This document shows, one piece after another, positions 1 through 64,000 of a stretch of 64,000 nt of DNA. Source of the stretch: Rothia nasimurium (GTDB taxonomy: Bacteria; Actinomycetota; Actinomycetes; Actinomycetales; Micrococcaceae). Every line of letters starts with the position of its first letter. Position 1 is the first letter of the stretch. The notes below the pieces were generated by a model. The model searched no databases and was not told where the DNA came from. It saw only the letters and a program-made list of their open reading frames with translations. A program made the translations under genes and the position numbers. The stretch lies in assembly GCF_014217215.1 (NCBI RefSeq), contig NZ_CP056080.1, positions 744,001 through 808,000 on the forward strand, in the 5' to 3' direction.

Positions 1-837
1 GCGCCCGATGCCACCCACCAGGGGCGCATTGTTGCCCGTCAGCTGCGGAGCGTGCTGAAATACATGGCCCTGCCGTATGCGCGCAGCGGTTTTGCTCCGG
101 CTCTTGAAGATATGATGCAGGGGCTGAAAACCTATGCCCACCAGCTAGAGTCACATCGTAATAGCGAGCTTGTGCACCCTATGGCACAGCGGGTTCTGCA
201 GGCCTACCCGGTGCTAGGGGAGAGCGCAGGCGCTGCCTTCGGTGCGGTCATGGAGCACCAGCAGGCGGACGCCGCTGCCCAGGCCCGCCGCTACCTGGCC
301 TCTGCTGGGAGGCTGGAACTTCAGCTGGCTCTCGAATCTTTACTGGCCGATGTAACCCTGGCTGTTGAGTTGCCGCTCAATAGCGAGAACTACGTGAATA
401 AGGTAGCTAAGCGTTTGCGGAAGAGCCTGGTCAAGGAGGGGGAGCGAGCCGTGGCTACCTGGCCAGAGCAGGCGGCTGACTTCTCGGCGAGCGCTGCCTT
501 TGATGAGGGCCTACACGATGTGCGTAAGGCAGCTAAGGCGGTGCGCTACTGTCTCTTTGCTGCTGCCGATGCTGGGCTTTCCCTGACTGAGCCCCAGGCT
601 GAGCTAGTGGCGCGGGCTAGGGCTGTTCAGGCAGAGCTGGGTGAGCTGACTGACGAGTTGACGATGGGCAACTGGCTTTTGGGCCTGCGCGTTCAGGCTA
701 ACGAGTTGGGGCTTGATCCCTTCGCTGTTGGCTATCTGCTGGGTCGCTCGGAGCTACTAGCTATGGGGCTTCGCATGACTGCCTTTGACGCCCTGCCCCG
801 TGTCCTCAAGAAAGTAAAAGGTATCAAGCTCACCTAA
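1..837 (+). CDS. CHAD-domain protein, 5' end outside the window
   Basis: The reading frame is open from base 1 to the TAA at 835-837. An internal GTG at 52 is unlikely to be the true start because the codons before it already read like a CHAD domain (THQGRIVARQLRSVLKYM resembles the usual HQMRVATRRLRS motif). A second typical CHAD helix, LHDVRKAAKAVRY, lies near nt 509-550. CHAD domains are all-helical, rich in conserved basic residues, bind polyphosphate and often follow a CYTH domain. What precedes this domain cannot be seen. The family call is good; the physiological role is unknown. A hairpin follows at 873-905. Confidence 0.75.
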   Translation, partial: APDATHQGRIVARQLRSVLKYMALPYARSGFAPALEDMMQGLKTYAHQLESHRNSELVHPMAQRVLQAYPVLGESAGAAFGAVMEHQQADAAAQARRYLASAGRLELQLALESLLADVTLAVELPLNSENYVNKVAKRLRKSLVKEGERAVATWPEQAADFSASAAFDEGLHDVRKAAKAVRYCLFAAADAGLSLTEPQAELVARARAVQAELGELTDELTMGNWLLGLRVQANELGLDPFAVGYLLGRSELLAMGLRMTAFDALPRVLKKVKGIKLT

Positions 838-872
838 ACTCCTGCGGCTTCGTAGCTGACCCCTCTTTAAAA

Positions 873-905
873 AGCTAGAGGCACCTCAGTCAGGTGCCTC
901 TAGCT
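873..905 (-). terminator. Hairpin, terminator-like on the minus strand
   Basis: A perfect 14-bp inverted repeat, AGCTAGAGGCACCT and AGGTGCCTCTAGCT, with a 5-nt loop. The T-rich tail (CTTTTTAAAG) follows the stem only when read on the minus strand; on the plus strand there is no U-tract. It lies after the plus-strand CHAD gene, so it may still end that transcript weakly. Confidence 0.55.
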
Positions 906-1162
906 GCATCACACACAGGAAGAAAAGTCTTCTTTGTACCGCCTAGCCAGCCCTCCCACAGGGCCTTGCGGCTATTTGGTGATAAAAATATAACCTAATT
1001 AAGCCCCCTCTGGCTAGTCTTTGGTGAAAATTTTTTTGGTCAACCTATTTTTTGAGATAGGTAACCCTAAAAAGGCCTTGTTGTGCCTTGCCAGCGGAAG
1101 GAAGAGGCGCTTTCCAGAGGGAAGAGAGACGGACATCGCCGCGCCAGACTCTGAGAACAGGC

Positions 1163-1168
1163 TAGACT
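1163..1168 (+). promoter_or_regulatory. Putative -10 box (TAGACT) of a leaderless transcript
   Basis: TAGACT fits the actinobacterial TANNNT consensus and ends 6 nt before the GTG at 1175, leaving no room for a ribosome binding site. No convincing -35 box is seen. Confidence 0.45.
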
Positions 1169-1174
1169 GGTGGG

Positions 1175-1660
1175 GTGAGGGAATGGCTTGAAAGTTTGCA
1201 CTGGGTTGCCGCCATCGGCTTTATGTGGGTGGTGGGTATTGTGCGTACCTCCCTCGTCTTTTCTCTGGGCTGGTTAGCTCAGGCTGGGGGCTCTCGCTTT
1301 GAGAAGATACAGCACCTGATGGATCATCCCCTCTACCGCCGGGCTCAGTATTTTGTGAATCGCTGGGGTGTGCTGGCTGTTCCCGCCTGTTTCTTGACGG
1401 TGGGCTTTCAAACTGCGGTTATTTTGACTACCGGCTTTACCCGTATGCCCCTGTCCCGCTGGATTCCAGCCATGCTGGTGGGTACTTTTATGTGGGGTAC
1501 CATCTACGCAACGGTTGGCATGTCGGTTGTCTGGCTTTGGCTTGAGAACCCGCAGGTAGCCGCCCTGGTGCTGGCCCTGCTGGCGGTCGTCATTATCACC
1601 GTAAAAATCCGGGACAGGAAACGTTCCATGCTGCGACTACCGAAAGACACCAAGCTATGA
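1175..1660 (+). CDS. Small VTT/DedA-like membrane protein
   Basis: A protein of 161 residues with about four hydrophobic segments (roughly residues 10-35, 65-85, 95-120 and 125-145) and a basic tail. The central stretch with a conserved TTGF..MPLSRW pattern followed by a glycine-rich membrane segment (GTFMWGTIYATVG) recalls the VTT (SNARE-associated/DedA) domain. DedA proteins act in membrane lipid and envelope homeostasis; the substrate here is unknown. The GTG start is chosen because a -10-like TAGACT lies 6 nt upstream. Its stop overlaps the start of the next gene in ATGA, so the two are translationally coupled. The family call is moderate. Confidence 0.6.
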   Translation: MREWLESLHWVAAIGFMWVVGIVRTSLVFSLGWLAQAGGSRFEKIQHLMDHPLYRRAQYFVNRWGVLAVPACFLTVGFQTAVILTTGFTRMPLSRWIPAMLVGTFMWGTIYATVGMSVVWLWLENPQVAALVLALLAVVIITVKIRDRKRSMLRLPKDTKL

Positions 1661-2583
1661 CCCTGAGCGAGCTGATTCTTGCCCACCCCGACCTGCTGGT
1701 TGATGACCAGACCGCCCGTTATGAGCAGGTGGGGCAGGTGCCCGGTCTCTGTGTGGGGTTCGTTCCCGGGGTTATGCCCGGTAAGTGGTTTACCCGGTGG
1801 CGGGAGCGCTATTCGGCGCTGGCTCCTCTGACCGATGTAGCCCTAGCTGAGGGGCAGGGCCTTGCTTCGCTCGATGCTTTTGCGGATATGGCGCTGGTGC
1901 GCGCTGAGGACGAGCCCGAAGCCCGCGATAAGAAGCGCTACCACGCGATTGAACTCTACCGGGAAACCCCGGTGGTGGTACTCCCTAAGGATCACCTGCT
2001 GACGGTGCTCGAGACCGTTCCGGTTGCCGAGCTGGCCGAAGAATTTTTGCTCCAGAGCCCCGATGAGGTACCCGAGTGGCGCGACCTTTCCGCCGACTAC
2101 CGAGCCGAGAACCCGCGTCCGCTACCTCAAATGAGGCACCGGGCCGACGCGATTGAGCTGGTGGCTGCCGGGCTGGGCCTGTTGGTCGTACCTATGTCTG
2201 TAGCCCGTTTTTACCACCGCAAAGACCTGACCTACCGCCCGGTTGAGGGACTGGGCGAGTACCCGGTTCTGCTGGTGTGGAAGCGGGAGGTGCGTGAGGA
2301 CGCCCGCGAGCAGGTAATCCAGGACTTCGTGGGGATTACCCGCGGCCGCACCGCCGCCTCTCAGCGCGGTAGCGATAGCCGTGAGGTAGCCCTTGAGAAG
2401 CAACGGCGCGAGAAAGAAGAGGCCAAGCGGAAGCGGGCGGCTGCTAATAAGCGCCGTGAGGCGGAAGACCGCAAGAAGCGGAACGCCCAGAAGAAGGGCA
2501 ACCTGCGCCAGTACCAGGCCCAGAAGGGCGGTAAGGGGAGCGCCAAGGGATCGGGCCGAGGCTCCCGGGGCAAAAAACGCTAA
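1657..2583 (+). CDS. LysR-type effector-binding domain protein without a DNA-binding domain
   Basis: The 308-residue protein begins directly with a LysR substrate-binding fold: a VGFVPGV strand near residue 35, VVVLPKDH near residue 105, and ADAIELVAAGLGLLVVP near residues 165-181. No winged-helix segment precedes it, unlike true LysR regulators. The last 75 residues form a highly charged Lys/Arg/Glu-rich, probably helical and then Gly/Lys-rich tail. Such HTH-less proteins occur in Micrococcaceae, but their job is unknown to me. The basic tail might bind nucleic acid or acidic surfaces (inference). It overlaps the preceding membrane-protein gene by 4 nt. Confidence 0.7.
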   Translation: MTLSELILAHPDLLVDDQTARYEQVGQVPGLCVGFVPGVMPGKWFTRWRERYSALAPLTDVALAEGQGLASLDAFADMALVRAEDEPEARDKKRYHAIELYRETPVVVLPKDHLLTVLETVPVAELAEEFLLQSPDEVPEWRDLSADYRAENPRPLPQMRHRADAIELVAAGLGLLVVPMSVARFYHRKDLTYRPVEGLGEYPVLLVWKREVREDAREQVIQDFVGITRGRTAASQRGSDSREVALEKQRREKEEAKRKRAAANKRREAEDRKKRNAQKKGNLRQYQAQKGGKGSAKGSGRGSRGKKR

Positions 2584-2614
2584 ATAACAAGCTGCGCTGA
2601 GGGTCTACCGACAG

Positions 2615-3655
2615 CTAGCCTTTCTGGTCGGTCTTTTCTTCTGCTTTCTGGGCAGAAGAGGAAACCACGGAGCGCTCCTCGTGCGTCTCGCTGTGAATCA
2701 CCGACTGGTTAGCCAGCGGAATACGAATGCCTCGCTGATCCATAGCCTTCTTGAGCTCTTCCCGGAGCTTACGCCCCACCGCGAACTGCTCGGAGGGGGC
2801 GGTCTTGACTGTCAGACGCAGTACCACTGATTCACCGGTCACAGACTGCACGCCCAGGTACTGAGGCTTGCCCGAGATGTTCTCTTTGATACCGGGTAGC
2901 TTGATGGCTTTTTGAATTGAGGTCATGAGGAAGCTCGCCATCTCGTCAATATCGGCATCGTAGGGAATGGGCAGGTCGATGATGGTGCGGGCCCAGCCCT
3001 GGGAAGAGTTGCCCACACGCAGAATCTCGCCGTTGCGCACGTGCCAGAGGGTTCCTGCCGTATCACGCACCTGGGTGGTGCGCAGACCCACTGCCTCTAC
3101 CTCGCCCTCGGCCTCACCCAGGTTGACCCAGTCACCGATGCCTAGCTGGTCTTCGGCCACGATGAAGATACCCGAGAGGAAGTCTTTAACGAGAGACTGA
3201 GCCCCGAACGAAAGGGCAACACCCACCACACCGGCTGAGGCAATGACGGGGGCAATATTGAAGCCCAGCTCGGCGATAATCATGACGATCATGATCGTCC
3301 AAATCACAATCGACGAGACCGACCGGAGCACCGAGCCAACGGTCTGCGCTCGCTGGGACTGGCGGGCGCTCGCCAGTGACGTATCGGCCTTCCACCGGCT
3401 AGTTTTACCGCCCTTTTTCTCTTCTGCTGCAACCACCCGGTTGCGGGTGCCGCGGGCGATAGAGTCGGTGACCTGGCGAATGACTACGCGTACCAGGCCG
3501 TGCAAGACGAACCCGAGGATGATAATGATGAGTATGCGCAGAGGCGCTCCCAGCCAAAAATCTAGGCTGGCCAGCCTGGCCATTACGGTTCCGGCGGCCT
3601 CAGCGCTTTCTTCAAGGGGCGTTGTTTCTGCTGCTAAAATCCCGGTTACTGTCAT
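2615..3655 (-). CDS. MscS-family mechanosensitive channel
   Basis: A 346-residue membrane protein. After an N-terminal region come hydrophobic segments near residues 28-50 and 115-160; the last is the pore-lining TM3-type helix followed by GVALSFGAQSLVKDFLSG, the classic MscS signature leading into the beta domain (EDQLGIGDWVNLGEAEGEVEAVGLR has the usual GD.V pattern). Channels of this family open under membrane tension to release solutes after hypo-osmotic shock. The open frame runs further upstream to 3868, but the ATG at 3655 is preferred because a -10-like TAGGCT sits 7 nt upstream and the extra residues look untranslated. Confidence 0.88.
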   Translation of the reverse strand: MTVTGILAAETTPLEESAEAAGTVMARLASLDFWLGAPLRILIIIILGFVLHGLVRVVIRQVTDSIARGTRNRVVAAEEKKGGKTSRWKADTSLASARQSQRAQTVGSVLRSVSSIVIWTIMIVMIIAELGFNIAPVIASAGVVGVALSFGAQSLVKDFLSGIFIVAEDQLGIGDWVNLGEAEGEVEAVGLRTTQVRDTAGTLWHVRNGEILRVGNSSQGWARTIIDLPIPYDADIDEMASFLMTSIQKAIKLPGIKENISGKPQYLGVQSVTGESVVLRLTVKTAPSEQFAVGRKLREELKKAMDQRGIRIPLANQSVIHSETHEERSVVSSSAQKAEEKTDQKG

Positions 3656-3662
3656 ACCTACG

Positions 3663-3668
3663 AGCCTA
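3663..3668 (-). promoter_or_regulatory. Putative -10 box (TAGGCT) for the MscS gene
   Basis: Read on the minus strand, TAGGCT ends 7 nt before the ATG at 3655, a leaderless arrangement seen repeatedly in this window. Confidence 0.45.
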
Positions 3669-3781
3669 TCGTCTTTGTCCGAAGAAAACCGGTATGCCAG
3701 CTGCCCGCGAACGCTAGGGTGGCGCATCTGAGGCAAGGGTGCAATAGACTGGTTTTTCAGAGACAAACAAAGGAAGAAGAG

Positions 3782-4258
3782 ATGCCCCTGGTGATGGATA
3801 CCCGCCCGGCCGCTTACGCCGTGGTGATTGAGGACGGCAAGATTCTGCTCTCCCGCTGGGTACCGCATATTCCCGGTTACCGCCCCGGCTGGACCCTACC
3901 CGGTGGCGGCATGGACCCCGGCGAACAGCCCCATGATACTGCCGTGCGCGAAGTCTTTGAAGAAACCGGTTACCGGGTGGAACTTGACCGCCTGCTGGGG
4001 GTGCACGCGGCCTACTTTGAGCCCGAAGCCGGGGCAACCCGTCCTTTCTGCGCCCTGCGCACCATCTACACTGCCCACGTCACCGGCGGGGAGCTTACTG
4101 CCGAGGTCGGTGGATCGACCGACCTGGCAGAGTGGGTTCCGCTGGCTGAACTAGACCAGCATTTCTACTACTCCCTGGTGGACGAGGCCGCATGCCTCTT
4201 AGGGTACGCGGACGCCAGTGAGCTGGCAGGTAAGTACCGGGAGGGTTCGCATGACTAG
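3782..4258 (+). CDS. Nudix hydrolase
   Basis: A protein of 158 residues with a full Nudix box near residues 41-63 (GG-x5-E-x7-REVxEETG), which binds the metal and cleaves nucleoside diphosphate-linked substrates. The substrate cannot be told from sequence. The ATG at 3782 is chosen because AGGAAGAAGAG precedes it; a longer frame from 3719 lacks a ribosome site. The 3' end overlaps the next gene by 8 nt, so it is the first gene of a three-gene unit with the OpuAC-like lipoprotein and an alanine aminotransferase. Confidence 0.88.
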   Translation: MPLVMDTRPAAYAVVIEDGKILLSRWVPHIPGYRPGWTLPGGGMDPGEQPHDTAVREVFEETGYRVELDRLLGVHAAYFEPEAGATRPFCALRTIYTAHVTGGELTAEVGGSTDLAEWVPLAELDQHFYYSLVDEAACLLGYADASELAGKYREGSHD

Positions 4259-5435
4259 GGAAGCGGCTAAGGAAAAAGCACGCCCGCGAACACGGGGCTA
4301 CCGCGCCCAGCTGGTTGCTCTCGCTGCGGCCACCGGCCTTCTGCTGAGCGGCTGTGGCAGCTCAACGACCGGCAGCAACACAACTGTCTCGACTAGCCCC
4401 GCCACGACCGCTACCCTGCGTATCGGTACCGGGCTGACGGCGGAGACCCGACACGCAGCTTATATCTACCAGGCTGCCCTGCAAGAAGCGGGTTACACCG
4501 TTGAGGTGGTTGAGACCGACGATAGCCGCCCAGCCTACTTCGCCAGTATGGGAATAGACACCGCTGCCACCGCTACAGCCAGCCCTACTGCAACCGGCCC
4601 GGGAGAGGGGCTTGTGCATATTACTCCTGATTTGTCTGGCGACCTGCTGCTTTACCTCACCGATAACGGAGCGGTTAGCCCCACCATTATCGAAGAAGAG
4701 CGGGCTAGCACCGCGGCAGACACCAGCCCCGCGCCAGACCCAACTGCGAGCGCAGAAGCTCGTGCGGGCGCATCCGCTGATTCCAGCCCTACCGCTACAC
4801 CAAGTCTTACTGCTACGCCCAGCCCCAGCGCTACCTCGCTGAACGTGCGCGGGCTCAGCAGCAACGACATCGTCAGCTACGTTGACCGTGCCCTACCCGA
4901 CACCGCTGAGGTGCTCTCGCCCTCGATCGCTACCAACCGGTATGGCTACGTGGTCACCCGGGCTACTGCCCAGCGCTACGGTCTGGAGACCATGAGCGAC
5001 CTGGGGCAGGTCTGCACTGAGCTGAGCCTGGTTGCCCCCGAAAGCTATGCCACCAACCCTAGCGGTGCTACCTCGCTGAGCACCCACTACAGTTGCACCC
5101 CGGGAGCCAGCAAGACCGCTGATAGCCGGTCAGATCAGGCCCAGGAGCTCATCACCGGCGCAACCAGCATGAGCTACATGTACTCAGCCAGCGCAGAAAT
5201 CCCGGCTAATAACCTCGTGCTACTTGAGGACCCCGAGCGCACCCAGCTCGCGCAAAACATCGTGCCCGTCACCCGTGCCGGGGAGCTGCCCCAGCAGGTC
5301 AAGGACATCATCAACGATGTCTCCGCTCACCTCGACACCGATTCCCTGGTGCGCCTCAATACGCTCACGAGCGGCGATAACCCCGTCTCAGAAACCGACG
5401 CCGCCCATTTCTGGTTGACCCGCATGAAAGGGTAA
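4251..5435 (+). CDS. OpuAC-like substrate-binding lipoprotein with low-complexity insertions
   Basis: About 394 residues. A basic N-terminus and hydrophobic stretch end in the lipobox LLSGC, so the mature protein is anchored outside the membrane. LRIGTGLTAETRHAAYIYQAALQEAG and the later GYVVTRATAQRYGLETMSDL resemble the glycine betaine/choline-binding (OpuAC/ProX) family. Two Ala/Thr/Ser/Pro-rich stretches interrupt the fold, a short one after residue 100 and a long one around residues 155-200. No ABC permease or ATPase lies nearby, so it may be an orphan binding protein or use a remote transporter. The ATG at 4251 with GGGAGG upstream is preferred to the in-frame GTG at 4218. It overlaps the Nudix gene by 8 nt. 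Confidence 0.72.
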   Translation: MTREAAKEKARPRTRGYRAQLVALAAATGLLLSGCGSSTTGSNTTVSTSPATTATLRIGTGLTAETRHAAYIYQAALQEAGYTVEVVETDDSRPAYFASMGIDTAATATASPTATGPGEGLVHITPDLSGDLLLYLTDNGAVSPTIIEEERASTAADTSPAPDPTASAEARAGASADSSPTATPSLTATPSPSATSLNVRGLSSNDIVSYVDRALPDTAEVLSPSIATNRYGYVVTRATAQRYGLETMSDLGQVCTELSLVAPESYATNPSGATSLSTHYSCTPGASKTADSRSDQAQELITGATSMSYMYSASAEIPANNLVLLEDPERTQLAQNIVPVTRAGELPQQVKDIINDVSAHLDTDSLVRLNTLTSGDNPVSETDAAHFWLTRMKG

Positions 5436-5438
5436 TCT
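5433..5438 (+). promoter_or_regulatory. Putative -10 box (TAATCT) before alaA
   Basis: TAATCT overlaps the stop codon of the upstream gene and ends 7 nt before the ATG at 5446. This could give alaA its own leaderless promoter inside the operon; there is no obvious ribosome binding site before this ATG. Confidence 0.35.
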
Positions 5439-5445
5439 AAATCTC

Positions 5446-6663
5446 ATGGCATTCAAGCAATCAAAAAAACTTCAAAACGTTCTCTACGATATTCGCGGGC
5501 CCATTCTAGAAGAAGCCCAGCGTATGGAAGCGCGCGGTCACCGTATTCTCAAGCTCAATATCGGTAACCCGGCGCCCTTCGGCTTTGAAGCGCCTGAAAC
5601 CATCATGATGGATATCATCGAGCACCTACCCTACACCCAGGGCTACTCTGATTCCCGTGGCCTCTACTCTGCCCGTACCGCCATTGTGCAGTATTACCAG
5701 AACGAGGGCATCATGAATATCACTACCGACGACGTCTACCTGGGTAACGGTGTCTCGGAGCTGATTCCTATGACCCTGCAGGCCCTGCTCGATAATGGGG
5801 ACGAGATTCTGGTGCCCAGCCCCGACTACCCCCTGTGGACGGCTGCCACCCAGCTTGCAGGCGGCAAGCCGGTGCACTACCTCTGCGATGAAGAGGATGG
5901 CTGGCTGCCCGATATCGAGGACATCAGGTCAAAAATTACCCCCAACACCCGCGGCATTGTGGTCATTAACCCCAATAACCCCACCGGTGCTGTTTATACG
6001 CCCCAGGTACTCCAGCAGATTGTTGACCTGGCACGGGAACACGAGCTGGTAATTTTTGCTGATGAGATCTACGAGAAGATTCTCTACGACGGCGCCCAGA
6101 TGACCCACGTGGCAGCTCTGGCAGGCGACGACGTACTCACCCTAACCTTCTCGGGTCTTTCCAAGGCCTACCGGGTCTGCGGCTACCGTGCTGGCTGGTT
6201 GGCTATTTCGGGGCCCAAGCTTGCGGCTGCCCCCTTCATCGAAGGTATCAACCTGCTAGCTAATATGCGCCTGTGCGCTAACGTGCCCGCCCAGCACGCC
6301 GTACAGACCGCCCTGGGCGGCTATCAGTCCATCAACGACCTGATTCTGCCCGGTGGACGCCTGAAAGAGCAACGGGACCTGTCCTATAAGATGCTCAGTG
6401 AAATGGACGGCGTGACCGTGAAACAGGCTGAGGGCGCCCTCTATCTCTTCCCCAAGCTCGATATCGATAAGTTCAATATCACCAGCGATGAGCAGTTCAT
6501 GCTCGATCTGCTACGGGAACAGAAGATTCTGCTGAGCCACGGCACGGCCTTCAACTGGTCAGAACCCGACCACTTCCGCCTGGTCTTCCTTCCCGACACC
6601 CGCACCCTGGCCGATGCCCTGGAGCGTCTGGGCAACTTCCTGGCTGACTACAAGCAGAACTAG
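5446..6663 (+). CDS. alaA: PLP-dependent alanine/aspartate-type aminotransferase
   Basis: A 405-residue fold-type I aminotransferase. Visible signatures are the substrate/PLP-site motif NPNNPTGAVYTP (near residue 180), FADEIYEK with the PLP-contacting Asp, and FSGLSKAYRVCGYRAGW containing the Schiff-base Lys. Length and sequence match the AlaA (YfbQ-like) glutamate-pyruvate aminotransferases that make alanine from pyruvate and glutamate; the MAFKQSKKLQNVLYDIRGPI start is typical of that group. It begins 10 nt after the upstream lipoprotein gene and converges on xseB with overlapping stops (6660-6663). Confidence 0.88.
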   Translation: MAFKQSKKLQNVLYDIRGPILEEAQRMEARGHRILKLNIGNPAPFGFEAPETIMMDIIEHLPYTQGYSDSRGLYSARTAIVQYYQNEGIMNITTDDVYLGNGVSELIPMTLQALLDNGDEILVPSPDYPLWTAATQLAGGKPVHYLCDEEDGWLPDIEDIRSKITPNTRGIVVINPNNPTGAVYTPQVLQQIVDLAREHELVIFADEIYEKILYDGAQMTHVAALAGDDVLTLTFSGLSKAYRVCGYRAGWLAISGPKLAAAPFIEGINLLANMRLCANVPAQHAVQTALGGYQSINDLILPGGRLKEQRDLSYKMLSEMDGVTVKQAEGALYLFPKLDIDKFNITSDEQFMLDLLREQKILLSHGTAFNWSEPDHFRLVFLPDTRTLADALERLGNFLADYKQN

Positions 6664-6899
6664 GACGTCTGGTTCTGGCGAGCGACGTCCAGGGTCGCCT
6701 GGGCGCCGTCGAGCCAGGCTTCGCAGCGCTGGGCAAGGGCCTCGCCGCGCTCCCACAGGGCAATAGACTCTTCAAGCGTGCTAGCACCGGACTCCATGCG
6801 GGCTACAACCTGCAGGAGCTCTTCACGGGCCTGCTCGTAGGTCAGCTGCTCAACCGGAGTGGCATTCAGCTCGGTCTTAAATTCGATGGTGTTGCTCAT
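6660..6899 (-). CDS. xseB: Exodeoxyribonuclease VII small subunit
   Basis: A 79-residue protein with the XseB pattern: LTYEQAREELLQVVARMESG...TLEESIALWERGEALAQRCEAWLDGAQ. It forms the helical partner of XseA in the exonuclease VII complex, which degrades single-stranded DNA in both directions during repair. It follows xseA by 36 nt in the same direction, so the two are probably cotranscribed. Confidence 0.93.
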   Translation of the reverse strand: MSNTIEFKTELNATPVEQLTYEQAREELLQVVARMESGASTLEESIALWERGEALAQRCEAWLDGAQATLDVARQNQTS

Positions 6900-6935
6900 A
6901 GGTTTCCTTTCCTTGACCTGGCATCTGACCAGGTT

Positions 6936-8258
6936 CTAGTGGTTTTTCTCGTGCACGGCGGTAACGGTTGCGTCCACAGCGCCGGCTGCCGCACGCACAC
7001 TAATGTTTTGCCCTTCGTGCAGGGTGCGGGCATCGCGTACCAACTGGCCGGAGGCGTCCTGCATCACCGCATAGCCGCGCTCCAGGGTCTGCTGGGGCGA
7101 CAGAGCCGTAACCCGCGCCCGTAGCTGGCTAATAAGATCACGGTCCCTGGCAAGACGGTGGACGGCCGCGCTCGAAGCCCTCGCCCGCAGCCGCTCAATA
7201 TCCTCTGACCTAGCCAGTAGGGCTGAGCCCGGATTGGCTAGAACCGGACGGGACCGCACCTGGGCTAGACCGTAACGCTCAGCAGACACCAGCTGCTCTA
7301 CAGCTCGCCCCAGCTGGTAGCGGGCCGATGCGAAGAGCTCCCGCTCCTCACGGACGTCCGGAACAATCCGCTTACCAGCATCGGTAGGGGTCGAAGCCCG
7401 CAGATCTGCTGCGTGGTCCATCAGAGGGGAATCAGCCTCGTGGCCAATAGCCGATACGACCGGAGTGTGCGCCGCTGCAACGGCCCGAACCATTGCCTCC
7501 TCAGAGAAAGGCAGCAGGTCTTCAAAGGAGCCGCCACCGCGGGCAATCACAATCACATCGATGTCATTCCGGCTATCAAGCTCAGCCAGCGCAGCGGTCA
7601 CCTGGGCAACCGCGTTCACACCCTGCACCGCAACCTCCCGCACCTCAAAATCAACGGCGGGCCAGCGCAGAGAAGCGTTACGAATGACGTCCTTCATAGC
7701 ATCCGAATCACGGCCGGTAATTAAACCCACCCGGCGGGGGAGCAAGGGCAGGGGCTTCTTACGCTCGGGACTAAAAAGGCCCTCAGTCTGTAGCTTGGCA
7801 CGCAGCTGCTCAATGAGCTCCAGCATAGAACCCGCACCCACCGGCTTGATGTTAGAGCCCTGCATCGATAGGCGGCCAGTCTTCACCCAGAAATCAGGCT
7901 TGAGCTGCAAAACCACCCGAGAGCCCCGCTCCAGCTGGCCCTGCACCTTAGCCATCTCTGAGCCCCAGACCGTCACCGAGACTGAGACCTCCTGCTCAAT
8001 ATCGCGCAGCGTCACGTAAGAAACCCTGCCGCGGTGGTTGAGCTCAATAATCTGCCCCTCCACCCAGGTCGGTACGCAACGGGCAATATACTCGTGCATC
8101 TTATTTGACAGCACATGTAGGGGCCAGGGATTATCGACGCTGGTCTGGCCAGCGCGTTCCGCTAGTTGCCGGGGTGCGCCCTGGGCCTGCTGTTCTTGCT
8201 GGGCCTGTAGCTGCGCCAGCGTCAGATGACCGGGTGCAGAATCACCAAAACTGTTCAT
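6936..8258 (-). CDS. xseA: Exodeoxyribonuclease VII large subunit
   Basis: The 440-residue protein has an N-terminal OB-fold (residues about 45-130, WVEGQIIELNHRGRVSYVTLRD) followed by the XseA catalytic domain: PLPLLPRRVGLITGRDSDAMKDV, DVIVIARGGGSFEDLLPFSEE and PVVSAIGHEADSPLMDHAADLRASTPT. The start is placed at the ATG at 8258 (MNSFGDSAPG); the frame stays open to 8519 but the extra residues are hydrophobic and overlap the divergent promoter region. It forms an operon with xseB. The xseB-xseA-ispH neighbourhood is conserved in actinobacteria. Confidence 0.94.
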   Translation of the reverse strand: MNSFGDSAPGHLTLAQLQAQQEQQAQGAPRQLAERAGQTSVDNPWPLHVLSNKMHEYIARCVPTWVEGQIIELNHRGRVSYVTLRDIEQEVSVSVTVWGSEMAKVQGQLERGSRVVLQLKPDFWVKTGRLSMQGSNIKPVGAGSMLELIEQLRAKLQTEGLFSPERKKPLPLLPRRVGLITGRDSDAMKDVIRNASLRWPAVDFEVREVAVQGVNAVAQVTAALAELDSRNDIDVIVIARGGGSFEDLLPFSEEAMVRAVAAAHTPVVSAIGHEADSPLMDHAADLRASTPTDAGKRIVPDVREERELFASARYQLGRAVEQLVSAERYGLAQVRSRPVLANPGSALLARSEDIERLRARASSAAVHRLARDRDLISQLRARVTALSPQQTLERGYAVMQDASGQLVRDARTLHEGQNISVRAAAGAVDATVTAVHEKNH

Positions 8259-8345
8259 ACACCTACTTCTACCACCGCTGGCTGACACTTTAAGCATTGA
8301 GCCGAGAAAAAATAGGAACTCAAGCAAATACCCAGTAAGACCGGC

Positions 8346-8351
8346 TACCAT
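8346..8351 (+). promoter_or_regulatory. Putative -10 box (TACCAT)
   Basis: TACCAT ends 6 nt before the ATG at 8358 and would give a leaderless transcript. It lies in the 99-nt gap divergent from xseA. Confidence 0.4.
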
Positions 8352-8357
8352 GCAAGC

Positions 8358-9557
8358 ATGACGGGTACCCGCAAGAGCACAGAAGACCACGGCGACGGCA
8401 ACTGGACGAACCCCTATGTTCAGGCCGAAAATCAGCGCGCCCAAGAAGCAGCCCAGGCAGCCTACGCCCAGCAGCCCCAGGGCTACGCCCACCCCTATGC
8501 AGAGCCGGCCTCGGCTCACTATACCCAGGGGGCCTACCCGCCTGAAGCGCAGGCGCAGGGGGTGGCGTCCGCCCCGGTGGCGTCCTACGCGCCCCCACGG
8601 GCGCCTCGACGTCAGCGCCGCCGGCCGGCTTTTAGCCTAGCCAGGCGCTTTCTCTGCGTCCTGTTGGCCCTCCTTACGCTGGCTACCGGGCTGACCGCAG
8701 CCACAGCCTACTGGGCACAAACCACCCTGGTAGATACCGAAAACTTTGCGGCGATGACCGAATCCATCGCCTACGACCAGGACTTCCAAACCAGTTTGGC
8801 AACTGCCGTCACCGACGACATCATGGCCTCACCTGCTATTGAAACCTACCTGGGCGACGGGAACTCCACCGCCTGGTACGGGGGAGTGCAGAACTGGCTC
8901 TATGACCAGACCTACACCCTGGTCGACGGGGCTACCAACTCGCTGGTGACCTCCGATGCCTACCCCCAGCTGTGGGCCCAGGTGATTTCAGATACCCACG
9001 CCTATAACTTCTCGGGTGAAAGTCGCCCGGCGGTGCTTGACCTTTCTGCCATCTACGACCAGGCCGGGGCGTCTGTGCAGTCGGCGACCGGCTTTAGTGT
9101 TGATACCTCAAGCCTGCCCAGCCGTACCATCACCCTGGATACGGGGCAGAACATCTGGCCTATCAATTCCACTGTCAATACCCTGATATGGCTGGCCTCC
9201 CTCTGGCAGCCCCTGCTGGTGGTTTGCGGCGTATCCGCCCTGCTCGGGTTCCTGCTCTGGCCCCGCAACCGCTTTGCCTACCTAGCTTTCATCGCCTTGA
9301 GCGCCGCAGCCCTACTCTGGATCGCTGGCCTCCTGGGTGGCGGTGCCTCGCTCACCGCCGGGATACAGCTACCGGCTAGCAACGCGGCCGTCCTTTTCCT
9401 GCAAAAACTGTCTGAAACCATCACCGCATCTTTCGCCAGCTACCACAACGGCCTGGCCCTCAACCTGCTCATTGCGGGGGCGGTACTGACACTTCTTGCT
9501 CTTCTCTCAGCGATCATGGGGCTGACTGCGAGAGAAGCCACTGCACGCACCCGCTAG
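8358..9557 (+). CDS. Membrane protein with disordered N-terminus and large extracytoplasmic domain
   Basis: A 399-residue protein not tied to a named family. The first 85 residues are Gln/Ala/Pro/Tyr-rich and probably disordered, ending in a basic PRRQRRR cluster. A membrane segment at about residues 92-118 is followed by a hydrophilic domain (about 120-275) that must lie outside the cell, then three more membrane segments (about 278-300, 308-330 and 370-390). Proteins of this plan are frequent in Micrococcaceae next to xseA or ispH; no function is known to me. It ends 20 nt before ispH and may share its transcript. Confidence 0.6.
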
Positions 9558-9564
9558 AACCACG

Positions 9565-9570
9565 TAGGAT
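9565..9570 (+). promoter_or_regulatory. Putative -10 box (TAGGAT) for ispH
   Basis: TAGGAT ends 7 nt before the ATG at 9578, with no ribosome binding site between; a leaderless start is likely. Confidence 0.45.
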
Positions 9571-9577
9571 AGAGACT

Positions 9578-10669
9578 ATGTCTACCCAAGAGAAGACCAT
9601 TGAACTGGGTCTGCCCACCGTACCCCGCGTGCGCAGGACCCGCGAAGAAGTTGAGGCAGCCGCCCCCACCGGCGACAAGAAGGTACTCCTCGCAGCGCCC
9701 CGTGGCTACTGTGCCGGCGTTGACCGCGCCGTCATCGCCGTTGAAAAGGCCCTAGACCACTACGGGGCTCCCGTTTACGTGCGCAAGCAGATTGTTCACA
9801 ACCGCCATGTGGTTGAAACTCTCGAAGCTCAGGGCGCAATTTTTGTGGACGAGGTGGAGGAAGTCCCCGAGGGCGCCGTCACCGTCTTCTCCGCCCACGG
9901 CGTGTCACCGGCTGTTGTGGCCTCAGCGGAAGAGCGTCAGCTCAATACCATCGACGCTACCTGCCCGTTGGTTTCCAAGGTGCACCGCGAGGCTGTGCGT
10001 TTTGCCAAGCAGGACTACGACATCCTGCTCATTGGCCACACCGGCCACGAAGAGGTTGAGGGTACCGCTGGCGAAGCCCCCGACCATATTCAGATTGTGA
10101 ACTCGCCTGACGAGGTTGATCAGGTGACCGTGCGCGACCCCGAGAAGGTCGTGTGGATTTCACAGACCACCCTGTCTGTGGACGAAACCCTTGAAACCGT
10201 TGCCCGCCTGCGCGAGCGTTTCCCCACCCTGCAGGACCCGCCCTCTGACGACATCTGCTATGCGACCTCTAACCGCCAGGGCGCTATCAAGGAGATCGCT
10301 CCGAAGGCTGACCTGGTGATTGTGGTGGGTTCGACCAACTCGTCGAACTCTGTACGCCTGAAGGAAGTCGCCCTGGAATACGGCGCTAAGCAGGCATACC
10401 TGGTGGACTACGCCAATGAGGTTGATGAGGCCTGGTTCGAAGGCGTGACCACCGTGGGTCTGACCTCTGGCGCTTCTGTGCCCGAGGTGCTGGTGCAGGA
10501 CGTGCTGCGTCTGCTGGCAGACTACGGTTACGTTGACGTTGAGAAGTTTGAGACCGCCAAGGAAGATATTCTCTTCTCGTTGCCCAAGGAGCTTCGCGCG
10601 GCCCTGAAGAATGATTCGGGTGAGCCCGCGATGCGATTGGGAGGACGAGGAGCGAAGCCGACACGATGA
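9578..10669 (+). CDS. ispH: 4-hydroxy-3-methylbut-2-enyl diphosphate reductase
   Basis: A 363-residue IspH (LytB), the last enzyme of the MEP isoprenoid pathway, which reduces HMBPP to IPP and DMAPP with a 4Fe-4S cluster. The three cluster cysteines are visible in [22 protein letters not shown] and [11 protein letters not shown]. The active-site glutamate lies in the [12 protein letters not shown] segment, and HNRHVVETL and FSAHGVSP are also conserved. The last 20 residues ([17 protein letters not shown]) look non-native and fall in DNA rich in GAGCGAAGC-like repeats, suggesting the 3' end was extended by a repeat. A terminator follows at 10769-10794. Confidence 0.95.
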
Positions 10670-10752
10670 GCGAGCGGTTCACCGCGCGCGGTGAAGTAAG
10701 AGCGATCGAATGGGAAGCTGTGAGCAAAGCGAACTCCATTTACCTCGCGCGA
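10620..10752 (+). repeat. Repeat-rich 3' region of ispH with palindrome
   Basis: The end of ispH and the following 80 nt contain a perfect 18-bp palindrome TTCACCGCGCGCGGTGAA (about 10679-10696) and an imperfect direct repeat: GCGAT..TTGGGAGG..GGAGCGAAGC near 10627-10648 against GCGAT..ATGGGAAG..GAGCAAAGCGAAC near 10701-10736. The second unit, GTGAGCAAAGCGAAC, closely matches the GTGAGC..AGCGAACC terminal hairpin of the dispersed structured element described elsewhere, but the conserved GGGGCTGGCATGAA strand is missing. It may be a decayed relative. Confidence 0.4.
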
Positions 10753-10768
10753 AGAATTTCCCTATAAG

Positions 10769-10794
10769 AAAAGGCCCCCGCACGGGGGCCTTTT
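10769..10794 (+). terminator. Terminator between ispH and the convergent permease gene
   Basis: Stem GGCCCCC/GGGGGCC with a 4-nt loop, flanked by AAAA and TTTT, so it can act in both directions. It lies between convergent genes. Confidence 0.85.
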
Positions 10795-10807
10795 CCTGTG
10801 GGGCTGG

Positions 10808-12115
10808 TTAGCTGGGGATCAGGCCGTAGACGACGGCGGAGAAGGCTGCGACGCCTGAGATCACCACGAAGATGTTGGAGAGTTTGCCGCGGTAGGGGGC
10901 TAGGGCCGGTACCTTGTGGATGGCCCACATGGGCACGATGAAGAGTACTAGGGCCATGACGGGGCCTACCAGTGATTCGATGAGGGAGAGGACGCTGGGG
11001 TTCAGCACGGCTGCGACCCAGACGGTGACAACGATGAAGACGTTGATTGCTGCGTTGAGGGCCTTGTCGCTGATGCGTTTTTTCTCGGGGTCGAAGTTTT
11101 TACGGACGATACCCGCTGCTCCTTCGTGCCCGCCGAGCCAGTGGCCGAAGTAGGAGGAGACGATGGCAGCGATGGCTACGATGGGGCCGAGCCAGTTGAT
11201 GAAGGGGGCGTCGAATTCGTTGGCCAGGTAGGAGAGGATGGGGAGGTTGGAGGCGCGGGCTTCAGCGAGGCCGTCCGGACCGATAGCTAGTACGCAGGAC
11301 CAGACAAAGCCCATAGTGAAGACGGTCAGAATGATTGAGGTAACGCGCAGTACACGGGAGGCCTTGACTGAAGCGAAGCCGTGGTACTGCTTGCGCATAG
11401 CTACTGAGAACTGGGAGATAGCCGCTGCGTGGTAGAAGGAGAAGACGAGCACCGGCAGCATGAGCCAGAGGGTCATCGAGAAGTTGCCGGGGGCCGGTAC
11501 CTGGCTAAAGCCGTCGAGTGACCAGTGGGGGATGAGGTAGAGGGTGAGCGCGGCGAGTACCAGAATGAGGGGGTAGACCAGGAACTGGGTCACCATGAGC
11601 ATGAATTTTTGGCCGATGATCATGACGGCGCTCATGGCGCCGACGAGCAGGGCGGCAAGAAGCCAGCGGGGCAGGGGTTCTAGCCCGAACTGGTTGGTCA
11701 GGAAGGAGTCAACAGTGTTGGTGATACTGACGCCGTAAATGAGCAGGATGGGGTAGATGGAGAGGAAGTAGAGCAGGGTAAAGATTTTGCCGAAACCTCG
11801 GCCGAAGAATTCTTCGGCTACCTCTGTGATATCTGCTGTTTGTTTGGAGCTGGCGGAGACCATGCGGGAGAGCCCTCGGTGGGCGAGGAAGGTCATGGGC
11901 CAAATCAGGACGGTTGCGGCCAGCAGGGGCCAGACACCACCGGAGCCCGCGTTGATGGGGAGAAAGAGGATGCCCGCGCCGACGGCGGTGCCGAAGAGGC
12001 TGACGGTCCAGGCTGTGTCTGTGCGGTTCCACCCCGGCGCCCGGGTTGCGGCGTCGCCCATTTCTATGGCTGCGGTGGAGACATCGGTGTATTCGTGGCT
12101 GCCCTTGTGAGACAT
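10808..12115 (-). CDS. HAAAP-family amino-acid permease (SdaC/TdcC-like)
   Basis: A 435-residue membrane protein with about 11 hydrophobic segments. The first has the LFGTAVGAGILFLPINAG motif typical of the hydroxy/aromatic amino-acid permease family, to which the serine transporter SdaC and threonine transporter TdcC belong; serine or threonine uptake by proton symport is the likely role, but the exact substrate is not proven. The start is the ATG at 12115 (MSHKGSHEYTD), with CTAGGAG about 7 nt upstream on the minus strand; the longer frame to 12187 is not supported. Confidence 0.8.
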   Translation of the reverse strand: MSHKGSHEYTDVSTAAIEMGDAATRAPGWNRTDTAWTVSLFGTAVGAGILFLPINAGSGGVWPLLAATVLIWPMTFLAHRGLSRMVSASSKQTADITEVAEEFFGRGFGKIFTLLYFLSIYPILLIYGVSITNTVDSFLTNQFGLEPLPRWLLAALLVGAMSAVMIIGQKFMLMVTQFLVYPLILVLAALTLYLIPHWSLDGFSQVPAPGNFSMTLWLMLPVLVFSFYHAAAISQFSVAMRKQYHGFASVKASRVLRVTSIILTVFTMGFVWSCVLAIGPDGLAEARASNLPILSYLANEFDAPFINWLGPIVAIAAIVSSYFGHWLGGHEGAAGIVRKNFDPEKKRISDKALNAAINVFIVVTVWVAAVLNPSVLSLIESLVGPVMALVLFIVPMWAIHKVPALAPYRGKLSNIFVVISGVAAFSAVVYGLIPS

Positions 12116-12200
12116 ACAAAAACTCCTAGATTCACATCGTTGTGAGATACGTGTACTTATTATTCTAGCCTTTTTTGTACGAGCCATGCAGAATGAGCCT

Positions 12201-12524
12201 ATGCCCTACCTTTTCCTCGCGCTCGCCATTGGCTCGGAGCTCATTGCCACCACCCTGCTGAAATACACCGAGGGGTTCACCAAGCTGTGGTTTACCCTGG
12301 GGTGCCTGGTGGGCTACGGTTTCGCTTTTTTCATGCTGTCGCTAGCGGTGCGGGACATCCCGGTGGGAGTTGCCTACGCCCTGTGGGCAGGCTTAGGTAC
12401 AGCGGCGATTGTCGCCATCGGTGCGGTCTTTCTCGGGGAGCCCATCACCCTGGTCAAGGTGGTGGGCATCTCTCTGATTGTTGCCGGGGTGCTGGTGCTC
12501 AACCTGGGCGGGGCTAGCCACTAG
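12201..12524 (+). CDS. Small multidrug resistance (SMR) transporter
   Basis: A protein of about 107 residues with four membrane helices, the normal SMR size. The membrane-embedded Glu required for proton/drug exchange in EmrE lies in AIGSELIATTLLKYTEGF, followed by the typical IPVGVAYALWAGLGTAAI and GVLVLNL motifs. EmrE/QacE-type proteins expel quaternary ammonium and other cationic compounds. The ATG at 12201 aligns best with family members; an in-frame ATG at 12186 is possible. The stop is shared with the convergent gene: the bases CTAG at 12521-12524 give TAG on both strands. Confidence 0.88.
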   Translation: MPYLFLALAIGSELIATTLLKYTEGFTKLWFTLGCLVGYGFAFFMLSLAVRDIPVGVAYALWAGLGTAAIVAIGAVFLGEPITLVKVVGISLIVAGVLVLNLGGASH

Positions 12525-13552
12525 TTCTGGTAGCAGACTTCTTCCCAGACGGGCCGGTATCCCAGCTCCTCATTGACCTTGATCATGGCCGGGTTGACGG
12601 CTGAGTTCATGGTAATAATTTGCCGAATGTGGGGCGCGGACGCCGGTAGGCGGGTATGGCTCAGAACCTTGAGGGTGCGGGAGAGGCCAAGACCGCGGTG
12701 CTCTGGCATGACAACTGTAGATTCCTGCCAGGCTGAGGCATTGCCCGGGTGGGTGGGGTAGCTCAGTGCTGTGAGGGCCGCAACCGTACCCTGGTGCAGG
12801 GCGGCGGCATAGATGAGACCGTCACCTGCAGCGTGAGCTCGGGCCTCCATCTCGCGTAGGCGCTCCGGGGTGAAGTCCGCGGCGACCTGCTGGGCCTCAC
12901 CTGTGGGTTCGTCTGCTTCCAGCTGGTGGTAGGCGGCGGCTGCCGAGTCTAAATACTGTTCAGGAATGTGGTTGTCCCAGACCTCAAAGGTGTAGGCGGT
13001 GTCGGCTATTGTCTTGCCCTCAGCCGCCTGCACAAGGTCTGCGGGAAGCGGTAGGGGAGCGATTCTCGTGATAGCAGAATTCTTAGGTTCCAAGCCCAGA
13101 AGAGCCGCAACCCTGTTGATGGGCAGGGTGGGGTCTTCCTTGTCGTCATCCTGCATGAGGTAGCCGTAGTAGGTGATGTGGGTGCGTCCGCTGGGTTTGA
13201 TAGCCTCGGCCAGGGCATGGCGGGTGAGCGTCTCTTCCAGGCCCCGCCCTTCAGCCTCGGGATGGACAGCGAGAAGGAAGTGTAAGCCGTCCAGATTCTC
13301 TTTCAGGGGGAGCGACACCAGCACAATGCCGAGAATCTGCCCCTGAACTTCGGCAACCCAGCGGTGGTTTTCGTAGTAGCCGGAGGGGGCAAGAATAGCT
13401 CGCCGTTCTTCAACCGTTGTGGTTGACGGAAAGCCGTAGAGCTTTTCATCGCAGGCAGAATCGAGGGCGTTGAGTTGCTCCATGTCGTTATCGGAGTCAA
13501 GGTTGATGGGGCGAATGATGATGTCTCGAGGTGAAAACAGCGCTACTGTCAT
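12521..13552 (-). CDS. Tandem GNAT-domain acetyltransferase
   Basis: A 343-residue protein with two GNAT-like halves. The N-terminal half has FLLAVHPEAEGRGLEETLTRHAL near residue 93, resembling the acetyl-CoA loop V.P..RG.G. The C-terminal half has STVVMPEHRGLGLSRTLKVLSH near residue 277, a clearer acetyl-CoA site. Tandem GNAT architecture is also found in mycothiol synthase MshD, but length and motifs do not establish that identity. The start is the ATG at 13552, 7 nt after a -10-like TATGCT. It converges on the SMR gene with a 4-nt overlap. Confidence 0.72.
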   Translation of the reverse strand: MTVALFSPRDIIIRPINLDSDNDMEQLNALDSACDEKLYGFPSTTTVEERRAILAPSGYYENHRWVAEVQGQILGIVLVSLPLKENLDGLHFLLAVHPEAEGRGLEETLTRHALAEAIKPSGRTHITYYGYLMQDDDKEDPTLPINRVAALLGLEPKNSAITRIAPLPLPADLVQAAEGKTIADTAYTFEVWDNHIPEQYLDSAAAAYHQLEADEPTGEAQQVAADFTPERLREMEARAHAAGDGLIYAAALHQGTVAALTALSYPTHPGNASAWQESTVVMPEHRGLGLSRTLKVLSHTRLPASAPHIRQIITMNSAVNPAMIKVNEELGYRPVWEEVCYQN

Positions 13553-13559
13553 GCTGACC

Positions 13560-13565
13560 AGCATA
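13560..13565 (-). promoter_or_regulatory. Putative -10 box (TATGCT) for the GNAT gene
   Basis: On the minus strand TATGCT ends 7 nt before the ATG at 13552, another leaderless arrangement. Confidence 0.4.
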
Positions 13566-13691
13566 AAATACTGTGCTCTATGTAACAAGAGGTGGGTGGG
13601 CGGAAGCTGCCTGACCTACCCGCTGGGGCCGGGCGTCCGCACCGCGTGCAGGGCTTCACTAATGCTCCCGCGCTCGCTTGACTCACCCCTG

Positions 13692-13697
13692 TAAACT
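13692..13697 (+). promoter_or_regulatory. Putative -10 box (TAAACT) for ychF
   Basis: TAAACT ends 7 nt before the GTG at 13705; no ribosome binding site lies between, so the transcript is probably leaderless. Confidence 0.45.
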
Positions 13698-13704
13698 AGA
13701 AACC

Positions 13705-14790
13705 GTGGCTTTAACTATTGGAATTGTGGGTCTGCCCAATGTCGGCAAGTCGACCCTCTTTAACGCACTGACCAAAAACAACATCCTGGCAGCGAACTAC
13801 CCCTTCGCGACCATCGAACCCAACGTGGGCGTCGTCAACCTGCCCGATGAGCGCCTGGCTCGCCTGGCTGAAATCTACGGTTCCGAGCGCATCCTGCCCG
13901 CGACCGTCTCCTTCGTCGATATCGCCGGTATCGTTCGCGGCGCCTCCGAGGGTGAAGGTCTGGGTAACCAGTTCCTCGCGAATATCCGCGAGGCCCACGC
14001 CATCGCCCAGGTCGTCCGCGCCTTCGACGACCCCGACGTCATCCACGTCGACGGCAAGGTAGACCCCGCCAGTGACATGGAAACCATCAACACCGAACTG
14101 GTGCTGGCTGACCTGCAGACCCTGGAAAACGCTATTCCCCGCCTGGAAAAGGCCGTCAAAATCAAGAAGGGCGACCCCGCCCAGCTTGAGGAATACAAGA
14201 AGGCCCAGGCCGTACTGGAACAGGGCGACACCCTGATCTCTAAGTACGAAGAAGCCAAGATCGATATGGCTATGCTTAAGGAGCTGAACCTGCTCACCTC
14301 CAAGCCCTTCATCTACGTCTTTAACTCGGACGAGGGCGTCCTCGCCTCTGAGGAAAAGCAGGCTGAACTGCGCGCCATGGTAGCCCCCGCTGAGGCCGTC
14401 TTCCTGGATGCCAAACTTGAGGCCGACATGGTTGAGCTCTCTGAAGAAGAGGCCCGCGAAATGCTGGAGATGAGCGGCCAGGACGAGTCCGGCCTGGACC
14501 AGCTAGCCCGCGTTGGTTTCTCCACCCTGGGCCTACAGACCTACCTGACCGCAGGCCCCAAGGAAACCCGAGCCTGGACCATCACCAAGGGCGACACCGC
14601 CCCCCAGGCTGCCGGCGTCATCCACACCGACTTTGAGCGCGGCTTCATCAAGGCCGAAGTTGTTTCCTTCTCTGACCTGGACGACGCCGGCTCCATGGCC
14701 GAGGCTAAGGCCCGCGGCAAGGTCCGCATGGAAGGCAAGGACTACATAATGCAGGACGGCGACGTGGTGGAGTTTAGATTTAACGTCTAG
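13705..14790 (+). CDS. ychF: Redox-regulated ATPase YchF (Obg-like)
   Basis: A 361-residue P-loop protein of the Obg-like family. It has [15 protein letters not shown] (Walker A) near residue 8, the switch II segment [21 protein letters not shown], a coiled-coil insert around residues 130-200, and a C-terminal TGS domain ending [11 protein letters not shown]. YchF prefers ATP over GTP and binds ribosomes. The GTG start gives the normal family length; the frame extends to 13678 without support. A strong terminator follows at 14815-14860. Confidence 0.95.
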
Positions 14791-14814
14791 CCTCCAAACT
14801 GGATCTTCCCTCGG

Positions 14815-14860
14815 AAAAGTGCAAGTGCCCCGTGAAAAGTGCGGGGCACTTGCACTTTTT
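14815..14860 (+). terminator. Terminator after ychF
   Basis: A long stem, AAAAGTGCAAGTGCCCC paired with GGGGCACTTGCACTTTT, closed by a loop of about 11 nt and followed by T residues. It separates ychF from the next gene. Confidence 0.9.
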
Positions 14861-14962
14861 CGATGGCATCTTAGGTGCGTGTGCGGTGTGTCGTCTACCG
14901 CTCATAAGTATGCTTTTGGCACAATAGGGGATACCAAGCTACCTGATGAAAGAAGGTTTATC

Positions 14963-15421
14963 ATGAAAGCACGTCTAGCGTTCATCGCCGGTGCAGGTAT
15001 CGGTTACGTGCTGGGGGCCCGCGCAGGCCGCGGCCAGTACGAAAAGATCAAGACCCAGGCCACCAACGTCTGGAACGACCCCAAGGTGCAGAACGGCATC
15101 AAGACCGCCGAAGAAACCATCAAGGAACAGGCCCCCGTCGTTGCCGAAAAAGCCAAGGAAGCCGCTGTAGCAGGTGCTGAAAAGGCTAAAGAAGCTGCTG
15201 CCGCAGGCACCGATAAAGCCAAGGAAAAGGCTGAAGATATCAAGGACGCCCGCGCCGAGGCTAAGACCGAGAAGCAGGTAGAAAAGGCAGAAGCTAAGGC
15301 CGAAAAGGAAGCCGAGAAGGCTGACAAGAAGGCCCAGAAACTGGTCGATGAGGCTCCTGCCGATGTCGTCTCAGACCCCGCCACCGATATGAACGACGAA
15401 GGGCCCGCACCCACCAAGTAA
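14963..15421 (+). CDS. YtxH-like protein with Lys/Ala/Glu-rich helical tail
   Basis: A 152-residue protein. Its N-terminus, MKARLAFIAGAGIGYVLGARAGRGQYE, is a short Gly-rich membrane-type segment with GARAGRGRYE-like residues typical of YtxH-domain proteins. The rest is a low-complexity series of AEKAKEA-type repeats, probably a long helix resembling LEA/apolipoprotein-like stress proteins, with an acidic end. The function is unknown; a stress or envelope role is an inference. The ATG at 14963 has AGAAGG upstream. Terminators lie on both sides, so it is a single-gene unit. Confidence 0.7.
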   Translation: MKARLAFIAGAGIGYVLGARAGRGQYEKIKTQATNVWNDPKVQNGIKTAEETIKEQAPVVAEKAKEAAVAGAEKAKEAAAAGTDKAKEKAEDIKDARAEAKTEKQVEKAEAKAEKEAEKADKKAQKLVDEAPADVVSDPATDMNDEGPAPTK

Positions 15422-15445
15422 GGCGTCCTCTACGTTTAGCCCCAG

Positions 15446-15485
15446 AACCTTCCGCTCTTCGACGCCCCGAAGAGCGGGAGGTTTT
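15446..15485 (+). terminator. Terminator after the YtxH-like gene
   Basis: Stem CCTTCCGCTCTTCG/CGAAGAGCGGGAGG with one wobble pair, flanked by AA and TTTT. Confidence 0.85.
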
Positions 15486-15545
15486 GTGCTTCTATCTGGG
15501 ATAATGGGGAACGACCTAGACACCACCTAACTTTTGGAGGCCCCC

Positions 15546-15902
15546 ATGTCTGATGCCCCCGCACCCGCCTGCCCCGCCTGCTCTGAAGAGTACTCCTACC
15601 AGCAGGGGGACCTCTGGGTCTGCCCCATGTGCGGTCACGAATGGGCCGAAGCTGATGCCGCTGAGGCAGAAGAGACCGGCTCCAAGGTGCTCGATGCAGT
15701 CGGCAACGAGCTGGTGGACGGCGATTCTGTCACCATCACCAAGGGCCTCAAGGTCAAGGGCGGTGCCGATATCAAGGCTGGCACCAAGGTGCGCGGTATC
15801 CGCCTGCTCGAAAGCCCCGTCAACGGCCACGATATTGAAGCTAAGGTTCCCGGCGCCGGCCAGATGTACCTGAAGTCCTCCGTGGTCAAGAAGAGCAACT
15901 AA
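15546..15902 (+). CDS. PhnA/YjdM-type zinc-ribbon protein
   Basis: A 118-residue protein with an N-terminal zinc ribbon (CPACSEEYSYQQGDLWVCPMCGHEW, two CxxC pairs) and a C-terminal beta domain with DGDSVTITKGLKVKG and the end AGQMYLKSSVVKK. This is the PhnA (YjdM) family, named after a phosphonate gene cluster but not shown to act in phosphonate use; its role remains unclear. The ATG at 15546 follows TTTTGGAGG. The MFS transporter gene begins 24 nt later in the same direction. Confidence 0.85.
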   Translation: MSDAPAPACPACSEEYSYQQGDLWVCPMCGHEWAEADAAEAEETGSKVLDAVGNELVDGDSVTITKGLKVKGGADIKAGTKVRGIRLLESPVNGHDIEAKVPGAGQMYLKSSVVKKSN

Positions 15903-15926
15903 CCCCCTGAAAGCAGTGGCCCACTT

Positions 15927-17303
15927 ATGAAATGGCTAGTGTGGGCGGTGGCTATCGCCGCCTACGTCTTCTCAATCATCAACCGCAGCTCCTTCTCGGC
16001 ACTGGGGGCCACTGCCCAAACCCACTTTGGGGTAGAGGCTACAGCTATTTCCCTTTTCATCATGCTGCAGCTGGTGGTCTACGCCAGCTGGCAGGTGCCG
16101 GTGGGCGCCCTGCTTGACCGTAAGGGGGCGCCGGTGCTGATTGCCGGTGGCCTGACCCTCATGACGGCTGGCCAGTTTCTCCTGGCCCAGAGCGAGATCG
16201 TGCCCCTGGCCCTGCTGGCGCGTGTGCTGGTGGGCAGCGGGGACGCCTGTATCTTCGTCAGCTTGATTCGCCTGATCTCAGACTGGTTTACCCCTAAACA
16301 GATTCCGGTGGTCAACCAAATTAGCGCCAATATGGGCCAGATGGGTCAGCTGATTGCCGTCACACCCCTGGTCACCCTGGTGGGCGCCCTGGGCTGGAAG
16401 GGCGGCTTTACCATTCTCGCAGCTATCGGTTTTTGCCTTCTGCTCCTGGCCCTATTCACGCTCAGGCCAGCTCCCGGCAAGGCTACCGTAGCCCAGGGGC
16501 TGGGCCGCCGAGCCCGGCGCGGACGGGGGAGCGCGTCCGTCCGGCGTCCGCTCCCTGACCAGGAAGAAGCCAACCGGGTCCGCATCGACCACCCTTACCC
16601 CGTCACTGACTCTTTGCCCGTGCTTCCCCCGGCCTCGGGCCCAGGTTTTACGGCATCGATCAGGCAGGTGTTGGCCTACCCGGGAGTGCGCCTGGCCTTT
16701 TGGGTGCACTACGTGACGGCCTCCATGATTTTCTCCATCATGCTGCTGTGGGGCATGCCCTTCCTGACCGGGGGTCTGGGCTACACCCAAGCCCTGGCCT
16801 CGAGCATCGTCAGCACAGTGGTGGCCTCCATCGTCATTGCCGGGTTCTTCACCGGCTCGATTCTCTCCCGCTTTTCTCCCCACCGGGTGCACATTGCGGT
16901 GGGTAGCAGCCTGCTCAACCTCAGCCTGTGGTCCCTGATTTTCTTCTGGCCCGGAATTGCCCCCACTGCCCTGGTGTATGCTGCGGCTATCACCCTGGGT
17001 ATCAATGGCCCGGTGTCCATGGCAGCTTTTGAGGTGGTGCGTTCGCACGTACCCCAACACCAGCGCGGTCTAGCCACGGGCATCGCCAACATGGGAGGCT
17101 TCGTAGGAGCCCTCACCATCGTGTTCCTGATCGGCCTGATTCTTGACAGCCTCGGCGCCGGCACCCCCGAAACCTATACCTTTGAGGCATTCCGCTGGGC
17201 TATGGCAAGCCACATTCCGGTGATTCTGCTGGGCATTCTCATGATTGCCCTGCTCTACCCCAAGGCCAAGAGAGCGCTGGCAGGCCGGGCGCAGGCGTCC
17301 TAG
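15927..17303 (+). CDS. MFS transporter
   Basis: A 458-residue transporter with about 12 membrane segments. SINRSSFSALGATAQTHFGVEATAISLF at the start and the loop QVPVGALLDRKGAPVLIAGG (equivalent to the MFS motif GxLaDrxGrr) identify the family. A central charged loop (about residues 185-230, with RRARRGRGSASVRR) separates the two six-helix halves. The substrate cannot be predicted. It may be cotranscribed with the PhnA-like gene 24 nt upstream. Confidence 0.85.
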   Translation: MKWLVWAVAIAAYVFSIINRSSFSALGATAQTHFGVEATAISLFIMLQLVVYASWQVPVGALLDRKGAPVLIAGGLTLMTAGQFLLAQSEIVPLALLARVLVGSGDACIFVSLIRLISDWFTPKQIPVVNQISANMGQMGQLIAVTPLVTLVGALGWKGGFTILAAIGFCLLLLALFTLRPAPGKATVAQGLGRRARRGRGSASVRRPLPDQEEANRVRIDHPYPVTDSLPVLPPASGPGFTASIRQVLAYPGVRLAFWVHYVTASMIFSIMLLWGMPFLTGGLGYTQALASSIVSTVVASIVIAGFFTGSILSRFSPHRVHIAVGSSLLNLSLWSLIFFWPGIAPTALVYAAAITLGINGPVSMAAFEVVRSHVPQHQRGLATGIANMGGFVGALTIVFLIGLILDSLGAGTPETYTFEAFRWAMASHIPVILLGILMIALLYPKAKRALAGRAQAS

Positions 17304-17465
17304 TTTCTCAGGGGCGGACGCCCGCCATCCCTCCCAGCGAACAGGCAGCAAACGCGCAGGGAGGGGTGCGGTATCTTGCCCACATTTTCCGGTTTTCACT
17401 GGGCAGGTGCTACTGCGGTCTTTAGAATTAAAGCCGCATACCACGCCTTACCCTGTGAAGGAAAC

Positions 17466-18143
17466 ATGACCAGAAAATCAGTCGTCCTGTTCACTAGCCT
17501 TGCCCTGCTAACCCTCACCGCCTGCCAGCAGGAAGAAGCTATTACCCGCGTTGACCCGCAGACCGCTTCGGCAAGTCCTAGTTCAGCATCGCCCAGCCCT
17601 ACCCCCACCATTGAGGCAACCACCGTAACGCCCACTCCTGAGCCGACCCCCGAACCCACCACCGAGGAACCGACTCCTGCGCCGACCCCCGAGGATCCTT
17701 TCCCGGGCACCGTCTTTGCCGAGAACGGCGTTACCTTCTTCGTACCCCAGGACTATGTACAGGATGCCACCCCATCCCAGGCAGAAATTTTCATCTACCA
17801 GTACACCCACTACCGTAGTGCTGACGATGCTGCGGGTCGTTTCATGGTAGGCACCCCCTATAACGATGAGCAGGGGCGTAGCGCCGAAGAGATGGAGAAA
17901 GAAACCGTCGCCCGCCTTACCCCGGCCTGGTCTATCAATGAGACCGTTGAGACCATCAACTACACCCGCGAGGACGGCGTGAACGTCATCCGTTCAGAGG
18001 TACGCTTCGCTTCGAGTAATGCTCCCGGCTACATCTTTACTCTGGATAACGGGCACGAGCTGATGCACGCCGCTATCTTAGTGGACGACGCCAACCCTGA
18101 CTTCGTGAAGAAAATTGAGGATTCTATCGGCTTTGCCTGGTAG
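17466..18143 (+). CDS. Lipoprotein with Pro/Thr-rich linker, unknown domain
   Basis: A 225-residue protein. The signal peptide ends at the lipobox LLTLTAC, so the protein is lipid-anchored outside the membrane. Residues about 35-80 form a flexible Ser/Thr/Pro/Glu linker of the cell-wall-spanning type. The C-terminal 140 residues form a compact domain (FAENGVTFFVPQDYVQD...FIYQYTHYRS...IEDSIGF) that I do not recognise. The ATG at 17466 follows GAAGGAAAC. A bidirectional terminator follows. Confidence 0.65.
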   Translation: MTRKSVVLFTSLALLTLTACQQEEAITRVDPQTASASPSSASPSPTPTIEATTVTPTPEPTPEPTTEEPTPAPTPEDPFPGTVFAENGVTFFVPQDYVQDATPSQAEIFIYQYTHYRSADDAAGRFMVGTPYNDEQGRSAEEMEKETVARLTPAWSINETVETINYTREDGVNVIRSEVRFASSNAPGYIFTLDNGHELMHAAILVDDANPDFVKKIEDSIGFAW

Positions 18144-18167
18144 TAGGCACACCAAAGAAGCCAAAGG

Positions 18168-18205
18168 AGCAGCGGGCGGAACCGGTTCTGGTTCCGCCCG
18201 CTGCT
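18168..18205. terminator. Bidirectional terminator between lipoprotein and tetR genes
   Basis: A perfect 16-bp stem AGCAGCGGGCGGAACC/GGTTCCGCCCGCTGCT with a 6-nt loop, placed between convergent genes. Confidence 0.85.
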
Positions 18206-18245
18206 GTATTTAATTAAGCAACTTCGCTATAAGTTTGTTTCGCTT

Positions 18246-18938
18246 CTAGTCTTCCTCTGTGCTCTCTTCAGGAGTAGCGAGCTCACCGACGCCCTCAGAG
18301 AGGGCAACGAAATCGTCGATATCTTCCTGGGTTGCGTAGGGTACAGGGTGTACGAGCAATTCATTAATACTGGAACGGAAGATGTAGCTAAGGTGGACGG
18401 GGTCTGATCCCTTACCGCCGATAATAGCTTTGGTGGTCAGACCGTAGCTGAGCATGGTCAGCTGGTTAGCCTGCACCTTGATATCGGTTCCTGCCTTAAG
18501 CTGCCCTGCCTCGTCGAGGTGCACCAGCATATCGTAGAAGAAGGCGCGGATACGTTCCAGGCTGGCAGTCGAAATATCCTTAATTTCGGGGGTAGAACGC
18601 AGCTCAGCCAGCATGCCCAGAGTAATAAGGGACACCGCACGAGTACGCGGGGTGAGCGGGATAAAGCGCTCGAGAATTTTCACTGTATTGAGTACGTCTT
18701 GCCCCTGGACATCGACCGCCCGCATACTAGCTTCAGTCTCTAAGCCAATGAGCTCAAGAGCATAGGTAACCAGCTCCACGCGGCTATCAAAAGAGTGGCG
18801 TAGAGAGCCCGTCGAAATACCGGCCTCGGCAGCTACGTTGCGAATGGTGATAGCGCTGACGCCGCGCTCGTTAAGAAGCTTCCAGACCGCCTGTGAGATA
18901 ACCTTCTTACGTTCATCGTGGTCAATGAGTTTGGGCAC
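18246..18938 (-). CDS. TetR-family regulator (downstream member of a pair)
   Basis: A 230-residue protein. The N-terminal helix-turn-helix (residues about 5-52) has VISQAVWKLLNERGVSAITIRNVAAEAGISTGSLRHSF, a clear TetR DNA-binding domain; the rest is a helical ligand-binding domain with an acidic tail. The GTG at 18938 is chosen because AGGAG lies 7 nt upstream and MPKLIDHDERK matches the start of the neighbouring paralogue. It overlaps the upstream tetR gene by 17 nt, so the two are translationally coupled. Confidence 0.85.
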   Translation of the reverse strand: MPKLIDHDERKKVISQAVWKLLNERGVSAITIRNVAAEAGISTGSLRHSFDSRVELVTYALELIGLETEASMRAVDVQGQDVLNTVKILERFIPLTPRTRAVSLITLGMLAELRSTPEIKDISTASLERIRAFFYDMLVHLDEAGQLKAGTDIKVQANQLTMLSYGLTTKAIIGGKGSDPVHLSYIFRSSINELLVHPVPYATQEDIDDFVALSEGVGELATPEESTEED

Positions 18939-19581
18939 TGAAGAACTCCTGACTGAAGTAGTCGAGACCCTGATCCTTAGGGTAGGTGAAGATTTCAAGC
19001 AGGGTCTCGAAGTGGGTGAGTATGGGGGCCATAAGCTCTTCGTCGCTTGCCTCGCCATCGGTGAGCAGATAGAGGCAGTTGATGCCCCACAGTAGAGCTA
19101 CAAGCTTTTCAACTTCGAGGTTGATATCGATATCGTCACGTACAAATCCCTGAGCTCGTAGCTGGCTGAGCAGGAAGCCGTAGGCATAGAGGAAGTCCTG
19201 CTCATGGGACTGTAGGATTTTGGCGATGCCGGGGATTGTTGAGGCATCGGCCAGCATGCCTGCCACTACCGTGATGAAGAGCTTGCCATCCTCAGAAACG
19301 GGGGAGAGCTCCGTGAAGATCTCTTCGAGACTGTAGATCAGCTCGTAGTTAAAGGTACGGCTGGTCAGGGTACGAATGAAACGCTTGCCTACATAATCAA
19401 GAGAAAACTGCATCATCTCTTCATGAGAAGGGAAGACATGGCGTAGCGAGCCGGTGGGTATACCGGCTTCAGCAGCTACGGTACGCACCGAGACACCGCG
19501 GACACCTTCACGGGCTAGCACCGCCCAGACCGCCTGGGCGATTTCTTGTTTTCGTTCTTCGTGGTTGATGAGTTTTGGCAC
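18922..19581 (-). CDS. TetR-family regulator (upstream member of a pair)
   Basis: A 219-residue protein whose N-terminus MPKLINHEERKQEIAQAVWAVLAREGVRGVSVRTVAAEAGIPTGSLRHVF is a TetR helix-turn-helix closely similar to that of the overlapping downstream gene, so the pair arose by duplication; the effector domains have diverged more. It starts 93 nt after the end of the UvrA-like ATPase gene on the same strand. An inverted repeat TCCTGA/TCAGGA at about 19628-19644 lies upstream of its start and could be an operator. Heterodimer formation is possible but unproven. Confidence 0.87.
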   Translation of the reverse strand: MPKLINHEERKQEIAQAVWAVLAREGVRGVSVRTVAAEAGIPTGSLRHVFPSHEEMMQFSLDYVGKRFIRTLTSRTFNYELIYSLEEIFTELSPVSEDGKLFITVVAGMLADASTIPGIAKILQSHEQDFLYAYGFLLSQLRAQGFVRDDIDINLEVEKLVALLWGINCLYLLTDGEASDEELMAPILTHFETLLEIFTYPKDQGLDYFSQEFFSAQTH

Positions 19582-19626
19582 AGTTTAACTTTAGGTGATG
19601 GTGTGGTTACTAAATGTTGGGCACTG

Positions 19627-19645
19627 TCCTGAATCCGTCAGGATA
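19627..19645. promoter_or_regulatory. Inverted repeat upstream of the tetR pair
   Basis: TCCTGA and TCAGGA, separated by about 5 nt, lie in the 93-nt gap between the UvrA-like gene and the first tetR gene. The position and symmetry suit a TetR operator. The lack of a T-tract makes a terminator less likely. Confidence 0.35.
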
Positions 19646-19674
19646 ACGAATAAATTGATGGAGCGCAGGGAAAC

Positions 19675-22038
19675 CTAGGACGCTAGGTAGGCAGCTAGGT
19701 GCTCCCCAGTGAGGGTGCCTGCGGCAGCAAGCTGTGCAGGTGTGCCCTCAAACACGATTGTACCGCCACCGTGGCCGGCCTCGGGGCCAACGTCAATAAT
19801 GTGGTCAGAATGGGCGATGACTGCCTGGTGGTGTTCGATGCAGAGCACGGTGGTTCCGGCGTCAACCAGCTGATCGAGCAGAGTAAGGAACTGCTGAATG
19901 TCGGCCAGGTGCAGGCCGGTGGTGGGTTCGTCGAAGATGTAGATTCCGCCGGGTTCTGCCATGTGGGTGGCGAGTTTGATGCGCTGGCGCTCGCCGCCGG
20001 AGAGGGTGGAGAGGGGCTGGCCGAGGGTGATGTAGCCCAGGCCCACATCGACGAGACGCTGCAGGATTTTGGTGGCGGCGGCCAGTTTGGTGTCTTTGGC
20101 ACTGAAGAAGGTGAGGGCATCGGCAGCAGAGAGGGCCAGAACATCGCTGATGTTCTTGTTGCCCAGGCGGTATTCGAGCACGCCGGGGGAGAAGCGTTTG
20201 CCCTCGCATGCCTCACAGATGGCGGTGGATTTTTCCATGAAGCCCAGCTGGGTTTCAATCACGCCGGTGCCCTTACACTCGGGGCAAGCGCCTTCAGAGT
20301 TGGCGGAGAAGAGGGCGGGCTTGACCCCGTTGGCCTTGGCGAAGGCCTTGCGGATAGGTTCGAGCAGGCCTGTGTAGGTAGCCGGGTTGGAACGGCGCGA
20401 GCCCTTGATAGGGGCCTGGTCGATGTAGATGATGCGCTCTTCGCTATCTGCCTGCTGCTCGAGGAGCTCGGTAATCAGGGAGGATTTACCAGACCCGGCA
20501 ACGCCGGTGAAGGTGGTCAGGACGCCGGTGGGCACGGCCACCGAGACATTTTTGAGGTTGTTGCGGGTTGCGTGAGCAACCTGCAGGGCCCCGGTAGCCG
20601 GGCGGACGGTGTCCTTAAGTCCCTGCCGATCGTAGAAATGGCGGGAGGTGACGGTATCTGCCTGCTTGAGCCCCTCGAAGGCCCCAGCGTAGACCACGGT
20701 GCCACCGGCGCCCCCGGCGGCCGGGCCCATATCGATAATATGGTCGGCAATGGCGATGGTCTCAGGCTTATGCTCTACCACCAGCACGGTGTTGCCGCGG
20801 TCGCGCAGGCGCAGCAGAAGCTCGTTCATCTTGGTGACGTCGTGGGGGTGCAGGCCCGCAGTGGGCTCGTCAAAGACATAGGTGACGTCGGTGAGCGGGG
20901 AACCCAGGTGGCGTACCATCTTGGCGCGCTGGGCCTCACCACCTGAGAGCGAGGAGGCAGAGCGGGAGAGGGCAATGTAGCCCAGGCCGATGGTGACCAT
21001 AGAGTCGAGCAGGTGCTCCAGCGCAGCGAGTAGGGGAGCGACCTCGGGGATGTCCTGCTCCCGCACCCAGGTGAGCAGGTCGGTCACCTGCATGTCGCAG
21101 AGCTCAGCAATGTTCACCCCGTTGACCTTGGATGCCAAGGCAGCCTGTGACAGGCGGGTGCCGCCGCAGTCAGGGCAGGGGACAAAAGTGACCGCCCGGT
21201 CAACAAAAGCGCGAATATGGGCCTGCATACCCTCCTTATCCTTGGAGAGCATAGACTTCTCGATGCGGGGCACCAGACCCTCATAGGTCATGTTGATACC
21301 CGCAATTTTCATCTTGGTGGGCTCTTTATACAGGAAATCGGCGCGCTGCTGCTCGGTGAAATCCTTGACCGGAATATCGGTGGGGTAGAGACCCGACTCC
21401 TTGTAGAGGCGGGCGGACCAGCCACTGGTGGAGAAACCTGGAACCTTGAAGAAGCTCTCATCCTCCATAGTCAGGTTCTCATCAAAGAGCTCAGTCAGGT
21501 CATTCTGGCTGGTACGGCCCAGACCCTCACAGCGGTTGCACATACCGCCGGTACGGGAGAAAGTAACGTGTTCGGCCTTGCCATCGCCCACCTTGCGTGC
21601 CCCGGTACCCTGCACGGTTGCCTGGTTGAAAGAAAAGGCGGTGGGGGAGCCTAGATTCGGGGTGCCCACACGGGCAAAGAGCATACGGAGCATGGGCAGA
21701 GCATCGGTTGCGGTACCCACCGTCGAGCGGGGGTTAGCCCCCAGGCGCTCCTGATTGACGATAATAGCGCTGGTCAGCCCCTCAATCGCATCGACATCGG
21801 GCCGATCCTGATGCGGCATAAAACCCTGCACAAAAGCCGAATAGGTTTCATTAATAAGACGCTGAGACTCAGCTGCCACCACACCAAAAGCCAAGGAGGA
21901 CTTACCCGACCCCGACACGCCGGTAAAGACCGTCAGACGGCGCTTAGGAATCTCAACCGAAACATTCTTGAGATTATTATTGCGGGCACCCGTAATACGA
22001 ATAGTCTGATGGGAATCAGCGGCGTGAGCAGTGGACAC
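19675..22038 (-). CDS. Class II UvrA-like ABC ATPase (DrrC-type)
   Basis: A 787-residue soluble ABC ATPase with two nucleotide-binding halves: Walker A GVSGSGKSS near residue 40 and GVAGSGKSS near residue 515; signature motifs SLSGGEAQR and TLSGGERQR; zinc-finger cysteine pairs CNRC, CPDC, CPEC and CEAC. At 787 residues it is shorter than housekeeping UvrA (about 950) and lacks much of the UvrB-binding insertion. This size and plan match UvrA2/DrrC proteins, linked to resistance to DNA-intercalating drugs in producers such as those of daunorubicin. Two tetR genes follow on the same strand, suggesting drug-responsive control. Drug resistance is inferred from family and context. Confidence 0.85.
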   Translation of the reverse strand: MSTAHAADSHQTIRITGARNNNLKNVSVEIPKRRLTVFTGVSGSGKSSLAFGVVAAESQRLINETYSAFVQGFMPHQDRPDVDAIEGLTSAIIVNQERLGANPRSTVGTATDALPMLRMLFARVGTPNLGSPTAFSFNQATVQGTGARKVGDGKAEHVTFSRTGGMCNRCEGLGRTSQNDLTELFDENLTMEDESFFKVPGFSTSGWSARLYKESGLYPTDIPVKDFTEQQRADFLYKEPTKMKIAGINMTYEGLVPRIEKSMLSKDKEGMQAHIRAFVDRAVTFVPCPDCGGTRLSQAALASKVNGVNIAELCDMQVTDLLTWVREQDIPEVAPLLAALEHLLDSMVTIGLGYIALSRSASSLSGGEAQRAKMVRHLGSPLTDVTYVFDEPTAGLHPHDVTKMNELLLRLRDRGNTVLVVEHKPETIAIADHIIDMGPAAGGAGGTVVYAGAFEGLKQADTVTSRHFYDRQGLKDTVRPATGALQVAHATRNNLKNVSVAVPTGVLTTFTGVAGSGKSSLITELLEQQADSEERIIYIDQAPIKGSRRSNPATYTGLLEPIRKAFAKANGVKPALFSANSEGACPECKGTGVIETQLGFMEKSTAICEACEGKRFSPGVLEYRLGNKNISDVLALSAADALTFFSAKDTKLAAATKILQRLVDVGLGYITLGQPLSTLSGGERQRIKLATHMAEPGGIYIFDEPTTGLHLADIQQFLTLLDQLVDAGTTVLCIEHHQAVIAHSDHIIDVGPEAGHGGGTIVFEGTPAQLAAAGTLTGEHLAAYLAS

Positions 22039-22168
22039 GAAATCTCCCTAAAATGCGAAAATAAGCTGCACACCAGTCTATCGAACCGCCCACCCCGGCT
22101 AAGACCTACGGTTCCCCGCACAGCGCAACACCTTGCACCACCCCGGTTGCCTGCGCCACAATACAACT

Positions 22169-22663
22169 ATGGCTACTACACATCTTGAAGGCAATGACGT
22201 ACAGACCGTAGGCGACCTGCCCGCCGTAGGTTCCACAGCACCCGCATTCACCCTGGTGGGCACCGACCTTGACGCAGTCAGCTCAGACTCATTCGAGGGT
22301 AAGAACCTGGTCCTCAACATCTTCCCCTCCATCGACACCGGCGTCTGCGCCACCTCCGTCCGCAAATTCAACGAAGAAGCATCCAAGCTCGAGAACACCA
22401 CCGTCGTGTGCATCTCCAAGGACCTGCCCTTCGCCCTGGGCCGTTTCTGCGGCGCTGAAGGCATCGAAAACGTTGTCTCAGCCTCAGCCTTCCGCGACTC
22501 CTTCGGCGAAGACTACGGCGTAACCATGGCCGACGGCCCCCTGGCCGGCCTGCTAGCCCGCTCCGTTGTCGTTGTCAACGCCGCCGGCGAAATCGTCTAC
22601 ACCCAGCTCGTCGACGAAATCACCATCGAGCCCGACTACGACGCCGCGCTCGCAGCTCTCTAA
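22169..22663 (+). CDS. tpx: Thiol peroxidase Tpx
   Basis: A 164-residue atypical 2-Cys peroxiredoxin. The peroxidatic Cys lies in [20 protein letters not shown] (near residue 60) and the resolving Cys in [17 protein letters not shown] (near residue 93), matching Tpx spacing. It reduces peroxides using thioredoxin in the cytoplasm. The start is the ATG at 22169 (MATTHLEGN); an upstream ATG at 22133 gives a non-homologous extension. Two copies of a dispersed structured repeat lie between this gene and azlD. Confidence 0.92.
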
Positions 22664-22679
22664 AACCAACATCACTTAC

Positions 22680-22790
22680 GCGGTGGGTATATCCCTGCCG
22701 CCTGCTGACCCTCTCCCAGCTCGCGCTGGGGCGCTCGCTGGGATTCATGCCAGCCCCAAGCCAGCAGGCTTTCAGGGATATACCCACCGC
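22680..22790 (-). repeat. Structured dispersed element, copy D1
   Basis: Reads on the minus strand. The outer arms, 22680-22697 and 22773-22790, are perfectly complementary over 18 bp (GCGGTGGGTATATCCCTG and its complement). The core at 22700-22769 has an inner stem GCCTGCTG/CAGCAGGC, the conserved strand GGGGCTGGCATGAAT, and a terminal hairpin CCCA-GC-GA-GCGC-CCCA-GCGC-GA-GC-TGGG with tandem GA/GA. It begins 17 nt after the tpx stop. Confidence 0.85.
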
Positions 22791-22815
22791 TGTGTGCAGG
22801 GGCTGGGCGCAGCTA

Positions 22816-22923
22816 GGTAGGGGCGGGCATATCATAAGCCGATTGGATGGGGCTGGCGTGAATCGCACGCGAGCTTGCGAGCCTGCGAGAGGATCGATCG
22901 GCGAGGATATGCCCGCCCCTACC
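22816..22923 (+). repeat. Structured dispersed element, copy D2
   Basis: Reads on the plus strand, head to head with copy D1 and 25 nt from it. The outer arms, 22816-22833 and 22906-22923, pair perfectly over 18 bp (GGTAGGGGCGGGCATATC and its complement). The core at 22838-22902 has the inner stem GCCGAT/ATCGGC, the variant strand GGGGCTGGCGTGAAT, and the hairpin CGCA-C-GC-GA-GC-TT-GC-GA-GC-C-TGCG. It ends 8 nt before the azlD stop codon. Confidence 0.85.
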
Positions 22924-22931
22924 ATTTGTCT

Positions 22932-23258
22932 CTAGAGCACCCAGTTAGCAAGTACCACGCAGGTTGCTGTGCCCACGATGAGGGAGAGCGCCAGGTTCTT
23001 CCGCCACAGGTGGGTAGCAACAGTTACCACAGCCCCTGCCAGGTAGGGCAGGGCTGTCTCGCGGGAAGAGTAGTCGATTTCTGCCATCACGTAGAAGCCT
23101 AGGCAGATGATGGCGCCCATGGGCAGCCAGGCTGCCAGGTTAGCAACCAGAGCTGAACTCTTGAGCACGGACTTCACACCGAAGGGAATCAGGCGCAGGG
23201 CGAAGGTGATGCCGGCGGCCAGGAAAATAGCGGAAAGAATGTAACCGGTGCTAGGCAC
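22932..23258 (-). CDS. azlD: AzlD-type branched-chain amino-acid exporter subunit
   Basis: A 108-residue protein with about four membrane segments, the usual AzlD size. The start is the GTG at 23258, with GGAGG 7 nt upstream; the longer frame begins with an implausible Pro-rich stretch. Its first 8 nt overlap the end of azlC (GTGCCTAG), so the pair is translationally coupled. AzlC and AzlD (like BrnF and BrnE in corynebacteria) jointly export branched-chain amino acids or methionine. No Lrp-type regulator gene lies next to it. Confidence 0.87.
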   Translation of the reverse strand: MPSTGYILSAIFLAAGITFALRLIPFGVKSVLKSSALVANLAAWLPMGAIICLGFYVMAEIDYSSRETALPYLAGAVVTVATHLWRKNLALSLIVGTATCVVLANWVL

Positions 23259-24132
23259 GGGGAGCCTCCTTGGCGGGGGTGGTGGCACGCTGGGCGGCAA
23301 GGTGACGGATCATGAGCAGGACCACCAGGGTCAGCAGGGACACCAGCAGCATAGAATGCGGGGCGAGGACGATGGCCGTCAGCGAGGCGGCGACCGCAAG
23401 GGACGCTGTGATCCGGTCCTTGACCGCCCGGTAGGCGTCGATAGAGAGCACCAGGAACATACCGGTCATCACGAAGTCAACGCCCTCTAAATGGGAGAGG
23501 AAAGTGGCTCCCAGAATCACGCCCAGAGTGGAACCACCCCACCAGGAGAGCCAGAGCACCACAGAAACCGTCATGATGCGGGAGCTACGAAAATTCTGCG
23601 ACCCCGGGGCGGTATTCAGGGCGTATGCCTCGTCGCAGAGCATATACACAGCCAGGGCCTTAGCTAGGTTTCCCTTGACGTTCTGCAGGGGATAGGAGAT
23701 GCCGTAAACCAGGTGCCGGGCATTCATCAGCAGGGTCGTGGAAGCAATTAGGCTCAGCGGCGCAGCGGCGGCAATCATGCCCACCAGCAGGAACTCCACC
23801 GACCCGGCAAAGACAATAGCTGAGAGAGCAGGGGCAACCCACCAGGGCAGGCCCACCGAAGCGACCAGCACGCCCAGCCCCATGCCCATGACCACAAAGC
23901 CGATGCAGAGAACACCAGCGACGCGCAGGCCTTCCTTGAAGCCGCTCTCGCCGGGCAGCTGGCTGATGTGTTCTCCTGCAATAGGGGCGGACGCCGTCGC
24001 CCTGCTGGCGGGGCCCGGCAGGTTGGTAGGGGTAGAAGGCGCTGAGAGCTGACCTGTATCTGGGCTGGTGTGGTGCATAGCCATAAGCTTAGATAAAACT
24101 AGAGGAACTCCAATTTTCTGATCAGTATGCAA
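23251..24132 (-). CDS. azlC: AzlC-type branched-chain amino-acid exporter large subunit
   Basis: A 293-residue membrane protein. After about 60 hydrophilic residues come several membrane segments; WVAPALSAIVFAGSVEFLLVGM and LLMNARHLVYGISYPLQ are AzlC signatures. It pairs with AzlD to export branched-chain amino acids. The start is a TTG at 24132: GGAGG lies exactly 7 nt upstream, while the ATGs at 24084 and 24078 have no ribosome site. The N-terminal tail is longer than usual as a result. Confidence 0.87.
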   Translation of the reverse strand: MHTDQKIGVPLVLSKLMAMHHTSPDTGQLSAPSTPTNLPGPASRATASAPIAGEHISQLPGESGFKEGLRVAGVLCIGFVVMGMGLGVLVASVGLPWWVAPALSAIVFAGSVEFLLVGMIAAAAPLSLIASTTLLMNARHLVYGISYPLQNVKGNLAKALAVYMLCDEAYALNTAPGSQNFRSSRIMTVSVVLWLSWWGGSTLGVILGATFLSHLEGVDFVMTGMFLVLSIDAYRAVKDRITASLAVAASLTAIVLAPHSMLLVSLLTLVVLLMIRHLAAQRATTPAKEAPRA

Positions 24133-24220
24133 CTGCTTGCCTCCTCAGAAATAAAACCCGTGCTGGCGCCGTTACCCGGGTACCGGCGTCCGCACCCCCA
24201 CCCCACAGTAAGGAAGAACC

Positions 24221-24676
24221 ATGACCGACAAGACCACCCGCACCGAAGACCCCAACTACCGCGCCGTGACCGTCGAGCGGGTCGCCTCCCGCCACTACCG
24301 CGCCACCAACGCCAAAGGCGACACCCTCGACTTCGGCCAGGGCGAAGGCCTGCTCACCCCCGTCGAACTGCTCCTAGCCGCTATCGCTGGCTGCTCCGCC
24401 ATCGACGTCGATGTGGTCACCGGCCGCAAATCAGAACCCGAAACCTTCACCGTGCACTCATCGGGCATCCGCCAGGTGGACGAGAACAAGGCCGTCAGCC
24501 TCGACGACATCGAAGTCAGCTTCAACGTGCGCTTTCCCGCCACCGAAGAGGGCGAAAAAGCCCGCTCCATGGTCGACCGCCTGATCAAACTCTCTGCCGA
24601 AAAAGACTGCACCGTCTCCCGCACCGTCGAACACGGCGCGTCCGTCACCTTCATCAACGAAGATAAGCAGAGCTAA
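24221..24676 (+). CDS. OsmC/Ohr-family peroxide-detoxifying protein
   Basis: A 151-residue OsmC-fold protein. Two conserved cysteines, in LLAAIAGCSAIDVD (near residue 58) and AEKDCTVSRTV (near residue 126), are the redox pair that reduces organic hydroperoxides in this family. It belongs to the broader OsmC group rather than clearly to Ohr. The ATG at 24221 has AAGGAAG upstream. It precedes the lysP-like permease by 114 nt, a gap that holds a leader hairpin. Confidence 0.85.
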   Translation: MTDKTTRTEDPNYRAVTVERVASRHYRATNAKGDTLDFGQGEGLLTPVELLLAAIAGCSAIDVDVVTGRKSEPETFTVHSSGIRQVDENKAVSLDDIEVSFNVRFPATEEGEKARSMVDRLIKLSAEKDCTVSRTVEHGASVTFINEDKQS

Positions 24677-24710
24677 ATCACTCTGCCTACCCGGGGGTAC
24701 GGGGCGCTCG

Positions 24711-24774
24711 CGGTGGTAATCTGAAATTTGCCTTATGCCCCCTAAGCAAAACTGTTGGGGGCTCATTACCACCG
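24711..24774 (+). promoter_or_regulatory. Nested hairpin leader upstream of the permease gene
   Basis: A perfect 10-bp outer stem CGGTGGTAAT/ATTACCACCG (24711-24720 and 24765-24774) encloses an inner 6-bp stem GCCCCC/GGGGGC (24737-24742 and 24757-24762) with a 14-nt loop and an unpaired 5' internal strand. It ends 16 nt before the ATG at 24791, where a regulatory leader would sit. It matches no riboswitch class I can recall and has no T-tract. Confidence 0.5.
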
Positions 24775-24790
24775 AAAGTAGCAGCACACT

Positions 24791-26269
24791 ATGTCTACTG
24801 AAGCGCAGTCTGCACCCACCGGGCAGACCAAAGAAGAGCTCAAGCGCGGCCTCGCCAGCCGCCACCTCTCCATGATCGCCATCGGCGGCGCCATCGGCAC
24901 CGGCCTGTTCGTCGCGTCCGGCTCCACCATCGCAGAGGCAGGCCCCGGCGGCGCCCTGCTGGCCTACGCCCTCATCGGCATCATGGTGCTGCTCCTCATG
25001 CAGTCACTGGGTGAAATGGCAGCTAACCTGCCCGTTGCAGGTTCCTTCCAGACCTTCGCCTCCCGCTACGTCTCAGACTCCTTCGGCTTCGCCATGGGCT
25101 GGAACTATTGGTTCAACTGGGCCATTACCGTGGCTGCTGAGCTGGTGGCAGCCGGCGTCATTATGTCCTACTGGCTTCCGGACGTTCCCGGCTGGGTCTG
25201 GGCAGGCGTCTTCCTGGCCATCATTCTGGGTATCAACGTGCTCTCGGCCCGCTCCTACGGCGAATCAGAGTTCTGGCTGGCTACCATCAAGGTGGTCACC
25301 GTTATCGTCTTCCTGATTGCCGGTGTCGCCATGATTTTCGGTATCCTAGGCAACTACGACAACGGTTTCGCTAACTGGACCGACGGCGAAGCACCCTTCA
25401 AGGGCGGCTTCCTCTCTATCCTGGCTATCTTCATGGTCGCCGGTTTCTCCTTCCAGGGCACCGAGATGATCGGTGTTGCCGCTGGCGAATCTGAGAACCC
25501 CCGCCGCGATGTGCCCCGCGCCCTCAAGAGCGTTTTCTGGCGCATTATGCTCTTCTACATCGGTGCTATCGCTATCATCGGCACCCTGATTCCCTACACC
25601 AGCCCCAACCTGCTGCGGGCGGACGCCACCGACATCGCCTACTCACCCTTCACCATGGTCTTTGAGAACCTGGGTGTTGCTTTTGCCGCTTCGGTGATGA
25701 ATGCCGTCATTCTGACCGCGATTCTCTCGGCCGGTAACTCGGGCCTCTACGTTTCATCCCGTATGCTCTATGCCCTGGCTCTGGAAGGGCGTGCTCCCAA
25801 GATTTTTGCCCGCGTGAACTCCCGCGGTATTCCTATGCCCGCCCTGCTCATGACTGCTGCTATCGGCCTCTTCGGCTTTGTCTCTGCCGTGGTGGGCGAG
25901 GGTTCTGCCTACACCTGGCTGATTAACATCTCCGGCCTGTCGGGCTTCATCACCTGGGTGGGCGTGGCTATCTGCCACTACCGCTTCCGCCGCGCCTACG
26001 TTGCCCAGGGCAACGACGTGAACGACCTGCCCTACAAGGCCCCTCTCTTCCCCATTGGCCCTGTCGTTGCGCTGCTGATGTGCCTGCTGGTGATTGCTGG
26101 CCAGAACTACAACGCTATCTTCGCTGGCCACTGGTTCGAGGTTGTCTCGGCCTACATCGGCCTGCCCATCATTATTGGCGTGTGGCTGGCGCATAAGCTG
26201 GTGACCGGTTCAAAGACTATCCCGCTCAAGGACGTGGACGTCTCAGGCATCGAGGTCTCAGGCAAGTAA
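24791..26269 (+). CDS. APC-family amino-acid permease (LysP/AroP-like)
   Basis: A 492-residue transporter with 12 membrane segments. Typical APC signatures are RHLSMIAIGGAIGTGLFVASG in the first helix, LGEMAANLPVAGSFQTFASRYV, and the FSFQGTEMIGVAAGESENPRR segment. The sequence is closest to the LysP branch (lysine permease), but AroP and GabP are related, so lysine uptake is only probable. A nested hairpin leader sits directly upstream and a strong terminator downstream, so it is a single-gene unit possibly controlled by its leader. Confidence 0.83.
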   Translation: MSTEAQSAPTGQTKEELKRGLASRHLSMIAIGGAIGTGLFVASGSTIAEAGPGGALLAYALIGIMVLLLMQSLGEMAANLPVAGSFQTFASRYVSDSFGFAMGWNYWFNWAITVAAELVAAGVIMSYWLPDVPGWVWAGVFLAIILGINVLSARSYGESEFWLATIKVVTVIVFLIAGVAMIFGILGNYDNGFANWTDGEAPFKGGFLSILAIFMVAGFSFQGTEMIGVAAGESENPRRDVPRALKSVFWRIMLFYIGAIAIIGTLIPYTSPNLLRADATDIAYSPFTMVFENLGVAFAASVMNAVILTAILSAGNSGLYVSSRMLYALALEGRAPKIFARVNSRGIPMPALLMTAAIGLFGFVSAVVGEGSAYTWLINISGLSGFITWVGVAICHYRFRRAYVAQGNDVNDLPYKAPLFPIGPVVALLMCLLVIAGQNYNAIFAGHWFEVVSAYIGLPIIIGVWLAHKLVTGSKTIPLKDVDVSGIEVSGK

Positions 26270-26286
26270 GTTACTTGTGAGGAACA

Positions 26287-26326
26287 GGGAGGGCACCGGG
26301 GTTTTCCGGGGCCCTCCTCCCTTTTT
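26287..26326 (+). terminator. Terminator after the permease gene
   Basis: Stem GGGAGGGC paired with GCCCTCCTCCC, with an inner CCGGGG/CCGGGG-type loop region, followed by TTTTT. Confidence 0.85.
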
Positions 26327-26526
26327 CGTGTGTCTAGCTGCTTTTGACTCCGGTTTGTACCAGCCCCTGCCCACTTTGAGACTGATTTCTGGACACTGCG
26401 TGGTACAAAGTCGTCTGGTCGGGACGCGGACGTCTGTGAGCGGGGGAGGGGGGAGAGAGCCGGGCTAGAATGGTGTGGTTTGGTTTTGTTCTCTTGTACG
26501 TGTTCTGGGTTGAAAGGTGTGGCCGC

Positions 26527-27147
26527 GTGGCTAAGCTCTATTTCCGTTTTGGTGCCATGAATTCGGGTAAGTCAACTGCGCTGCTGCAGGCTGCCCATAA
26601 CTATGAGGAGCGGGGCCAGCGCGTGCTGCTGGCTAAGCCGCAGGTTGATACCAAGGGCGATGCTGAGATTGTTTCCCGCCTGGGCGTGACTCGCCAGGCT
26701 GATTTTTTGGTGGGGGCGGACGACTCGGTGCGCGAGCTCTTCCACGCTGCTGCTGAGCCTAATGCTGATGATGACCGTATGCACTGGCACCTGCCGGTCT
26801 CTTGCCTGCTGGTGGATGAGGCCCAGTTTCTGACCGCTGAGCAGGTGGATGACCTGATGCGGATTGCGGTGGTGGAGAACGTGCCGGTGATGTGTTACGG
26901 CATTCGTACGGATTTTAGGACGCGGGCCTTCCCCGGTTCTGCCCGCCTGCTGGAGATCGCCCATACCCTTGAGGAACTGAAGACTATTTGCCGGTGCGGA
27001 CGGAAGGCGCTCTTTAACGGCCGTACCGTTGATGGAAAGTTTGTTTTTGCCGGTGACCAGGTGGCCATTGACGGCGTGCATGTGGGCTACGAGTCGCTCT
27101 GCCCCACCTGCTACCTGGAGGAATCGGGCGGCAAACTTTACCAGTAG
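26527..27147 (+). CDS. tdk: Thymidine kinase (type II)
   Basis: A 206-residue type II thymidine kinase that phosphorylates thymidine to dTMP with ATP in the salvage pathway. It shows the P-loop GAMNSGKST near residue 8, LLVDEAQFLT (catalytic Glu) near residue 97, the lasso-like R..AFPGSARLLEIA segment and a zinc site formed by CRC and CPTC cysteines. The GTG at 26527 is preferred (GAAAGG about 9 nt upstream, normal N-terminus); the frame is open from 26470, but those residues are not family-like. Confidence 0.92.
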   Translation: MAKLYFRFGAMNSGKSTALLQAAHNYEERGQRVLLAKPQVDTKGDAEIVSRLGVTRQADFLVGADDSVRELFHAAAEPNADDDRMHWHLPVSCLLVDEAQFLTAEQVDDLMRIAVVENVPVMCYGIRTDFRTRAFPGSARLLEIAHTLEELKTICRCGRKALFNGRTVDGKFVFAGDQVAIDGVHVGYESLCPTCYLEESGGKLYQ

Positions 27148-27240
27148 CTCCCACTTTACCGGGTAGCTGCGAATACATTTCCCTTGAAGGGCAGCTCAAT
27201 AATAAGTATTCTTGGTTTAAGCTGTATTCAAGGAGGAATA

Positions 27241-27903
27241 ATGAAGCTTCGCTCTTTTTTACTGCTACCTGTGCTCACGCTTTCTCTGGTTGCTTGCGGT
27301 GCAGACTCCCAGGCTGAAAGCTCGGGAGAACCCGATATTTCTGAGCAGGCAACGACCTCATCGACTGCTACCTCCACTGGTGAAGAAAACTCTTCCCCAT
27401 CTGCTCACACTTCGGCCGTTCCAACTTCTGCAGCTTCGCCGACATCATCGTTATCATCACCCAACCAGGTGCAAAATGATAGGGTGGAGCTCACTCGCTT
27501 TTACCCTGTATCTGAGCAGATCGCTGCTGATGGGAAAGTCGGTATTCTGACTACTCCTACAGGCAATATTGGTTGCGATATTTGGGCAGCCGATGGTATC
27601 GCTGCTTGCGGTGTGAAGTCTTATTTTGATGAGGGTAAATACTCTAATGATTCTGGGATTGGCTCAAGCTGGGTCTTTGCCCTGGGGGATGATGTTTCTG
27701 AGGTCGAGATTGCTCCGCGTGGGGACGCCATGTTCTTCATGATGGGCCAGCAAGAAGGGCACCCTCCCCAGGTGCTCGAGTATGGCACCAGTGTGCAGTA
27801 TGGAACGGTTGAGTGTACTTCGGAGATAGAAGCTCTCACCTGCTCCAATACTGCAACGGGCAGAGGTGTCACGATGAGCGCTGAGGGCTACACTACCTTC
27901 TGA
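27241..27903 (+). CDS. Secreted lipoprotein of unknown function
   Basis: A 220-residue protein with a signal peptide and lipobox (LTLSLVAC), then a Ser/Thr-rich linker to about residue 75. The C-terminal domain contains four Cys residues (in GNIGCDIW, GIAACGVKS, TVECTSE and LTCSN) that could form two disulfides outside the cell. I do not recognise the domain. A strong ribosome site AAGGAGGAATA precedes the ATG. Codons are more A/T-rich than in neighbouring housekeeping genes, marking the start of an accessory patch. Confidence 0.65.
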   Translation: MKLRSFLLLPVLTLSLVACGADSQAESSGEPDISEQATTSSTATSTGEENSSPSAHTSAVPTSAASPTSSLSSPNQVQNDRVELTRFYPVSEQIAADGKVGILTTPTGNIGCDIWAADGIAACGVKSYFDEGKYSNDSGIGSSWVFALGDDVSEVEIAPRGDAMFFMMGQQEGHPPQVLEYGTSVQYGTVECTSEIEALTCSNTATGRGVTMSAEGYTTF

Positions 27904-28103
27904 TGTCTCAGTAGTGAATGTCGTATAGAGGGTGTTGCGTTTCGCTGTGAGATTGATGTATATTGATTTCCACGATTCAGAAGACCAACGATAAGCCCTT
28001 TGACTTGTTGGCTGGCAACCGCCTGACGCAGACGGTGCCCTCAAAGGAAAATCGGTCGCCCACCAAAAGGTGCGGTGAAAGCGCGATTATGAGGAGGCCC
28101 GCT

Positions 28104-28559
28104 GTGGTTTCATTCTTTTCTTTTTCTAAGTCATCAGCTTCGTCAAAAGTTTCTTCAGGTTCTTCACACGCTAGCCAGCAGGACAATGCTGCGCCTCGGC
28201 AGCGGTGTATCTTGCACTCGGCGGGGCATGGAATTGTCCCGGCAGTTGGCATCAATGCTTCGAAGATGACCTGGCAGGAAGCTACGATTATGGCTGTTCG
28301 TGGTACTCACGTGCAACTGAAAATCAATGGGCAGAGCCGGAATTTCTGGAATCATGATTCTGCTCGTCTCTTTGAGTTCCTCGGCGCGACGGACGGCCAG
28401 GTGCGCGACGCATCGGGTGAGAGAAAGGACGCGGGTGCCCCCGTTCTTCTATGGAATGAGGAGCACCAGCTGCTTGGGTTGCGAGATGGAAAGATCTTTT
28501 CTTTAAGCCATCTTTCACCTGAACCCTTGACTGCTTGCGTTACCGCTGAAAACCGCTAA
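28104..28559 (+). CDS. Hypothetical protein
   Basis: A protein of 151 residues in an open frame. I place the start at the GTG at 28104 because GAGGAGG lies 6 nt upstream; in-frame ATGs at 28089 and 27963 lack such a site. It begins with a short Phe/Ser-rich stretch, then a hydrophilic domain with MTWQEATIMAVRGTHVQLKINGQSRNFWNHD and a later VLLWNEEHQLLGLRDGK strand pair, which suggests a small beta-rich fold. No family is recognised and there is no signal peptide or membrane helix. It sits in the A+T-richer accessory patch and is followed by a terminator. Confidence 0.5.
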   Translation: MVSFFSFSKSSASSKVSSGSSHASQQDNAAPRQRCILHSAGHGIVPAVGINASKMTWQEATIMAVRGTHVQLKINGQSRNFWNHDSARLFEFLGATDGQVRDASGERKDAGAPVLLWNEEHQLLGLRDGKIFSLSHLSPEPLTACVTAENR

Positions 28560-28577
28560 CCGAGAGTATAGATAAGG

Positions 28578-28613
28578 AGTCGGCTACAGACTAAATCTGT
28601 AGTCGATCTTTTT
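28578..28613 (+). terminator. Terminator after the hypothetical gene
   Basis: Stem CGGCTACAGA/TCTGTAGTCG (one wobble) with a 5-nt loop, followed by ATCTTTTTATT. Confidence 0.85.
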
Positions 28614-28693
28614 ATTCAAGTATCAGATAAAATCCATCGTTAGACTGATAAACCCAAGGAATAAAATTTTCTTTAGAAAATATTGTAGTAGGT

Positions 28694-29147
28694 ATGAAGG
28701 TTTCTATTCTTGGCGCCGGTAAGCTTGGCACGGCTCTTGCCCGTCTTTCTGTTGCTGCTAGCCATGAGACGCTGATTTATGCTCGTCCTAAACCACTTCT
28801 GGATATTATCCTGGGTTCTCTGGTGCCAGAGGCTCGTTTGGTGAACTTTGATGAGGCGCTGAGCGCTGATGCGGTGATTGTTGCTTTACCTCGTACCGCC
28901 TTGCCGAGCTTCGACTTTTCGACCGCTCGAGGGCTGATAGTAGATGCAATGAACCCCTGGGAGGCTGCGGGCACGGGCGGTACTGAGGCTGACTTACCGG
29001 GTGTGCAGGCGCCTGTGGTTCGCACGCTCAACCATATTGCCTATGATGATTTGACTTCTGACAGCCGGGTTTTGACCCCCCCACGCTCTACCGCGTGCTG
29101 TTGCAGTGATTGACGCGGGGCAGGGGGATAAGGCACTGGTAGCCTAA
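28694..29147 (+). pseudogene. Frameshifted, truncated Rossmann-fold oxidoreductase (F420-reductase-like)
   Basis: The frame opens with MKVSILGAGKLGTALARL, a GxGxxG nucleotide-binding motif, and continues with VIVALPRTALPSF and VDAMNPW as in NADPH-dependent F420 reductase-like proteins. After SDSRVLTPP, at a run of seven C near 29079-29085, the original frame becomes meaningless and stops at 29113. The next frame resumes a family-like end, ALPRAVAVIDAGQGDKALVA, and stops at 29147. Even rejoined, the product (about 150 residues) lacks the last roughly 50 residues usual for the family. Either the gene is decaying or the C-run is a sequencing error or phase-variable tract. Confidence 0.65.
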
Positions 29148-29182
29148 ATGCATTTATTTCCCTACAATCTGGAGGGGGTTCC

Positions 29183-29701
29183 ATGCCAGATCTAATATTG
29201 CGTCCTCTTGCTTTATCCGATTGTGAGCAGGCGACTCGTGCGCATCAGCTTCTCTTGGAGCGTGATAACTTTGATTTTCTTCAGGGCGATCCTGTGGATT
29301 TTCCTGCGGTTCTTGAGAAGCATAGCCGGTTAGCTTCGGGTGAAGATATGCCGGAAGGATACGTGCGTTCTGAGCTACTAGTTGCAGAGTATGAGGGGCG
29401 TACTGTGGGCAGGACATCAATCCGGTATGAGTTGACGGATTTTCTGATGGTTGTCGGCGGGCACGTTGGGTATGCTGTGCTTCCAGACGAGCGAAGACAA
29501 GGGTTTGCCGGGAAAATTTTGAGACTAAGTTTAAATCGTCTACGTGCAGCTGGAGTTTGTAAGGTATTGGTGACCTGTGATGAGAGCAACCTGGCTTCCC
29601 GTCGTACTATTGAGGGAGCTGGTGGTGTTTTGGAGAATACCCATACCACATCAGATGGCAAGGTAAAGTTGCGGTTTTGGATTGATAATTCAAACGTGTG
29701 A
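29183..29701 (+). CDS. GNAT-family N-acetyltransferase
   Basis: A 172-residue acetyltransferase. The acetyl-CoA-binding core is VGYAVLPDERRQGFAGKILRLSLNRLR (near residues 94-120), followed by VLVTCDESNLASRRTIEGAGG, the usual beta5-alpha4 segment of RimI/RimL-like proteins. The substrate is unknown. A strong GGAGGG site precedes the ATG. Its A/T-richer codon use groups it with the three preceding genes. A bidirectional terminator follows. Confidence 0.82.
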   Translation: MPDLILRPLALSDCEQATRAHQLLLERDNFDFLQGDPVDFPAVLEKHSRLASGEDMPEGYVRSELLVAEYEGRTVGRTSIRYELTDFLMVVGGHVGYAVLPDERRQGFAGKILRLSLNRLRAAGVCKVLVTCDESNLASRRTIEGAGGVLENTHTTSDGKVKLRFWIDNSNV

Positions 29702-29753
29702 AAAATATCTGACTAAACAGCAGACTGTGTTGGCTGAGATTACAGCTGATCAT

Positions 29754-29793
29754 AAAAAGGCTCCGTAGGTAGTAAAACCTACGGAGCCTTTTT
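29754..29793. terminator. Bidirectional terminator between GNAT gene and icd
   Basis: A perfect 17-bp stem AAAAAGGCTCCGTAGGT/ACCTACGGAGCCTTTTT with a 6-nt loop; A and T runs flank both sides. It lies between convergent genes. Confidence 0.92.
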
Positions 29794-29811
29794 GGGAGGG
29801 AGGGAGGAATA

Positions 29812-32067
<2,256 letters not shown>

Positions 32068-32147
32068 TCATTTCCAAGAATACAACGATGTGCCTGCGCT
32101 CACTAAATATGAGGGGTCTGTGTGACAAGATAAATCGGCTACTGAGA

Positions 32148-32153
32148 TAGGGT
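32148..32153 (+). promoter_or_regulatory. Putative -10 box (TAGGGT) for a Nudix gene
   Basis: TAGGGT ends 7 nt before the ATG at 32161, a leaderless arrangement. Confidence 0.45.
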
Positions 32154-32160
32154 TGCTGAT

Positions 32161-32628
32161 ATGAGCACCGCTACTTCAGCCCCGATTATTGTTTCTGCAC
32201 TTGTCATTCGTAATTCCTTGGGTGAGGTCCTCACCGTCCGCAAACACGGCACCACAGGGTTCATGCTCCCCGGTGGTAAACCTGAGCCGGGTGAAACTGC
32301 CGAAGAAACCGCCCGTCGTGAAGCTGCCGAAGAGCTGGGTCTTATTCTCGATAGCTATTCCTTGATGAACCTGGGCACCTACCAGGCGGTGGCCCTCAAC
32401 GAGCCGGGGCGAACCGTCCGCGCCCATGTTTATCTTTTGGTAACCGCCGGGGGTGTCGCTGGCCTAGACCAGGCCGCACCCAGCGCTGAAATTGAGGAAA
32501 TTAGGTGGGTTCACCCCGACCCTGCGCGCAATGACCACAGCAATCAGGCCCCACTGAATACTCAGCATATTTTCCCGCTGCTCACCGGCGATGATTTTGA
32601 GGACGCGGACGCGCTACCGTCCCGATAG
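32161..32628 (+). CDS. Nudix hydrolase
   Basis: A 155-residue protein with a complete Nudix box near residues 37-59 (GGKPEPGE, then REAAEELG), in a MutT-like fold with LTVRKHGTTGFMLPGGK before it. It hydrolyses a nucleoside diphosphate derivative of unknown identity; no extra domain is present. It is divergent from icd by 126 nt and lies 23 nt upstream of the S9 peptidase gene, which has its own -10-like box. Confidence 0.88.
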   Translation: MSTATSAPIIVSALVIRNSLGEVLTVRKHGTTGFMLPGGKPEPGETAEETARREAAEELGLILDSYSLMNLGTYQAVALNEPGRTVRAHVYLLVTAGGVAGLDQAAPSAEIEEIRWVHPDPARNDHSNQAPLNTQHIFPLLTGDDFEDADALPSR

Positions 32629-32638
32629 GTGCCGGTGA

Positions 32639-32644
32639 TACCGT
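32639..32644 (+). promoter_or_regulatory. Putative -10 box (TACCGT) for the S9 peptidase gene
   Basis: TACCGT ends 7 nt before the ATG at 32652, suggesting a separate leaderless transcript in addition to read-through from the Nudix gene. Confidence 0.4.
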
Positions 32645-32651
32645 AGAACCT

Positions 32652-34655
32652 ATGACTGATACCACACTCCAAGAAAAAGACCAGCAGAAAAATGCTGCCT
32701 ACCTCAAGCAGCTCATTGAACACCCCCGCATGGTCGGGCTGGCAGCGGGGCGCACTGGCGCGCCCGTGCTCACTGTCAACACCCTGAACAAGGACGGCGC
32801 AAAGTGGCGCCCCCGCCTCTGGGCCCTTCCCACAGGGCAGGAGGGCAAGCCCTACCCGCTGACGGCACCAGAGTCGGGCGCCTCCGTCCTTACCGTTACA
32901 GATGAGGGGCACATCTACCTGACCCTGGGCAAGGACGTTGACGAAGCCGACTCCAAGAGCCTCAAAGGCGTTTACCGCCTACCTGAGCACGGCGAACCCG
33001 AACTCATTTTCACCCACCCCGGCGGCGTGGACGCCCTCGCGGTACGCCAGCGCGATGAAACCACCCGCTACATCTACAGCGCCAAAGCCCACCGGGGCAG
33101 CCTCGAAGAGCAGGCCAAGACCCTCGACGAACGCGAGAAAACCGCCACCTCCGGTGTGCTCTACACCGAATTCCCCACCCGCTTCTGGGACCACGACTTA
33201 GGCACCGGCGTCCGCGCCCTCTATGTTAAGGACGGGGACGGTGAACCCCGCCGTATCGCCCTACCCGGCGACCGCGCAGAACTTGCCGGCTTCGAAGTCT
33301 GCCCCACCGGCGACCGCGTCGCTATCACCCTGCATACCAAGGCCCGCGGCATCCACCAGCGCTACAGCACCTGGTTGCTTGATCTCAACGGCGAGAAAGA
33401 ACCCCAGCTGCTGGCCGAAGCGACCGAAACTCATGACTACTCAGCCGGTGCTTTTACCCCGGACGGCAGCGGCCTGGCTATCACCGAGGTGCGCCGCTGG
33501 TTGCCCGGCCAGTCCATCAAGGTCAACGCCAGCCACTACAGCTTCGAGACCGGCCAGCTGACCGAGCTCTCCCGCGACGTCGACCGCTGGGCGGGTGATA
33601 TCGTATGGATTGATAGCACCCGCTACGCCTTCGTCACCGACCACCTGGGGGCTACCGCCATCTTCACCGGCAGCCTCGGCGGTGCTACCCGCGTACTGGT
33701 TGAGGACGGCGCCAGCCACTTTTCAGCCCTGGCCTATAACGAAGGGGCCCTCATTGCCCTGCGCGATGCCCACCAGCACTCGGCCTACCCCGTCCGTATC
33801 GATATTGAAACCGGCGACGTAACCCGCCTGGCTTCGCCGATCGAAGAGCTGCGCGCTCCGGGCCGCTTCGAGCGCCTGAGCTCCACCGCAGCTGACGGCA
33901 CCGAGTTCACCTCCTTCCTTGCCCTGCCCGAAAAGGAGGCTGACGACCCCCTGCCCCTGCTCGTCTTTGCGCACGGCGGCCCCTGGGGGTCCTGGAACTC
34001 CTGGACCTACCGCTGGAACCCCTGGGCCTTCACCGAAGCTGGCTACGCCGTGCTCATGCCCGACCCCGCGATTTCCACCGGCTACGGCCAGCACATGCTC
34101 GACCGAGGCGGCGACGACCTGGGGGGCACTCCCTACACCGATATTATGCAGGTGGTCGAAGAGACTGCCGCCCGCGACGATATCCAGGGCGATAACGTGG
34201 CCTTCTCAGGCGGCTCCTACGGCGGGTTTATGACCAACTGGGTGGCAGGACGCGCGGGCACCCGCTTTAAGTGCTACGTCACCCACGCCTCAATCTGGGA
34301 CTACAACACCATGTACTACCTTTCAGATAACGGTGCCTGGCACGAATGGAAGGTCGAGTTCGGGGGAGAGGGTGATAGCATCTCGCCGCGTCATCGTGCC
34401 GCCGATATCGCGGCTCCTATGCTGGTGATTCACGGCGACAAGGACTACCGCGTGCCCATCGGTCAGGCCCACCACCTCTGGGCTGACCTACAGCGCCACT
34501 CCCCGGAGCTAGGGCACAAGTACCTCTACTTCCCCGATGAAGGGCACTGGATCCTGAAACCTGGCAACTCCCGCCTCTGGTACCAGGTCTTCACAGCCTG
34601 GTTAAATCAGCACCTCCTGGGCCAAGAGTTCAAGGCTCCTGAGATTCTGGGATAG
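32652..34655 (+). CDS. S9-family prolyl oligopeptidase-type serine peptidase
   Basis: A 667-residue cytoplasmic peptidase. Residues about 30-400 form a beta-propeller-like region; the C-terminal alpha/beta-hydrolase domain carries the catalytic Ser in GGSYGGFMTNW (near residue 520), Asp in VIHGDKDYRVP and His in PDEGHWI. The FAHGGPWGSWNSWTYRWNPW oxyanion region is typical of acylaminoacyl peptidase-like S9C enzymes. It cleaves small peptides at an unknown preferred site. There is no signal peptide. It converges on the DUF805 gene, 6 nt away. Confidence 0.9.
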   Translation: MTDTTLQEKDQQKNAAYLKQLIEHPRMVGLAAGRTGAPVLTVNTLNKDGAKWRPRLWALPTGQEGKPYPLTAPESGASVLTVTDEGHIYLTLGKDVDEADSKSLKGVYRLPEHGEPELIFTHPGGVDALAVRQRDETTRYIYSAKAHRGSLEEQAKTLDEREKTATSGVLYTEFPTRFWDHDLGTGVRALYVKDGDGEPRRIALPGDRAELAGFEVCPTGDRVAITLHTKARGIHQRYSTWLLDLNGEKEPQLLAEATETHDYSAGAFTPDGSGLAITEVRRWLPGQSIKVNASHYSFETGQLTELSRDVDRWAGDIVWIDSTRYAFVTDHLGATAIFTGSLGGATRVLVEDGASHFSALAYNEGALIALRDAHQHSAYPVRIDIETGDVTRLASPIEELRAPGRFERLSSTAADGTEFTSFLALPEKEADDPLPLLVFAHGGPWGSWNSWTYRWNPWAFTEAGYAVLMPDPAISTGYGQHMLDRGGDDLGGTPYTDIMQVVEETAARDDIQGDNVAFSGGSYGGFMTNWVAGRAGTRFKCYVTHASIWDYNTMYYLSDNGAWHEWKVEFGGEGDSISPRHRAADIAAPMLVIHGDKDYRVPIGQAHHLWADLQRHSPELGHKYLYFPDEGHWILKPGNSRLWYQVFTAWLNQHLLGQEFKAPEILG

Positions 34656-34661
34656 AGAGTT

Positions 34662-35096
34662 CTAAAAGTCAGCCTTGCCTGTTGCCATGTTCCGCCGTCT
34701 TCTGATGAGGGAGACGGCGGGGCCAATATTAACCACAATCCATAGAGGGTTTGTTATCACAAGCAGCATAAATACTGTGCGTAACAGTGAAGAGGCGTTT
34801 TCTGGCAGGGTGAGATAGTTGAGCCAAATAGTGGCACCAAAATATAGCACGGTACCTGCTGCTAGATAGAGCAGTGCCCACCAGAATTCGCTGGCAGATG
34901 CTTGCCCTTTAGCATTCCAGTAGTGTCGATAAAAAAGGCGTACAGCGCCTGCAAAGCCTACGTTCTGAGCAACCGCTGGGGCGCGGCGTTCGTCCGGGTA
35001 TGCTTCATCGTCGAAGCCGTCTAGGTTAAGAGCCTCGGGAGTATCTTCCAGGGGCTCTTCGTGGTGGATATAGCGAGTAGGCTTGTGCTCAGACAT
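34662..35096 (-). CDS. DUF805-family membrane protein
   Basis: A 144-residue protein with an acidic N-terminal tail followed by LFYRHYWNAKGQASASEFWWALL (near residues 58-80), a diagnostic DUF805 motif, and two or three membrane helices (about 75-97, 108-132) ending in a basic RRRRN cluster. The function of the family is unknown. The start is the ATG at 35096, 7 nt after a -10-like TATTGT. Confidence 0.78.
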   Translation of the reverse strand: MSEHKPTRYIHHEEPLEDTPEALNLDGFDDEAYPDERRAPAVAQNVGFAGAVRLFYRHYWNAKGQASASEFWWALLYLAAGTVLYFGATIWLNYLTLPENASSLLRTVFMLLVITNPLWIVVNIGPAVSLIRRRRNMATGKADF

Positions 35097-35103
35097 ACCT
35101 CTA

Positions 35104-35109
35104 ACAATA
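35104..35109 (-). promoter_or_regulatory. Putative -10 box (TATTGT) for the DUF805 gene
   Basis: On the minus strand TATTGT ends 7 nt before the ATG at 35096 (leaderless arrangement). It lies in the 34-nt divergent gap with pcp. Confidence 0.4.
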
Positions 35110-35130
35110 CCTAAACTGCAGGAGCCGACG

Positions 35131-35808
35131 ATGACCACCCTTCTGCTCACCTATTTTGGCCCCTTTGAAGGGGTACCTATCAATCCCAGCCAGGCGGTAG
35201 CATTTGGGGCGCAGGAAGCTCTGGCGATCTCGTCTCCACATCTCACTGTTGAGGTGCATGAACTACCAGTGGAGTTCACCGAATCAAGCCGGGTGCTGGG
35301 CGAGCTCTTAGAGCGCATTAAGCCTGAGCTAGCTATAAGTCTTGGCGTTGCGGCTGGCCGCGATAAGGTCAGCCTGGAACGCGTTGGTATCAATCTCGAC
35401 TCTGCTCGTATTCCAGATAATTCCGGTACCCAGATTATCGACCAGCCCATCCGTGGCGATGGCCCCGATGCCTACTTCTCTACCCTGCCTACTCGAGTAA
35501 TTTTTGAGCAGTTAGCTGCCCAGCAACTGCCCGTAGAGCTGTCGTACACCGCCGGAACTTTTGTGTGTAACCATGTTTTTTACGAGCTTATGCACGCAAC
35601 CAAAGGGGTAATACCGGCGGGCTTCGTCCATATTCCCCTCACACACGTAGAAGCCGGTGGGGGAGCGGACGCCGCACCCGAGCGTCCGTCTGTCACGGCA
35701 AGTGTGGACGCTGGGGGAGTCGAAAGAGGAAGCCTGCCTACCCTGCCTGAGTCCCAGGTCATCAGAATTATTGAGCAGGCCGTACTTACCACGCTTGCCC
35801 AGCTTTAA
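35131..35808 (+). CDS. pcp: Pyroglutamyl-peptidase I
   Basis: A 225-residue C15 cysteine peptidase that removes N-terminal pyroglutamate from peptides. The catalytic residues are recognisable: Glu in GRDKVSLERVGIN, Cys in YTAGTFVCNHVFY and His in GFVHIPLTH. The opening TYFGPFEGVPINPSQAV differs from the usual TGFEPFGG..NPS but keeps the pattern. A C-terminal Gly/Ala-rich stretch (about residues 172-205) before the last helix looks like a small insertion. The ATG at 35131 has GGAG upstream. A terminator and then structured element copy A follow. Confidence 0.9.
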   Translation: MTTLLLTYFGPFEGVPINPSQAVAFGAQEALAISSPHLTVEVHELPVEFTESSRVLGELLERIKPELAISLGVAAGRDKVSLERVGINLDSARIPDNSGTQIIDQPIRGDGPDAYFSTLPTRVIFEQLAAQQLPVELSYTAGTFVCNHVFYELMHATKGVIPAGFVHIPLTHVEAGGGADAAPERPSVTASVDAGGVERGSLPTLPESQVIRIIEQAVLTTLAQL

Positions 35809-35815
35809 CGCAAGG

Positions 35816-35845
35816 ACCCCGGTAACTGACGAAGTTACCGGGGTT
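35816..35845 (+). terminator. Terminator after pcp
   Basis: A 12-bp stem ACCCCGGTAACT/AGTTACCGGGGT with a 5-nt loop, then TT. It precedes structured element copy A, so that element is not the pcp terminator. Confidence 0.8.
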
Positions 35846-35889
35846 ATGCTTAGTAGGCTTTGCGTACCCAATCGAAAGCAGCATGTCTC

Positions 35890-36001
35890 AGCTAACGTAG
35901 GGCGCCCCTGCAGCCGACTGGCTGGGGCTGGCATGAATTGGGCGAGCCCTCCAGGGCGAGACCAAGAAGGTTAGTCGGCCAAGGGGCGCCCTGCGGTAGC
36001 T
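35890..36001 (+). repeat. Structured dispersed element, copy A
   Basis: Reads on the plus strand. The outer arms start AGCTA (35890) and end TAGCT (36001) and pair over about 19 bp with one mismatch, including AGGGCGCCCCT/AGGGGCGCCCT. The core at 35913-35979 has the inner stem GCCGACT/AGTCGGC, the conserved GGGGCTGGCATGAAT and the hairpin TTGG-G-C-GA-GCCC-TCCA-GGGC-GA-G-A-CCAA with tandem GA/GA. It ends 3 nt before the pgi stop codon, in convergent 3' space. Confidence 0.85.
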
Positions 36002-36004
36002 AAA

Positions 36005-37684
36005 TTACTTACGCTGGTCCAGGTAGTAGCCAATCAGGCCCTGGGTTGAGGAATCCTGCTGAGCCAGAACCTCACGGTCGCCGCCCACGGCGGGGGCCAG
36101 CTGCAGGGCGAGCTGCTTGCCGAGCTCAACACCCCACTGGTCGAAGGAGTCGATGCCCCAGACAATACCCTGAACGAAGGTGATGTGTTCGTAGAGGGCG
36201 ATGAGCTGGCCCAGGACGGCGGGGGTCAGCTGAGAGGCCATGATGGAGGTGGTGGGGCGGTTGCCTGAGAAGACGCGGGCCGGAACGATTTCTTCGGCGG
36301 TGCCCTCGGCGCGGACCTCATCGGCGGTCTTGCCGAATGCCAGGGCCTTGGTCTGGGCGAAGAAGTTGGCTAGGAAGAGCTCGTGGATGTCCTGCTCGCC
36401 GTCGCGGGTTGCGTGAACCGGGTTGGCGAAGGCGATGAAGTCGGCGGGAATCAGTCGGGTGCCCTGGTGGATCAGCTGGTAGAAGGCGTGCTGGCCGTTG
36501 GTGCCGGGCTCGCCCCAGAAGACTTCACCGGTGGCGGTGGTGACGGGTTTGCCGTCCGCGCGCACGGACTTGCCGTTGGATTCCATGGTCAGCTGCTGCA
36601 GGTAGGCGGGGAAGCGGTGCAGGTACTGGTCGTAGGGGAGGACGGCGTGGGTTTCGGCGCCCAGGAAGTTGACGTTCCAGATGTTCAGCAGACCCATCAG
36701 GGCGGGGACATTTTCAGCCAGGGGTGCGGTGCGGAAGTGCTCGTCCATGGCGTGGAAGCCGGCCAGGAACTGCTCGAAGACCTCGGGGCCGAGCACAATA
36801 GCCAGGGGGGTGCCGATGGCGGAGTCGACGGAGTAGCGTCCGCCTACCCAGTTCCAGAACCCGAAAGCGTTCTCGGGGTCGATGCCGAATGCCTTGACCT
36901 TTTCCAGAGCGGTGGAGACGGCGACGAAGTGGGCGGCGACGGCGTCCTTTTCGTCCTTGCCGTCCAGGGCGCCGGCCTCGCGCAGAGAGGTTAGCAGCCA
37001 CTCGCGGCAGACGCGGGCGTTGGTGAGGGTTTCGAGGGTGCCGAAGGTCTTGGAGGCGACGATGAAAAGGGTGGTCTCGGGATCTAGGTCCTTGACGGTC
37101 TCGGCGGCGTCGGTGGGGTCGATGTTGGAGATGAAGCGGGCGGTCAGGCCGGGCTGGGCGTAGGGCTTCAGGGCCTCGTAGACCATGACGGGGCCCAGGT
37201 CTGAGCCGCCGATGCCGATGTTGACAACGGTTTCGATGCGCTTGCCAGTAATGCCTACCCACTCGCCGGAGCGGACGCGGTCGGCAAAGTCGTAAATCTT
37301 GGCGAGGACCTCGTGGACGTCGGCGTCGACGTCCTGGCCATCAACGACGAGAGCGGGGGTGGCGCCCTTGGGGCGGCGCAGGGCGGTGTGCAGGACGGCG
37401 CGGTCTTCGGTGACGTTGATGCGCTCACCGGCGAACATAGCGTCACGGCGCTCTTCGAGGTTCACTTCGTTGGCCAGCTGGGTTAGCAGGGCCAGGGTCT
37501 CTTCGGTGATGAGGTTCTTGGAGAGGTCAACGTAGAGGTCGGCGGCGGTGAAGCTCAGCTTTTCGGCGCGGGCAGGGTCGGCTTCGAACCAGGCGCGTAG
37601 GTCGGCGGTGGTCTTCTGCTGGTGCTCGGTCAGGGCTGCCCAGGCTTTGGTCTGGACGGGATCGGTGATGGCGGGGAGAGACAT
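36005..37684 (-). CDS. pgi: Glucose-6-phosphate isomerase
   Basis: A 559-residue enzyme interconverting glucose-6-phosphate and fructose-6-phosphate in glycolysis. Signatures include [18 protein letters not shown] near residue 152, [17 protein letters not shown] near residue 207, the catalytic Glu/His region and [18 protein letters not shown] near residue 508, the standard family signature. Length is normal. The gene stands alone. The structured element copy A sits immediately beyond its stop codon. Confidence 0.97.
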
Positions 37685-37984
37685 ATGTGCTCTGCCTTCC
37701 TGTCGATTTGGGTGTTCTTGCCTCTATTTTATGTTGGTTTGGTAGTTTTTGACCCCGCTGGCGGGTGTGGTTTTTTGTGGTTTTATAGGCAATTAAGCAG
37801 ACCAAGAAGATGCCTACTTATTATCAGTGGTGTTATTATTGAAGTGGAATAGGCATCTCTAGCCCCTTCCTGAACCACGCTGTGCGAGCTCCTCGCTCTT
37901 ATAGGTGTGGGTGCGGACGCGGCATACGGGGTGCTTTTGCATGTCAACTAGGTCGAAACGTAAGAAGATATAAAGGACACTTTC
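37685..37984. other. 300-bp divergent intergenic region between pgi and the BCCT gene
   Basis: No gene is seen. It contains an A+T-rich part (37690-37860) with an inverted repeat at 37808-37858 listed separately, one copy of the octamer GCGGACGC near 37913, and a ribosome site AAAGGA before the ATG at 37985. It must hold the promoters of pgi and of the transporter; I cannot place them with confidence. Confidence 0.5.
37808..37858 (+). promoter_or_regulatory. Inverted repeat upstream of the BCCT transporter
   Basis: A perfect 9-bp inverted repeat AGATGCCTA (37808-37816) and TAGGCATCT (37850-37858) encloses a 33-nt A+T-rich segment with TTATTAT twice. Neither end has a T-tract. It could be a paired regulator site or an RNA stem upstream of the osmolyte transporter. 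Confidence 0.35.
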
Positions 37985-39931
37985 ATGGCTACCACCCAGC
38001 AAACTCCGCCCAGCTCGGGCCCCGACCTGCGGAAGGGGGATATCGACGCGGCCGCTAAGGAAAACATGCGTGAAGGTTCCCTGGCGCCCAAGGTTTTTAT
38101 TCCCGCAGCCGTTATCATGGCTGCCTTTATCGGCATCACCCTGGCCTTCCCCCACCGCACCAAAGAAATCTTCGATGCCCTGCAGGCAGACGTTATTAAC
38201 TACTTCGGTTGGTACTACGTCGCTATCGTTGCTTTCTTCGTCATCTTCGCCCTCTACCTGGGCTTCTCCCGCATGGGCGACGTTAAGCTAGGCGATGACG
38301 ACGACGAACCCGCCTACCCTTTCACTACCTGGTTCGCCTTCCTCTTTGCTGCCGGTATGGGCATCGGCCTGGTCTTCTACGGGGCAACCGAACCCCTCAT
38401 GCACTACGTTGACCCCCGCCCCGGCGTGGGTGACGGCACCAAGGAAGAAATTGCTCAGGCTGCGATGAGCCAGTCCTTCCTGCACTGGGGTCTGCACCCC
38501 TGGGCTATCTACGTCATCGTGGGCCTTGCCATTGCCTATGCAACCCACCGCCTCAAGCTGCCTCTCTCTATCCGCTACTCCCTCAAGCCCCTGCTGGGCG
38601 ACCGCGTAAAAGGTGGAGCAGGTGACGTCATCGACGTTGTCGCCCTGGTTGGCACCCTCTTCGGTGTAGCGACCTCTCTTGGCCTCGGTGTAATGCAGAT
38701 TGCTGCGGGCCTGGGCTACATGAACATCCCGGCCGAGGGTAACGGCTGGCTGGTGGGCATCATCGTGGTGCTCATGGGTATCACCCTCTTCTCCGTGGTC
38801 ACCGGTCTAGAAAAGGGTATGAAGTGGCTCTCGAACGGCAACCTCATGCTGGCCGCTATCGTCTGCCTCTTCGTGCTGGTGGTTGGCCCCACCCTCTTCC
38901 TCTTCCGTAACTTCATCGGGTCCATCGGTAACTACCTGCAAAACGTCGTTGCCATGACCTTTGAGACCCTGGCCCTCTACGGTGTTGACGGTGAACAGTT
39001 CCAGGCTGCCTGGACCACCTTCTACTGGGGCTGGTGGATTTCCTGGTCGCCCTTCGTCGGCATGTTCATCGCCCGAGTTTCCAAGGGCCGTTCCGTGCGC
39101 GAATTCGTGATCGGTGTGCTGCTGGTACCCGCTCTGACCTCCTTCTTCTGGTTCTCCGTACTCGGTGGCACTGCCCTGCACCAGGAACTCTTTGGCACCG
39201 GCACTAGCTTGGTGGGCGAAGACGGTAGCGTCTCTGCGGAGAATGCCCTCTTCCAGATGTTCCACAATCTGCCCGGTGGCGTCATTCTGACTGCCGGTGC
39301 GGTACTGCTGATTACCGTCTTCTTCGTGACCTCGGCAGACTCCGGCGCTCTGGTACTGGGCATGCTTTCCACTAACGGGTCACCTGAACCCAAAACCTGG
39401 ATTCGTGTCTTCTGGGTGCTGGTTGCAGCTGCAACCGCGATCTCCCTGGTTGTCATCGGTGGTAGCGAATCGCTGTCAGCGATTCAAACCGTCGCAATTC
39501 TGACGGCCCTGCCTTTCTCAATAGTGATCGTGCTGATGTGTATCTCCCTCTACAAGGCCCTGAGCGTTGAGCACCGTCTCTTCGTCCGCGCCCAGCGTCG
39601 TAATGCTCGCCATGAGATTGAAGCCTCACTGGCTGAGCAGATTGACGACCGCGTCAACGAGCTGGTTGCCGAAGGCGTCGAAGAGCGCGTCACCGCAGCA
39701 GTGGGGGAGCACCTTGACGAACACCTGGACGGCCAGCTCGAAGCGGCCCTGGAAGAAGCCGTGGATAAGGCGGTTGAAGCTAAGGTCGAAGAGGCCGTAG
39801 AAAAGGCTGTTGACGAAGTAGCTCTCCAGGTCGACGCAAATACTGCCGCAATCGAACAGATCCGTGCGGTGACTGGATCTATTCCGGTAGTCAAACCCCA
39901 GGATGTAAAGCAGACACCCTGGAATAAATAG
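37985..39931 (+). CDS. BCCT-family betaine/choline/carnitine transporter
   Basis: A 648-residue transporter with 12 membrane segments (about residues 37-520). The family signature is present as AAWTTFYWGWWISWSPFVGMF near residue 343, including the Trp box that binds the quaternary ammonium group. Such carriers (BetT, BetP, EctP) import glycine betaine or related solutes for osmotic protection using Na+ or H+. The cytoplasmic C-terminal tail, about 110 residues, is unusual: a series of EEAVDKAVEAKVEEAVEKAV heptads predicts a long coiled coil, perhaps for osmosensing or oligomerisation. Structured element copy B begins directly after the stop. Confidence 0.9.
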   Translation: MATTQQTPPSSGPDLRKGDIDAAAKENMREGSLAPKVFIPAAVIMAAFIGITLAFPHRTKEIFDALQADVINYFGWYYVAIVAFFVIFALYLGFSRMGDVKLGDDDDEPAYPFTTWFAFLFAAGMGIGLVFYGATEPLMHYVDPRPGVGDGTKEEIAQAAMSQSFLHWGLHPWAIYVIVGLAIAYATHRLKLPLSIRYSLKPLLGDRVKGGAGDVIDVVALVGTLFGVATSLGLGVMQIAAGLGYMNIPAEGNGWLVGIIVVLMGITLFSVVTGLEKGMKWLSNGNLMLAAIVCLFVLVVGPTLFLFRNFIGSIGNYLQNVVAMTFETLALYGVDGEQFQAAWTTFYWGWWISWSPFVGMFIARVSKGRSVREFVIGVLLVPALTSFFWFSVLGGTALHQELFGTGTSLVGEDGSVSAENALFQMFHNLPGGVILTAGAVLLITVFFVTSADSGALVLGMLSTNGSPEPKTWIRVFWVLVAAATAISLVVIGGSESLSAIQTVAILTALPFSIVIVLMCISLYKALSVEHRLFVRAQRRNARHEIEASLAEQIDDRVNELVAEGVEERVTAAVGEHLDEHLDGQLEAALEEAVDKAVEAKVEEAVEKAVDEVALQVDANTAAIEQIRAVTGSIPVVKPQDVKQTPWNK

Positions 39932-40065
39932 GAAATGAACTGCCTTTAGGGAGGCGGACGCTCTCGGCGCCGACTGGCTGGGGCTGGCATGAATTGCCAG
40001 TGAGCGCCAGCGAACCGGCAAGAAGGTTAGTCGGCAAGAGAGCGTCCGCCTCCCTTATTCATTTC
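39932..40065 (+). repeat. Structured dispersed element, copy B
   Basis: Reads on the plus strand. The outermost arms GAAATGAA (39932-39939) and TTCATTTC (40058-40065) pair, then a perfect 17-bp stem GGGAGGCGGACGCTCTC (39949-39965) with 40038-40054. The core at 39969-40035 has the inner stem GCCGACT/AGTCGGC, the conserved GGGGCTGGCATGAAT and the hairpin TTGCC-A-G-T-GA-GC-GCCA-GC-GA-A-C-C-GGCAA. It begins at the first base after the transporter's stop codon, in the sense direction. Confidence 0.87.
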
Positions 40066-40208
40066 TAATGTGTCCCAGAAGATAGCGGCTAGTTTAGGTG
40101 CCGCCGGTATAATCAAACCGAAAGCCCTCTGCGCTGGTGCCGAAAATTCGACAGGTAAGCCGCGCACCGGCGTCCTTATCCCCAACATGTAAGCGAGATA
40201 CTTTCCGC

Positions 40209-42122
40209 ATGTCTGAAACTCAGAACACCGCTTCACGGAGCGACCTTCGCAACGTGGCAATCGTGGCTCACGTTGACCACGGCAAGACCACCATCGTTGA
40301 TGCGATGCTCAAGCAGACCAACGCCTTCTCCGCCCACGCTGACGTGGAAGACCGCGTCATGGACTCCGGTGACCTTGAAAAGGAAAAGGGCATCACCATT
40401 TTGGCTAAGAACACCACCGTGTTCTACTCCGGCCCTGCAGCCAAGGGCGAAGAAATTACCATCAACGTTATTGATACTCCCGGTCACGCTGACTTCGGCG
40501 GTGAGGTTGAGCGCGGCCTGTCCATGGTTGATGGTGTTGTGCTGCTGGTGGACGCTTCAGAGGGACCCCTGCCCCAGACCCGTTTTGTGCTGCGTAAGGC
40601 CCTAGCTGCTAAGCTGCCCGTTATTCTGGTTGTTAATAAGGTTGACCGCCCCGACGCCCGTATTGACGAAGTTGTTGGCGAGTCTATGGACCTGCTTCTG
40701 GGGCTGGCGAGCGACCTGGCTGATGAGGTTCCCGATCTCGATATCGATGCTCTGCTGAATGTCCCCGTCGTCTACGCTTCCGGTAAGGCAGGTGCTGCGT
40801 CATTGAACCAGCCCGCTGACGGCGCCCTGCCCGATAACGATGACCTGGAGCCCCTCTTCGAGACCATCCTGGAACATGTTCCTGCCCCCACCTACGACCC
40901 CAATGAGGTGCTGCAGGCTCACGTGACCAACCTTGACTCCTCACCCTTCCTGGGCCGCCTGGCTCTGCTGCGTATCTTCAATGGCACCCTGAAGAAGGGC
41001 CAGACCGTTGCCTGGGTACGTCAGGATGGCGAAACCAAGAATGTTCGTATCTCTGAGCTACTGGCTACCAAGGCACTGGAACGTGTTCCCGCTGAGTCCG
41101 CTGGCCCCGGTGAAATTGTCGCTGTTGCCGGTATCGAAGACATCACCATTGGTGAAACCCTCACCGACCCCGAGAACCCCAAGCCCCTGCCCCTGATCAA
41201 GGTCGATGACCCTGCGATTTCCGTTACCATCGGTATCAACACCTCACCGTTGGCCGGTAAGGTCAAGGGCGCTAAGGTTACCGCCCGCCAGGTGAAGGAC
41301 CGCCTCGATAAGGAGCTCATCGGTAACGTCTCCCTCAAGGTTTTGCCCACCGAGCGTCCGGACGCCTGGGAGGTCCAGGGGCGTGGCGAACTCGCTCTGG
41401 CGATTCTTGTTGAGCAGATGCGCCGTGAAGGCTTTGAGCTGACCGTGGGCAAGCCCCAGGTTGTTACTAAGACCATCGACGGCAAGGTTCATGAGCCCAT
41501 GGAGCACATGATTATCGACGTGCCCGAAGAATTCCTGGGTGCCGTCACCCAGCTCATGGCAGCTCGTAAGGGCCGCATGGAAAACATGGCCAACAATGGT
41601 ACCGGCTGGGTCCGCATGGAATTCGCCGTGCCAGCCCGCGGCCTGATTGGCTTCCGCACCAAGTTCCTCACCGAGACCCGCGGTGCCGGTATTTCATCGT
41701 CCTACTCCACCGGCTACGAGCCCTGGGCAGGCGACATCGACTACCGCTCCAACGGCTCTATGATTTCTGACCGCGCCGGCGTCGTTACCCCCTACGCTAT
41801 TATCGGTCTGCAGGAACGTGGCACCATCTTCGTCGAACCCACCTCAGAGGTTTACGAGGGCATGATCATCGGCGAGAACTCACGCGCCGACGACATGGAA
41901 GTTAACATCACCCGCGAAAAGAAGCTGACCAACATGCGCTCAGCTTCAGCAGATAACTTCGAAAACATGACTCCCCCCAAGAAGCTCACCCTCGAAGAGT
42001 CCCTGGAATGGGCCCGCGAGGACGAGTGCGTGGAAGTCACACCCGAAGCTATTCGTATTCGCAAGGTTATCCTTGACTCCAATGAGCGCGTGCGCGAAGC
42101 ACGCCGTCGCGCCCGCGCCTAA
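40209..42122 (+). CDS. typA: Translational GTPase TypA/BipA
   Basis: A 637-residue ribosome-binding GTPase. G motifs are [15 protein letters not shown] (G1, near residue 18), [16 protein letters not shown] (G3) and NKVDR (G4), followed by EF-G-like domains and the BipA-specific C-terminal domain ([22 protein letters not shown]). TypA supports ribosome assembly and growth under stress. The start at 40209 ([27 protein letters not shown]) is preferred over an open extension to 40137. Confidence 0.95.
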
Positions 42123-42146
42123 GGGTACAAAGGGATAGATGCTCTC

Positions 42147-42192
42147 AGGGCCGTGGTCCGTTCTCCTGAACAGGGGAGCGGGCCACGGCCCT
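42147..42192 (+). terminator. Terminator-like hairpin after typA
   Basis: A long stem: AGGGCCGTGG/CCACGGCCCT continues inward as CCGTTCTCCTG paired with CAGGGGAGCGG through wobble pairs. There is no clear T-tract, so it may also be a 3' processing barrier. Confidence 0.7.
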
Positions 42193-42320
42193 ACTGATAA
42201 CCACAGGGATAAGAGCGAGATGACCTAAGCACATCGTTAAAACAGCAAACCCAGCTAGAGCTCAGTAAGTAAAGCTAAAATTGCTAGGAACCAAACAGCA
42301 CCCAGCAGAAAACCGTCACC

Positions 42321-43619
42321 ATGGAACTCGACGCCCAGCCTCATTACCCGGTCGCCGGTGAAGTCATCACCGACACCGCTACTTTTAGCCTGATTCCCGA
42401 AGGCATCAAGCCCAAAGACACCACCGTTCTTTTCGTGCACGCCCACCCCGACGATGAAGCCTCATCGACCGGTGCCACCATCGGCGCTCTTACCGACGCC
42501 GGCGTCACTGTACACTTGCTCACCATGACCCGTGGTGAAATGGGTGAAGTCATTGACCCTGCCCTGCGTCATCTCGAAGCGACCCACCCCGCTAACACCG
42601 ACCGGGGCCATGCCCTGGGTGAGTACCGCACCGGGGAACTCAAAGCCTCCCTCAAAGCCCTCGGCATCCGCCGCCACCTCTACCTGGGCGAGGGGGCGAG
42701 TTACCTGCCCGGCGAGCGCACCAGCTACCGTGATTCGGGTATGACGTGGGGGTCGGACGGACGCGCTATCGCTAACCCCGCCGCAGCCGATGACTGCCTT
42801 ACGCGTCTGCCCCTCAAGCCCCAGGCAGACGCCATCGCCAGCGCTATCCGTGAAATCAGGCCGGACGTTGTCGTCACCTACGACGCGGACGGCGGCTACG
42901 GGCACCCCGACCACAAACGAACCTACGAAGCTACCTTGGCGGCCGTCCGCTCCCTAGAGGGAACCCCCTCGGCTCCCATCGCTCTATGGGGCATCGAAGG
43001 CGACCCCAATCGTCAAGATACCCGGCAGCAGGCTGTCATTATGGGCAGTATCGACCATAAGCGCGAGGCCATGCGTGCCCATGCTACCCAAATTACTATC
43101 ACCAGCGAGACCACCTTCGAGTACTCAAACGGGGTCTCCCAGCCCATCAACCCTACCGAAACCTACCGCCTGCTCTGGGGCACAGCCCAGTCGGGAACCC
43201 CAGCCGCCGCGTCTCCGGAAGAAAGCGTTGAAGCCCCCGGCCCTATCAACTCAGCCATTTCCGCAATCGCCCTCGGGCTGATTGCAAGTTTTGCCGGAAC
43301 CATGTACCACGCCCATATCTGGTACCCCACTAGTGCGCTCTGGGTACCCTGGGGTGCTGCCCTGGGCATCCTGACCGTATACTTCGCTTCAACCTGGGTT
43401 GCCATTCACACCGAAAAGAACTGGGCAGCAGCCCTGCTCGGTGCCACGGCCTTTATCCTCATCGGCATCTTTGCATTTGCCAAAGGTACCTCAATGCTGG
43501 TCTATATCAACCCCATCAACCCGATCGGCACCGCTGGAACTATCTGGGCTCTCGGATCCCTTGTTGCCTCAACCCTGGGAATTATGAGCGCCACTAAATA
43601 CCGCCGCAATAAAACTTAA
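42321..43619 (+). CDS. mshB: MshB-type GlcNAc-Ins deacetylase with C-terminal membrane domain
   Basis: A 432-residue protein. The N-terminal PIG-L-type deacetylase domain has the zinc-binding AHPDDE near residue 41, TMTRGEMGEV near residue 72 and the later zinc His in DGGYGHPDHKR near residue 195, as in MshB, which deacetylates GlcNAc-inositol in mycothiol biosynthesis. After residue about 305 comes a second part with four hydrophobic segments (about 313-335, 340-362, 366-388, 397-420) absent from mycobacterial MshB (about 300 residues). A related lincosamide-type or Mca amidase role cannot be excluded, but the motif set favours MshB. Confidence 0.82.
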   Translation: MELDAQPHYPVAGEVITDTATFSLIPEGIKPKDTTVLFVHAHPDDEASSTGATIGALTDAGVTVHLLTMTRGEMGEVIDPALRHLEATHPANTDRGHALGEYRTGELKASLKALGIRRHLYLGEGASYLPGERTSYRDSGMTWGSDGRAIANPAAADDCLTRLPLKPQADAIASAIREIRPDVVVTYDADGGYGHPDHKRTYEATLAAVRSLEGTPSAPIALWGIEGDPNRQDTRQQAVIMGSIDHKREAMRAHATQITITSETTFEYSNGVSQPINPTETYRLLWGTAQSGTPAAASPEESVEAPGPINSAISAIALGLIASFAGTMYHAHIWYPTSALWVPWGAALGILTVYFASTWVAIHTEKNWAAALLGATAFILIGIFAFAKGTSMLVYINPINPIGTAGTIWALGSLVASTLGIMSATKYRRNKT

Positions 43620-43740
43620 CCCGGCTCAGCAGGCTATCTCATCCATCACAAAAATCTGCCCCTACACCGGTGACCAGATACACTAGAGCACAGTTACCCA
43701 ACACACCACGCACCGGTGCGTCACCACCAGAAAGGCACCC

Positions 43741-44064
43741 ATGACCTACATCATCGCCCAGCCCTGCGTCGATGTAAAAGATCGCGCCTGCGTCGAAGAA
43801 TGCCCTGTCGACTGCATCTACGAAGGCGAACGCTCCCTCTACATTCACCCCGATGAATGCGTCGACTGCGGTGCTTGTGAGCCGGTTTGCCCCGTAGAAG
43901 CTATCTACTACGAAGACGACGTCCCCGAAGAATGGGAAGACTACACCGCCGCTAACGCCGACTTCTTCGACGATCTTGGCTCACCCGGTGGTGCCGCCCG
44001 CCTGGGCGTCATCGCTAAGGACGCCCCCATGATTGCGGCCCTGCCCCCGCAGAACCAGGACTAA
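43741..44064 (+). CDS. fdxA: 7Fe ferredoxin
   Basis: A 107-residue ferredoxin. Cysteines at 9, 17, 21, 25, 40, 43, 46 and 50 form the pattern for one 3Fe-4S and one 4Fe-4S cluster of the actinobacterial FdxA/FdxC type; the MTYIIAQPCVDVKDRACVEECPVDCIY start is standard. It carries electrons for low-potential enzymes. The gene precedes dapC, the same pairing as in M. tuberculosis (fdxC-dapC), but a terminator lies between them here. Confidence 0.95.
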   Translation: MTYIIAQPCVDVKDRACVEECPVDCIYEGERSLYIHPDECVDCGACEPVCPVEAIYYEDDVPEEWEDYTAANADFFDDLGSPGGAARLGVIAKDAPMIAALPPQNQD

Positions 44065-44073
44065 ACAAACATC

Positions 44074-44115
44074 AGTCAGCACAAGCAAGTTTGAGACGCT
44101 TGTGCTGACTTTTTT
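44074..44115 (+). terminator. Terminator after fdxA
   Basis: A 13-bp stem AGTCAGCACAAGC/GCTTGTGCTGACT with an 11-nt loop, followed by TTTTT. Confidence 0.92.
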
Positions 44116-44228
44116 ATGAGCACCTACACTAGAAATAAACGTGGTGCTTCATGCAACTACCTAGGGGTGGGGCAGCGCCGCGCCGCGCCCCCACCGTACC
44201 TGAACATATTCACAAGAGAAAGCAGACC

Positions 44229-45359
44229 ATGCGCGAATTTGGCCTCGACCTGCCCGACTATCCCTGGGACACTATGGCCCCCTACCGGGCTACCGCTGAA
44301 GCCCACCCCGAGGGGCTCATTAACCTTTCTATTGGAACCCCGGTTGACCCTACCCCCTCAGTTATCCGTGATGCCCTGGCCGGTGCTACCGATGCCCACG
44401 GCTACCCCACGACCCACGGTACTCTCACCCTGCGTCAGGCTATCGTTGACTGGTTCGACCGCCGCCGCGGCGTTCCCGGGCTGTCTACCGACCAGGTCAT
44501 GCCCACTATCGGCTCGAAGGAGCTTGTTGCCTGGCTTCCCTTCCTGCTGGGCCTGGGGGAGGGGGACGTGGTCGTCCGCCCCACCGTTGCCTACCCTACC
44601 TACGACATCGGTGCCCAGCTCGCCGGCGCAACCCCCGTGGCAGCTGACTCCCTGGATGAGCTCGATGAGGCGACCCGTGCCCGCGTCCGCCTGGTATGGA
44701 TTAACTCGCCGGCCAACCCCACCGGCATCGTGCGCGATGTGGATGAGCTGAAAAAGATAGTGGAGGACGCCCGTGCCCTGGGTGCCGTGGTTGCCTCCGA
44801 TGAGTGCTACGCAGAACTGGGCTGGGGAGAATGGGACTCTGCTCGCGGTGGTAAGTCTGTGCCCTCCGTGCTTGACCCCCGTGTCTGTGGCGAAAGCCAG
44901 GATCTGGTGCTGGCAGCCTACTCTCTTTCCAAGCAGTCCAACTTTGCTGGCTACCGCGGCGCTTTTATCGCGGGAGACGAGACGATTATGGCCAACCTGG
45001 TCAACTCTCGTAAGCACGCGGGCATGATTGTGCCCGCTCCCGTACAGGTCGCCATGACCGCAGCGCTCTCCGATGACGCTCACGTTGAGGCCCAGAAAGA
45101 CCTCTACCGGGCCCGCCGCGAAACCCTACTGCCGGCCCTGGAACGCTTCGGGCTAACCGTTGAACACTCCGAGGCCGGTCTCTACCTGTGGGCTACAGCA
45201 GGTGAAGATACCTGGGCTACCGTCCAGCGCTTTGCAGACAAGGGTATCGTGATTGGCCCCGGTGTTTTCTACGGAACCGCAGGTGAGGGGTACGTACGTA
45301 TCGCTCTGACCGGTTCAGATAACGACATTTCCCGTGCCGCTGCCCGACTGTCAGAGTAA
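44229..45359 (+). CDS. dapC: Succinyldiaminopimelate transaminase
   Basis: A 376-residue PLP enzyme in lysine and diaminopimelate biosynthesis, converting N-succinyl-2-amino-6-ketopimelate to N-succinyl-diaminopimelate. INSPANPTGIVRD (near residue 160), VVASDECYAELGW (PLP Asp and Tyr) and AYSLSKQSNFAGYRGAF (Schiff-base Lys near residue 237) match DapC. The ATG at 44229 follows AGAGAAAG. The position next to fdxA is characteristic, and dapD and dapE lie 5-7 kb downstream, so three lysine-pathway steps are encoded in this window. Confidence 0.92.
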   Translation: MREFGLDLPDYPWDTMAPYRATAEAHPEGLINLSIGTPVDPTPSVIRDALAGATDAHGYPTTHGTLTLRQAIVDWFDRRRGVPGLSTDQVMPTIGSKELVAWLPFLLGLGEGDVVVRPTVAYPTYDIGAQLAGATPVAADSLDELDEATRARVRLVWINSPANPTGIVRDVDELKKIVEDARALGAVVASDECYAELGWGEWDSARGGKSVPSVLDPRVCGESQDLVLAAYSLSKQSNFAGYRGAFIAGDETIMANLVNSRKHAGMIVPAPVQVAMTAALSDDAHVEAQKDLYRARRETLLPALERFGLTVEHSEAGLYLWATAGEDTWATVQRFADKGIVIGPGVFYGTAGEGYVRIALTGSDNDISRAAARLSE

Positions 45360-45465
45360 AGCAAAGCTGTTAATGTCAAATAAGCTCAGCTAAAGAACGT
45401 AATGTAGCTTCTGAACTCACACCAATGTGACCCCGCGCATTATTCTGCTGTAATGTAGACCATAG

Positions 45466-45531
45466 ATGACGTGCGTACGTGCACGGTGCGGCCTTCCACC
45501 ACCCCGCGAAAGCCGCACCGTCCTTTTTTAG
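45466..45531 (+). CDS. Possible 21-codon leader ORF before gltA
   Basis: An ATG at 45466 opens a 21-codon frame ending in a TAG at 45529-45531; it spans the terminator stem at 45483-45521. A -10-like TAATGT lies at 45451-45456. This resembles an attenuation leader in layout only: there is no run of a regulatory amino acid, and no ribosome site is seen. The simpler reading is a dapC terminator followed by the gltA promoter. Confidence 0.15.
   Translation: MTCVRARCGLPPPRESRTVLF
45483..45529 (+). terminator. Terminator between dapC and gltA
   Basis: A 10-bp stem ACGGTGCGGC/GCCGCACCGT with an 18-nt loop, then CCTTTTTT. TAGAAT directly after the T-run (45529-45534) may be the gltA -10 box. Confidence 0.85.
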
Positions 45532-45585
45532 AATCCCACTTCATCACACAGCACGTACGTTGCCTCGTATGACAGGAGGAACACA

Positions 45586-46866
45586 ATGACTGAGAACAAA
45601 GCGCTGCTGAGCTATGACGGCAAAGAACTGCCTCTGCCCGCAGTAGAAGCAACCGAAGGTAACGGTGCCTTCGAAGTTGCAGGCATGCTCAAAGAAACCG
45701 GCAAGGTAGCCTACGACCCGGGCTTCATGAACACCGCAAACGCAAAGTCAGCTATCACCTACATCGACGGTGACGCCGGCATCCTGCGTTACCGCGGCTA
45801 CCCCATCGAAGAGCTGGCAGAAAAATCCAGCTTCATCGAAACCGCCTACCTGCTCATCTACGGAGAACTGCCCACCCCCGCCCAGCTCGAAGACTTCGAC
45901 CAGATGATTCGCCGCCACACCATGGTGCACGAAGACTTCAAATTCTTCTTCCGCGGTTTCCCCCGTGACGCCCACCCCATGGCCGTCCTCGCATCCAGCG
46001 TTTCAGCCATGTCAACCTTCTACTCTGACTCCCTCGACCCCTTCGACCCCCGTCAGGTAGAAATCTCAACCTACCGCCTGCTCTCCAAGGTACCCACCCT
46101 GGCAGCCTACGCCTATAAGAAGTCCAAGGGCGAGCCCTCTATCTACCCCAAGAACGAGCTCAACTACACCGAGAACTTCCTGCGCATGTGCTTCGGCTTC
46201 CCCACCGAGGAGTACGAAGTCAACCCCCTGCACGCCAAGGCTCTCGATCTGCTGCTGCTCCTGCACGCAGACCACGAGCAGAATTGCTCCACCTCCACCG
46301 TGCGTCTTGTCGGTTCATCGAATGCCAACATGTTCGCCTCCGTCTCAGCCGGTATCAACGCCCTTTACGGCCCCCTGCACGGCGGCGCTAACGAGGCAGT
46401 GCTCAAGATGCTCAACCAGATCCAGAAGGACGGCATCAGTCCCGAAGACTTCATGGAGAAGGTCAAGAACAAGGAAGACGGCGTCCGCCTCATGGGCTTT
46501 GGCCACCGCGTCTACAAGAACTACGACCCCCGCGCTCGTATCGTCAAGAAGACCGCAGACGAAATCCTCGAGTCCATTGGCGGCAACAACGAACTGCTCG
46601 ATATCGCCAAGCGTCTCGAAGAGAAGGCCCTCAACGACGACTACTTCATCGAACGTAAGCTCTACCCCAACGTAGACTTCTACACTGGCCTCATCTACAA
46701 GGCTATGGGCTTCCCCGAGCACATGTTCACCGTCCTCTTCGCCCTGGGCCGCCTCCCCGGCTGGATCGCCCAATGGACCGAAGGTATCCAGGACCCCGAC
46801 CGCAAGATCGGCCGCCCCCGCCAGGTCTACATCGGCGAAACCGAACGCCACTACCCTGAGCGTTAA
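45586..46866 (+). CDS. gltA: Citrate synthase
   Basis: A 426-residue type I/II citrate synthase that condenses acetyl-CoA and oxaloacetate in the TCA cycle. It has the active-site His segments [20 protein letters not shown] and the signature [13 protein letters not shown] (near residue 305), plus the catalytic Asp in [17 protein letters not shown] very strong ribosome site, GACAGGAGGAACACA, precedes the ATG, consistent with high expression; codon use is strongly C-biased, as in abundant proteins. A 17-bp terminator follows. Confidence 0.97.
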
Positions 46867-46887
46867 CCTGCCAAACAGCGCATCACT

Positions 46888-46933
46888 AAGCCCCGGCGTC
46901 CTTACCTCGTTGGAGATAAGGACGCCGGGGCTT
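46888..46933. terminator. Bidirectional terminator between gltA and galE
   Basis: A perfect 17-bp stem AAGCCCCGGCGTCCTTA/TAAGGACGCCGGGGCTT with a 12-nt loop, between convergent genes. Confidence 0.85.
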
Positions 46934-46952
46934 GGCTTAAGGGGATATTCGG

Positions 46953-47966
46953 CTACGCCTCATATCCATTTGGATTATTCTTCTGCCAGTTCCAGTGGTC
47001 GCGCACCATGGTGTCGATATCGCGGGTAGCAGACCACCCCAGATCTGCTAGGGCAGCAGCGGGATCTGCGTAGGAAACAGCCACATCGCCGGGGCGGCGG
47101 TCCACAATCTTGTAGGGCAGCTCCTTACCCGCAGCCTTCTCAAAAGCGTGCAGAACCTCAAGAACCGAGTAGCCGTTACCGGTACCCAGGTTCCAGGTGT
47201 GCAGACCACCGTGGGCGGTGATGTAATCCAGGGCCTTGAGGTGGCCGTCCGCCAGGTCAACGACGTGAATGTAGTCGCGAACGCCGGTGCCATCGACAGT
47301 GGGGTAGTCGTTGCCGAAAACATTGAGGTATTCGCGGCGACCCACCGCAACCTGAGCGATGAAGGGAACCAGGTTGTTGGGGATGCCAGCCGGGTCTTCA
47401 CCGATACGGCCGGACTCGTGGGCACCTACCGGGTTGAAGTAGCGCAGCAGGGCAATGTTCCACTTAGAATCTGAGGCTGCCAGGTCTACCAGCATGTCCT
47501 CAATGTGCTCCTTGGTGCGACCGTAGCAGGACTGGGCGTCCATATTAATCTTTTCGGTTAGCGGCATAGACTCGGGCTCGCCGTAGACAGTAGCCGATGA
47601 TGAGAAGACGATGGAGTGGCAGCCTGCGTCTTCCATGGCGTAGAGCAGGTTGAGGGTGCCGGTGACATTGGTCTGGTAGTACCACAGGGGCTTCTCAGCG
47701 GACTCGCCCACAGCCTTAAGACCAGCAAAGTGGATCACGGCATCGGGCTTGACCAGGTTGAAAAGCTGCTTCATCTCGGGCAGGTCCAGTAGGTCAACCT
47801 TGCGGAACTCTACAGTCTTGCCGGTCAGTTCTTCAACGCGGGCCAGGGACTCCATGGAGGAGTTTGAGAGGTTGTCCATAACGGTTACCTCGTGGCCTGC
47901 CTTGAGCAGTTCGAGTACGGTGTGGGAGCCGATGTAGCCGGCACCGCCGGTAACGAGAATCTTCAC
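46953..47966 (-). CDS. galE: UDP-glucose 4-epimerase
   Basis: A 337-residue extended short-chain dehydrogenase that interconverts UDP-glucose and UDP-galactose using bound NAD. TGGAGYIGSHT near residue 6 is the NAD site, SSSATVYG supplies the catalytic Ser/Thr, and SCYGRTKEHIED gives the YxxxK pair. RDYIHVVDLADGH and HTWNLGTGNGYSVLEV are also diagnostic. It probably supplies galactose for cell-envelope polymers. It stands alone. Confidence 0.95.
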   Translation of the reverse strand: MKILVTGGAGYIGSHTVLELLKAGHEVTVMDNLSNSSMESLARVEELTGKTVEFRKVDLLDLPEMKQLFNLVKPDAVIHFAGLKAVGESAEKPLWYYQTNVTGTLNLLYAMEDAGCHSIVFSSSATVYGEPESMPLTEKINMDAQSCYGRTKEHIEDMLVDLAASDSKWNIALLRYFNPVGAHESGRIGEDPAGIPNNLVPFIAQVAVGRREYLNVFGNDYPTVDGTGVRDYIHVVDLADGHLKALDYITAHGGLHTWNLGTGNGYSVLEVLHAFEKAAGKELPYKIVDRRPGDVAVSYADPAAALADLGWSATRDIDTMVRDHWNWQKNNPNGYEA

Positions 47967-48011
47967 GTTTTCCCCTAGTAGACGATTGATGTTTTCTCTA
48001 GCTTACCTGCA

Positions 48012-48051
48012 CTCAGCCCCGCCAGCCGGTAGAAGCGGTGGCGGGGCTGAG
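48012..48051 (-). terminator. Terminator-like hairpin after the 5'-nucleotidase gene
   Basis: A 13-bp perfect stem CTCAGCCCCGCCA/TGGCGGGGCTGAG with a 14-nt loop, lying between the stop of the 5'-nucleotidase gene and the start of galE on the minus strand. It has no T-tract. Confidence 0.65.
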
Positions 48052-48084
48052 CACATCTAGGGTAAAAGGCGCGGACGCTTACAC

Positions 48085-50190
48085 CTAGCTGTTCTTGCGG
48101 CGGGCAGCGAAGAAGGCGGTAGCGCCTAGACCCAGCAGGAGGGCAGCACTTGCGAGGAAGGGCAGAGCAGTAGCGCCGGTGTGGGCTAGTGCGCCGCTCT
48201 TTCCAGATTCAGGTGCCCCTACTACATCGTTCTGGCTGGTCTCGGTAGAAGCCGAAGAAGCCGGGCTATTACTGGGAGCCGGGGCGGGGGCGTCCGCACT
48301 GGCACTTGCAGTCGGCTCTTCGGTGGGGAATACCGAGGGCTCAACCGAAGGAGCAGCGGTAGGGCTGTCGCTAGGAGCCGGGGTCTCTTCAGGAGCCTGC
48401 TCGGTAGGTAGGGAGCTGGTGCCAACCGTCCAGTTCTTGACGAAGAAGGTGGTCGGGTCGATGGTCTTGTTGGTGATAGCCCAGTCGATCATGAGGTCGC
48501 GCACGGCCTTCTGCTCCTCGTAGACGATAGGAGCTGCGGTAACGTGCGGGTAGCCTGAGCCGCCTGACCAGCGGTAGTTGTTCAGAGCCAGGATGACCTT
48601 CTGATCATCAGCGAGGGGAGTACCATCGGGCAGGGTTAGGCCCTCGATGCGCTCGCCGACAGGCTTGGAGATGTTGATGTGGTAGTTCACACCTGAGAGC
48701 ACGTCGTAGGAGTAGTCGGGAATACCGCGGGTTGCCCCCTCGTAGAGGGCGTTAGTGACGGTGGGCCAGTCGGTGATTTCAGCGCCGGGCTCCTGCTGCT
48801 TGTAGTAGCGGGCTGACCATTCAAGGTAGTCCTTGAGCTGGGCACCGGTGAGCTCAACAGCGTAGAGGGTGTTGTCGTAGATATAGAGGCTCGCCATATC
48901 GGCAATGGTGACATCGCCCTGCTTGAAAACAGCGGTGCGGGAGAAGGGGGAGACCTCAGCAACGACGGGCAGACCCTCGTACTGGGTTCCGGCCAGAGCC
49001 CGGGTTACTTCTTCGGTCTGCACCATGTTGATGAAGTCCAGAACAGCGGTGTCTTCCCAGGCGCTGGTAGCAGCGGGCATCTCAGCGGTTGCCTGAGCAA
49101 CGACGGTCTGTACCCACTCGGTTGTCTTTGAGTGGTAGGGCTCGATAGCGGCGAGGACGGACGCGTCGGCGGCGTAGTCACCGGCGTTGAGGGCAACGGC
49201 GGTGGGCTTTTCGGCCGCGGTCCACTTGACCTCGATATCACCGTCTGCTTCCTTGACCAGGGGCAGGGTGACTTCGGAAAGGAAACGGGCCCAGTAACCG
49301 GGCTGGGTGTAGAGCACCGGCTCACCGTTCTTGTTGGTGAAGTATTCCTGAACCTTGTTGGTGACGTGGGAGTGACCGCCCACGACCACATCAACATCGG
49401 TGGACTGTTCGGCAACAGACTTAGCGACGTTTTCAGTCAGGTCTGCCGGGTTGTAGGTGTAGCCCTCAGCATCTAGGCCGGTGTGGGCGAGGACGACGAC
49501 CACGTCGGCCCCTGCCGCCTTGACCTTGGGTGCCCACTCGGCGACGGTAGCGGCAGCGTCCTTAAATTCTAGCTTGCCCTCAACGGTAGCCTTATCCCAC
49601 ACACGAACCCCGGGGGTTACCACGCCGATCACGGCTACCTGGACCTTCTCGCCGCCCACGGTCTTTTCAATCATGGTGTAGGGCTCGTAGGCAGGAGCGC
49701 CGGTTGCGGTGTCGATGACGTTAGCCCCGAGCAGGGGCATAGTCAGATTCTGGGTGTACTGGGCGGCTGCATCGGGGCCATAGTTGAACTCGTGGTTGCC
49801 CACTACACCGGCGTCGTAGCCCAGCAGGTTAAAAACCGAGGCCATGGGGTCAACACTGGTGGCGGTGCGGTTGTTCTGGTAGTAGGTCTGTAAGGGGTTG
49901 CCCTGGTTGGCGTCACCGTTATCGAGCACCAGGGTGGACTCTGCACCCTTTGCCGCCCGGGTCTGGGCGATGGCGGTTGCCAGGTGCTCCATACCCAGGG
50001 CCTTAGCACCTTCGCCATAGGGGGCGCCGGTGAAGTAGTCGTAGTTAAGGGCGCGGCCGTGAACATCGGTTGAGGCCAGCACGGTCAAATCGCCCAGGTC
50101 AGTAGTACCATCTGCTGCAAAAGCTGCGGGAACGAGAACGCTGGAAGAAACCAGGCCAAGACCTGCCAGCAGAGAAAGAGAACGCTTCAT
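48085..50190 (-). CDS. Cell-wall-anchored 5'-nucleotidase / 2',3'-cyclic phosphodiesterase
   Basis: A 701-residue surface protein. A signal peptide (residues 1-25, ending AAFAA) precedes a metallophosphatase domain with TDVHGRALNYDYF, GNHEFNYG and GGHSHVTN, then a 5'-nucleotidase C-terminal domain (about residues 340-580) with YNTL-like and NNYRWSGGSGYP substrate-site motifs. A Pro/Ser/Ala/Glu-rich wall-spanning linker follows (about 600-665), then LAHTG, a hydrophobic helix and AARRKNS. LAXTG is recognised by class E sortases of high-G+C Gram-positives, so the enzyme is likely wall-linked and scavenges phosphate and nucleosides from external nucleotides. Confidence 0.9.
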   Translation of the reverse strand: MKRSLSLLAGLGLVSSSVLVPAAFAADGTTDLGDLTVLASTDVHGRALNYDYFTGAPYGEGAKALGMEHLATAIAQTRAAKGAESTLVLDNGDANQGNPLQTYYQNNRTATSVDPMASVFNLLGYDAGVVGNHEFNYGPDAAAQYTQNLTMPLLGANVIDTATGAPAYEPYTMIEKTVGGEKVQVAVIGVVTPGVRVWDKATVEGKLEFKDAAATVAEWAPKVKAAGADVVVVLAHTGLDAEGYTYNPADLTENVAKSVAEQSTDVDVVVGGHSHVTNKVQEYFTNKNGEPVLYTQPGYWARFLSEVTLPLVKEADGDIEVKWTAAEKPTAVALNAGDYAADASVLAAIEPYHSKTTEWVQTVVAQATAEMPAATSAWEDTAVLDFINMVQTEEVTRALAGTQYEGLPVVAEVSPFSRTAVFKQGDVTIADMASLYIYDNTLYAVELTGAQLKDYLEWSARYYKQQEPGAEITDWPTVTNALYEGATRGIPDYSYDVLSGVNYHINISKPVGERIEGLTLPDGTPLADDQKVILALNNYRWSGGSGYPHVTAAPIVYEEQKAVRDLMIDWAITNKTIDPTTFFVKNWTVGTSSLPTEQAPEETPAPSDSPTAAPSVEPSVFPTEEPTASASADAPAPAPSNSPASSASTETSQNDVVGAPESGKSGALAHTGATALPFLASAALLLGLGATAFFAARRKNS

Positions 50191-50232
50191 GAATAGCTTT
50201 CTGATGTGTTGTGAGTGTGTTCTCTTATTGTA

Positions 50233-50270
50233 AAGACCCGCCCTGCCGGTCAGCCGGTAGGGCGGGTCTT
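50233..50270 (-). terminator. Terminator after dapD, downstream of structured element C
   Basis: A 12-bp stem AAGACCCGCCCT/AGGGCGGGTCTT with a 14-nt loop; on the minus strand it is followed by TTTACAATAAG. It lies beyond structured element copy C, so that element would be part of the dapD 3' untranslated region. Confidence 0.75.
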
Positions 50271-50301
50271 GAGTATATGAAACTTCAGTAAATATCGATG
50301 G

Positions 50302-50408
50302 GCGAAACGGGCTTATAGCGAAGCTGCTGGCTTGGGGCTGGCATGAATCGTCTTGTGAGCGAAGCGAACCAGACGAGAGGGTCGGCAGCGAGCATAAGCC
50401 CGTCTCGC
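50302..50408 (+). repeat. Structured dispersed element, copy C
   Basis: Reads on the plus strand, antisense to dapD. The outer arms pair GCGA/TCGC, then after one mismatch ACGGGCTTAT/ATAAGCCCGT (50307-50316 with 50394-50403). The core at 50323-50389 has the inner stem GCTGCTG/CGGCAGC, the conserved GGGGCTGGCATGAAT and the hairpin CGTCT-T-G-T-GA-GC-GAA-GC-GA-A-C-C-AGACG. It lies 18 nt beyond the dapD stop codon. Confidence 0.85.
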
Positions 50409-50426
50409 GAAATGATTACTTATTTT

Positions 50427-51383
50427 TTAGTTAGCGTGCAGCTCTGAGTTCAGTTCCACGGTGTTGTTGGCACGGGGTAGAACTTCGATAGCGCCGGTCA
50501 CGGAGTTGCGGCGGAAGAGCAGGTTATTGACGCCGGAGAGCTCTAGGGCCTTGACGACCTTGGGCTCAGAGCCAGGGTTGAGGACGGTCACGCGGGATCC
50601 GGCGGTGACGTACAGGCCAGCTTCAACTACGCAGTCATCACCCAGGGCAATGCCGATACCGGCTTCAGCGCCGAGCAGGGAGCGCTCGCCGATGGAGACA
50701 CGCTGGGTGCCGCCACCGGAGAGGGTGCCCATGGTTGAGGCGCCGCCGCCGATGTCGGTGCCGTTGCCAATGACAACGCCCTGGGAGATTCGGCCCTCGA
50801 CCATGGATTCGCCGAGGGTACCGGCGTTGAAGTTGACGAAGCCTTCGTGCATGACGGTAGTGCCGGAGGCCAGGTGGGCACCCAGGCGGACGCGGTCGGC
50901 GTCGCCGATACGAACACCAGCGGGCACGACGTAGTCGATCATGCGGGGGAACTTGTCCACGTGGGTGACGACCAGGGCGCCGCGGCGACGCAGCTTCAGT
51001 GAGACGGTGTTGAATTCGCTAGCCAGCACTGGGCCGAAGTTGGTCCAGGCAACGTTGGCGAGAGCACCAAAGAGACCGTCGAGGTTGATGGTGTTGGGGG
51101 CAACCAGGGTGTGGGAGAGCAGGTGCAGGCGCAGGTAGGCGTCCGCTGCATTGGCGGGGGCCTCGTCGAGGTTGATGGTGACGTTGACCAGCTCACGCAC
51201 AACGTTGCGGTCTTCGTCGGCTTCGACCAGGGCTTCGAGGTCGGCTGCTACGGAGTCGTCGGGGGTTTCGGTGAGGGCGGGGGCGGGGTACCAGACATCG
51301 AGTACGGTGCCTTCGTTCTCGCCGGAGGCGACGACGGTGGCCAGACCCAGGCCGGATGCTACACGGGTATTGTTTTCAGTCAT
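50427..51383 (-). CDS. dapD: Tetrahydrodipicolinate N-succinyltransferase
   Basis: A 318-residue enzyme of the succinylase branch of lysine/diaminopimelate synthesis. It has the length and sequence of the actinobacterial DapD type (Rv1201c-like): an N-terminal domain, then a left-handed parallel beta-helix of hexapeptide repeats (about residues 150-270, with [35 protein letters not shown] and [14 protein letters not shown]). It is divergent from dapE with a 59-nt gap, a standard actinobacterial arrangement that suits joint control. Confidence 0.95.
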
Positions 51384-51430
51384 GCCTACCAGTCTACGGA
51401 ATCAGGCGGGTGCGGGGCGCTATCTGCTTG

Positions 51431-51436
51431 TATCGT
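51431..51436 (+). promoter_or_regulatory. Putative -10 box (TATCGT) for dapE
   Basis: TATCGT ends 6 nt before the ATG at 51443 with no ribosome site between (leaderless arrangement). It lies in the dapD-dapE divergent gap. Confidence 0.4.
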
Positions 51437-51442
51437 GGAACT

Positions 51443-52591
51443 ATGACCAAGAACCTTACCCTCGCCCAGGCCGCTGAGTTTGCTCAGGTGGGCCCCGGCG
51501 TCCTGAACCTAACCCAGCCCGTTGAAGATCTCACTGCTGATCTGCTCAATATTTATTCTGTTTCTGGCGCCGAGGTGCGCCTGGCGGACGCCGTGCAGGC
51601 GGCCCTTGAGGGTACCGGCGGCTTAGAGATAACCCGCGACGGCGACGCCATCATCGCCCGCACTAACCTGGGCCGGGATACCCGCATTGTGCTGGCAGGC
51701 CACCTAGATACGGTGCCCCTGCCCCGTACCGAGGGCTCACGAGGTACCGTACCTGCTTCTTGGTCTGAGGAAGCGGGGGAGCGGGTCCTCTACGGCCGCG
51801 GCGCCGTGGACATGAAGGGCGGGGTTGCCGTGCAGCTAGCCCTAGCTGCCCGCTTGAAGGAGCCCCGCTACGATATCACCTACGTCTTTTATGACAATGA
51901 AGAAGTTGCATCAGAGCTCTCAGGGCTTGCCCGCCTGATGCGCAACCACCGGGAGAAGCTGACCGACGCGGCCTTCGCCGTGCTCCTGGAACCCACCGAC
52001 GGCACCATCGAAGGCGGCTGCAACGGCACCATCCGCTTCTGGATTCGCACCTCGGGCGTCGCTGCCCATTCGGGTCGCGCATGGAAGGGCATCAACGCTA
52101 TCCACAAGATGGCGGACGTGCTGGGGCGCCTTGCTGCCTACCAGCCTGCCACCTATGAGGTTGAGGGCCTGGCCTACCGCGAGGGGCTCAACGCCGTGCA
52201 GATTTCAGGCGGGGTTGCTGGGAACGTGATTCCCGATGACGCGGGCGTCCACATCAACTACCGTTTTGCCCCCAATAAGACCCTGGACGAAGCCGTCGCG
52301 CATCTGCACGAGGTTTTTGAAGGCTACGAGCTGGATTTCGTGGACCTGTCATCAGCGGCCCGCCCCGGCCTGGAGGCTCCGCTGTCTAGGTCACTGATTG
52401 AGTCGGTTGGGCAGGCTCCTAAGCCTAAGTACGGGTGGACGGACGTTGCCCGCTTCAGCGAAATCGGCATTCCCGCCGTAAACTTTGGGCCCGGTGACGC
52501 CCTGCTGGCCCATACCGATAACGAACACGTTAAAGTCTCTGAGGTGCGGGCCTGCTATACGGCGCTGGAAAGCTGGCTGACGGCGTCCTAA
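51443..52591 (+). CDS. dapE: Succinyl-diaminopimelate desuccinylase
   Basis: A 382-residue M20-family metallohydrolase that cleaves N-succinyl-LL-diaminopimelate to LL-diaminopimelate and succinate. Metal-site motifs are LAGHLDTVPLP (near residue 90), GRGAVDMKGGVA with the bridging Asp, and FYDNEEVASELSG with the catalytic Glu. GVAAHSGRAWKGINAIHK is the dimerisation-domain His motif. The start is the ATG at 51443; the upstream in-frame ATG at 51356 lies inside divergent dapD. A palindromic repeat follows the stop. Confidence 0.94.
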   Translation: MTKNLTLAQAAEFAQVGPGVLNLTQPVEDLTADLLNIYSVSGAEVRLADAVQAALEGTGGLEITRDGDAIIARTNLGRDTRIVLAGHLDTVPLPRTEGSRGTVPASWSEEAGERVLYGRGAVDMKGGVAVQLALAARLKEPRYDITYVFYDNEEVASELSGLARLMRNHREKLTDAAFAVLLEPTDGTIEGGCNGTIRFWIRTSGVAAHSGRAWKGINAIHKMADVLGRLAAYQPATYEVEGLAYREGLNAVQISGGVAGNVIPDDAGVHINYRFAPNKTLDEAVAHLHEVFEGYELDFVDLSSAARPGLEAPLSRSLIESVGQAPKPKYGWTDVARFSEIGIPAVNFGPGDALLAHTDNEHVKVSEVRACYTALESWLTAS

Positions 52592-52597
52592 CCCCAC

Positions 52598-52667
52598 AAA
52601 GGGACCACGAAACTTCAAAGGGACCGCATAATATGCGGTCCCTTCAAAATTTTCAGGTCCCCTTGGG
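52598..52667. repeat. Second palindrome family, copy 1
   Basis: Between the convergent dapE and gluD genes. Outer arms AAGGGACC/GGTCCCCTT enclose an inner perfect 12-bp hairpin AAGGGACCGCAT/ATGCGGTCCCTT (52618-52629 with 52633-52644) flanked by A+T-rich arms (AACTTC, CAAAATTTT). It is nearly the reverse complement of 59310-59380. It could act as a bidirectional terminator, but the conservation of about 70 bp between two unrelated loci indicates a repeat family. Confidence 0.85.
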
Positions 52668-52688
52668 TAAGTGCCGCAGGCGCGGATG

Positions 52689-53609
52689 CTAGTGCTTGGG
52701 GATCTTGAACATCAGCTCGGTCTTGGGGCGGGCTTCGTCCACTTCACCGGGCACACCGTCGGCGTGCTTGATCTCTACGTCGGAGCGGGAGCTCATGTAC
52801 TTAGCGAGCCACTCGGCAAAGAGGGTCAGGGCGAAGTTGATCACCACGAAGATGAGGGCTGCCAGCAGGAGCATCTGCAAGATATTGCCCTCGCCAGAGC
52901 CGAAGCGGCGGGCAGCGGCCAGCAGCTCTGGGTAGGAGATGATGTAGCCCAGGGCGGTGTCCTTGAGAATAACCACGAACTGCGAGAGCAGCGAGGGCAT
53001 CATGGCGGTCAGAGCCTGGGGTACCAGAATCAGGGTCAGAACCTTCCAAGGAGTCAGGCCGATAGCCAGACCGGCTTCACCCTGGCCCTTGGGCAGTTGC
53101 TGTACACCGGAGCGCAGAAGCTCAGCGATGACCGAGCCGTTGTAGAGGGTCAGGCCCAGAACCACGGCTATAAAGGGTAGCTGTGAGGGGGCAAAGAGGT
53201 TGAGCTTTCCCAAAAAGAGCCAGAAGAAGATCATCATAATCAGCACGGGAACGGCGCGGAAGAACTCCACGATCACGGTGCCGAAGGCTCGCACAGCCTT
53301 ATTGGGTGAGAGACGTGCCAGGCCGAAGAAGAGACCGAAAGCCACCGAGGTAACCACAGAAATCAGGGCAGCTGAGAGGGTCTTCCAGAGGGCGGGCAGG
53401 ATGTAGTTGGCCCAGAGGTTACCCGAGAAGAGGGAGGTCCACTTATCGGCTTCCAGCTGGCCCTGGCGGTTCATCACCATCATGACGTAGGCAAAGCCTG
53501 CTGCCAGGAGCACAAGAGCCACGATGTTGAAGATGCGGGTTCGGGCGCGGGCCTTGGGGCCGGGTACGTCAAAGAGTACCGAGGTTGAGGTCATACGCTT
53601 CTTGCTCAT
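52689..53609 (-). CDS. gluD: Glutamate ABC transporter permease GluD
   Basis: A 306-residue polar amino-acid permease with an N-terminal membrane anchor (about residues 28-48) and five further membrane segments. The EAA loop is seen in GQGEAGLAIGLTPWKVLTLILVPQALTAMMPSL. It is the last gene of a gluABCD-type operon and overlaps gluC by 4 nt. With GluC it forms the membrane channel for glutamate uptake. The C-terminal tail is hydrophilic. Confidence 0.9.
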   Translation of the reverse strand: MSKKRMTSTSVLFDVPGPKARARTRIFNIVALVLLAAGFAYVMMVMNRQGQLEADKWTSLFSGNLWANYILPALWKTLSAALISVVTSVAFGLFFGLARLSPNKAVRAFGTVIVEFFRAVPVLIMMIFFWLFLGKLNLFAPSQLPFIAVVLGLTLYNGSVIAELLRSGVQQLPKGQGEAGLAIGLTPWKVLTLILVPQALTAMMPSLLSQFVVILKDTALGYIISYPELLAAARRFGSGEGNILQMLLLAALIFVVINFALTLFAEWLAKYMSSRSDVEIKHADGVPGEVDEARPKTELMFKIPKH

Positions 53610-54289
53610 CGCTTCACCGCCAGTTTACGAGAGGCCCAGGTGGTTAGCAGGCCGATGGGGACAACAATAATCACAAAGCCCATGGCGAAGACGAAGAAGA
53701 TCATGAAGATGAGGTCTGAGTTGAACTCAATCATGGACTTCATCATGCCTGAGGCCTCAGCGACTGAGGCTACGGTGGCTACGGTGGTGTTCTTGGCTAG
53801 CGCAATCAGGGTGTTGCCCAGCGGGGTGATGGAGCCGCGCAGAGCCTGCGGGAAAATCACGTAGCGGGCGGTGGGCAGGAAGCCCAGGCCGATGGCGCGG
53901 GCCGCTTCAGCCTGGCCGATGGGCACAGTATTGACGCCGGAGCGGATGGCCTCACAGACGAAGGCCGCGTGGTAGATGGCAAGAACGATAACGGCGTAGA
54001 TAAAGAAGTTCCACTCAAAGCTGGTTGCTAGTGAGAGCTGGAACTGGGTCCACACGCCCAGGATTGCCAGAGTCATCAGAATGGTCAGCGGGGTGTTGCG
54101 GACCAGGTGCACGTAGGCGGTGCCCGCCCAACGTAGGGAGGGCACAGGCGAGATACGCATAAGTGCCAGCAGGGAGCCGAGGACGAATGATCCGATGGCT
54201 GCCCAGAAGGTTAGCTGGATATTGGTCCAGAAGGCACCGATGACGTCGTAGGTGGCAAAGAGCGTGGAGAGCTGTTCAGAGAACGACAT
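53606..54289 (-). CDS. gluC: Glutamate ABC transporter permease GluC
   Basis: A 227-residue permease with five membrane segments and the EAA loop GQAEAARAIGLGFLPTARYVIFPQALRGSITPLGN. The sequence and gene order match GluC of the corynebacterial gluABCD system. Its ATG is 59 nt after gluB; its end overlaps the start of gluD by 4 nt, coupling the two permeases. Confidence 0.9.
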   Translation of the reverse strand: MSFSEQLSTLFATYDVIGAFWTNIQLTFWAAIGSFVLGSLLALMRISPVPSLRWAGTAYVHLVRNTPLTILMTLAILGVWTQFQLSLATSFEWNFFIYAVIVLAIYHAAFVCEAIRSGVNTVPIGQAEAARAIGLGFLPTARYVIFPQALRGSITPLGNTLIALAKNTTVATVASVAEASGMMKSMIEFNSDLIFMIFFVFAMGFVIIVVPIGLLTTWASRKLAVKR

Positions 54290-54348
54290 GAAAGCCTCCG
54301 ATGGTTGAAAGATTGTGGTGTGGTGAAGGTGCGCTGGGCGTTGCCGTC

Positions 54349-55197
54349 TTATTTGGCGTCAACGGTGGCACAGGCGTCGGTGAGGACGGGCGGGTTCAGC
54401 TCGGCGTTGTAGGTGTAGTTAGCGGCACCTACGTTCTTTTTGATGGCTTCTTCCCAGGCGCCGGTTTCGACCATCTTGTTGATAGCTGCGTTGATGGCGG
54501 CGCACTTGTCGGAGCCCTTGGGCAGACCAACACCGTAGTTTTCGGTGGAGAAGGTGTTGCCAACGAGCTTGAGCTCGCCCTGGTTGGCCTTGGTAGAGGC
54601 TAGACCCGCCAGGATGATGTCGTCGGTGGTCACAGCATCGACCATACCGGCGTTGAGGGCGACAACACAGTCAGAGTAGGAGTTCTGCTGAACCAGCTGG
54701 ACCTCTGATGAGTACTTGTCCTGGATCTTCTTTGCACTGGTTGAGCCGGTGACGGAGCACAGATTCTTCCCGGCAAGAGATTCGGGGCCGGTGATGTCGG
54801 TGTTCTCTGCCTGGACCAGCAGGTCCTGGCCAGCGACGAAGTAGGGGCCAGCGAAGTCAACGGTCTTGAGTCGCTTTTCGGTGATGGAGTAGGTCGCAAA
54901 AATCATGTCTACCTGGTTGTTGGTGAGCATGTTTTCGCGGTTAGCGCTGGGGGCTTCGACCCATTCGATCTGGTCTTCGGAGTAGCCGAGTTCAGCTGCA
55001 ACGTAGCGGGCTACGTCGGTGTCGAAGCCGGTGTAGTCGCGTCCGTCCTGGTAGCCCAGGCCGGGCTGGTCGTACTTGATACCGATGCGGATGGTGTCTT
55101 CGCTGCCGGTGGCGGAGCAACCGGAGAGCGCGAGGACGCCGGTGGCGAGCAGGGCGGCGCAGGCTGCGACCTTTGCTTTGGCGCGGGAGAGATTCAT
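54349..55197 (-). CDS. gluB: Glutamate-binding lipoprotein GluB
   Basis: A 282-residue family 3 solute-binding protein. The signal peptide ends at the lipobox LALSGC, anchoring it outside the membrane. The body has typical features: IRIGIKYDQPGLGYQDG at the start, the FDTDVARYVAAELG helix, a MIFATYSITEKRLKTVDFAGPY binding segment and a conserved Cys pair likely forming a disulfide (NLCSVTG...SDCVVAL). It captures glutamate for the GluC/GluD channel. Confidence 0.92.
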   Translation of the reverse strand: MNLSRAKAKVAACAALLATGVLALSGCSATGSEDTIRIGIKYDQPGLGYQDGRDYTGFDTDVARYVAAELGYSEDQIEWVEAPSANRENMLTNNQVDMIFATYSITEKRLKTVDFAGPYFVAGQDLLVQAENTDITGPESLAGKNLCSVTGSTSAKKIQDKYSSEVQLVQQNSYSDCVVALNAGMVDAVTTDDIILAGLASTKANQGELKLVGNTFSTENYGVGLPKGSDKCAAINAAINKMVETGAWEEAIKKNVGAANYTYNAELNPPVLTDACATVDAK

Positions 55198-55209
55198 GGC
55201 TGGCCGTCC

Positions 55210-55953
55210 TTAGTGACCCAGGATCTTACCCAGGAAGTCCTTGGCGCGGTCTGACTGGGGGTTGGTGAAGAACTGGTCGGGGGTGGCTTCTTCGACGATT
55301 TCGCCGTCGGCCAGGAAGACGATACGGTCTGCTGCCTTGCGGGCGAAGCCCATTTCGTGGGTTACCACGATCATGGTCATGCCTTCGCGGGCGAGGGAGA
55401 CCATGGTGTCGAGTACTTCGTTGACCATTTCGGGGTCAAGGGCGCTGGTGGGCTCGTCGAAGAGCATGACCTTGGGCTTCATGGCGAGGGCGCGGGCGAT
55501 AGCGACGCGCTGCTGCTGTCCGCCGGAGAGCTGGGCGGGCATCTTGGAAGCCTGGTTATCGACGCCAACCTTCTTGAGCAGGCTCATGGCCAGCTCTTCA
55601 GATTCGGTCTTGCCCATGCCGCGTACCTTGCGGGGGCCTAGAGTGACGTTTTCGAGGATGGTCTTGTGGGCGAAGAGGTTGAAGGACTGGAAGACCATGC
55701 CGACTTCTGCGCGCAGGTTGGCGAGTTCCTTACCTTCTTCAGGCAGTTTTTTGCCGTCGATAGTGATGGTGCCGTCGGTGATGGTTTCAAGACGGTTGAT
55801 GGTGCGGCAGAGGGTTGACTTGCCGGAGCCTGAAGGGCCGAGGAGGACGACAACCTCGCCCTTGCCGATGGAAAGGTTGATGTCCTTGAGGACGTGGTTC
55901 TCACCGTAGTGCTTGTTCACGTGGGTGAGCTGAACCAGTGCGTCAGTAGTCAC
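55210..55953 (-). CDS. gluA: Glutamate ABC transporter ATPase GluA
   Basis: A 247-residue ABC ATPase with Walker [10 protein letters not shown] near residue 38, signature [15 protein letters not shown] near residue 144, Walker [15 protein letters not shown] and the switch His in VVTHEMGF. It powers glutamate import and is the first gene of the operon, 12 nt before gluB. The upstream gap (55954-56157) holds the operon promoter. Confidence 0.94.
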
Positions 55954-56054
55954 TGGGCTTCCTCTCTTGTGGTGGATTCAGTGCGTGCGCCGGTAACATT
56001 GAGGTGCTGTGGCACAAACCAAATGGTGTATGTGCCCTACCTTACGCCCTGCAG

Positions 56055-56070
56055 GTAAACAACTTGTTAC
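56055..56070. promoter_or_regulatory. Imperfect palindrome upstream of gluA
   Basis: GTAAACAACTTGTTAC is a near-palindrome about 100 nt upstream of gluA, in the gap divergent from the DivIVA-like gene. It may be a regulator site; no specific regulator is implied. Confidence 0.25.
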
Positions 56071-56157
56071 ACGGGGTGTCGTGTTTTTGCAGTCATATTT
56101 GTTGGGTTGAGTTGAGTGGTGCTGGGCGAGAGGGCTTGGCTCCTGCGGGAGGACGGT

Positions 56158-56514
56158 ATGAATTATCTACTGGTTACGGTGACTTTTGTGGTGCTGGCGG
56201 CGGTGATGGCCGGGTGCGCGGTGTTGGGTACTGACCGGTTGATTCCAGGGCGGAAGGCTATCGATGCGGTCAGCAAGGACGGCCTAGCGCTGGTTCCTGC
56301 CGCTGAGCCGCCCCTGATTCTTTCGGATCGCCCGGGTACGGACGAGCTGGAGCGGGTTCGTTTTGCCACCTCGGCCCTGGGCTATAACCGCGATGAGGTC
56401 GATGGGGTGCTCGCTAAGGTGGTTGCCGAGAACAGCCGCCTGCGGGCAGAGCTTGAGGCCCTGCGCGGTGCTCGGGGCCAGGACGCCGCTACCGACCTTC
56501 GCGGGGAGGGCTAG
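56158..56514 (+). CDS. Small membrane protein with DivIVA-type motif
   Basis: A 118-residue protein: one N-terminal membrane helix (residues 2-24), a short linker, then DELERVRFATSALGYNRDEVDGVLAKVVAENSRLRAELEAL (near residues 62-102), a DivIVA-like motif with a coiled-coil start. DivIVA-type proteins (Wag31 in actinobacteria) recruit envelope synthesis to curved membranes; this small one may be an accessory. The ATG at 56158 follows GGGAGGACGGT. The mannosyltransferase gene begins 4 nt after its stop. Confidence 0.7.
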   Translation: MNYLLVTVTFVVLAAVMAGCAVLGTDRLIPGRKAIDAVSKDGLALVPAAEPPLILSDRPGTDELERVRFATSALGYNRDEVDGVLAKVVAENSRLRAELEALRGARGQDAATDLRGEG

Positions 56515-56518
56515 GGAA

Positions 56519-57838
56519 GTGGGGCGTCCGTCCGCACCACAGCGCAGCGGGGTGCTTGACCGCACCGCTGCGACCCTGAGCGTGAGCGCCAGTCGGGGCC
56601 TGCTGTTCTTCACGAGCCTGCCCATCGGCCTGCGGGTAGCCCTGGTCTATGCCGCAAGTCGGCTCTGGGGCTGGTTTATTTTCTCAACCGTGGGTCTGCA
56701 CCAGACCTTTAGCCCCTGGAAAAATACCTCAATGGGCTACCTGGAGTTTGTCACTATTTGGGACGCTGACTGGTATGCCAAGATAGCCGCTGGCGGCTAC
56801 CCTGCGGTTCTGCCCGTGGACGCCAACGGTCACGTTGCCCAAAATGAGTGGGCCTTCTACCCCCTCTACCCCCTGATTAGCGGAGCCATGGCGAGTGTGA
56901 CCGGGCTGAGCTATCAGACGGTTGCCCCTACCGTTTCCCTGCTGTTTGGCTTTGGGGCAGCCTGGTTTATCTACCGGCTCTTTGAAACCAGCCTACAGGT
57001 GCGCGGGGCAGCTACCGGGGGCGCTACTACCCACCGGGGCACTGAGCTAGAGACAACCGCCCTGTGGGCAACCGCCGCCGTCAGCTTCTGCGCCGTTGCA
57101 CCGATTCTGCAAACCGGCTATGCCGAAGCAACCGGCCTCTTCTTCCTGGCCTGGGTCCTCTATTGGCTGGTGCAGCAACGCTATGTGCTTCTGCTTTTTC
57201 CGGCCCTTGGCGCGGCCCTGTCCCGTCCTGTAGGGGTGCCCCTGGGAGCCGTAGTTGGAATTTGGTGGTTCGTGTGCTGGGTTCAGCAGGCCCGTGCTGA
57301 GAACCTGCTGAGCGCCTTAAAAGCAACCGCCCCGCAGCTGGCCTCTGCCCTCACCGTGTGTGCTTTCGCCTTTATCCACCCGGCCATCGCATGGGCATCC
57401 ACCGGGCGTATCGACGCCTACACCGCTACCGAGGCCGCGTGGAGAGCTGGCGGGGAGCACGTGCTGCCCTTTATGCCCTGGTACACCCAGAGCCAGCTCT
57501 ACCTGGGGCAGGTGCTGGGCCCCCTCGTCCTTATCCTGCTACTGGGCGCCTACCTGCTGGCCCTACTGGCTCCCGTGACCCGGCAGGTACTCCACCCGGC
57601 GCTCATCACCTGGTGTGTTGCCTACGCGGTGTATATGCTAGCCTTCTTCAACCCGCAGTCCTCCACCTTCCGCCTGCTGCTGCCCCTCTTCCCGCTCCTG
57701 CTGCCCCTCGTGGCCCTATCCGCTTCGCGGGCCTACCGCTGGCTGCTGATTCTCAGCGGAGCAACCCTGCAATTTGGCTGGGTCGGCTGGCTCTGGCACT
57801 GGAAGCAGCTACCCGGCGGCGGAGACTACCCGCCCTAA
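56519..57838 (+). CDS. Integral-membrane mannosyltransferase-like protein
   Basis: A 439-residue protein with about ten membrane segments. WDADWYAKIAAGGYP near residue 80 is the acidic first extracytoplasmic loop typical of GT-C / PIG-V-like mannosyltransferases, and the NEWAFYPLYPLISGAMA segment follows as in that family. A polyprenyl-phosphate mannose donor and an envelope glycolipid or glycoprotein acceptor are likely (inference). The start is the GTG at 56519, 4 nt after the upstream stop, with GGGGAGG upstream. Confidence 0.75.
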   Translation: MGRPSAPQRSGVLDRTAATLSVSASRGLLFFTSLPIGLRVALVYAASRLWGWFIFSTVGLHQTFSPWKNTSMGYLEFVTIWDADWYAKIAAGGYPAVLPVDANGHVAQNEWAFYPLYPLISGAMASVTGLSYQTVAPTVSLLFGFGAAWFIYRLFETSLQVRGAATGGATTHRGTELETTALWATAAVSFCAVAPILQTGYAEATGLFFLAWVLYWLVQQRYVLLLFPALGAALSRPVGVPLGAVVGIWWFVCWVQQARAENLLSALKATAPQLASALTVCAFAFIHPAIAWASTGRIDAYTATEAAWRAGGEHVLPFMPWYTQSQLYLGQVLGPLVLILLLGAYLLALLAPVTRQVLHPALITWCVAYAVYMLAFFNPQSSTFRLLLPLFPLLLPLVALSASRAYRWLLILSGATLQFGWVGWLWHWKQLPGGGDYPP

Positions 57839-57960
57839 ACCTGTAAGTTTCCACCTAAAAACGCCAGAAGTGAGCCACTAAGCACTATGATTAAAAGAAG
57901 GTGAGACCGGCAATAGAAGCCAAGAAACCGCAGACCAACCCTCGTTGAAGGAGAACCAAG

Positions 57961-58122
57961 ATGGCAGCTCAGAAACCACGCACCGGCGACGGCCCCCTCG
58001 AAATCGTGCGCGAAGGGCGCAGCATCGTCATGCGCATTCCCGTTGAAGGTGGCGGCCGCCTGGTTCTTGATATCACCGAAGAAGAAGTCGAGGCAATCCG
58101 CAAGTGCGTTGAAAACGTCTAG
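57961..58122 (+). CDS. DUF3117-family small protein
   Basis: A 53-residue protein, MAAQKPRTGDGPLEIVREGR..., nearly invariant in actinobacteria (Rv1211-like). It ends DITEEEVEAIRKCVENV. Its function is unknown to me; it is predicted to be a small cytoplasmic beta/alpha protein. AAGGAG lies about 7 nt upstream of the ATG. It sits next to the O-methyltransferase gene as in mycobacterial neighbourhoods. Confidence 0.92.
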   Translation: MAAQKPRTGDGPLEIVREGRSIVMRIPVEGGGRLVLDITEEEVEAIRKCVENV

Positions 58123-58140
58123 GCTTCGGCTCTGAGCCCG

Positions 58141-58180
58141 GCCCCTGCTCCGAACCACACAGGTTTGGGGCGGGGGCTTT
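58141..58180 (+). terminator. Terminator after the DUF3117 gene
   Basis: A 16-bp stem GCCCCTGCTCCGAACC/GGTTTGGGGCGGGGGC with three wobble pairs and a 5-nt loop, followed by TTT. Confidence 0.75.
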
Positions 58181-58820
58181 AGCGTTTGTAGACCAGGTAG
58201 AGACCCTCACCCGCGTGTACGAGTGAGACAAAAACATCGGCGGTACAGGCCGCCACCTCGTGTAAGACAGAGCGTACCGAAACGGTCACGGCATCGCGGG
58301 CTGTAGGGTTCGCAACAGCGCCGCCCACCAGCGGGTCATGCAGAATCAGGAGCCCTCCAGGTTCTAGGAGGGCCAGCGTATCGTAGACCAGCTGTTCAGC
58401 CAGCTGGCTGCCGGCGTCAATAAAGGCCAGGTCGTAGGAGGCTTCTGAGAGGCGGGGGAGTACCTCGGCAGCATTGCCGGTGATGACGCGCACCCGGTGG
58501 CTCTTATCAAGACCGGCAGCTGCCAGTAGAGTCCGGGTCGCCTGGCAACGGGTGGCATCGATATCGATGGCGGTGAGCGCCGCACCGGGGGCCAAGCCTG
58601 TGAGCAGGGCAGCCGTAGCAACGCCGGCTCCGCAGCCGATTTCTACAGCGTGTTGGGCCTTGGTAGCGGCCGCGAGCACCGTAAGCAGGGAAGCTACCGA
58701 CGGGGCGACGGGGGCGGCGTCCAACCGCTCGGCCCCAGCCCGGGCAGAAGCCACCGCAGGAGCCTCCAACGGGAACTCTTCAGCATAAACCCAGCTTCGA
58801 GCCTGTTCCTGAGTATTCAC
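58179..58820 (-). CDS. SAM-dependent O-methyltransferase
   Basis: A 213-residue class I methyltransferase of the caffeoyl-CoA/catechol O-methyltransferase family (Rv1220c-like). The SAM site is VEIGCGAGVATAALL near residue 60; TAIDID follows at strand 2, and DLAFIDAGSQ is the metal-binding region. The substrate is unknown. In mycobacteria the sigE-rseA-htrA genes lie between its homologue and tatB; here tatB follows directly. Confidence 0.87.
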   Translation of the reverse strand: MNTQEQARSWVYAEEFPLEAPAVASARAGAERLDAAPVAPSVASLLTVLAAATKAQHAVEIGCGAGVATAALLTGLAPGAALTAIDIDATRCQATRTLLAAAGLDKSHRVRVITGNAAEVLPRLSEASYDLAFIDAGSQLAEQLVYDTLALLEPGGLLILHDPLVGGAVANPTARDAVTVSVRSVLHEVAACTADVFVSLVHAGEGLYLVYKR

Positions 58821-58918
58821 CTAGTACTTCACCTTCACATGAGTGCACGCGGGAATGATTCTGAAAACATCTTAATCAACCCCACTCGTTTTATGGGCTA
58901 ACACTCGGGCTGAGCTGG

Positions 58919-58924
58919 TAATCT
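58919..58924 (+). promoter_or_regulatory. Putative -10 box (TAATCT) for tatB
   Basis: TAATCT ends 6 nt before the GTG at 58931 (leaderless arrangement). Confidence 0.45.
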
Positions 58925-58930
58925 CTTTGT

Positions 58931-59296
58931 GTGTTTGGAATTAGCGGCCTCGAATTTATCGTTCTAGCGATTCTGGTGTTTGTTGTCATCGGGCCAGAAC
59001 GCATGCCCGAATATGCCCAGCAGCTCAAAGACTTTATCAAGTGGGTTCGCCGTATGGCCTTTGAGGCTAAGGACGACCTCAAAGAAACTCTTGGCCCCGA
59101 CCTGGGCGATATCAACTGGCGCCAGTATGACCCCCGCCAGTACGATCCCCGCGTCATTGTGCGTGAGGCTTTTGCTGAGGACGACGAAGAGCGCCGCAAG
59201 GAACTTGAAGAAAAGGCGGCATCTGCACCGGCTCCCTCTGTGAGTGTGCGCCTGCCCCGCGGCGCCTGGGCTCCCTTCGATACCGAGGCCACCTAA
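58931..59296 (+). CDS. tatB: Twin-arginine translocase subunit TatB
   Basis: A 121-residue protein. The opening MFGISGLEFIVLAILVFVVIGPERMPEYAQQLKDFIKWVRRM has the TatB membrane helix, the hinge Gly-Pro and an amphipathic helix; an acidic charged tail with DPRQYDPR repeats follows. TatB acts with TatC in recognising folded proteins carrying twin-arginine signals. The GTG start is supported by homology and by the -10 box. A palindromic repeat follows, then convergent mrp. Confidence 0.92.
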   Translation: MFGISGLEFIVLAILVFVVIGPERMPEYAQQLKDFIKWVRRMAFEAKDDLKETLGPDLGDINWRQYDPRQYDPRVIVREAFAEDDEERRKELEEKAASAPAPSVSVRLPRGAWAPFDTEAT

Positions 59297-59309
59297 ACTC
59301 TTTCTCTCG

Positions 59310-59380
59310 CCAAGGGGACCTGATTTTCAAAAAAGAACCGCATAATATGCGGTTCTTTTGAAGTTTTGTGGTCCCCTTGG
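59310..59380. repeat. Second palindrome family, copy 2
   Basis: Between the convergent tatB and mrp genes. Outer arms CCAAGGGGACC/GGTCCCCTTGG (11 bp, perfect) and an inner hairpin AAAAGAACCGCAT/ATGCGGTTCTTTT (13 bp, perfect) make the whole 71 bp nearly palindromic. Compared with copy 1 the inner stem changes GGGACCGCAT to AGAACCGCAT with matching changes on the other arm, so the base pairing is preserved. Confidence 0.87.
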
Positions 59381-59386
59381 GCCGGG

Positions 59387-60520
59387 TTAGACGGTAAAGG
59401 GCAGGGGGGCTCCCGCTAGCCCGCGCGGACGGTGGGTCAGGGCCCGGGCGGTTTTGACCAGCTCCTGGGCCGCAGCGGTCTCGGGCGCGCCCCAGACCAC
59501 CGGGGTGCCGGCGTCCCCGCCCTCGCGCAGGGCAACCTCGAGCGGTACCGACCCCAGCAGGGGCACCTCGTAGCCCAGGGCCCTGCCCAGGGACTCGGTG
59601 AGGACGCCCCCGCCCCCTTCTCCGAAGAGGGGTAGGGTGGTGCCGTCCGGCAGCTGCATGGCAGCCATATTTTCTAGCACCCCAATCACCTTCTGTTCGG
59701 TCTGCAGGCTGAGGGTACCGGCCCGCTGGGCCACGTCCACAGCAGCCAGCTGCGGGGTTGAGACCAGAAGAATCTCGGCGTGGGGCAGCAACTGAGCCAT
59801 TGAAATCGCGATATCGCCGGTGCCCGGGGGCAGATCGAGGAAGAGCACATCCAGGTGACCAAAGTGCACGTCGGTGAGGAACTGCTCCAGAGCCCGGTGC
59901 AGCATAGGGCCGCGCCAGGCGACCGGCTGGTCAGGCTTTACGAACATACCGATAGAAATTACCTTGATGACACCGCCACCCGAAGGGGCCTCAACCACCG
60001 GCGGAATAATCATGTCGTCCATGCGGGTAGGGCCAGCGGTAATGCCCAGCAGCCCGGGAATCGAAAACCCGTGCACATCGGCGTCAATAATGCCAACGCT
60101 CAAACCCATGGAGGCGCAAGCCGCTGCCAGGTTAGCGGTCGCAGAGGACTTGCCGACCCCGCCCTTACCCGAAGCTACCGCAAAGATACGGGTCAGTGAG
60201 CCGGGGGCAGTAAAAGGGTTCTGCTTGGTATGGCCAAGACGCTGGCGCAGAGTGGCGCGCTGATCTGGGCTCATATAACCAATCTCAAGCTGCACCTCGC
60301 TTACCTGCTCCAGGGCAGAGACCGCCGCGCGGACGTCCGCCTCAATTGTCGAACGCAGGGGGCATCCCTCAATAGTCAGGAGCACCCTGACGTCGGCGAC
60401 CGAACCGGTCAGCTCAGCCCGGTCGACCATACCCAACTCGGTGATGGGCTGGCGCAGCTCAGGGTCAATAACGGTTGCGAGAGCTGCAAGCAGCTCCTCA
60501 TTCAGATGTGATGTCTGCAT
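59387..60520 (-). CDS. mrp: Mrp/ApbC-type iron-sulfur cluster carrier ATPase
   Basis: A 377-residue protein with an N-terminal DUF59/MIP18 domain (residues 1-90, IDPELRQPITELGMVDRAEL) and a P-loop ATPase domain with VASGKGGVGKSSATANLA near residue 115, DADVHGFSIPGLLG and DLPPGTGD. Mrp proteins bind and transfer Fe-S clusters in the cytoplasm. The usual C-terminal CxxC cluster motif is not obvious. It starts an mrp block on the minus strand, 12 nt after the DUF1003 gene. Confidence 0.92.
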   Translation of the reverse strand: MQTSHLNEELLAALATVIDPELRQPITELGMVDRAELTGSVADVRVLLTIEGCPLRSTIEADVRAAVSALEQVSEVQLEIGYMSPDQRATLRQRLGHTKQNPFTAPGSLTRIFAVASGKGGVGKSSATANLAAACASMGLSVGIIDADVHGFSIPGLLGITAGPTRMDDMIIPPVVEAPSGGGVIKVISIGMFVKPDQPVAWRGPMLHRALEQFLTDVHFGHLDVLFLDLPPGTGDIAISMAQLLPHAEILLVSTPQLAAVDVAQRAGTLSLQTEQKVIGVLENMAAMQLPDGTTLPLFGEGGGGVLTESLGRALGYEVPLLGSVPLEVALREGGDAGTPVVWGAPETAAAQELVKTARALTHRPRGLAGAPLPFTV

Positions 60521-60532
60521 GGGGTAAATCGC

Positions 60533-61231
60533 CTACTCAAACGAGCGGTCGATGTCCTTTACCTTCTTCTTCTTACGCATTTTCGGGTGATCATCGCTCA
60601 GCACATCAAAGGCGCTGGTCACAGGCTGGGCAACATTGGGATCGAAGGGCTTAGTCTCTTCGGGGGTCTCAAGCTCATTCGCCTTAGCCGCCAGGGCCTC
60701 AGCGCGGGCAAAAAGCTCCTCCTGCCGGCGCTGAACCTCCTGCAACTCGTCCATGATGTCGCGCATCTCGCCACGCACAAAGTCACGGGTAGCAACCTCG
60801 CGCAGGGTAATACGCAAAGAAGCGATTTCGCGGGTCAGGTACTCGGTTTCTTCAAGGTTACGCTGGTCGCGCTGCCTGTCCTGGCGGGCAACCACGCGGT
60901 CACGGTCATCCTGCCGGTTCTGCGCCAGCAGCAGCAGGGGAGCGGCATAGGATGCCTGCAAAGACAGCATCAGGGTTAGCAGAGTGAAGTTCAACGAGCG
61001 CGGGTCAAATTGCATCTCTTCAGGTGCTAAAGTGTTCCAGCTCAGCCAGACGGCACAGAAAATGGTCATCCACAGCAGGAACTGCGGGGTACCCATAAAA
61101 CGCGCAATCTTCTCGGTCATCTGGCCGAAAGCGTCGGGGTTGGGGCTGAACTGGAAAATCGGCCGACGCTTTTTCTGCTGGGGTGTACCTAGCGTCTGGG
61201 CGGAATCATCGCGTTCGCGTGCATCACTCAA
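60533..61231 (-). CDS. DUF1003-family membrane protein
   Basis: A 232-residue protein with two membrane segments (about residues 44-66 and 78-100), the second as LTLMLSLQASYAAPLLLLAQNRQDDRDR, a DUF1003 signature, then a long charged coiled-coil region (about 105-175). The family's function is unknown. It begins at a TTG (61231) overlapping the last 8 nt of the MgtE-N/CBS gene, so the two are coupled; the same pair is found in mycobacteria (Rv1231c-Rv1232c). Confidence 0.88.
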   Translation of the reverse strand: MSDARERDDSAQTLGTPQQKKRRPIFQFSPNPDAFGQMTEKIARFMGTPQFLLWMTIFCAVWLSWNTLAPEEMQFDPRSLNFTLLTLMLSLQASYAAPLLLLAQNRQDDRDRVVARQDRQRDQRNLEETEYLTREIASLRITLREVATRDFVRGEMRDIMDELQEVQRRQEELFARAEALAAKANELETPEETKPFDPNVAQPVTSAFDVLSDDHPKMRKKKKVKDIDRSFE

Positions 61232-62531
61232 ATCGGCGGCCTACCTTTCGGATCGGGGTTCCATCGTCGTAGGTGCGCCAGTCATCGGGCAGCATCTCAT
61301 CGAGCACGTCATCCACGGTGACCGCCCCAACCAGGCGGTCGTGGTCATTGACGACCGGGACGATGGTGAGGTCATAGGTAGCAAGAATACGGGTCACTTC
61401 TTCGATGCTGGCGGCATCGGTAACCGGTTCAATGGAGGTATCAATGATGTTACCCACCTGTTCGCTGGGGGAGTGGCGGAGCAGTTGCTGCATGTGCACA
61501 ATCCCCAGGTAGCGGCCGGTGGGTGTCTCCAGGGGCGGGCGGGTGACCATGACAGCAGCGGCCATAGCCGGTGAGATCTCTTCTTGCCGGATATGGGCCA
61601 GCGCCTCGGCCACGGTCGCTTCGGGGGAAAGAATAATGGGGACCGGGTTCATGAGCGAGCCGGCGGTACCTTCTTCGTATTCGAGCAGGCGGCGCACGTC
61701 GTCCGAATCCTCGGGGTCCATCAGGGTCAGCAGCTCTTCGCGCTGGGTGTCGGAGAGCTCACCCAGAAGGTCGGCAGCGTCGTCCGGCTCCATCTCTTCC
61801 AGAACGTTGACCGCTCGCTCCACCTCAAGATGAGACAGAATCTGCACCTGGTCTTCTTCGGGGAGCTCCTGCAGCACGTCCGCCAGGCGTTCGTCCTGGA
61901 GCTCCTGGGCGATCTCAACCATGCGCTTATCGGGCATCTCGTGAATAGCGTCAGCCAGGTCAGCGGGCTTGGAATCTTCGTGGCTTGCCACAAACGCGGT
62001 TGCAGCCTGCGGCTCAAAATCTGTAGAGAGAATAACCTCGTCCCAGTCCACAATCAGGGTTTCCTTGCGGCGGCGCATCAGGCTAGTGTGGCCGCGCGAA
62101 ATAAAGAGCTCAGAAATAAACCAGTCGCCGTTACGGCGCTGCTCCATCGCAACGTCCTCAATCTGAGCCCTACCCGACCCGTCACGTAGCTGTACCTTGC
62201 GGTCAAAGAGCTCACCGACCACCAGAGCCTCAGAACCGCGCTGCTCAAAGCGGCGCAGGTTCACCAGACCGGTCAGAATCACCTGGGTGGAGTCGATACT
62301 GGTCACACGAGTCATGGGCACGAAGATACGCTTCTTACCCAGAATCTCGATGACGATACCCACCACAACGGGCTCCTTGAGTTTGGCCAAAGACCCCACC
62401 GCGTTGAACTGGGTGAAACCGCTTTTCAGCACCACTACATCGCGCAGACGGCCCAGGCGGTCGCCGTGGGGATCAAAAACATCAAGGCCCAGAAGGCGGG
62501 CGATAAAAATCTTGTTCGGTACGCTACTCAC
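61224..62531 (-). CDS. MgtE-N and CBS domain protein (no transporter domain)
   Basis: A 435-residue cytoplasmic protein. An N-terminal PRC-barrel-like part (about residues 1-180, FIARLLGLDVFDPHGDRLGRLRDVV) is followed by a MgtE N-terminal superhelical domain with DLADAIHEMP, LADVLQELPEEDQ, AVNVLEEMEPDDAADLL, then two CBS domains ending in TIVPVVNDHDRLVGAVTVDDVLDEML. The MgtE channel domain is absent, so it may sense Mg2+ or nucleotides and regulate a partner, perhaps the coupled DUF1003 protein (inference). The GTG at 62531 gives the family length; the frame extends to 62720 without support. Confidence 0.88.
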   Translation of the reverse strand: MSSVPNKIFIARLLGLDVFDPHGDRLGRLRDVVVLKSGFTQFNAVGSLAKLKEPVVVGIVIEILGKKRIFVPMTRVTSIDSTQVILTGLVNLRRFEQRGSEALVVGELFDRKVQLRDGSGRAQIEDVAMEQRRNGDWFISELFISRGHTSLMRRRKETLIVDWDEVILSTDFEPQAATAFVASHEDSKPADLADAIHEMPDKRMVEIAQELQDERLADVLQELPEEDQVQILSHLEVERAVNVLEEMEPDDAADLLGELSDTQREELLTLMDPEDSDDVRRLLEYEEGTAGSLMNPVPIILSPEATVAEALAHIRQEEISPAMAAAVMVTRPPLETPTGRYLGIVHMQQLLRHSPSEQVGNIIDTSIEPVTDAASIEEVTRILATYDLTIVPVVNDHDRLVGAVTVDDVLDEMLPDDWRTYDDGTPIRKVGRRFE

Positions 62532-62669
62532 AGTTATCAAGGGTACTCGCCCCAGCCCAGAGCTGCCACCGGTCAACAGCACAATGAGAATCACCCTGCT
62601 TAGTTCACCTGTGGCGATACACCGGCGTGCTCCCAGCAAACTCCCTGCACTTTGCGAAAAAATAGGGGC

Positions 62670-63755
62670 ATGGATCAACTCAAAGCACCTCCCGCACTGG
62701 CCATGGCAGACGGCACCCACCTACCTCCCGGCGAGCTGGTAGCCACCTTTACCGACCGTAAAGAGGTCAACAAGGCTATCGAATTTCTTGCCAGCCAGAA
62801 GTTCCCCGTGCACTCCCTCTACGTAGTGGGTCGGGACGTGCAGCAGGTTGATTACATTACCGGTCAGGCCACCTACCCGCGGGCGGCCCTCAGCGGCGTC
62901 TTCCAGGGCCTGAGCCTCGGTGCCCTGGTCGCCCTCTTCAACGCCGTGATCACCCAGACCTCGATTCTGGCCAACTTCCTGAGCATTGTGCCCCTGGCTA
63001 TTGCCTTCTGCATAATTTACGCAATTATCGTTGCCTCCCGTACCAAAGGCCGCGGCATCCGTACCCGCACCCAGATGCTACCCCAGCGCTTTGACCTGAT
63101 GGCTATTCCTGCCACCGCCCAGGCAGCCCGCCATCTGCTGCGCGTAACCGTCCAGCCCGGTGGCACCCACAGCGGAGTACACGGCCCCGGCACCCAGCCC
63201 TTTGCCCAGAACGGGCAGACCTCAAGCCCCTACGTACACCCCGGCATGAGCCAGGCCAACCCCCAGGGCTACTCGGCCCAGCAGCCCCAGGGCGCCCCGA
63301 GCGGCAAGCAGGTACAGAACACCCAAGGGGCTCAGAACGGTCAGCAGGCCCCCCAATGGTTTGACCCCTCAGCCCCCTCTCCCAAGCAGGAGCAGACCCC
63401 CGAACCCTTCCTGCCTGGCTTCAATCCGGCTGATCAGAAGCAGGACCAGGCACCGGCAGTCGAGCAGCGTCCGTCCGCCCCCGTCTTCACCCCTCCCGCT
63501 GAAACCAACCGCGACGGCTCGAAGGCCGCCGGTAAGTTCGGTCTGCGCGTGGAATCCCCCGAAGAATTTGAGCAGATGATCCGTAAGGCCCCCGAGCCCC
63601 CCGCCACCAACGAGCGTATCGAAGCGATTCGCGCAGAAAAGGGGGAGCAGCGCTACGGCCTGCGCGTGGAGTCCCCCGAAGAATTTGAGGCAACCATCCG
63701 CAAGGCCCCCGAAACAGCAGAAGCCGAGCAAACACCGCAGAAGGACGGCCAATGA
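62670..63755 (+). CDS. GSP17M-type stress-domain membrane protein with duplicated C-terminal motif
   Basis: A 361-residue protein. Residues about 20-75 form a general stress protein 17M domain (LVATFTDRKEVNKAIEFLASQKFPVHSLYVVGRD). Two membrane helices follow (about 78-102, 108-130), then a long Gln/Pro/Gly-rich disordered region (about 165-280). Near the C-terminus the motif GLRVESPEEFE..IRKAPE occurs twice, at about 63540-63597 and 63657-63714, a tandem duplication. The function is unknown; a stress-envelope role is inferred from the domain. It is divergent from the MgtE-N gene and overlaps the next gene by 4 nt. Confidence 0.75.
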   Translation: MDQLKAPPALAMADGTHLPPGELVATFTDRKEVNKAIEFLASQKFPVHSLYVVGRDVQQVDYITGQATYPRAALSGVFQGLSLGALVALFNAVITQTSILANFLSIVPLAIAFCIIYAIIVASRTKGRGIRTRTQMLPQRFDLMAIPATAQAARHLLRVTVQPGGTHSGVHGPGTQPFAQNGQTSSPYVHPGMSQANPQGYSAQQPQGAPSGKQVQNTQGAQNGQQAPQWFDPSAPSPKQEQTPEPFLPGFNPADQKQDQAPAVEQRPSAPVFTPPAETNRDGSKAAGKFGLRVESPEEFEQMIRKAPEPPATNERIEAIRAEKGEQRYGLRVESPEEFEATIRKAPETAEAEQTPQKDGQ

Positions 63756-64000
63756 CACCCGACCAGAAACTCGCCACCCGCTTTGAAGAACTCATCGGCT
63801 ACATCGGTGAGAACAACCAGCACCTCATTATCGAATTCCTCACCGGCGACTTTCAGCTCACCCTACCCAACGGTGCGGTAAAAACCGCCCAGGAGTGGAT
63901 TGACGATCTTGACGAAGACCTCTTCGACCTCGACGAGGCAACCCTTGAAGATATCGCCACCACGGCCGGGGAAGAAACCGGATCGGCTACCGCCCAGGTA
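63752..64000 (+). CDS. Acidic protein of unknown function, cut by the window edge
   Basis: The first 83 codons of a gene starting at the ATG at 63752, which overlaps the previous stop (ATGA). The visible part (MTPDQKLATRFEELIGYIGENNQHL...) is strongly acidic with IDDLDEDLFDLDEATLEDIA, has no signal peptide or membrane helix, and is not a family I recognise. Translational coupling suggests a shared role with the GSP17M-type protein. Confidence 0.6.
   Translation, partial: MTPDQKLATRFEELIGYIGENNQHLIIEFLTGDFQLTLPNGAVKTAQEWIDDLDEDLFDLDEATLEDIATTAGEETGSATAQV

What the first reader, a model, noticed from the sequence alone, without database searches (positions are those of the whole stretch)
52598..59380. 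Second palindromic repeat family, two copies in opposite orientation
52598-52667 and 59310-59380 are about 70-bp near-palindromes. They share the arms AAGGGGACC/GGTCCCCTT, the A+T arms AACTTCAAA and TTTTCA, and the inner hairpin ACCGCATAATATGCGGT, in reverse-complement relation. The inner stem differs by paired changes (GGGACC to AGAACC with GGTCCC to GGTTCT), so pairing is maintained. Both sit between convergent stop codons (dapE/gluD and tatB/mrp). This looks like a mobile or duplicated bidirectional terminator.
Basis: seen in the sequence. Interest (0 to 1): 0.65.

Follow-up and report, generated by a model that had tools for sequence, protein, structure and literature searches.

The report
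Dispersed swappable hairpin terminators in Rothia
The two near-palindromes are members of a 69-letter DNA element, repeated at the ends of genes in bacteria of the Rothia nasimurium group, that looks like a two-way stop signal for transcription; related genomes often carry a second, differently spelled 69-letter element at the very same places.

Summary
52597-52665 and 59311-59379 are two of 18 copies, each 69 bp, in this Rothia nasimurium-group genome (67 bits and up; next match 27.6). 17 of 18 own copies, and 62 of 63 scored copies in named relatives, lie within about 40 nt of a stop codon; 42 of those 63 are between convergent genes. Anatomy: sequence-conserved 10-bp outer arms, an A+T-rich middle, and an inner hairpin between A and T tracts, as expected of a two-way intrinsic terminator. 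New: of 16 slots that hold this element (family A) here, 9 hold a second 69-bp nested palindrome (family B) in at least one of eight relatives; at the best slot the flanks agree up to about 10 bp from the element. Four control slots with ordinary terminators held neither (0 of 28 spacers). No transposase with these ends, isolated arm or target duplication was found, and no Y1 (RAYT) gene in this genome. Best reading: a SPRITE-like, MITE-like family of dispersed bidirectional terminators, with in-place exchange. Termination and mode of movement are inferred, not shown. The paired changes could also come from palindrome template switching.

The parts
52597..52665 (-). family A element, copy 1 (69 bp), between a dapE-like M20 peptidase gene and an amino-acid ABC permease gene
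   Evidence: R1 match 82.1 bits on -, 76.5 on +; alignment A2
52597..52606 (.). outer arm, left (CAAAGGGACC)
   Evidence: columns 1-10 of A2
52616..52646 (.). inner hairpin with A tract and T tract
   Evidence: columns 20-50 of A2; fold
52656..52665 (.). outer arm, right (GGTCCCCTTG)
   Evidence: columns 60-69 of A2
59311..59379 (+). family A element, copy 2 (69 bp), between a tatB-like ORF and mrp; present at the orthologous place in G000, G002, G011, G012, G014, G026, G027 and G028
   Evidence: R1 76.9 bits on +, 67.1 on -
59311..59320 (.). outer arm, left (CAAGGGGACC)
59330..59360 (.). inner hairpin with A tract and T tract; the terminator scan lists 59331-59359 on + only
59370..59379 (.). 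outer arm, right (GGTCCCCTTG)
51356..52591 (+). M20 peptidase (dapE-like); its stop is 5 nt before copy 1
   Evidence: PF01546
52689..53609 (-). ABC amino-acid permease; its stop is 23 nt from copy 1
   Evidence: PF00528
59387..60520 (-). Mrp/NUBPL P-loop ATPase; its stop is 7 nt from copy 2
   Evidence: PF10609

Best explanation
A family of 69-bp dispersed elements whose inner hairpin, with an A tract before and a T tract after the stem on either strand, ends transcription from both sides of a spacer. The elements are copied or moved as units to gene 3' ends, where a terminator is useful or at least harmless, and within the R. nasimurium complex one family (A) and its distant sister (B) replace each other in place at the same slots. 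Shown: copy number, fixed length, position, predicted hairpin, A or B at orthologous slots. Inferred: termination, that the outer arms are recognition ends rather than parts of the terminator, and that spread is by a trans-acting, unidentified machinery.
For: 18 copies, each 69 bp, sharply separated from background. 17 of 18 own copies lie -1 to 38 nt from the stop codon of a neighbouring gene; of 70 distinct copies in 64 named loci 42 are convergent, 20 codirectional, 1 divergent, 7 at a locus edge and unscored, against 21, 97 and 64 element-free spacers (Fisher p 2e-16 for convergent; orthologous copies are counted more than once). Both strands fold strongly. Other hairpins, most like ordinary bidirectional terminators, stand at the dapE and mrp slots in most relatives without the element. 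Inner-stem pairs show double changes (columns 18, 19, 22, 24, 26, 32; also 11, 12 and 14 in the middle) whereas outer pairs 2-10 show none; in 20 of 23 B copies the conserved outer 7-nt ends do not pair with each other. B lies at 9 of 16 A slots in at least one relative, 30 of 124 readable cells, against 0 of 28 control spacers. The one copy between divergent genes is decayed: mismatched inner stem in G000, inner hairpin missing in G027, element absent in G011.
Against: No expression data. The terminator scan of 51-61 kb found 10 sites against 8.0 in shuffles and listed copy 2 on one strand only and copy 1 not at all. Decay is not confined to the divergent copy: at terminator slots G027 has only a remnant at L007 and G002 has lost the right half of the dapE copy, so that argument is weak. 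No clean empty site was found; where an element is absent the spacer usually differs as well. Ordinary terminators also turn over in this complex: kept in 8 of 8, 7 of 7, 6 of 7 and 0 of 6 readable relatives at four control slots. Site-level contrast with controls is weak (9 of 16 against 0 of 4, p 0.09). The number of doubly changed pairs in A is no more than in column shuffles (143 of 500 reach it).
Confidence: 0.68

Rival explanations
1. Terminators of common descent: an ancestral element family sat at these slots, diverged by concerted evolution into A and B in two lineages, and later recombination between Rothia species reshuffled the alleles. No present-day mobility is needed. (It shares the terminator function with the best explanation and differs only on movement.)
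For: A and B share length, centre and a weak profile similarity beyond pair-preserving permutations (p 0.0004; 0.008 when permuted within segments); they share slots; flanks of A and B alleles at one slot are alike (p 0.007 left, 0.0004 right); at the ctaA/ctaB locus A-nuclease-A and B-nuclease-B alleles differ as whole blocks.
Against: Coding flanks 60-230 nt from the element do not group by element type: at slot L018 the B genome G002 is 99% identical to the A genome G000, at L029 the B genome G028 is 98%, so the exchanged tracts look short. Both families occur in the same genomes.
Confidence: 0.3
2. REP/REPIN element moved by a RAYT (Y1) transposase.
For: Intergenic palindrome, many copies, mostly 3' of genes; most B copies have GTAG at one end.
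Against: No Y1_Tnp (PF01797) match in the window's genome, 3 of 35 genus genomes have one; A has no GTAG or CGTC end; 69 bp exceeds the 20-40 bp given for REPs (abstract of PMC3733652).
Confidence: 0.03
3. Pairs of DNA-uptake words in inverted orientation, as in Neisseria, which double as terminators.
For: Inverted repeats at gene ends; specific to a species group.
Against: All 23 exact MAAGGGGACC in the genome are ends of the 18 copies, none stands alone; the reversed control word occurs 29 times. Uptake words occur in hundreds to thousands (abstract of PMC2346458 in the listing).
Confidence: 0.01
4. Cruciform or protein-binding site (nucleoid, replication, barrier between convergent transcription) rather than terminator.
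For: Outer arms are conserved in sequence, not by double changes; long symmetric DNA.
Against: Placement just after stop codons, codirectional pairs included, and near absence from divergent spacers is what a terminator predicts; ordinary terminators take the same slots.
Confidence: 0.1

Closest known systems
[quoted passage not shown]
   Same: Dispersed family of 30 copies, hairpin like an intrinsic terminator, close to CDS 3' ends, enriched between convergent genes, no comparable empty site or target duplication established (passages of PMC3049150).
   Different: Other phylum; sequence relation not tested. A and B have a nested outer arm, a fixed 69 bp, near symmetry on both strands, and stand in for each other at the same slots; SPRITE is described as an 18-bp duplex followed by a uridine-rich tract.
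REP / REPIN / BIME
   Same: Repeated intergenic palindromes, mostly downstream of genes between unidirectional and convergent ORFs (abstract of PMC3733652).
   Different: No Y1/RAYT in this genome, larger, no GTAG/CGTC tag in A.
MITEs such as RUP, BOX, ERIC, Correia elements
   Same: Short, non-coding, dispersed, terminal inverted repeats, able to fold when transcribed (passages of PMC10969869; partly recalled).
   Different: No parent transposase and no target duplication established here; very short and palindromic over the whole length.
Neisserial/Pasteurellacean DUS/USS terminator pairs
   Same: Inverted repeats that form terminators at gene ends, with lineage dialects (recalled; listing, passage).
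   Different: No isolated words.

Membership tests
bidirectional intrinsic terminator | G+C stem followed by a T tract on both strands | tested here: met
   AAAAGGGACCGCAT...ATGCGGTCCCTTTT; by inspection and folding. The rule-based scan listed only copy 2, on one strand
bidirectional intrinsic terminator | lies just 3' of genes | tested here: met
   17 of 18; 62 of 63 scored
bidirectional intrinsic terminator | stops transcription in vivo or in vitro | not testable with these tools
   no RNA data
MITE | dispersed non-coding copies with terminal inverted repeats | tested here: met
MITE | target-site duplication at a clean empty site | tested here: inconclusive
   spacers of 16 slots in 8 relatives read by eye or scored; no clean empty site, so no duplication could be established
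MITE | parent transposon with the same ends in the genome | tested here: not met
   all 23 exact ends belong to the 18 copies; diverged ends, or a parent in another genome, are not excluded
REP/REPIN | GTAG or CGTC tag at one end | tested here: not met
   family A ends CAAGGGGACC; B has GTAG within GGTAGGTACC
REP/REPIN | RAYT (Y1) transposase in the genome | tested here: not met
   0 matches in G000; 3 of 35 genus genomes
DUS/USS | short word abundant outside the palindromes | tested here: not met
SPRITE | sequence relation to pneumococcal SPRITE | not tested
   only passages read
Rfam families | match over gathering score | tested here: not met
   the only match in the window is a SAM-IV riboswitch at 27974-28089; weak miRNA hits to copy 1 lie far below their cut-off

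The most novel reading that the evidence does not exclude
A and B are ends and by-products of a selfish cassette: at the ctaA/ctaB locus an AbiEi/REase-like gene is flanked by two A copies in three relatives (G012, G014, G026) and a 50%-identical gene is flanked by two B copies in three others (G002, G011, G018), the B copies in inverted orientation with the GGTAGGTACC ends outermost, while the window's genome keeps a single A. The nuclease type goes with the element type. On this reading the nuclease cuts at or near terminators and copies its own element type into slots held by the other, which would make in-place exchange of A and B a homing-like conversion of transcription terminators.
Probability: 0.1. 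Interest if true: 0.85.

Novelty: new variant of a known kind. Interest (0 to 1): 0.52.

Why it matters
If the elements terminate, this is a natural series of interchangeable two-way terminator cassettes at matched positions in very close genomes, so that the effect of swapping a terminator can be read by comparing strains. If they are mobile, it shows short elements spreading because they are useful or harmless as terminators, in an actinobacterial group for which I saw no such family in print (full-text searches; I saw listings, plus passages or abstracts of PMC3733652, PMC10969869 and PMC3049150).

Tried and rejected
Local duplication or chance: rejected by 18 copies. RAYT/REP: rejected for this genome. 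Uptake words: rejected. Phage or plasmid origin: copy 1 has no match in phages or plasmids, and exact patterns for A and for a B core have none in viral contigs. Insertion into the stem of an older hairpin: flanks of family A are C-rich on the left (50% C) and G-rich on the right (48% G), but left and right flanks of one copy are no more complementary than shuffled pairs (A: 18 copies, p 0.37; B: 28 sites, p 0.64). tRNA near nine of the own copies, the divergent one included: none. Pairs of copies about 0.8-1.7 kb apart as composite transposons: genes between them look ordinary or unknown (metE-, nhaA-, CorA-, HipA- and DHDPS-like by look, one unknown); only the ctaA/ctaB case holds a nuclease-like gene, with both Pfam hits below the curated cut-off. 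Of the 30 loci brought in by the search with that protein (one search lists many more matches, not opened), 7 have A or B nearby: six are this locus, the seventh (G005, L345) is near a contig end and its locus was not checked.

Weak points of my counts: cells are not independent (related genomes; in G028 the L006 and L018 cells read one and the same rearranged B); the dapE copy of G002 is counted as A there but lacks its right half; 4 of 128 cells were not found; the hypergeometric values rest on an assumed 28 B copies in G018 and are not used. Only 16 of the 18 own copies were taken as slots: L010 (in a duplicated gene next to L008) and L014 (mrp, done) were left out. Matches count both strands, and A and B cross-match at roughly 20-50 bits, so they are not copy numbers; their row lists were capped. 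In one search, 7 of 70 distinct copies at locus edges were left out and 1 copy overlapped a called gene. Of the 30 control loci, L387 and L394 could not be read (short flank) and were dropped; two of the six control sites searched brought no loci. Models R1 and R2 over all 30 control loci match only the known mrp copies, more than 1 kb from the control spacer.

Full report
OBSERVATION. The window lies in a 2.53-Mb genome (G000) of the Rothia nasimurium group; the group is inferred from the named relatives, all Rothia. The two near-palindromes are at 52597-52665 and 59311-59379. Each is 69 bp, centred on column 35 of alignment A2. Both strands of both fold with z-scores of -7.1 to -9.8.

FAMILY A. 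A BLAST of copy 1 and a covariance model from 18 copies agree: 18 copies in the genome, each a full 69-column match at 67-95 bits on both strands; the next match has 27.6 bits. Consensus: CAAGGGGACC TGAAAACTT AAAAGGGACCGCATAATATGCGGTCCCTTTT AGGTTTTGC GGTCCCCTTG. In the genus, 19 of 35 genomes have a match at E 0.01, eight of them with 20 or more (both strands counted). With copy 1 as a BLAST query, 48 of 59 genomes had no match at E 0.001, among them all 24 outside the genus. An exact-pattern scan of 84,980 species genomes found 64 stretches, in eight assemblies named R. nasimurium, R. nasisuis, Candidatus Rothia avicola and Rothia sp..

POSITION. With a codon-usage gene caller trained on the window, 9 own copies lie between convergent genes, 8 between codirectional genes, 1 between divergent genes; 17 of 18 lie -1 to 38 nt from the stop codon of a neighbouring gene. 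In the 64 named loci 70 distinct copies were found: 42 convergent, 20 codirectional, 1 divergent, 7 at locus edges; 62 of the 63 scored lie -4 to 37 nt from a stop codon. Element-free spacers of 60 bp or more in the same loci were 21, 97 and 64 (Fisher p 2e-16 for convergent). Orthologous copies are counted more than once there.

ANATOMY. On A2 the outer pairs 2-10 are nearly always formed and never doubly changed, so they look conserved as sequence. In the middle, pairs 11, 12 and 14-16 are open in half or more of the copies, pair 13 is always formed. The inner stem (pairs 17-32) is mostly formed and carries double changes at columns 18, 19, 22, 24, 26 and 32; the middle has single cells of double change at 11, 12 and 14. 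Against shuffled columns the covariation score is high (4 of 500 shuffles reach it), but the number of pairs with double changes is not (143 of 500). Palindromes can also change both arms in one template-switch event, so covariation here does not prove selection on RNA. At the mrp slot the G-C to A-T change in the inner stem is seen in G000 only, of eight genomes; at slot L015 the G012 copy is a perfect palindrome while the G000 copy is not.

ORTHOLOGOUS SLOTS. At mrp/tatB G000, G002, G011, G012, G014, G026, G027 and G028 all carry A; G005 has a B-type element there, G018 a bare short spacer, more distant species mostly other hairpins. At dapE/permease A is present in G000, G026 and, without its right half, G002; an ordinary hairpin stands there in G011, G012, G014, G027, G028 and G018. 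For 16 own slots in eight relatives: of 128 cells 62 are A, 30 B, 2 rearranged B (one and the same element), 26 neither, 4 not found, and one each truncated A, A remnant, A with an insertion in its loop, and an A-like element. The only copy between divergent genes is decayed in G000, lacks its inner hairpin in G027 and is absent from the others read; but losses occur at terminator slots too (L007 in G027, dapE in G002).

FAMILY B. B is GGTAGGTACC ATCTAAATC AGAAAAACCCACC AACTA GGTGGGTTTTTCT GATTTAGAT GGTCTTTTCT, in 3 of 23 aligned copies ending GGTACC instead; again 69 bp with the same centre. Its 24 middle and inner pairs are formed in 96.2% of cells, 7 pairs with double changes, 0 of 500 shuffles as high. 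14 of 35 genus genomes have a match at E 1e-4; at least six copies above 77 bits in G000. Of 23 B copies in 20 fetched stretches 12 are convergent, 10 codirectional, 1 at an edge; 22 lie -4 to 31 nt from a stop codon, one 326 nt. B can supply the stop codon of the gene before it (slot L021: TAG inside GGTAGG). A and B profiles are more alike than pair-preserving permutations (p 0.0004; 0.008 within segments), which suggests a distant common origin or a shared constraint.

IN-PLACE EXCHANGE. B stands at 9 of 16 A slots in at least one relative; G018 alone has B at all nine. Noncoding flanks of A and B alleles at one slot are more alike than across slots (left 7 slots p 0.007, right 9 slots p 0.0004); the signal comes mainly from L018 and L008, on the right also L021 and L029, on the left also L004, while the other slots are near background. 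At L018 the left flank is identical up to 9-13 nt from the element and the right flank from 5-12 nt on, with A in one allele and B in the other; coding sequence 60-230 nt away is 99% identical between the A genome G000 and the B genome G002. Control: at four slots with ordinary terminators none of 28 readable relatives' spacers holds A or B; the same terminator is kept in 8 of 8, 7 of 7, 6 of 7 and 0 of 6. So terminators turn over in general here, but B turns up at A slots (30 of 124 against 0 of 28, p 0.001, cells not independent; 9 of 16 against 0 of 4 sites, p 0.09).

HOW IT MIGHT MOVE. No machinery was found. All 23 exact MAAGGGGACC in the genome are ends of the 18 copies (reversed control word: 29 hits), so no isolated arm and no longer element with the same exact ends exists here. 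No Y1 transposase in G000, one each in G002, G012 and G028. Left and right flanks are not mutually complementary beyond composition. A lead: at ctaA/ctaB (gene names by look) G012, G014 and G026 have A-gene-A, 1166 bp apart, the gene matching REase_MTES_1575 and AbiEi_4 weakly (below cut-offs); G002, G011 and G018 have B-gene-B, 1137-1138 bp apart, with a 50%-identical gene and the B copies inverted; G000 has one A. It is one locus; the gene belongs to a multigene family found in 30 of 35 genus genomes, most of them with few or no A and B.

KNOWN KINDS. SPRITE of pneumococcus is closest in working (passages of PMC3049150): 30 copies, terminator-like, near 3' ends of convergent genes, no comparable empty site. 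REPs (abstract and passages of PMC3733652) and MITEs (passages of PMC10969869) share the dispersal, but tested features are missing or undecided. I saw no report of this family in Rothia in the searches (listings only).

VERDICT. A real, group-specific family of dispersed hairpin elements in terminator position, with a sister family that takes its place at the same slots. Terminator function is likely, mobility plausible, mechanism open.

Noticed in passing
window 35900-35991, 39956-40047, and inside the spacer 22664-23250 (two more by eye): Another repeat family: a core around GGCTGGGGCTGGCATGAATT enclosed by outer arms that differ from copy to copy yet look complementary within each copy. 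Only weak miRNA hits in Rfam at one copy.
   Followed up: partly
window 27974-28089 (+): SAM-IV riboswitch, 61.4 bits.
   Followed up: no
window 40156-40186 and 46909-46939: Inverted pair of 31 nt, 87% complementary; the second lies in an ordinary terminator that is kept in 7 of 7 readable relatives.
   Followed up: partly
relatives' spacers orthologous to window 10670-10807 (L372, L376, L377, L385, L391): A further short repeat (GGTAAAATCGCGAAGCGACCGG and variants) varies in the stretch before the conserved terminator.
   Followed up: no
L262 (G012:C15, near contig end): Foreign sequence, by look the end of an insertion sequence, interrupts the loop of an A copy; its first bases hold CAAGGGG as A's end does, perhaps by chance.
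   Followed up: no
L212, L213, L214, L215, L216 (dapE slot without A): By eye a long nested palindrome (CTTCTTGGGCTGTG...CACAGCC(C/T)AAGAA within GTGCAG/CTGCAC) next to the ordinary terminator, possibly a third family.
   Followed up: no
L302, L300, L305, L310, L312 and L190: Some B copies seem to have an extra tandem outer half-arm of about 20 bp (by eye), hinting at modular arms.
   Followed up: no
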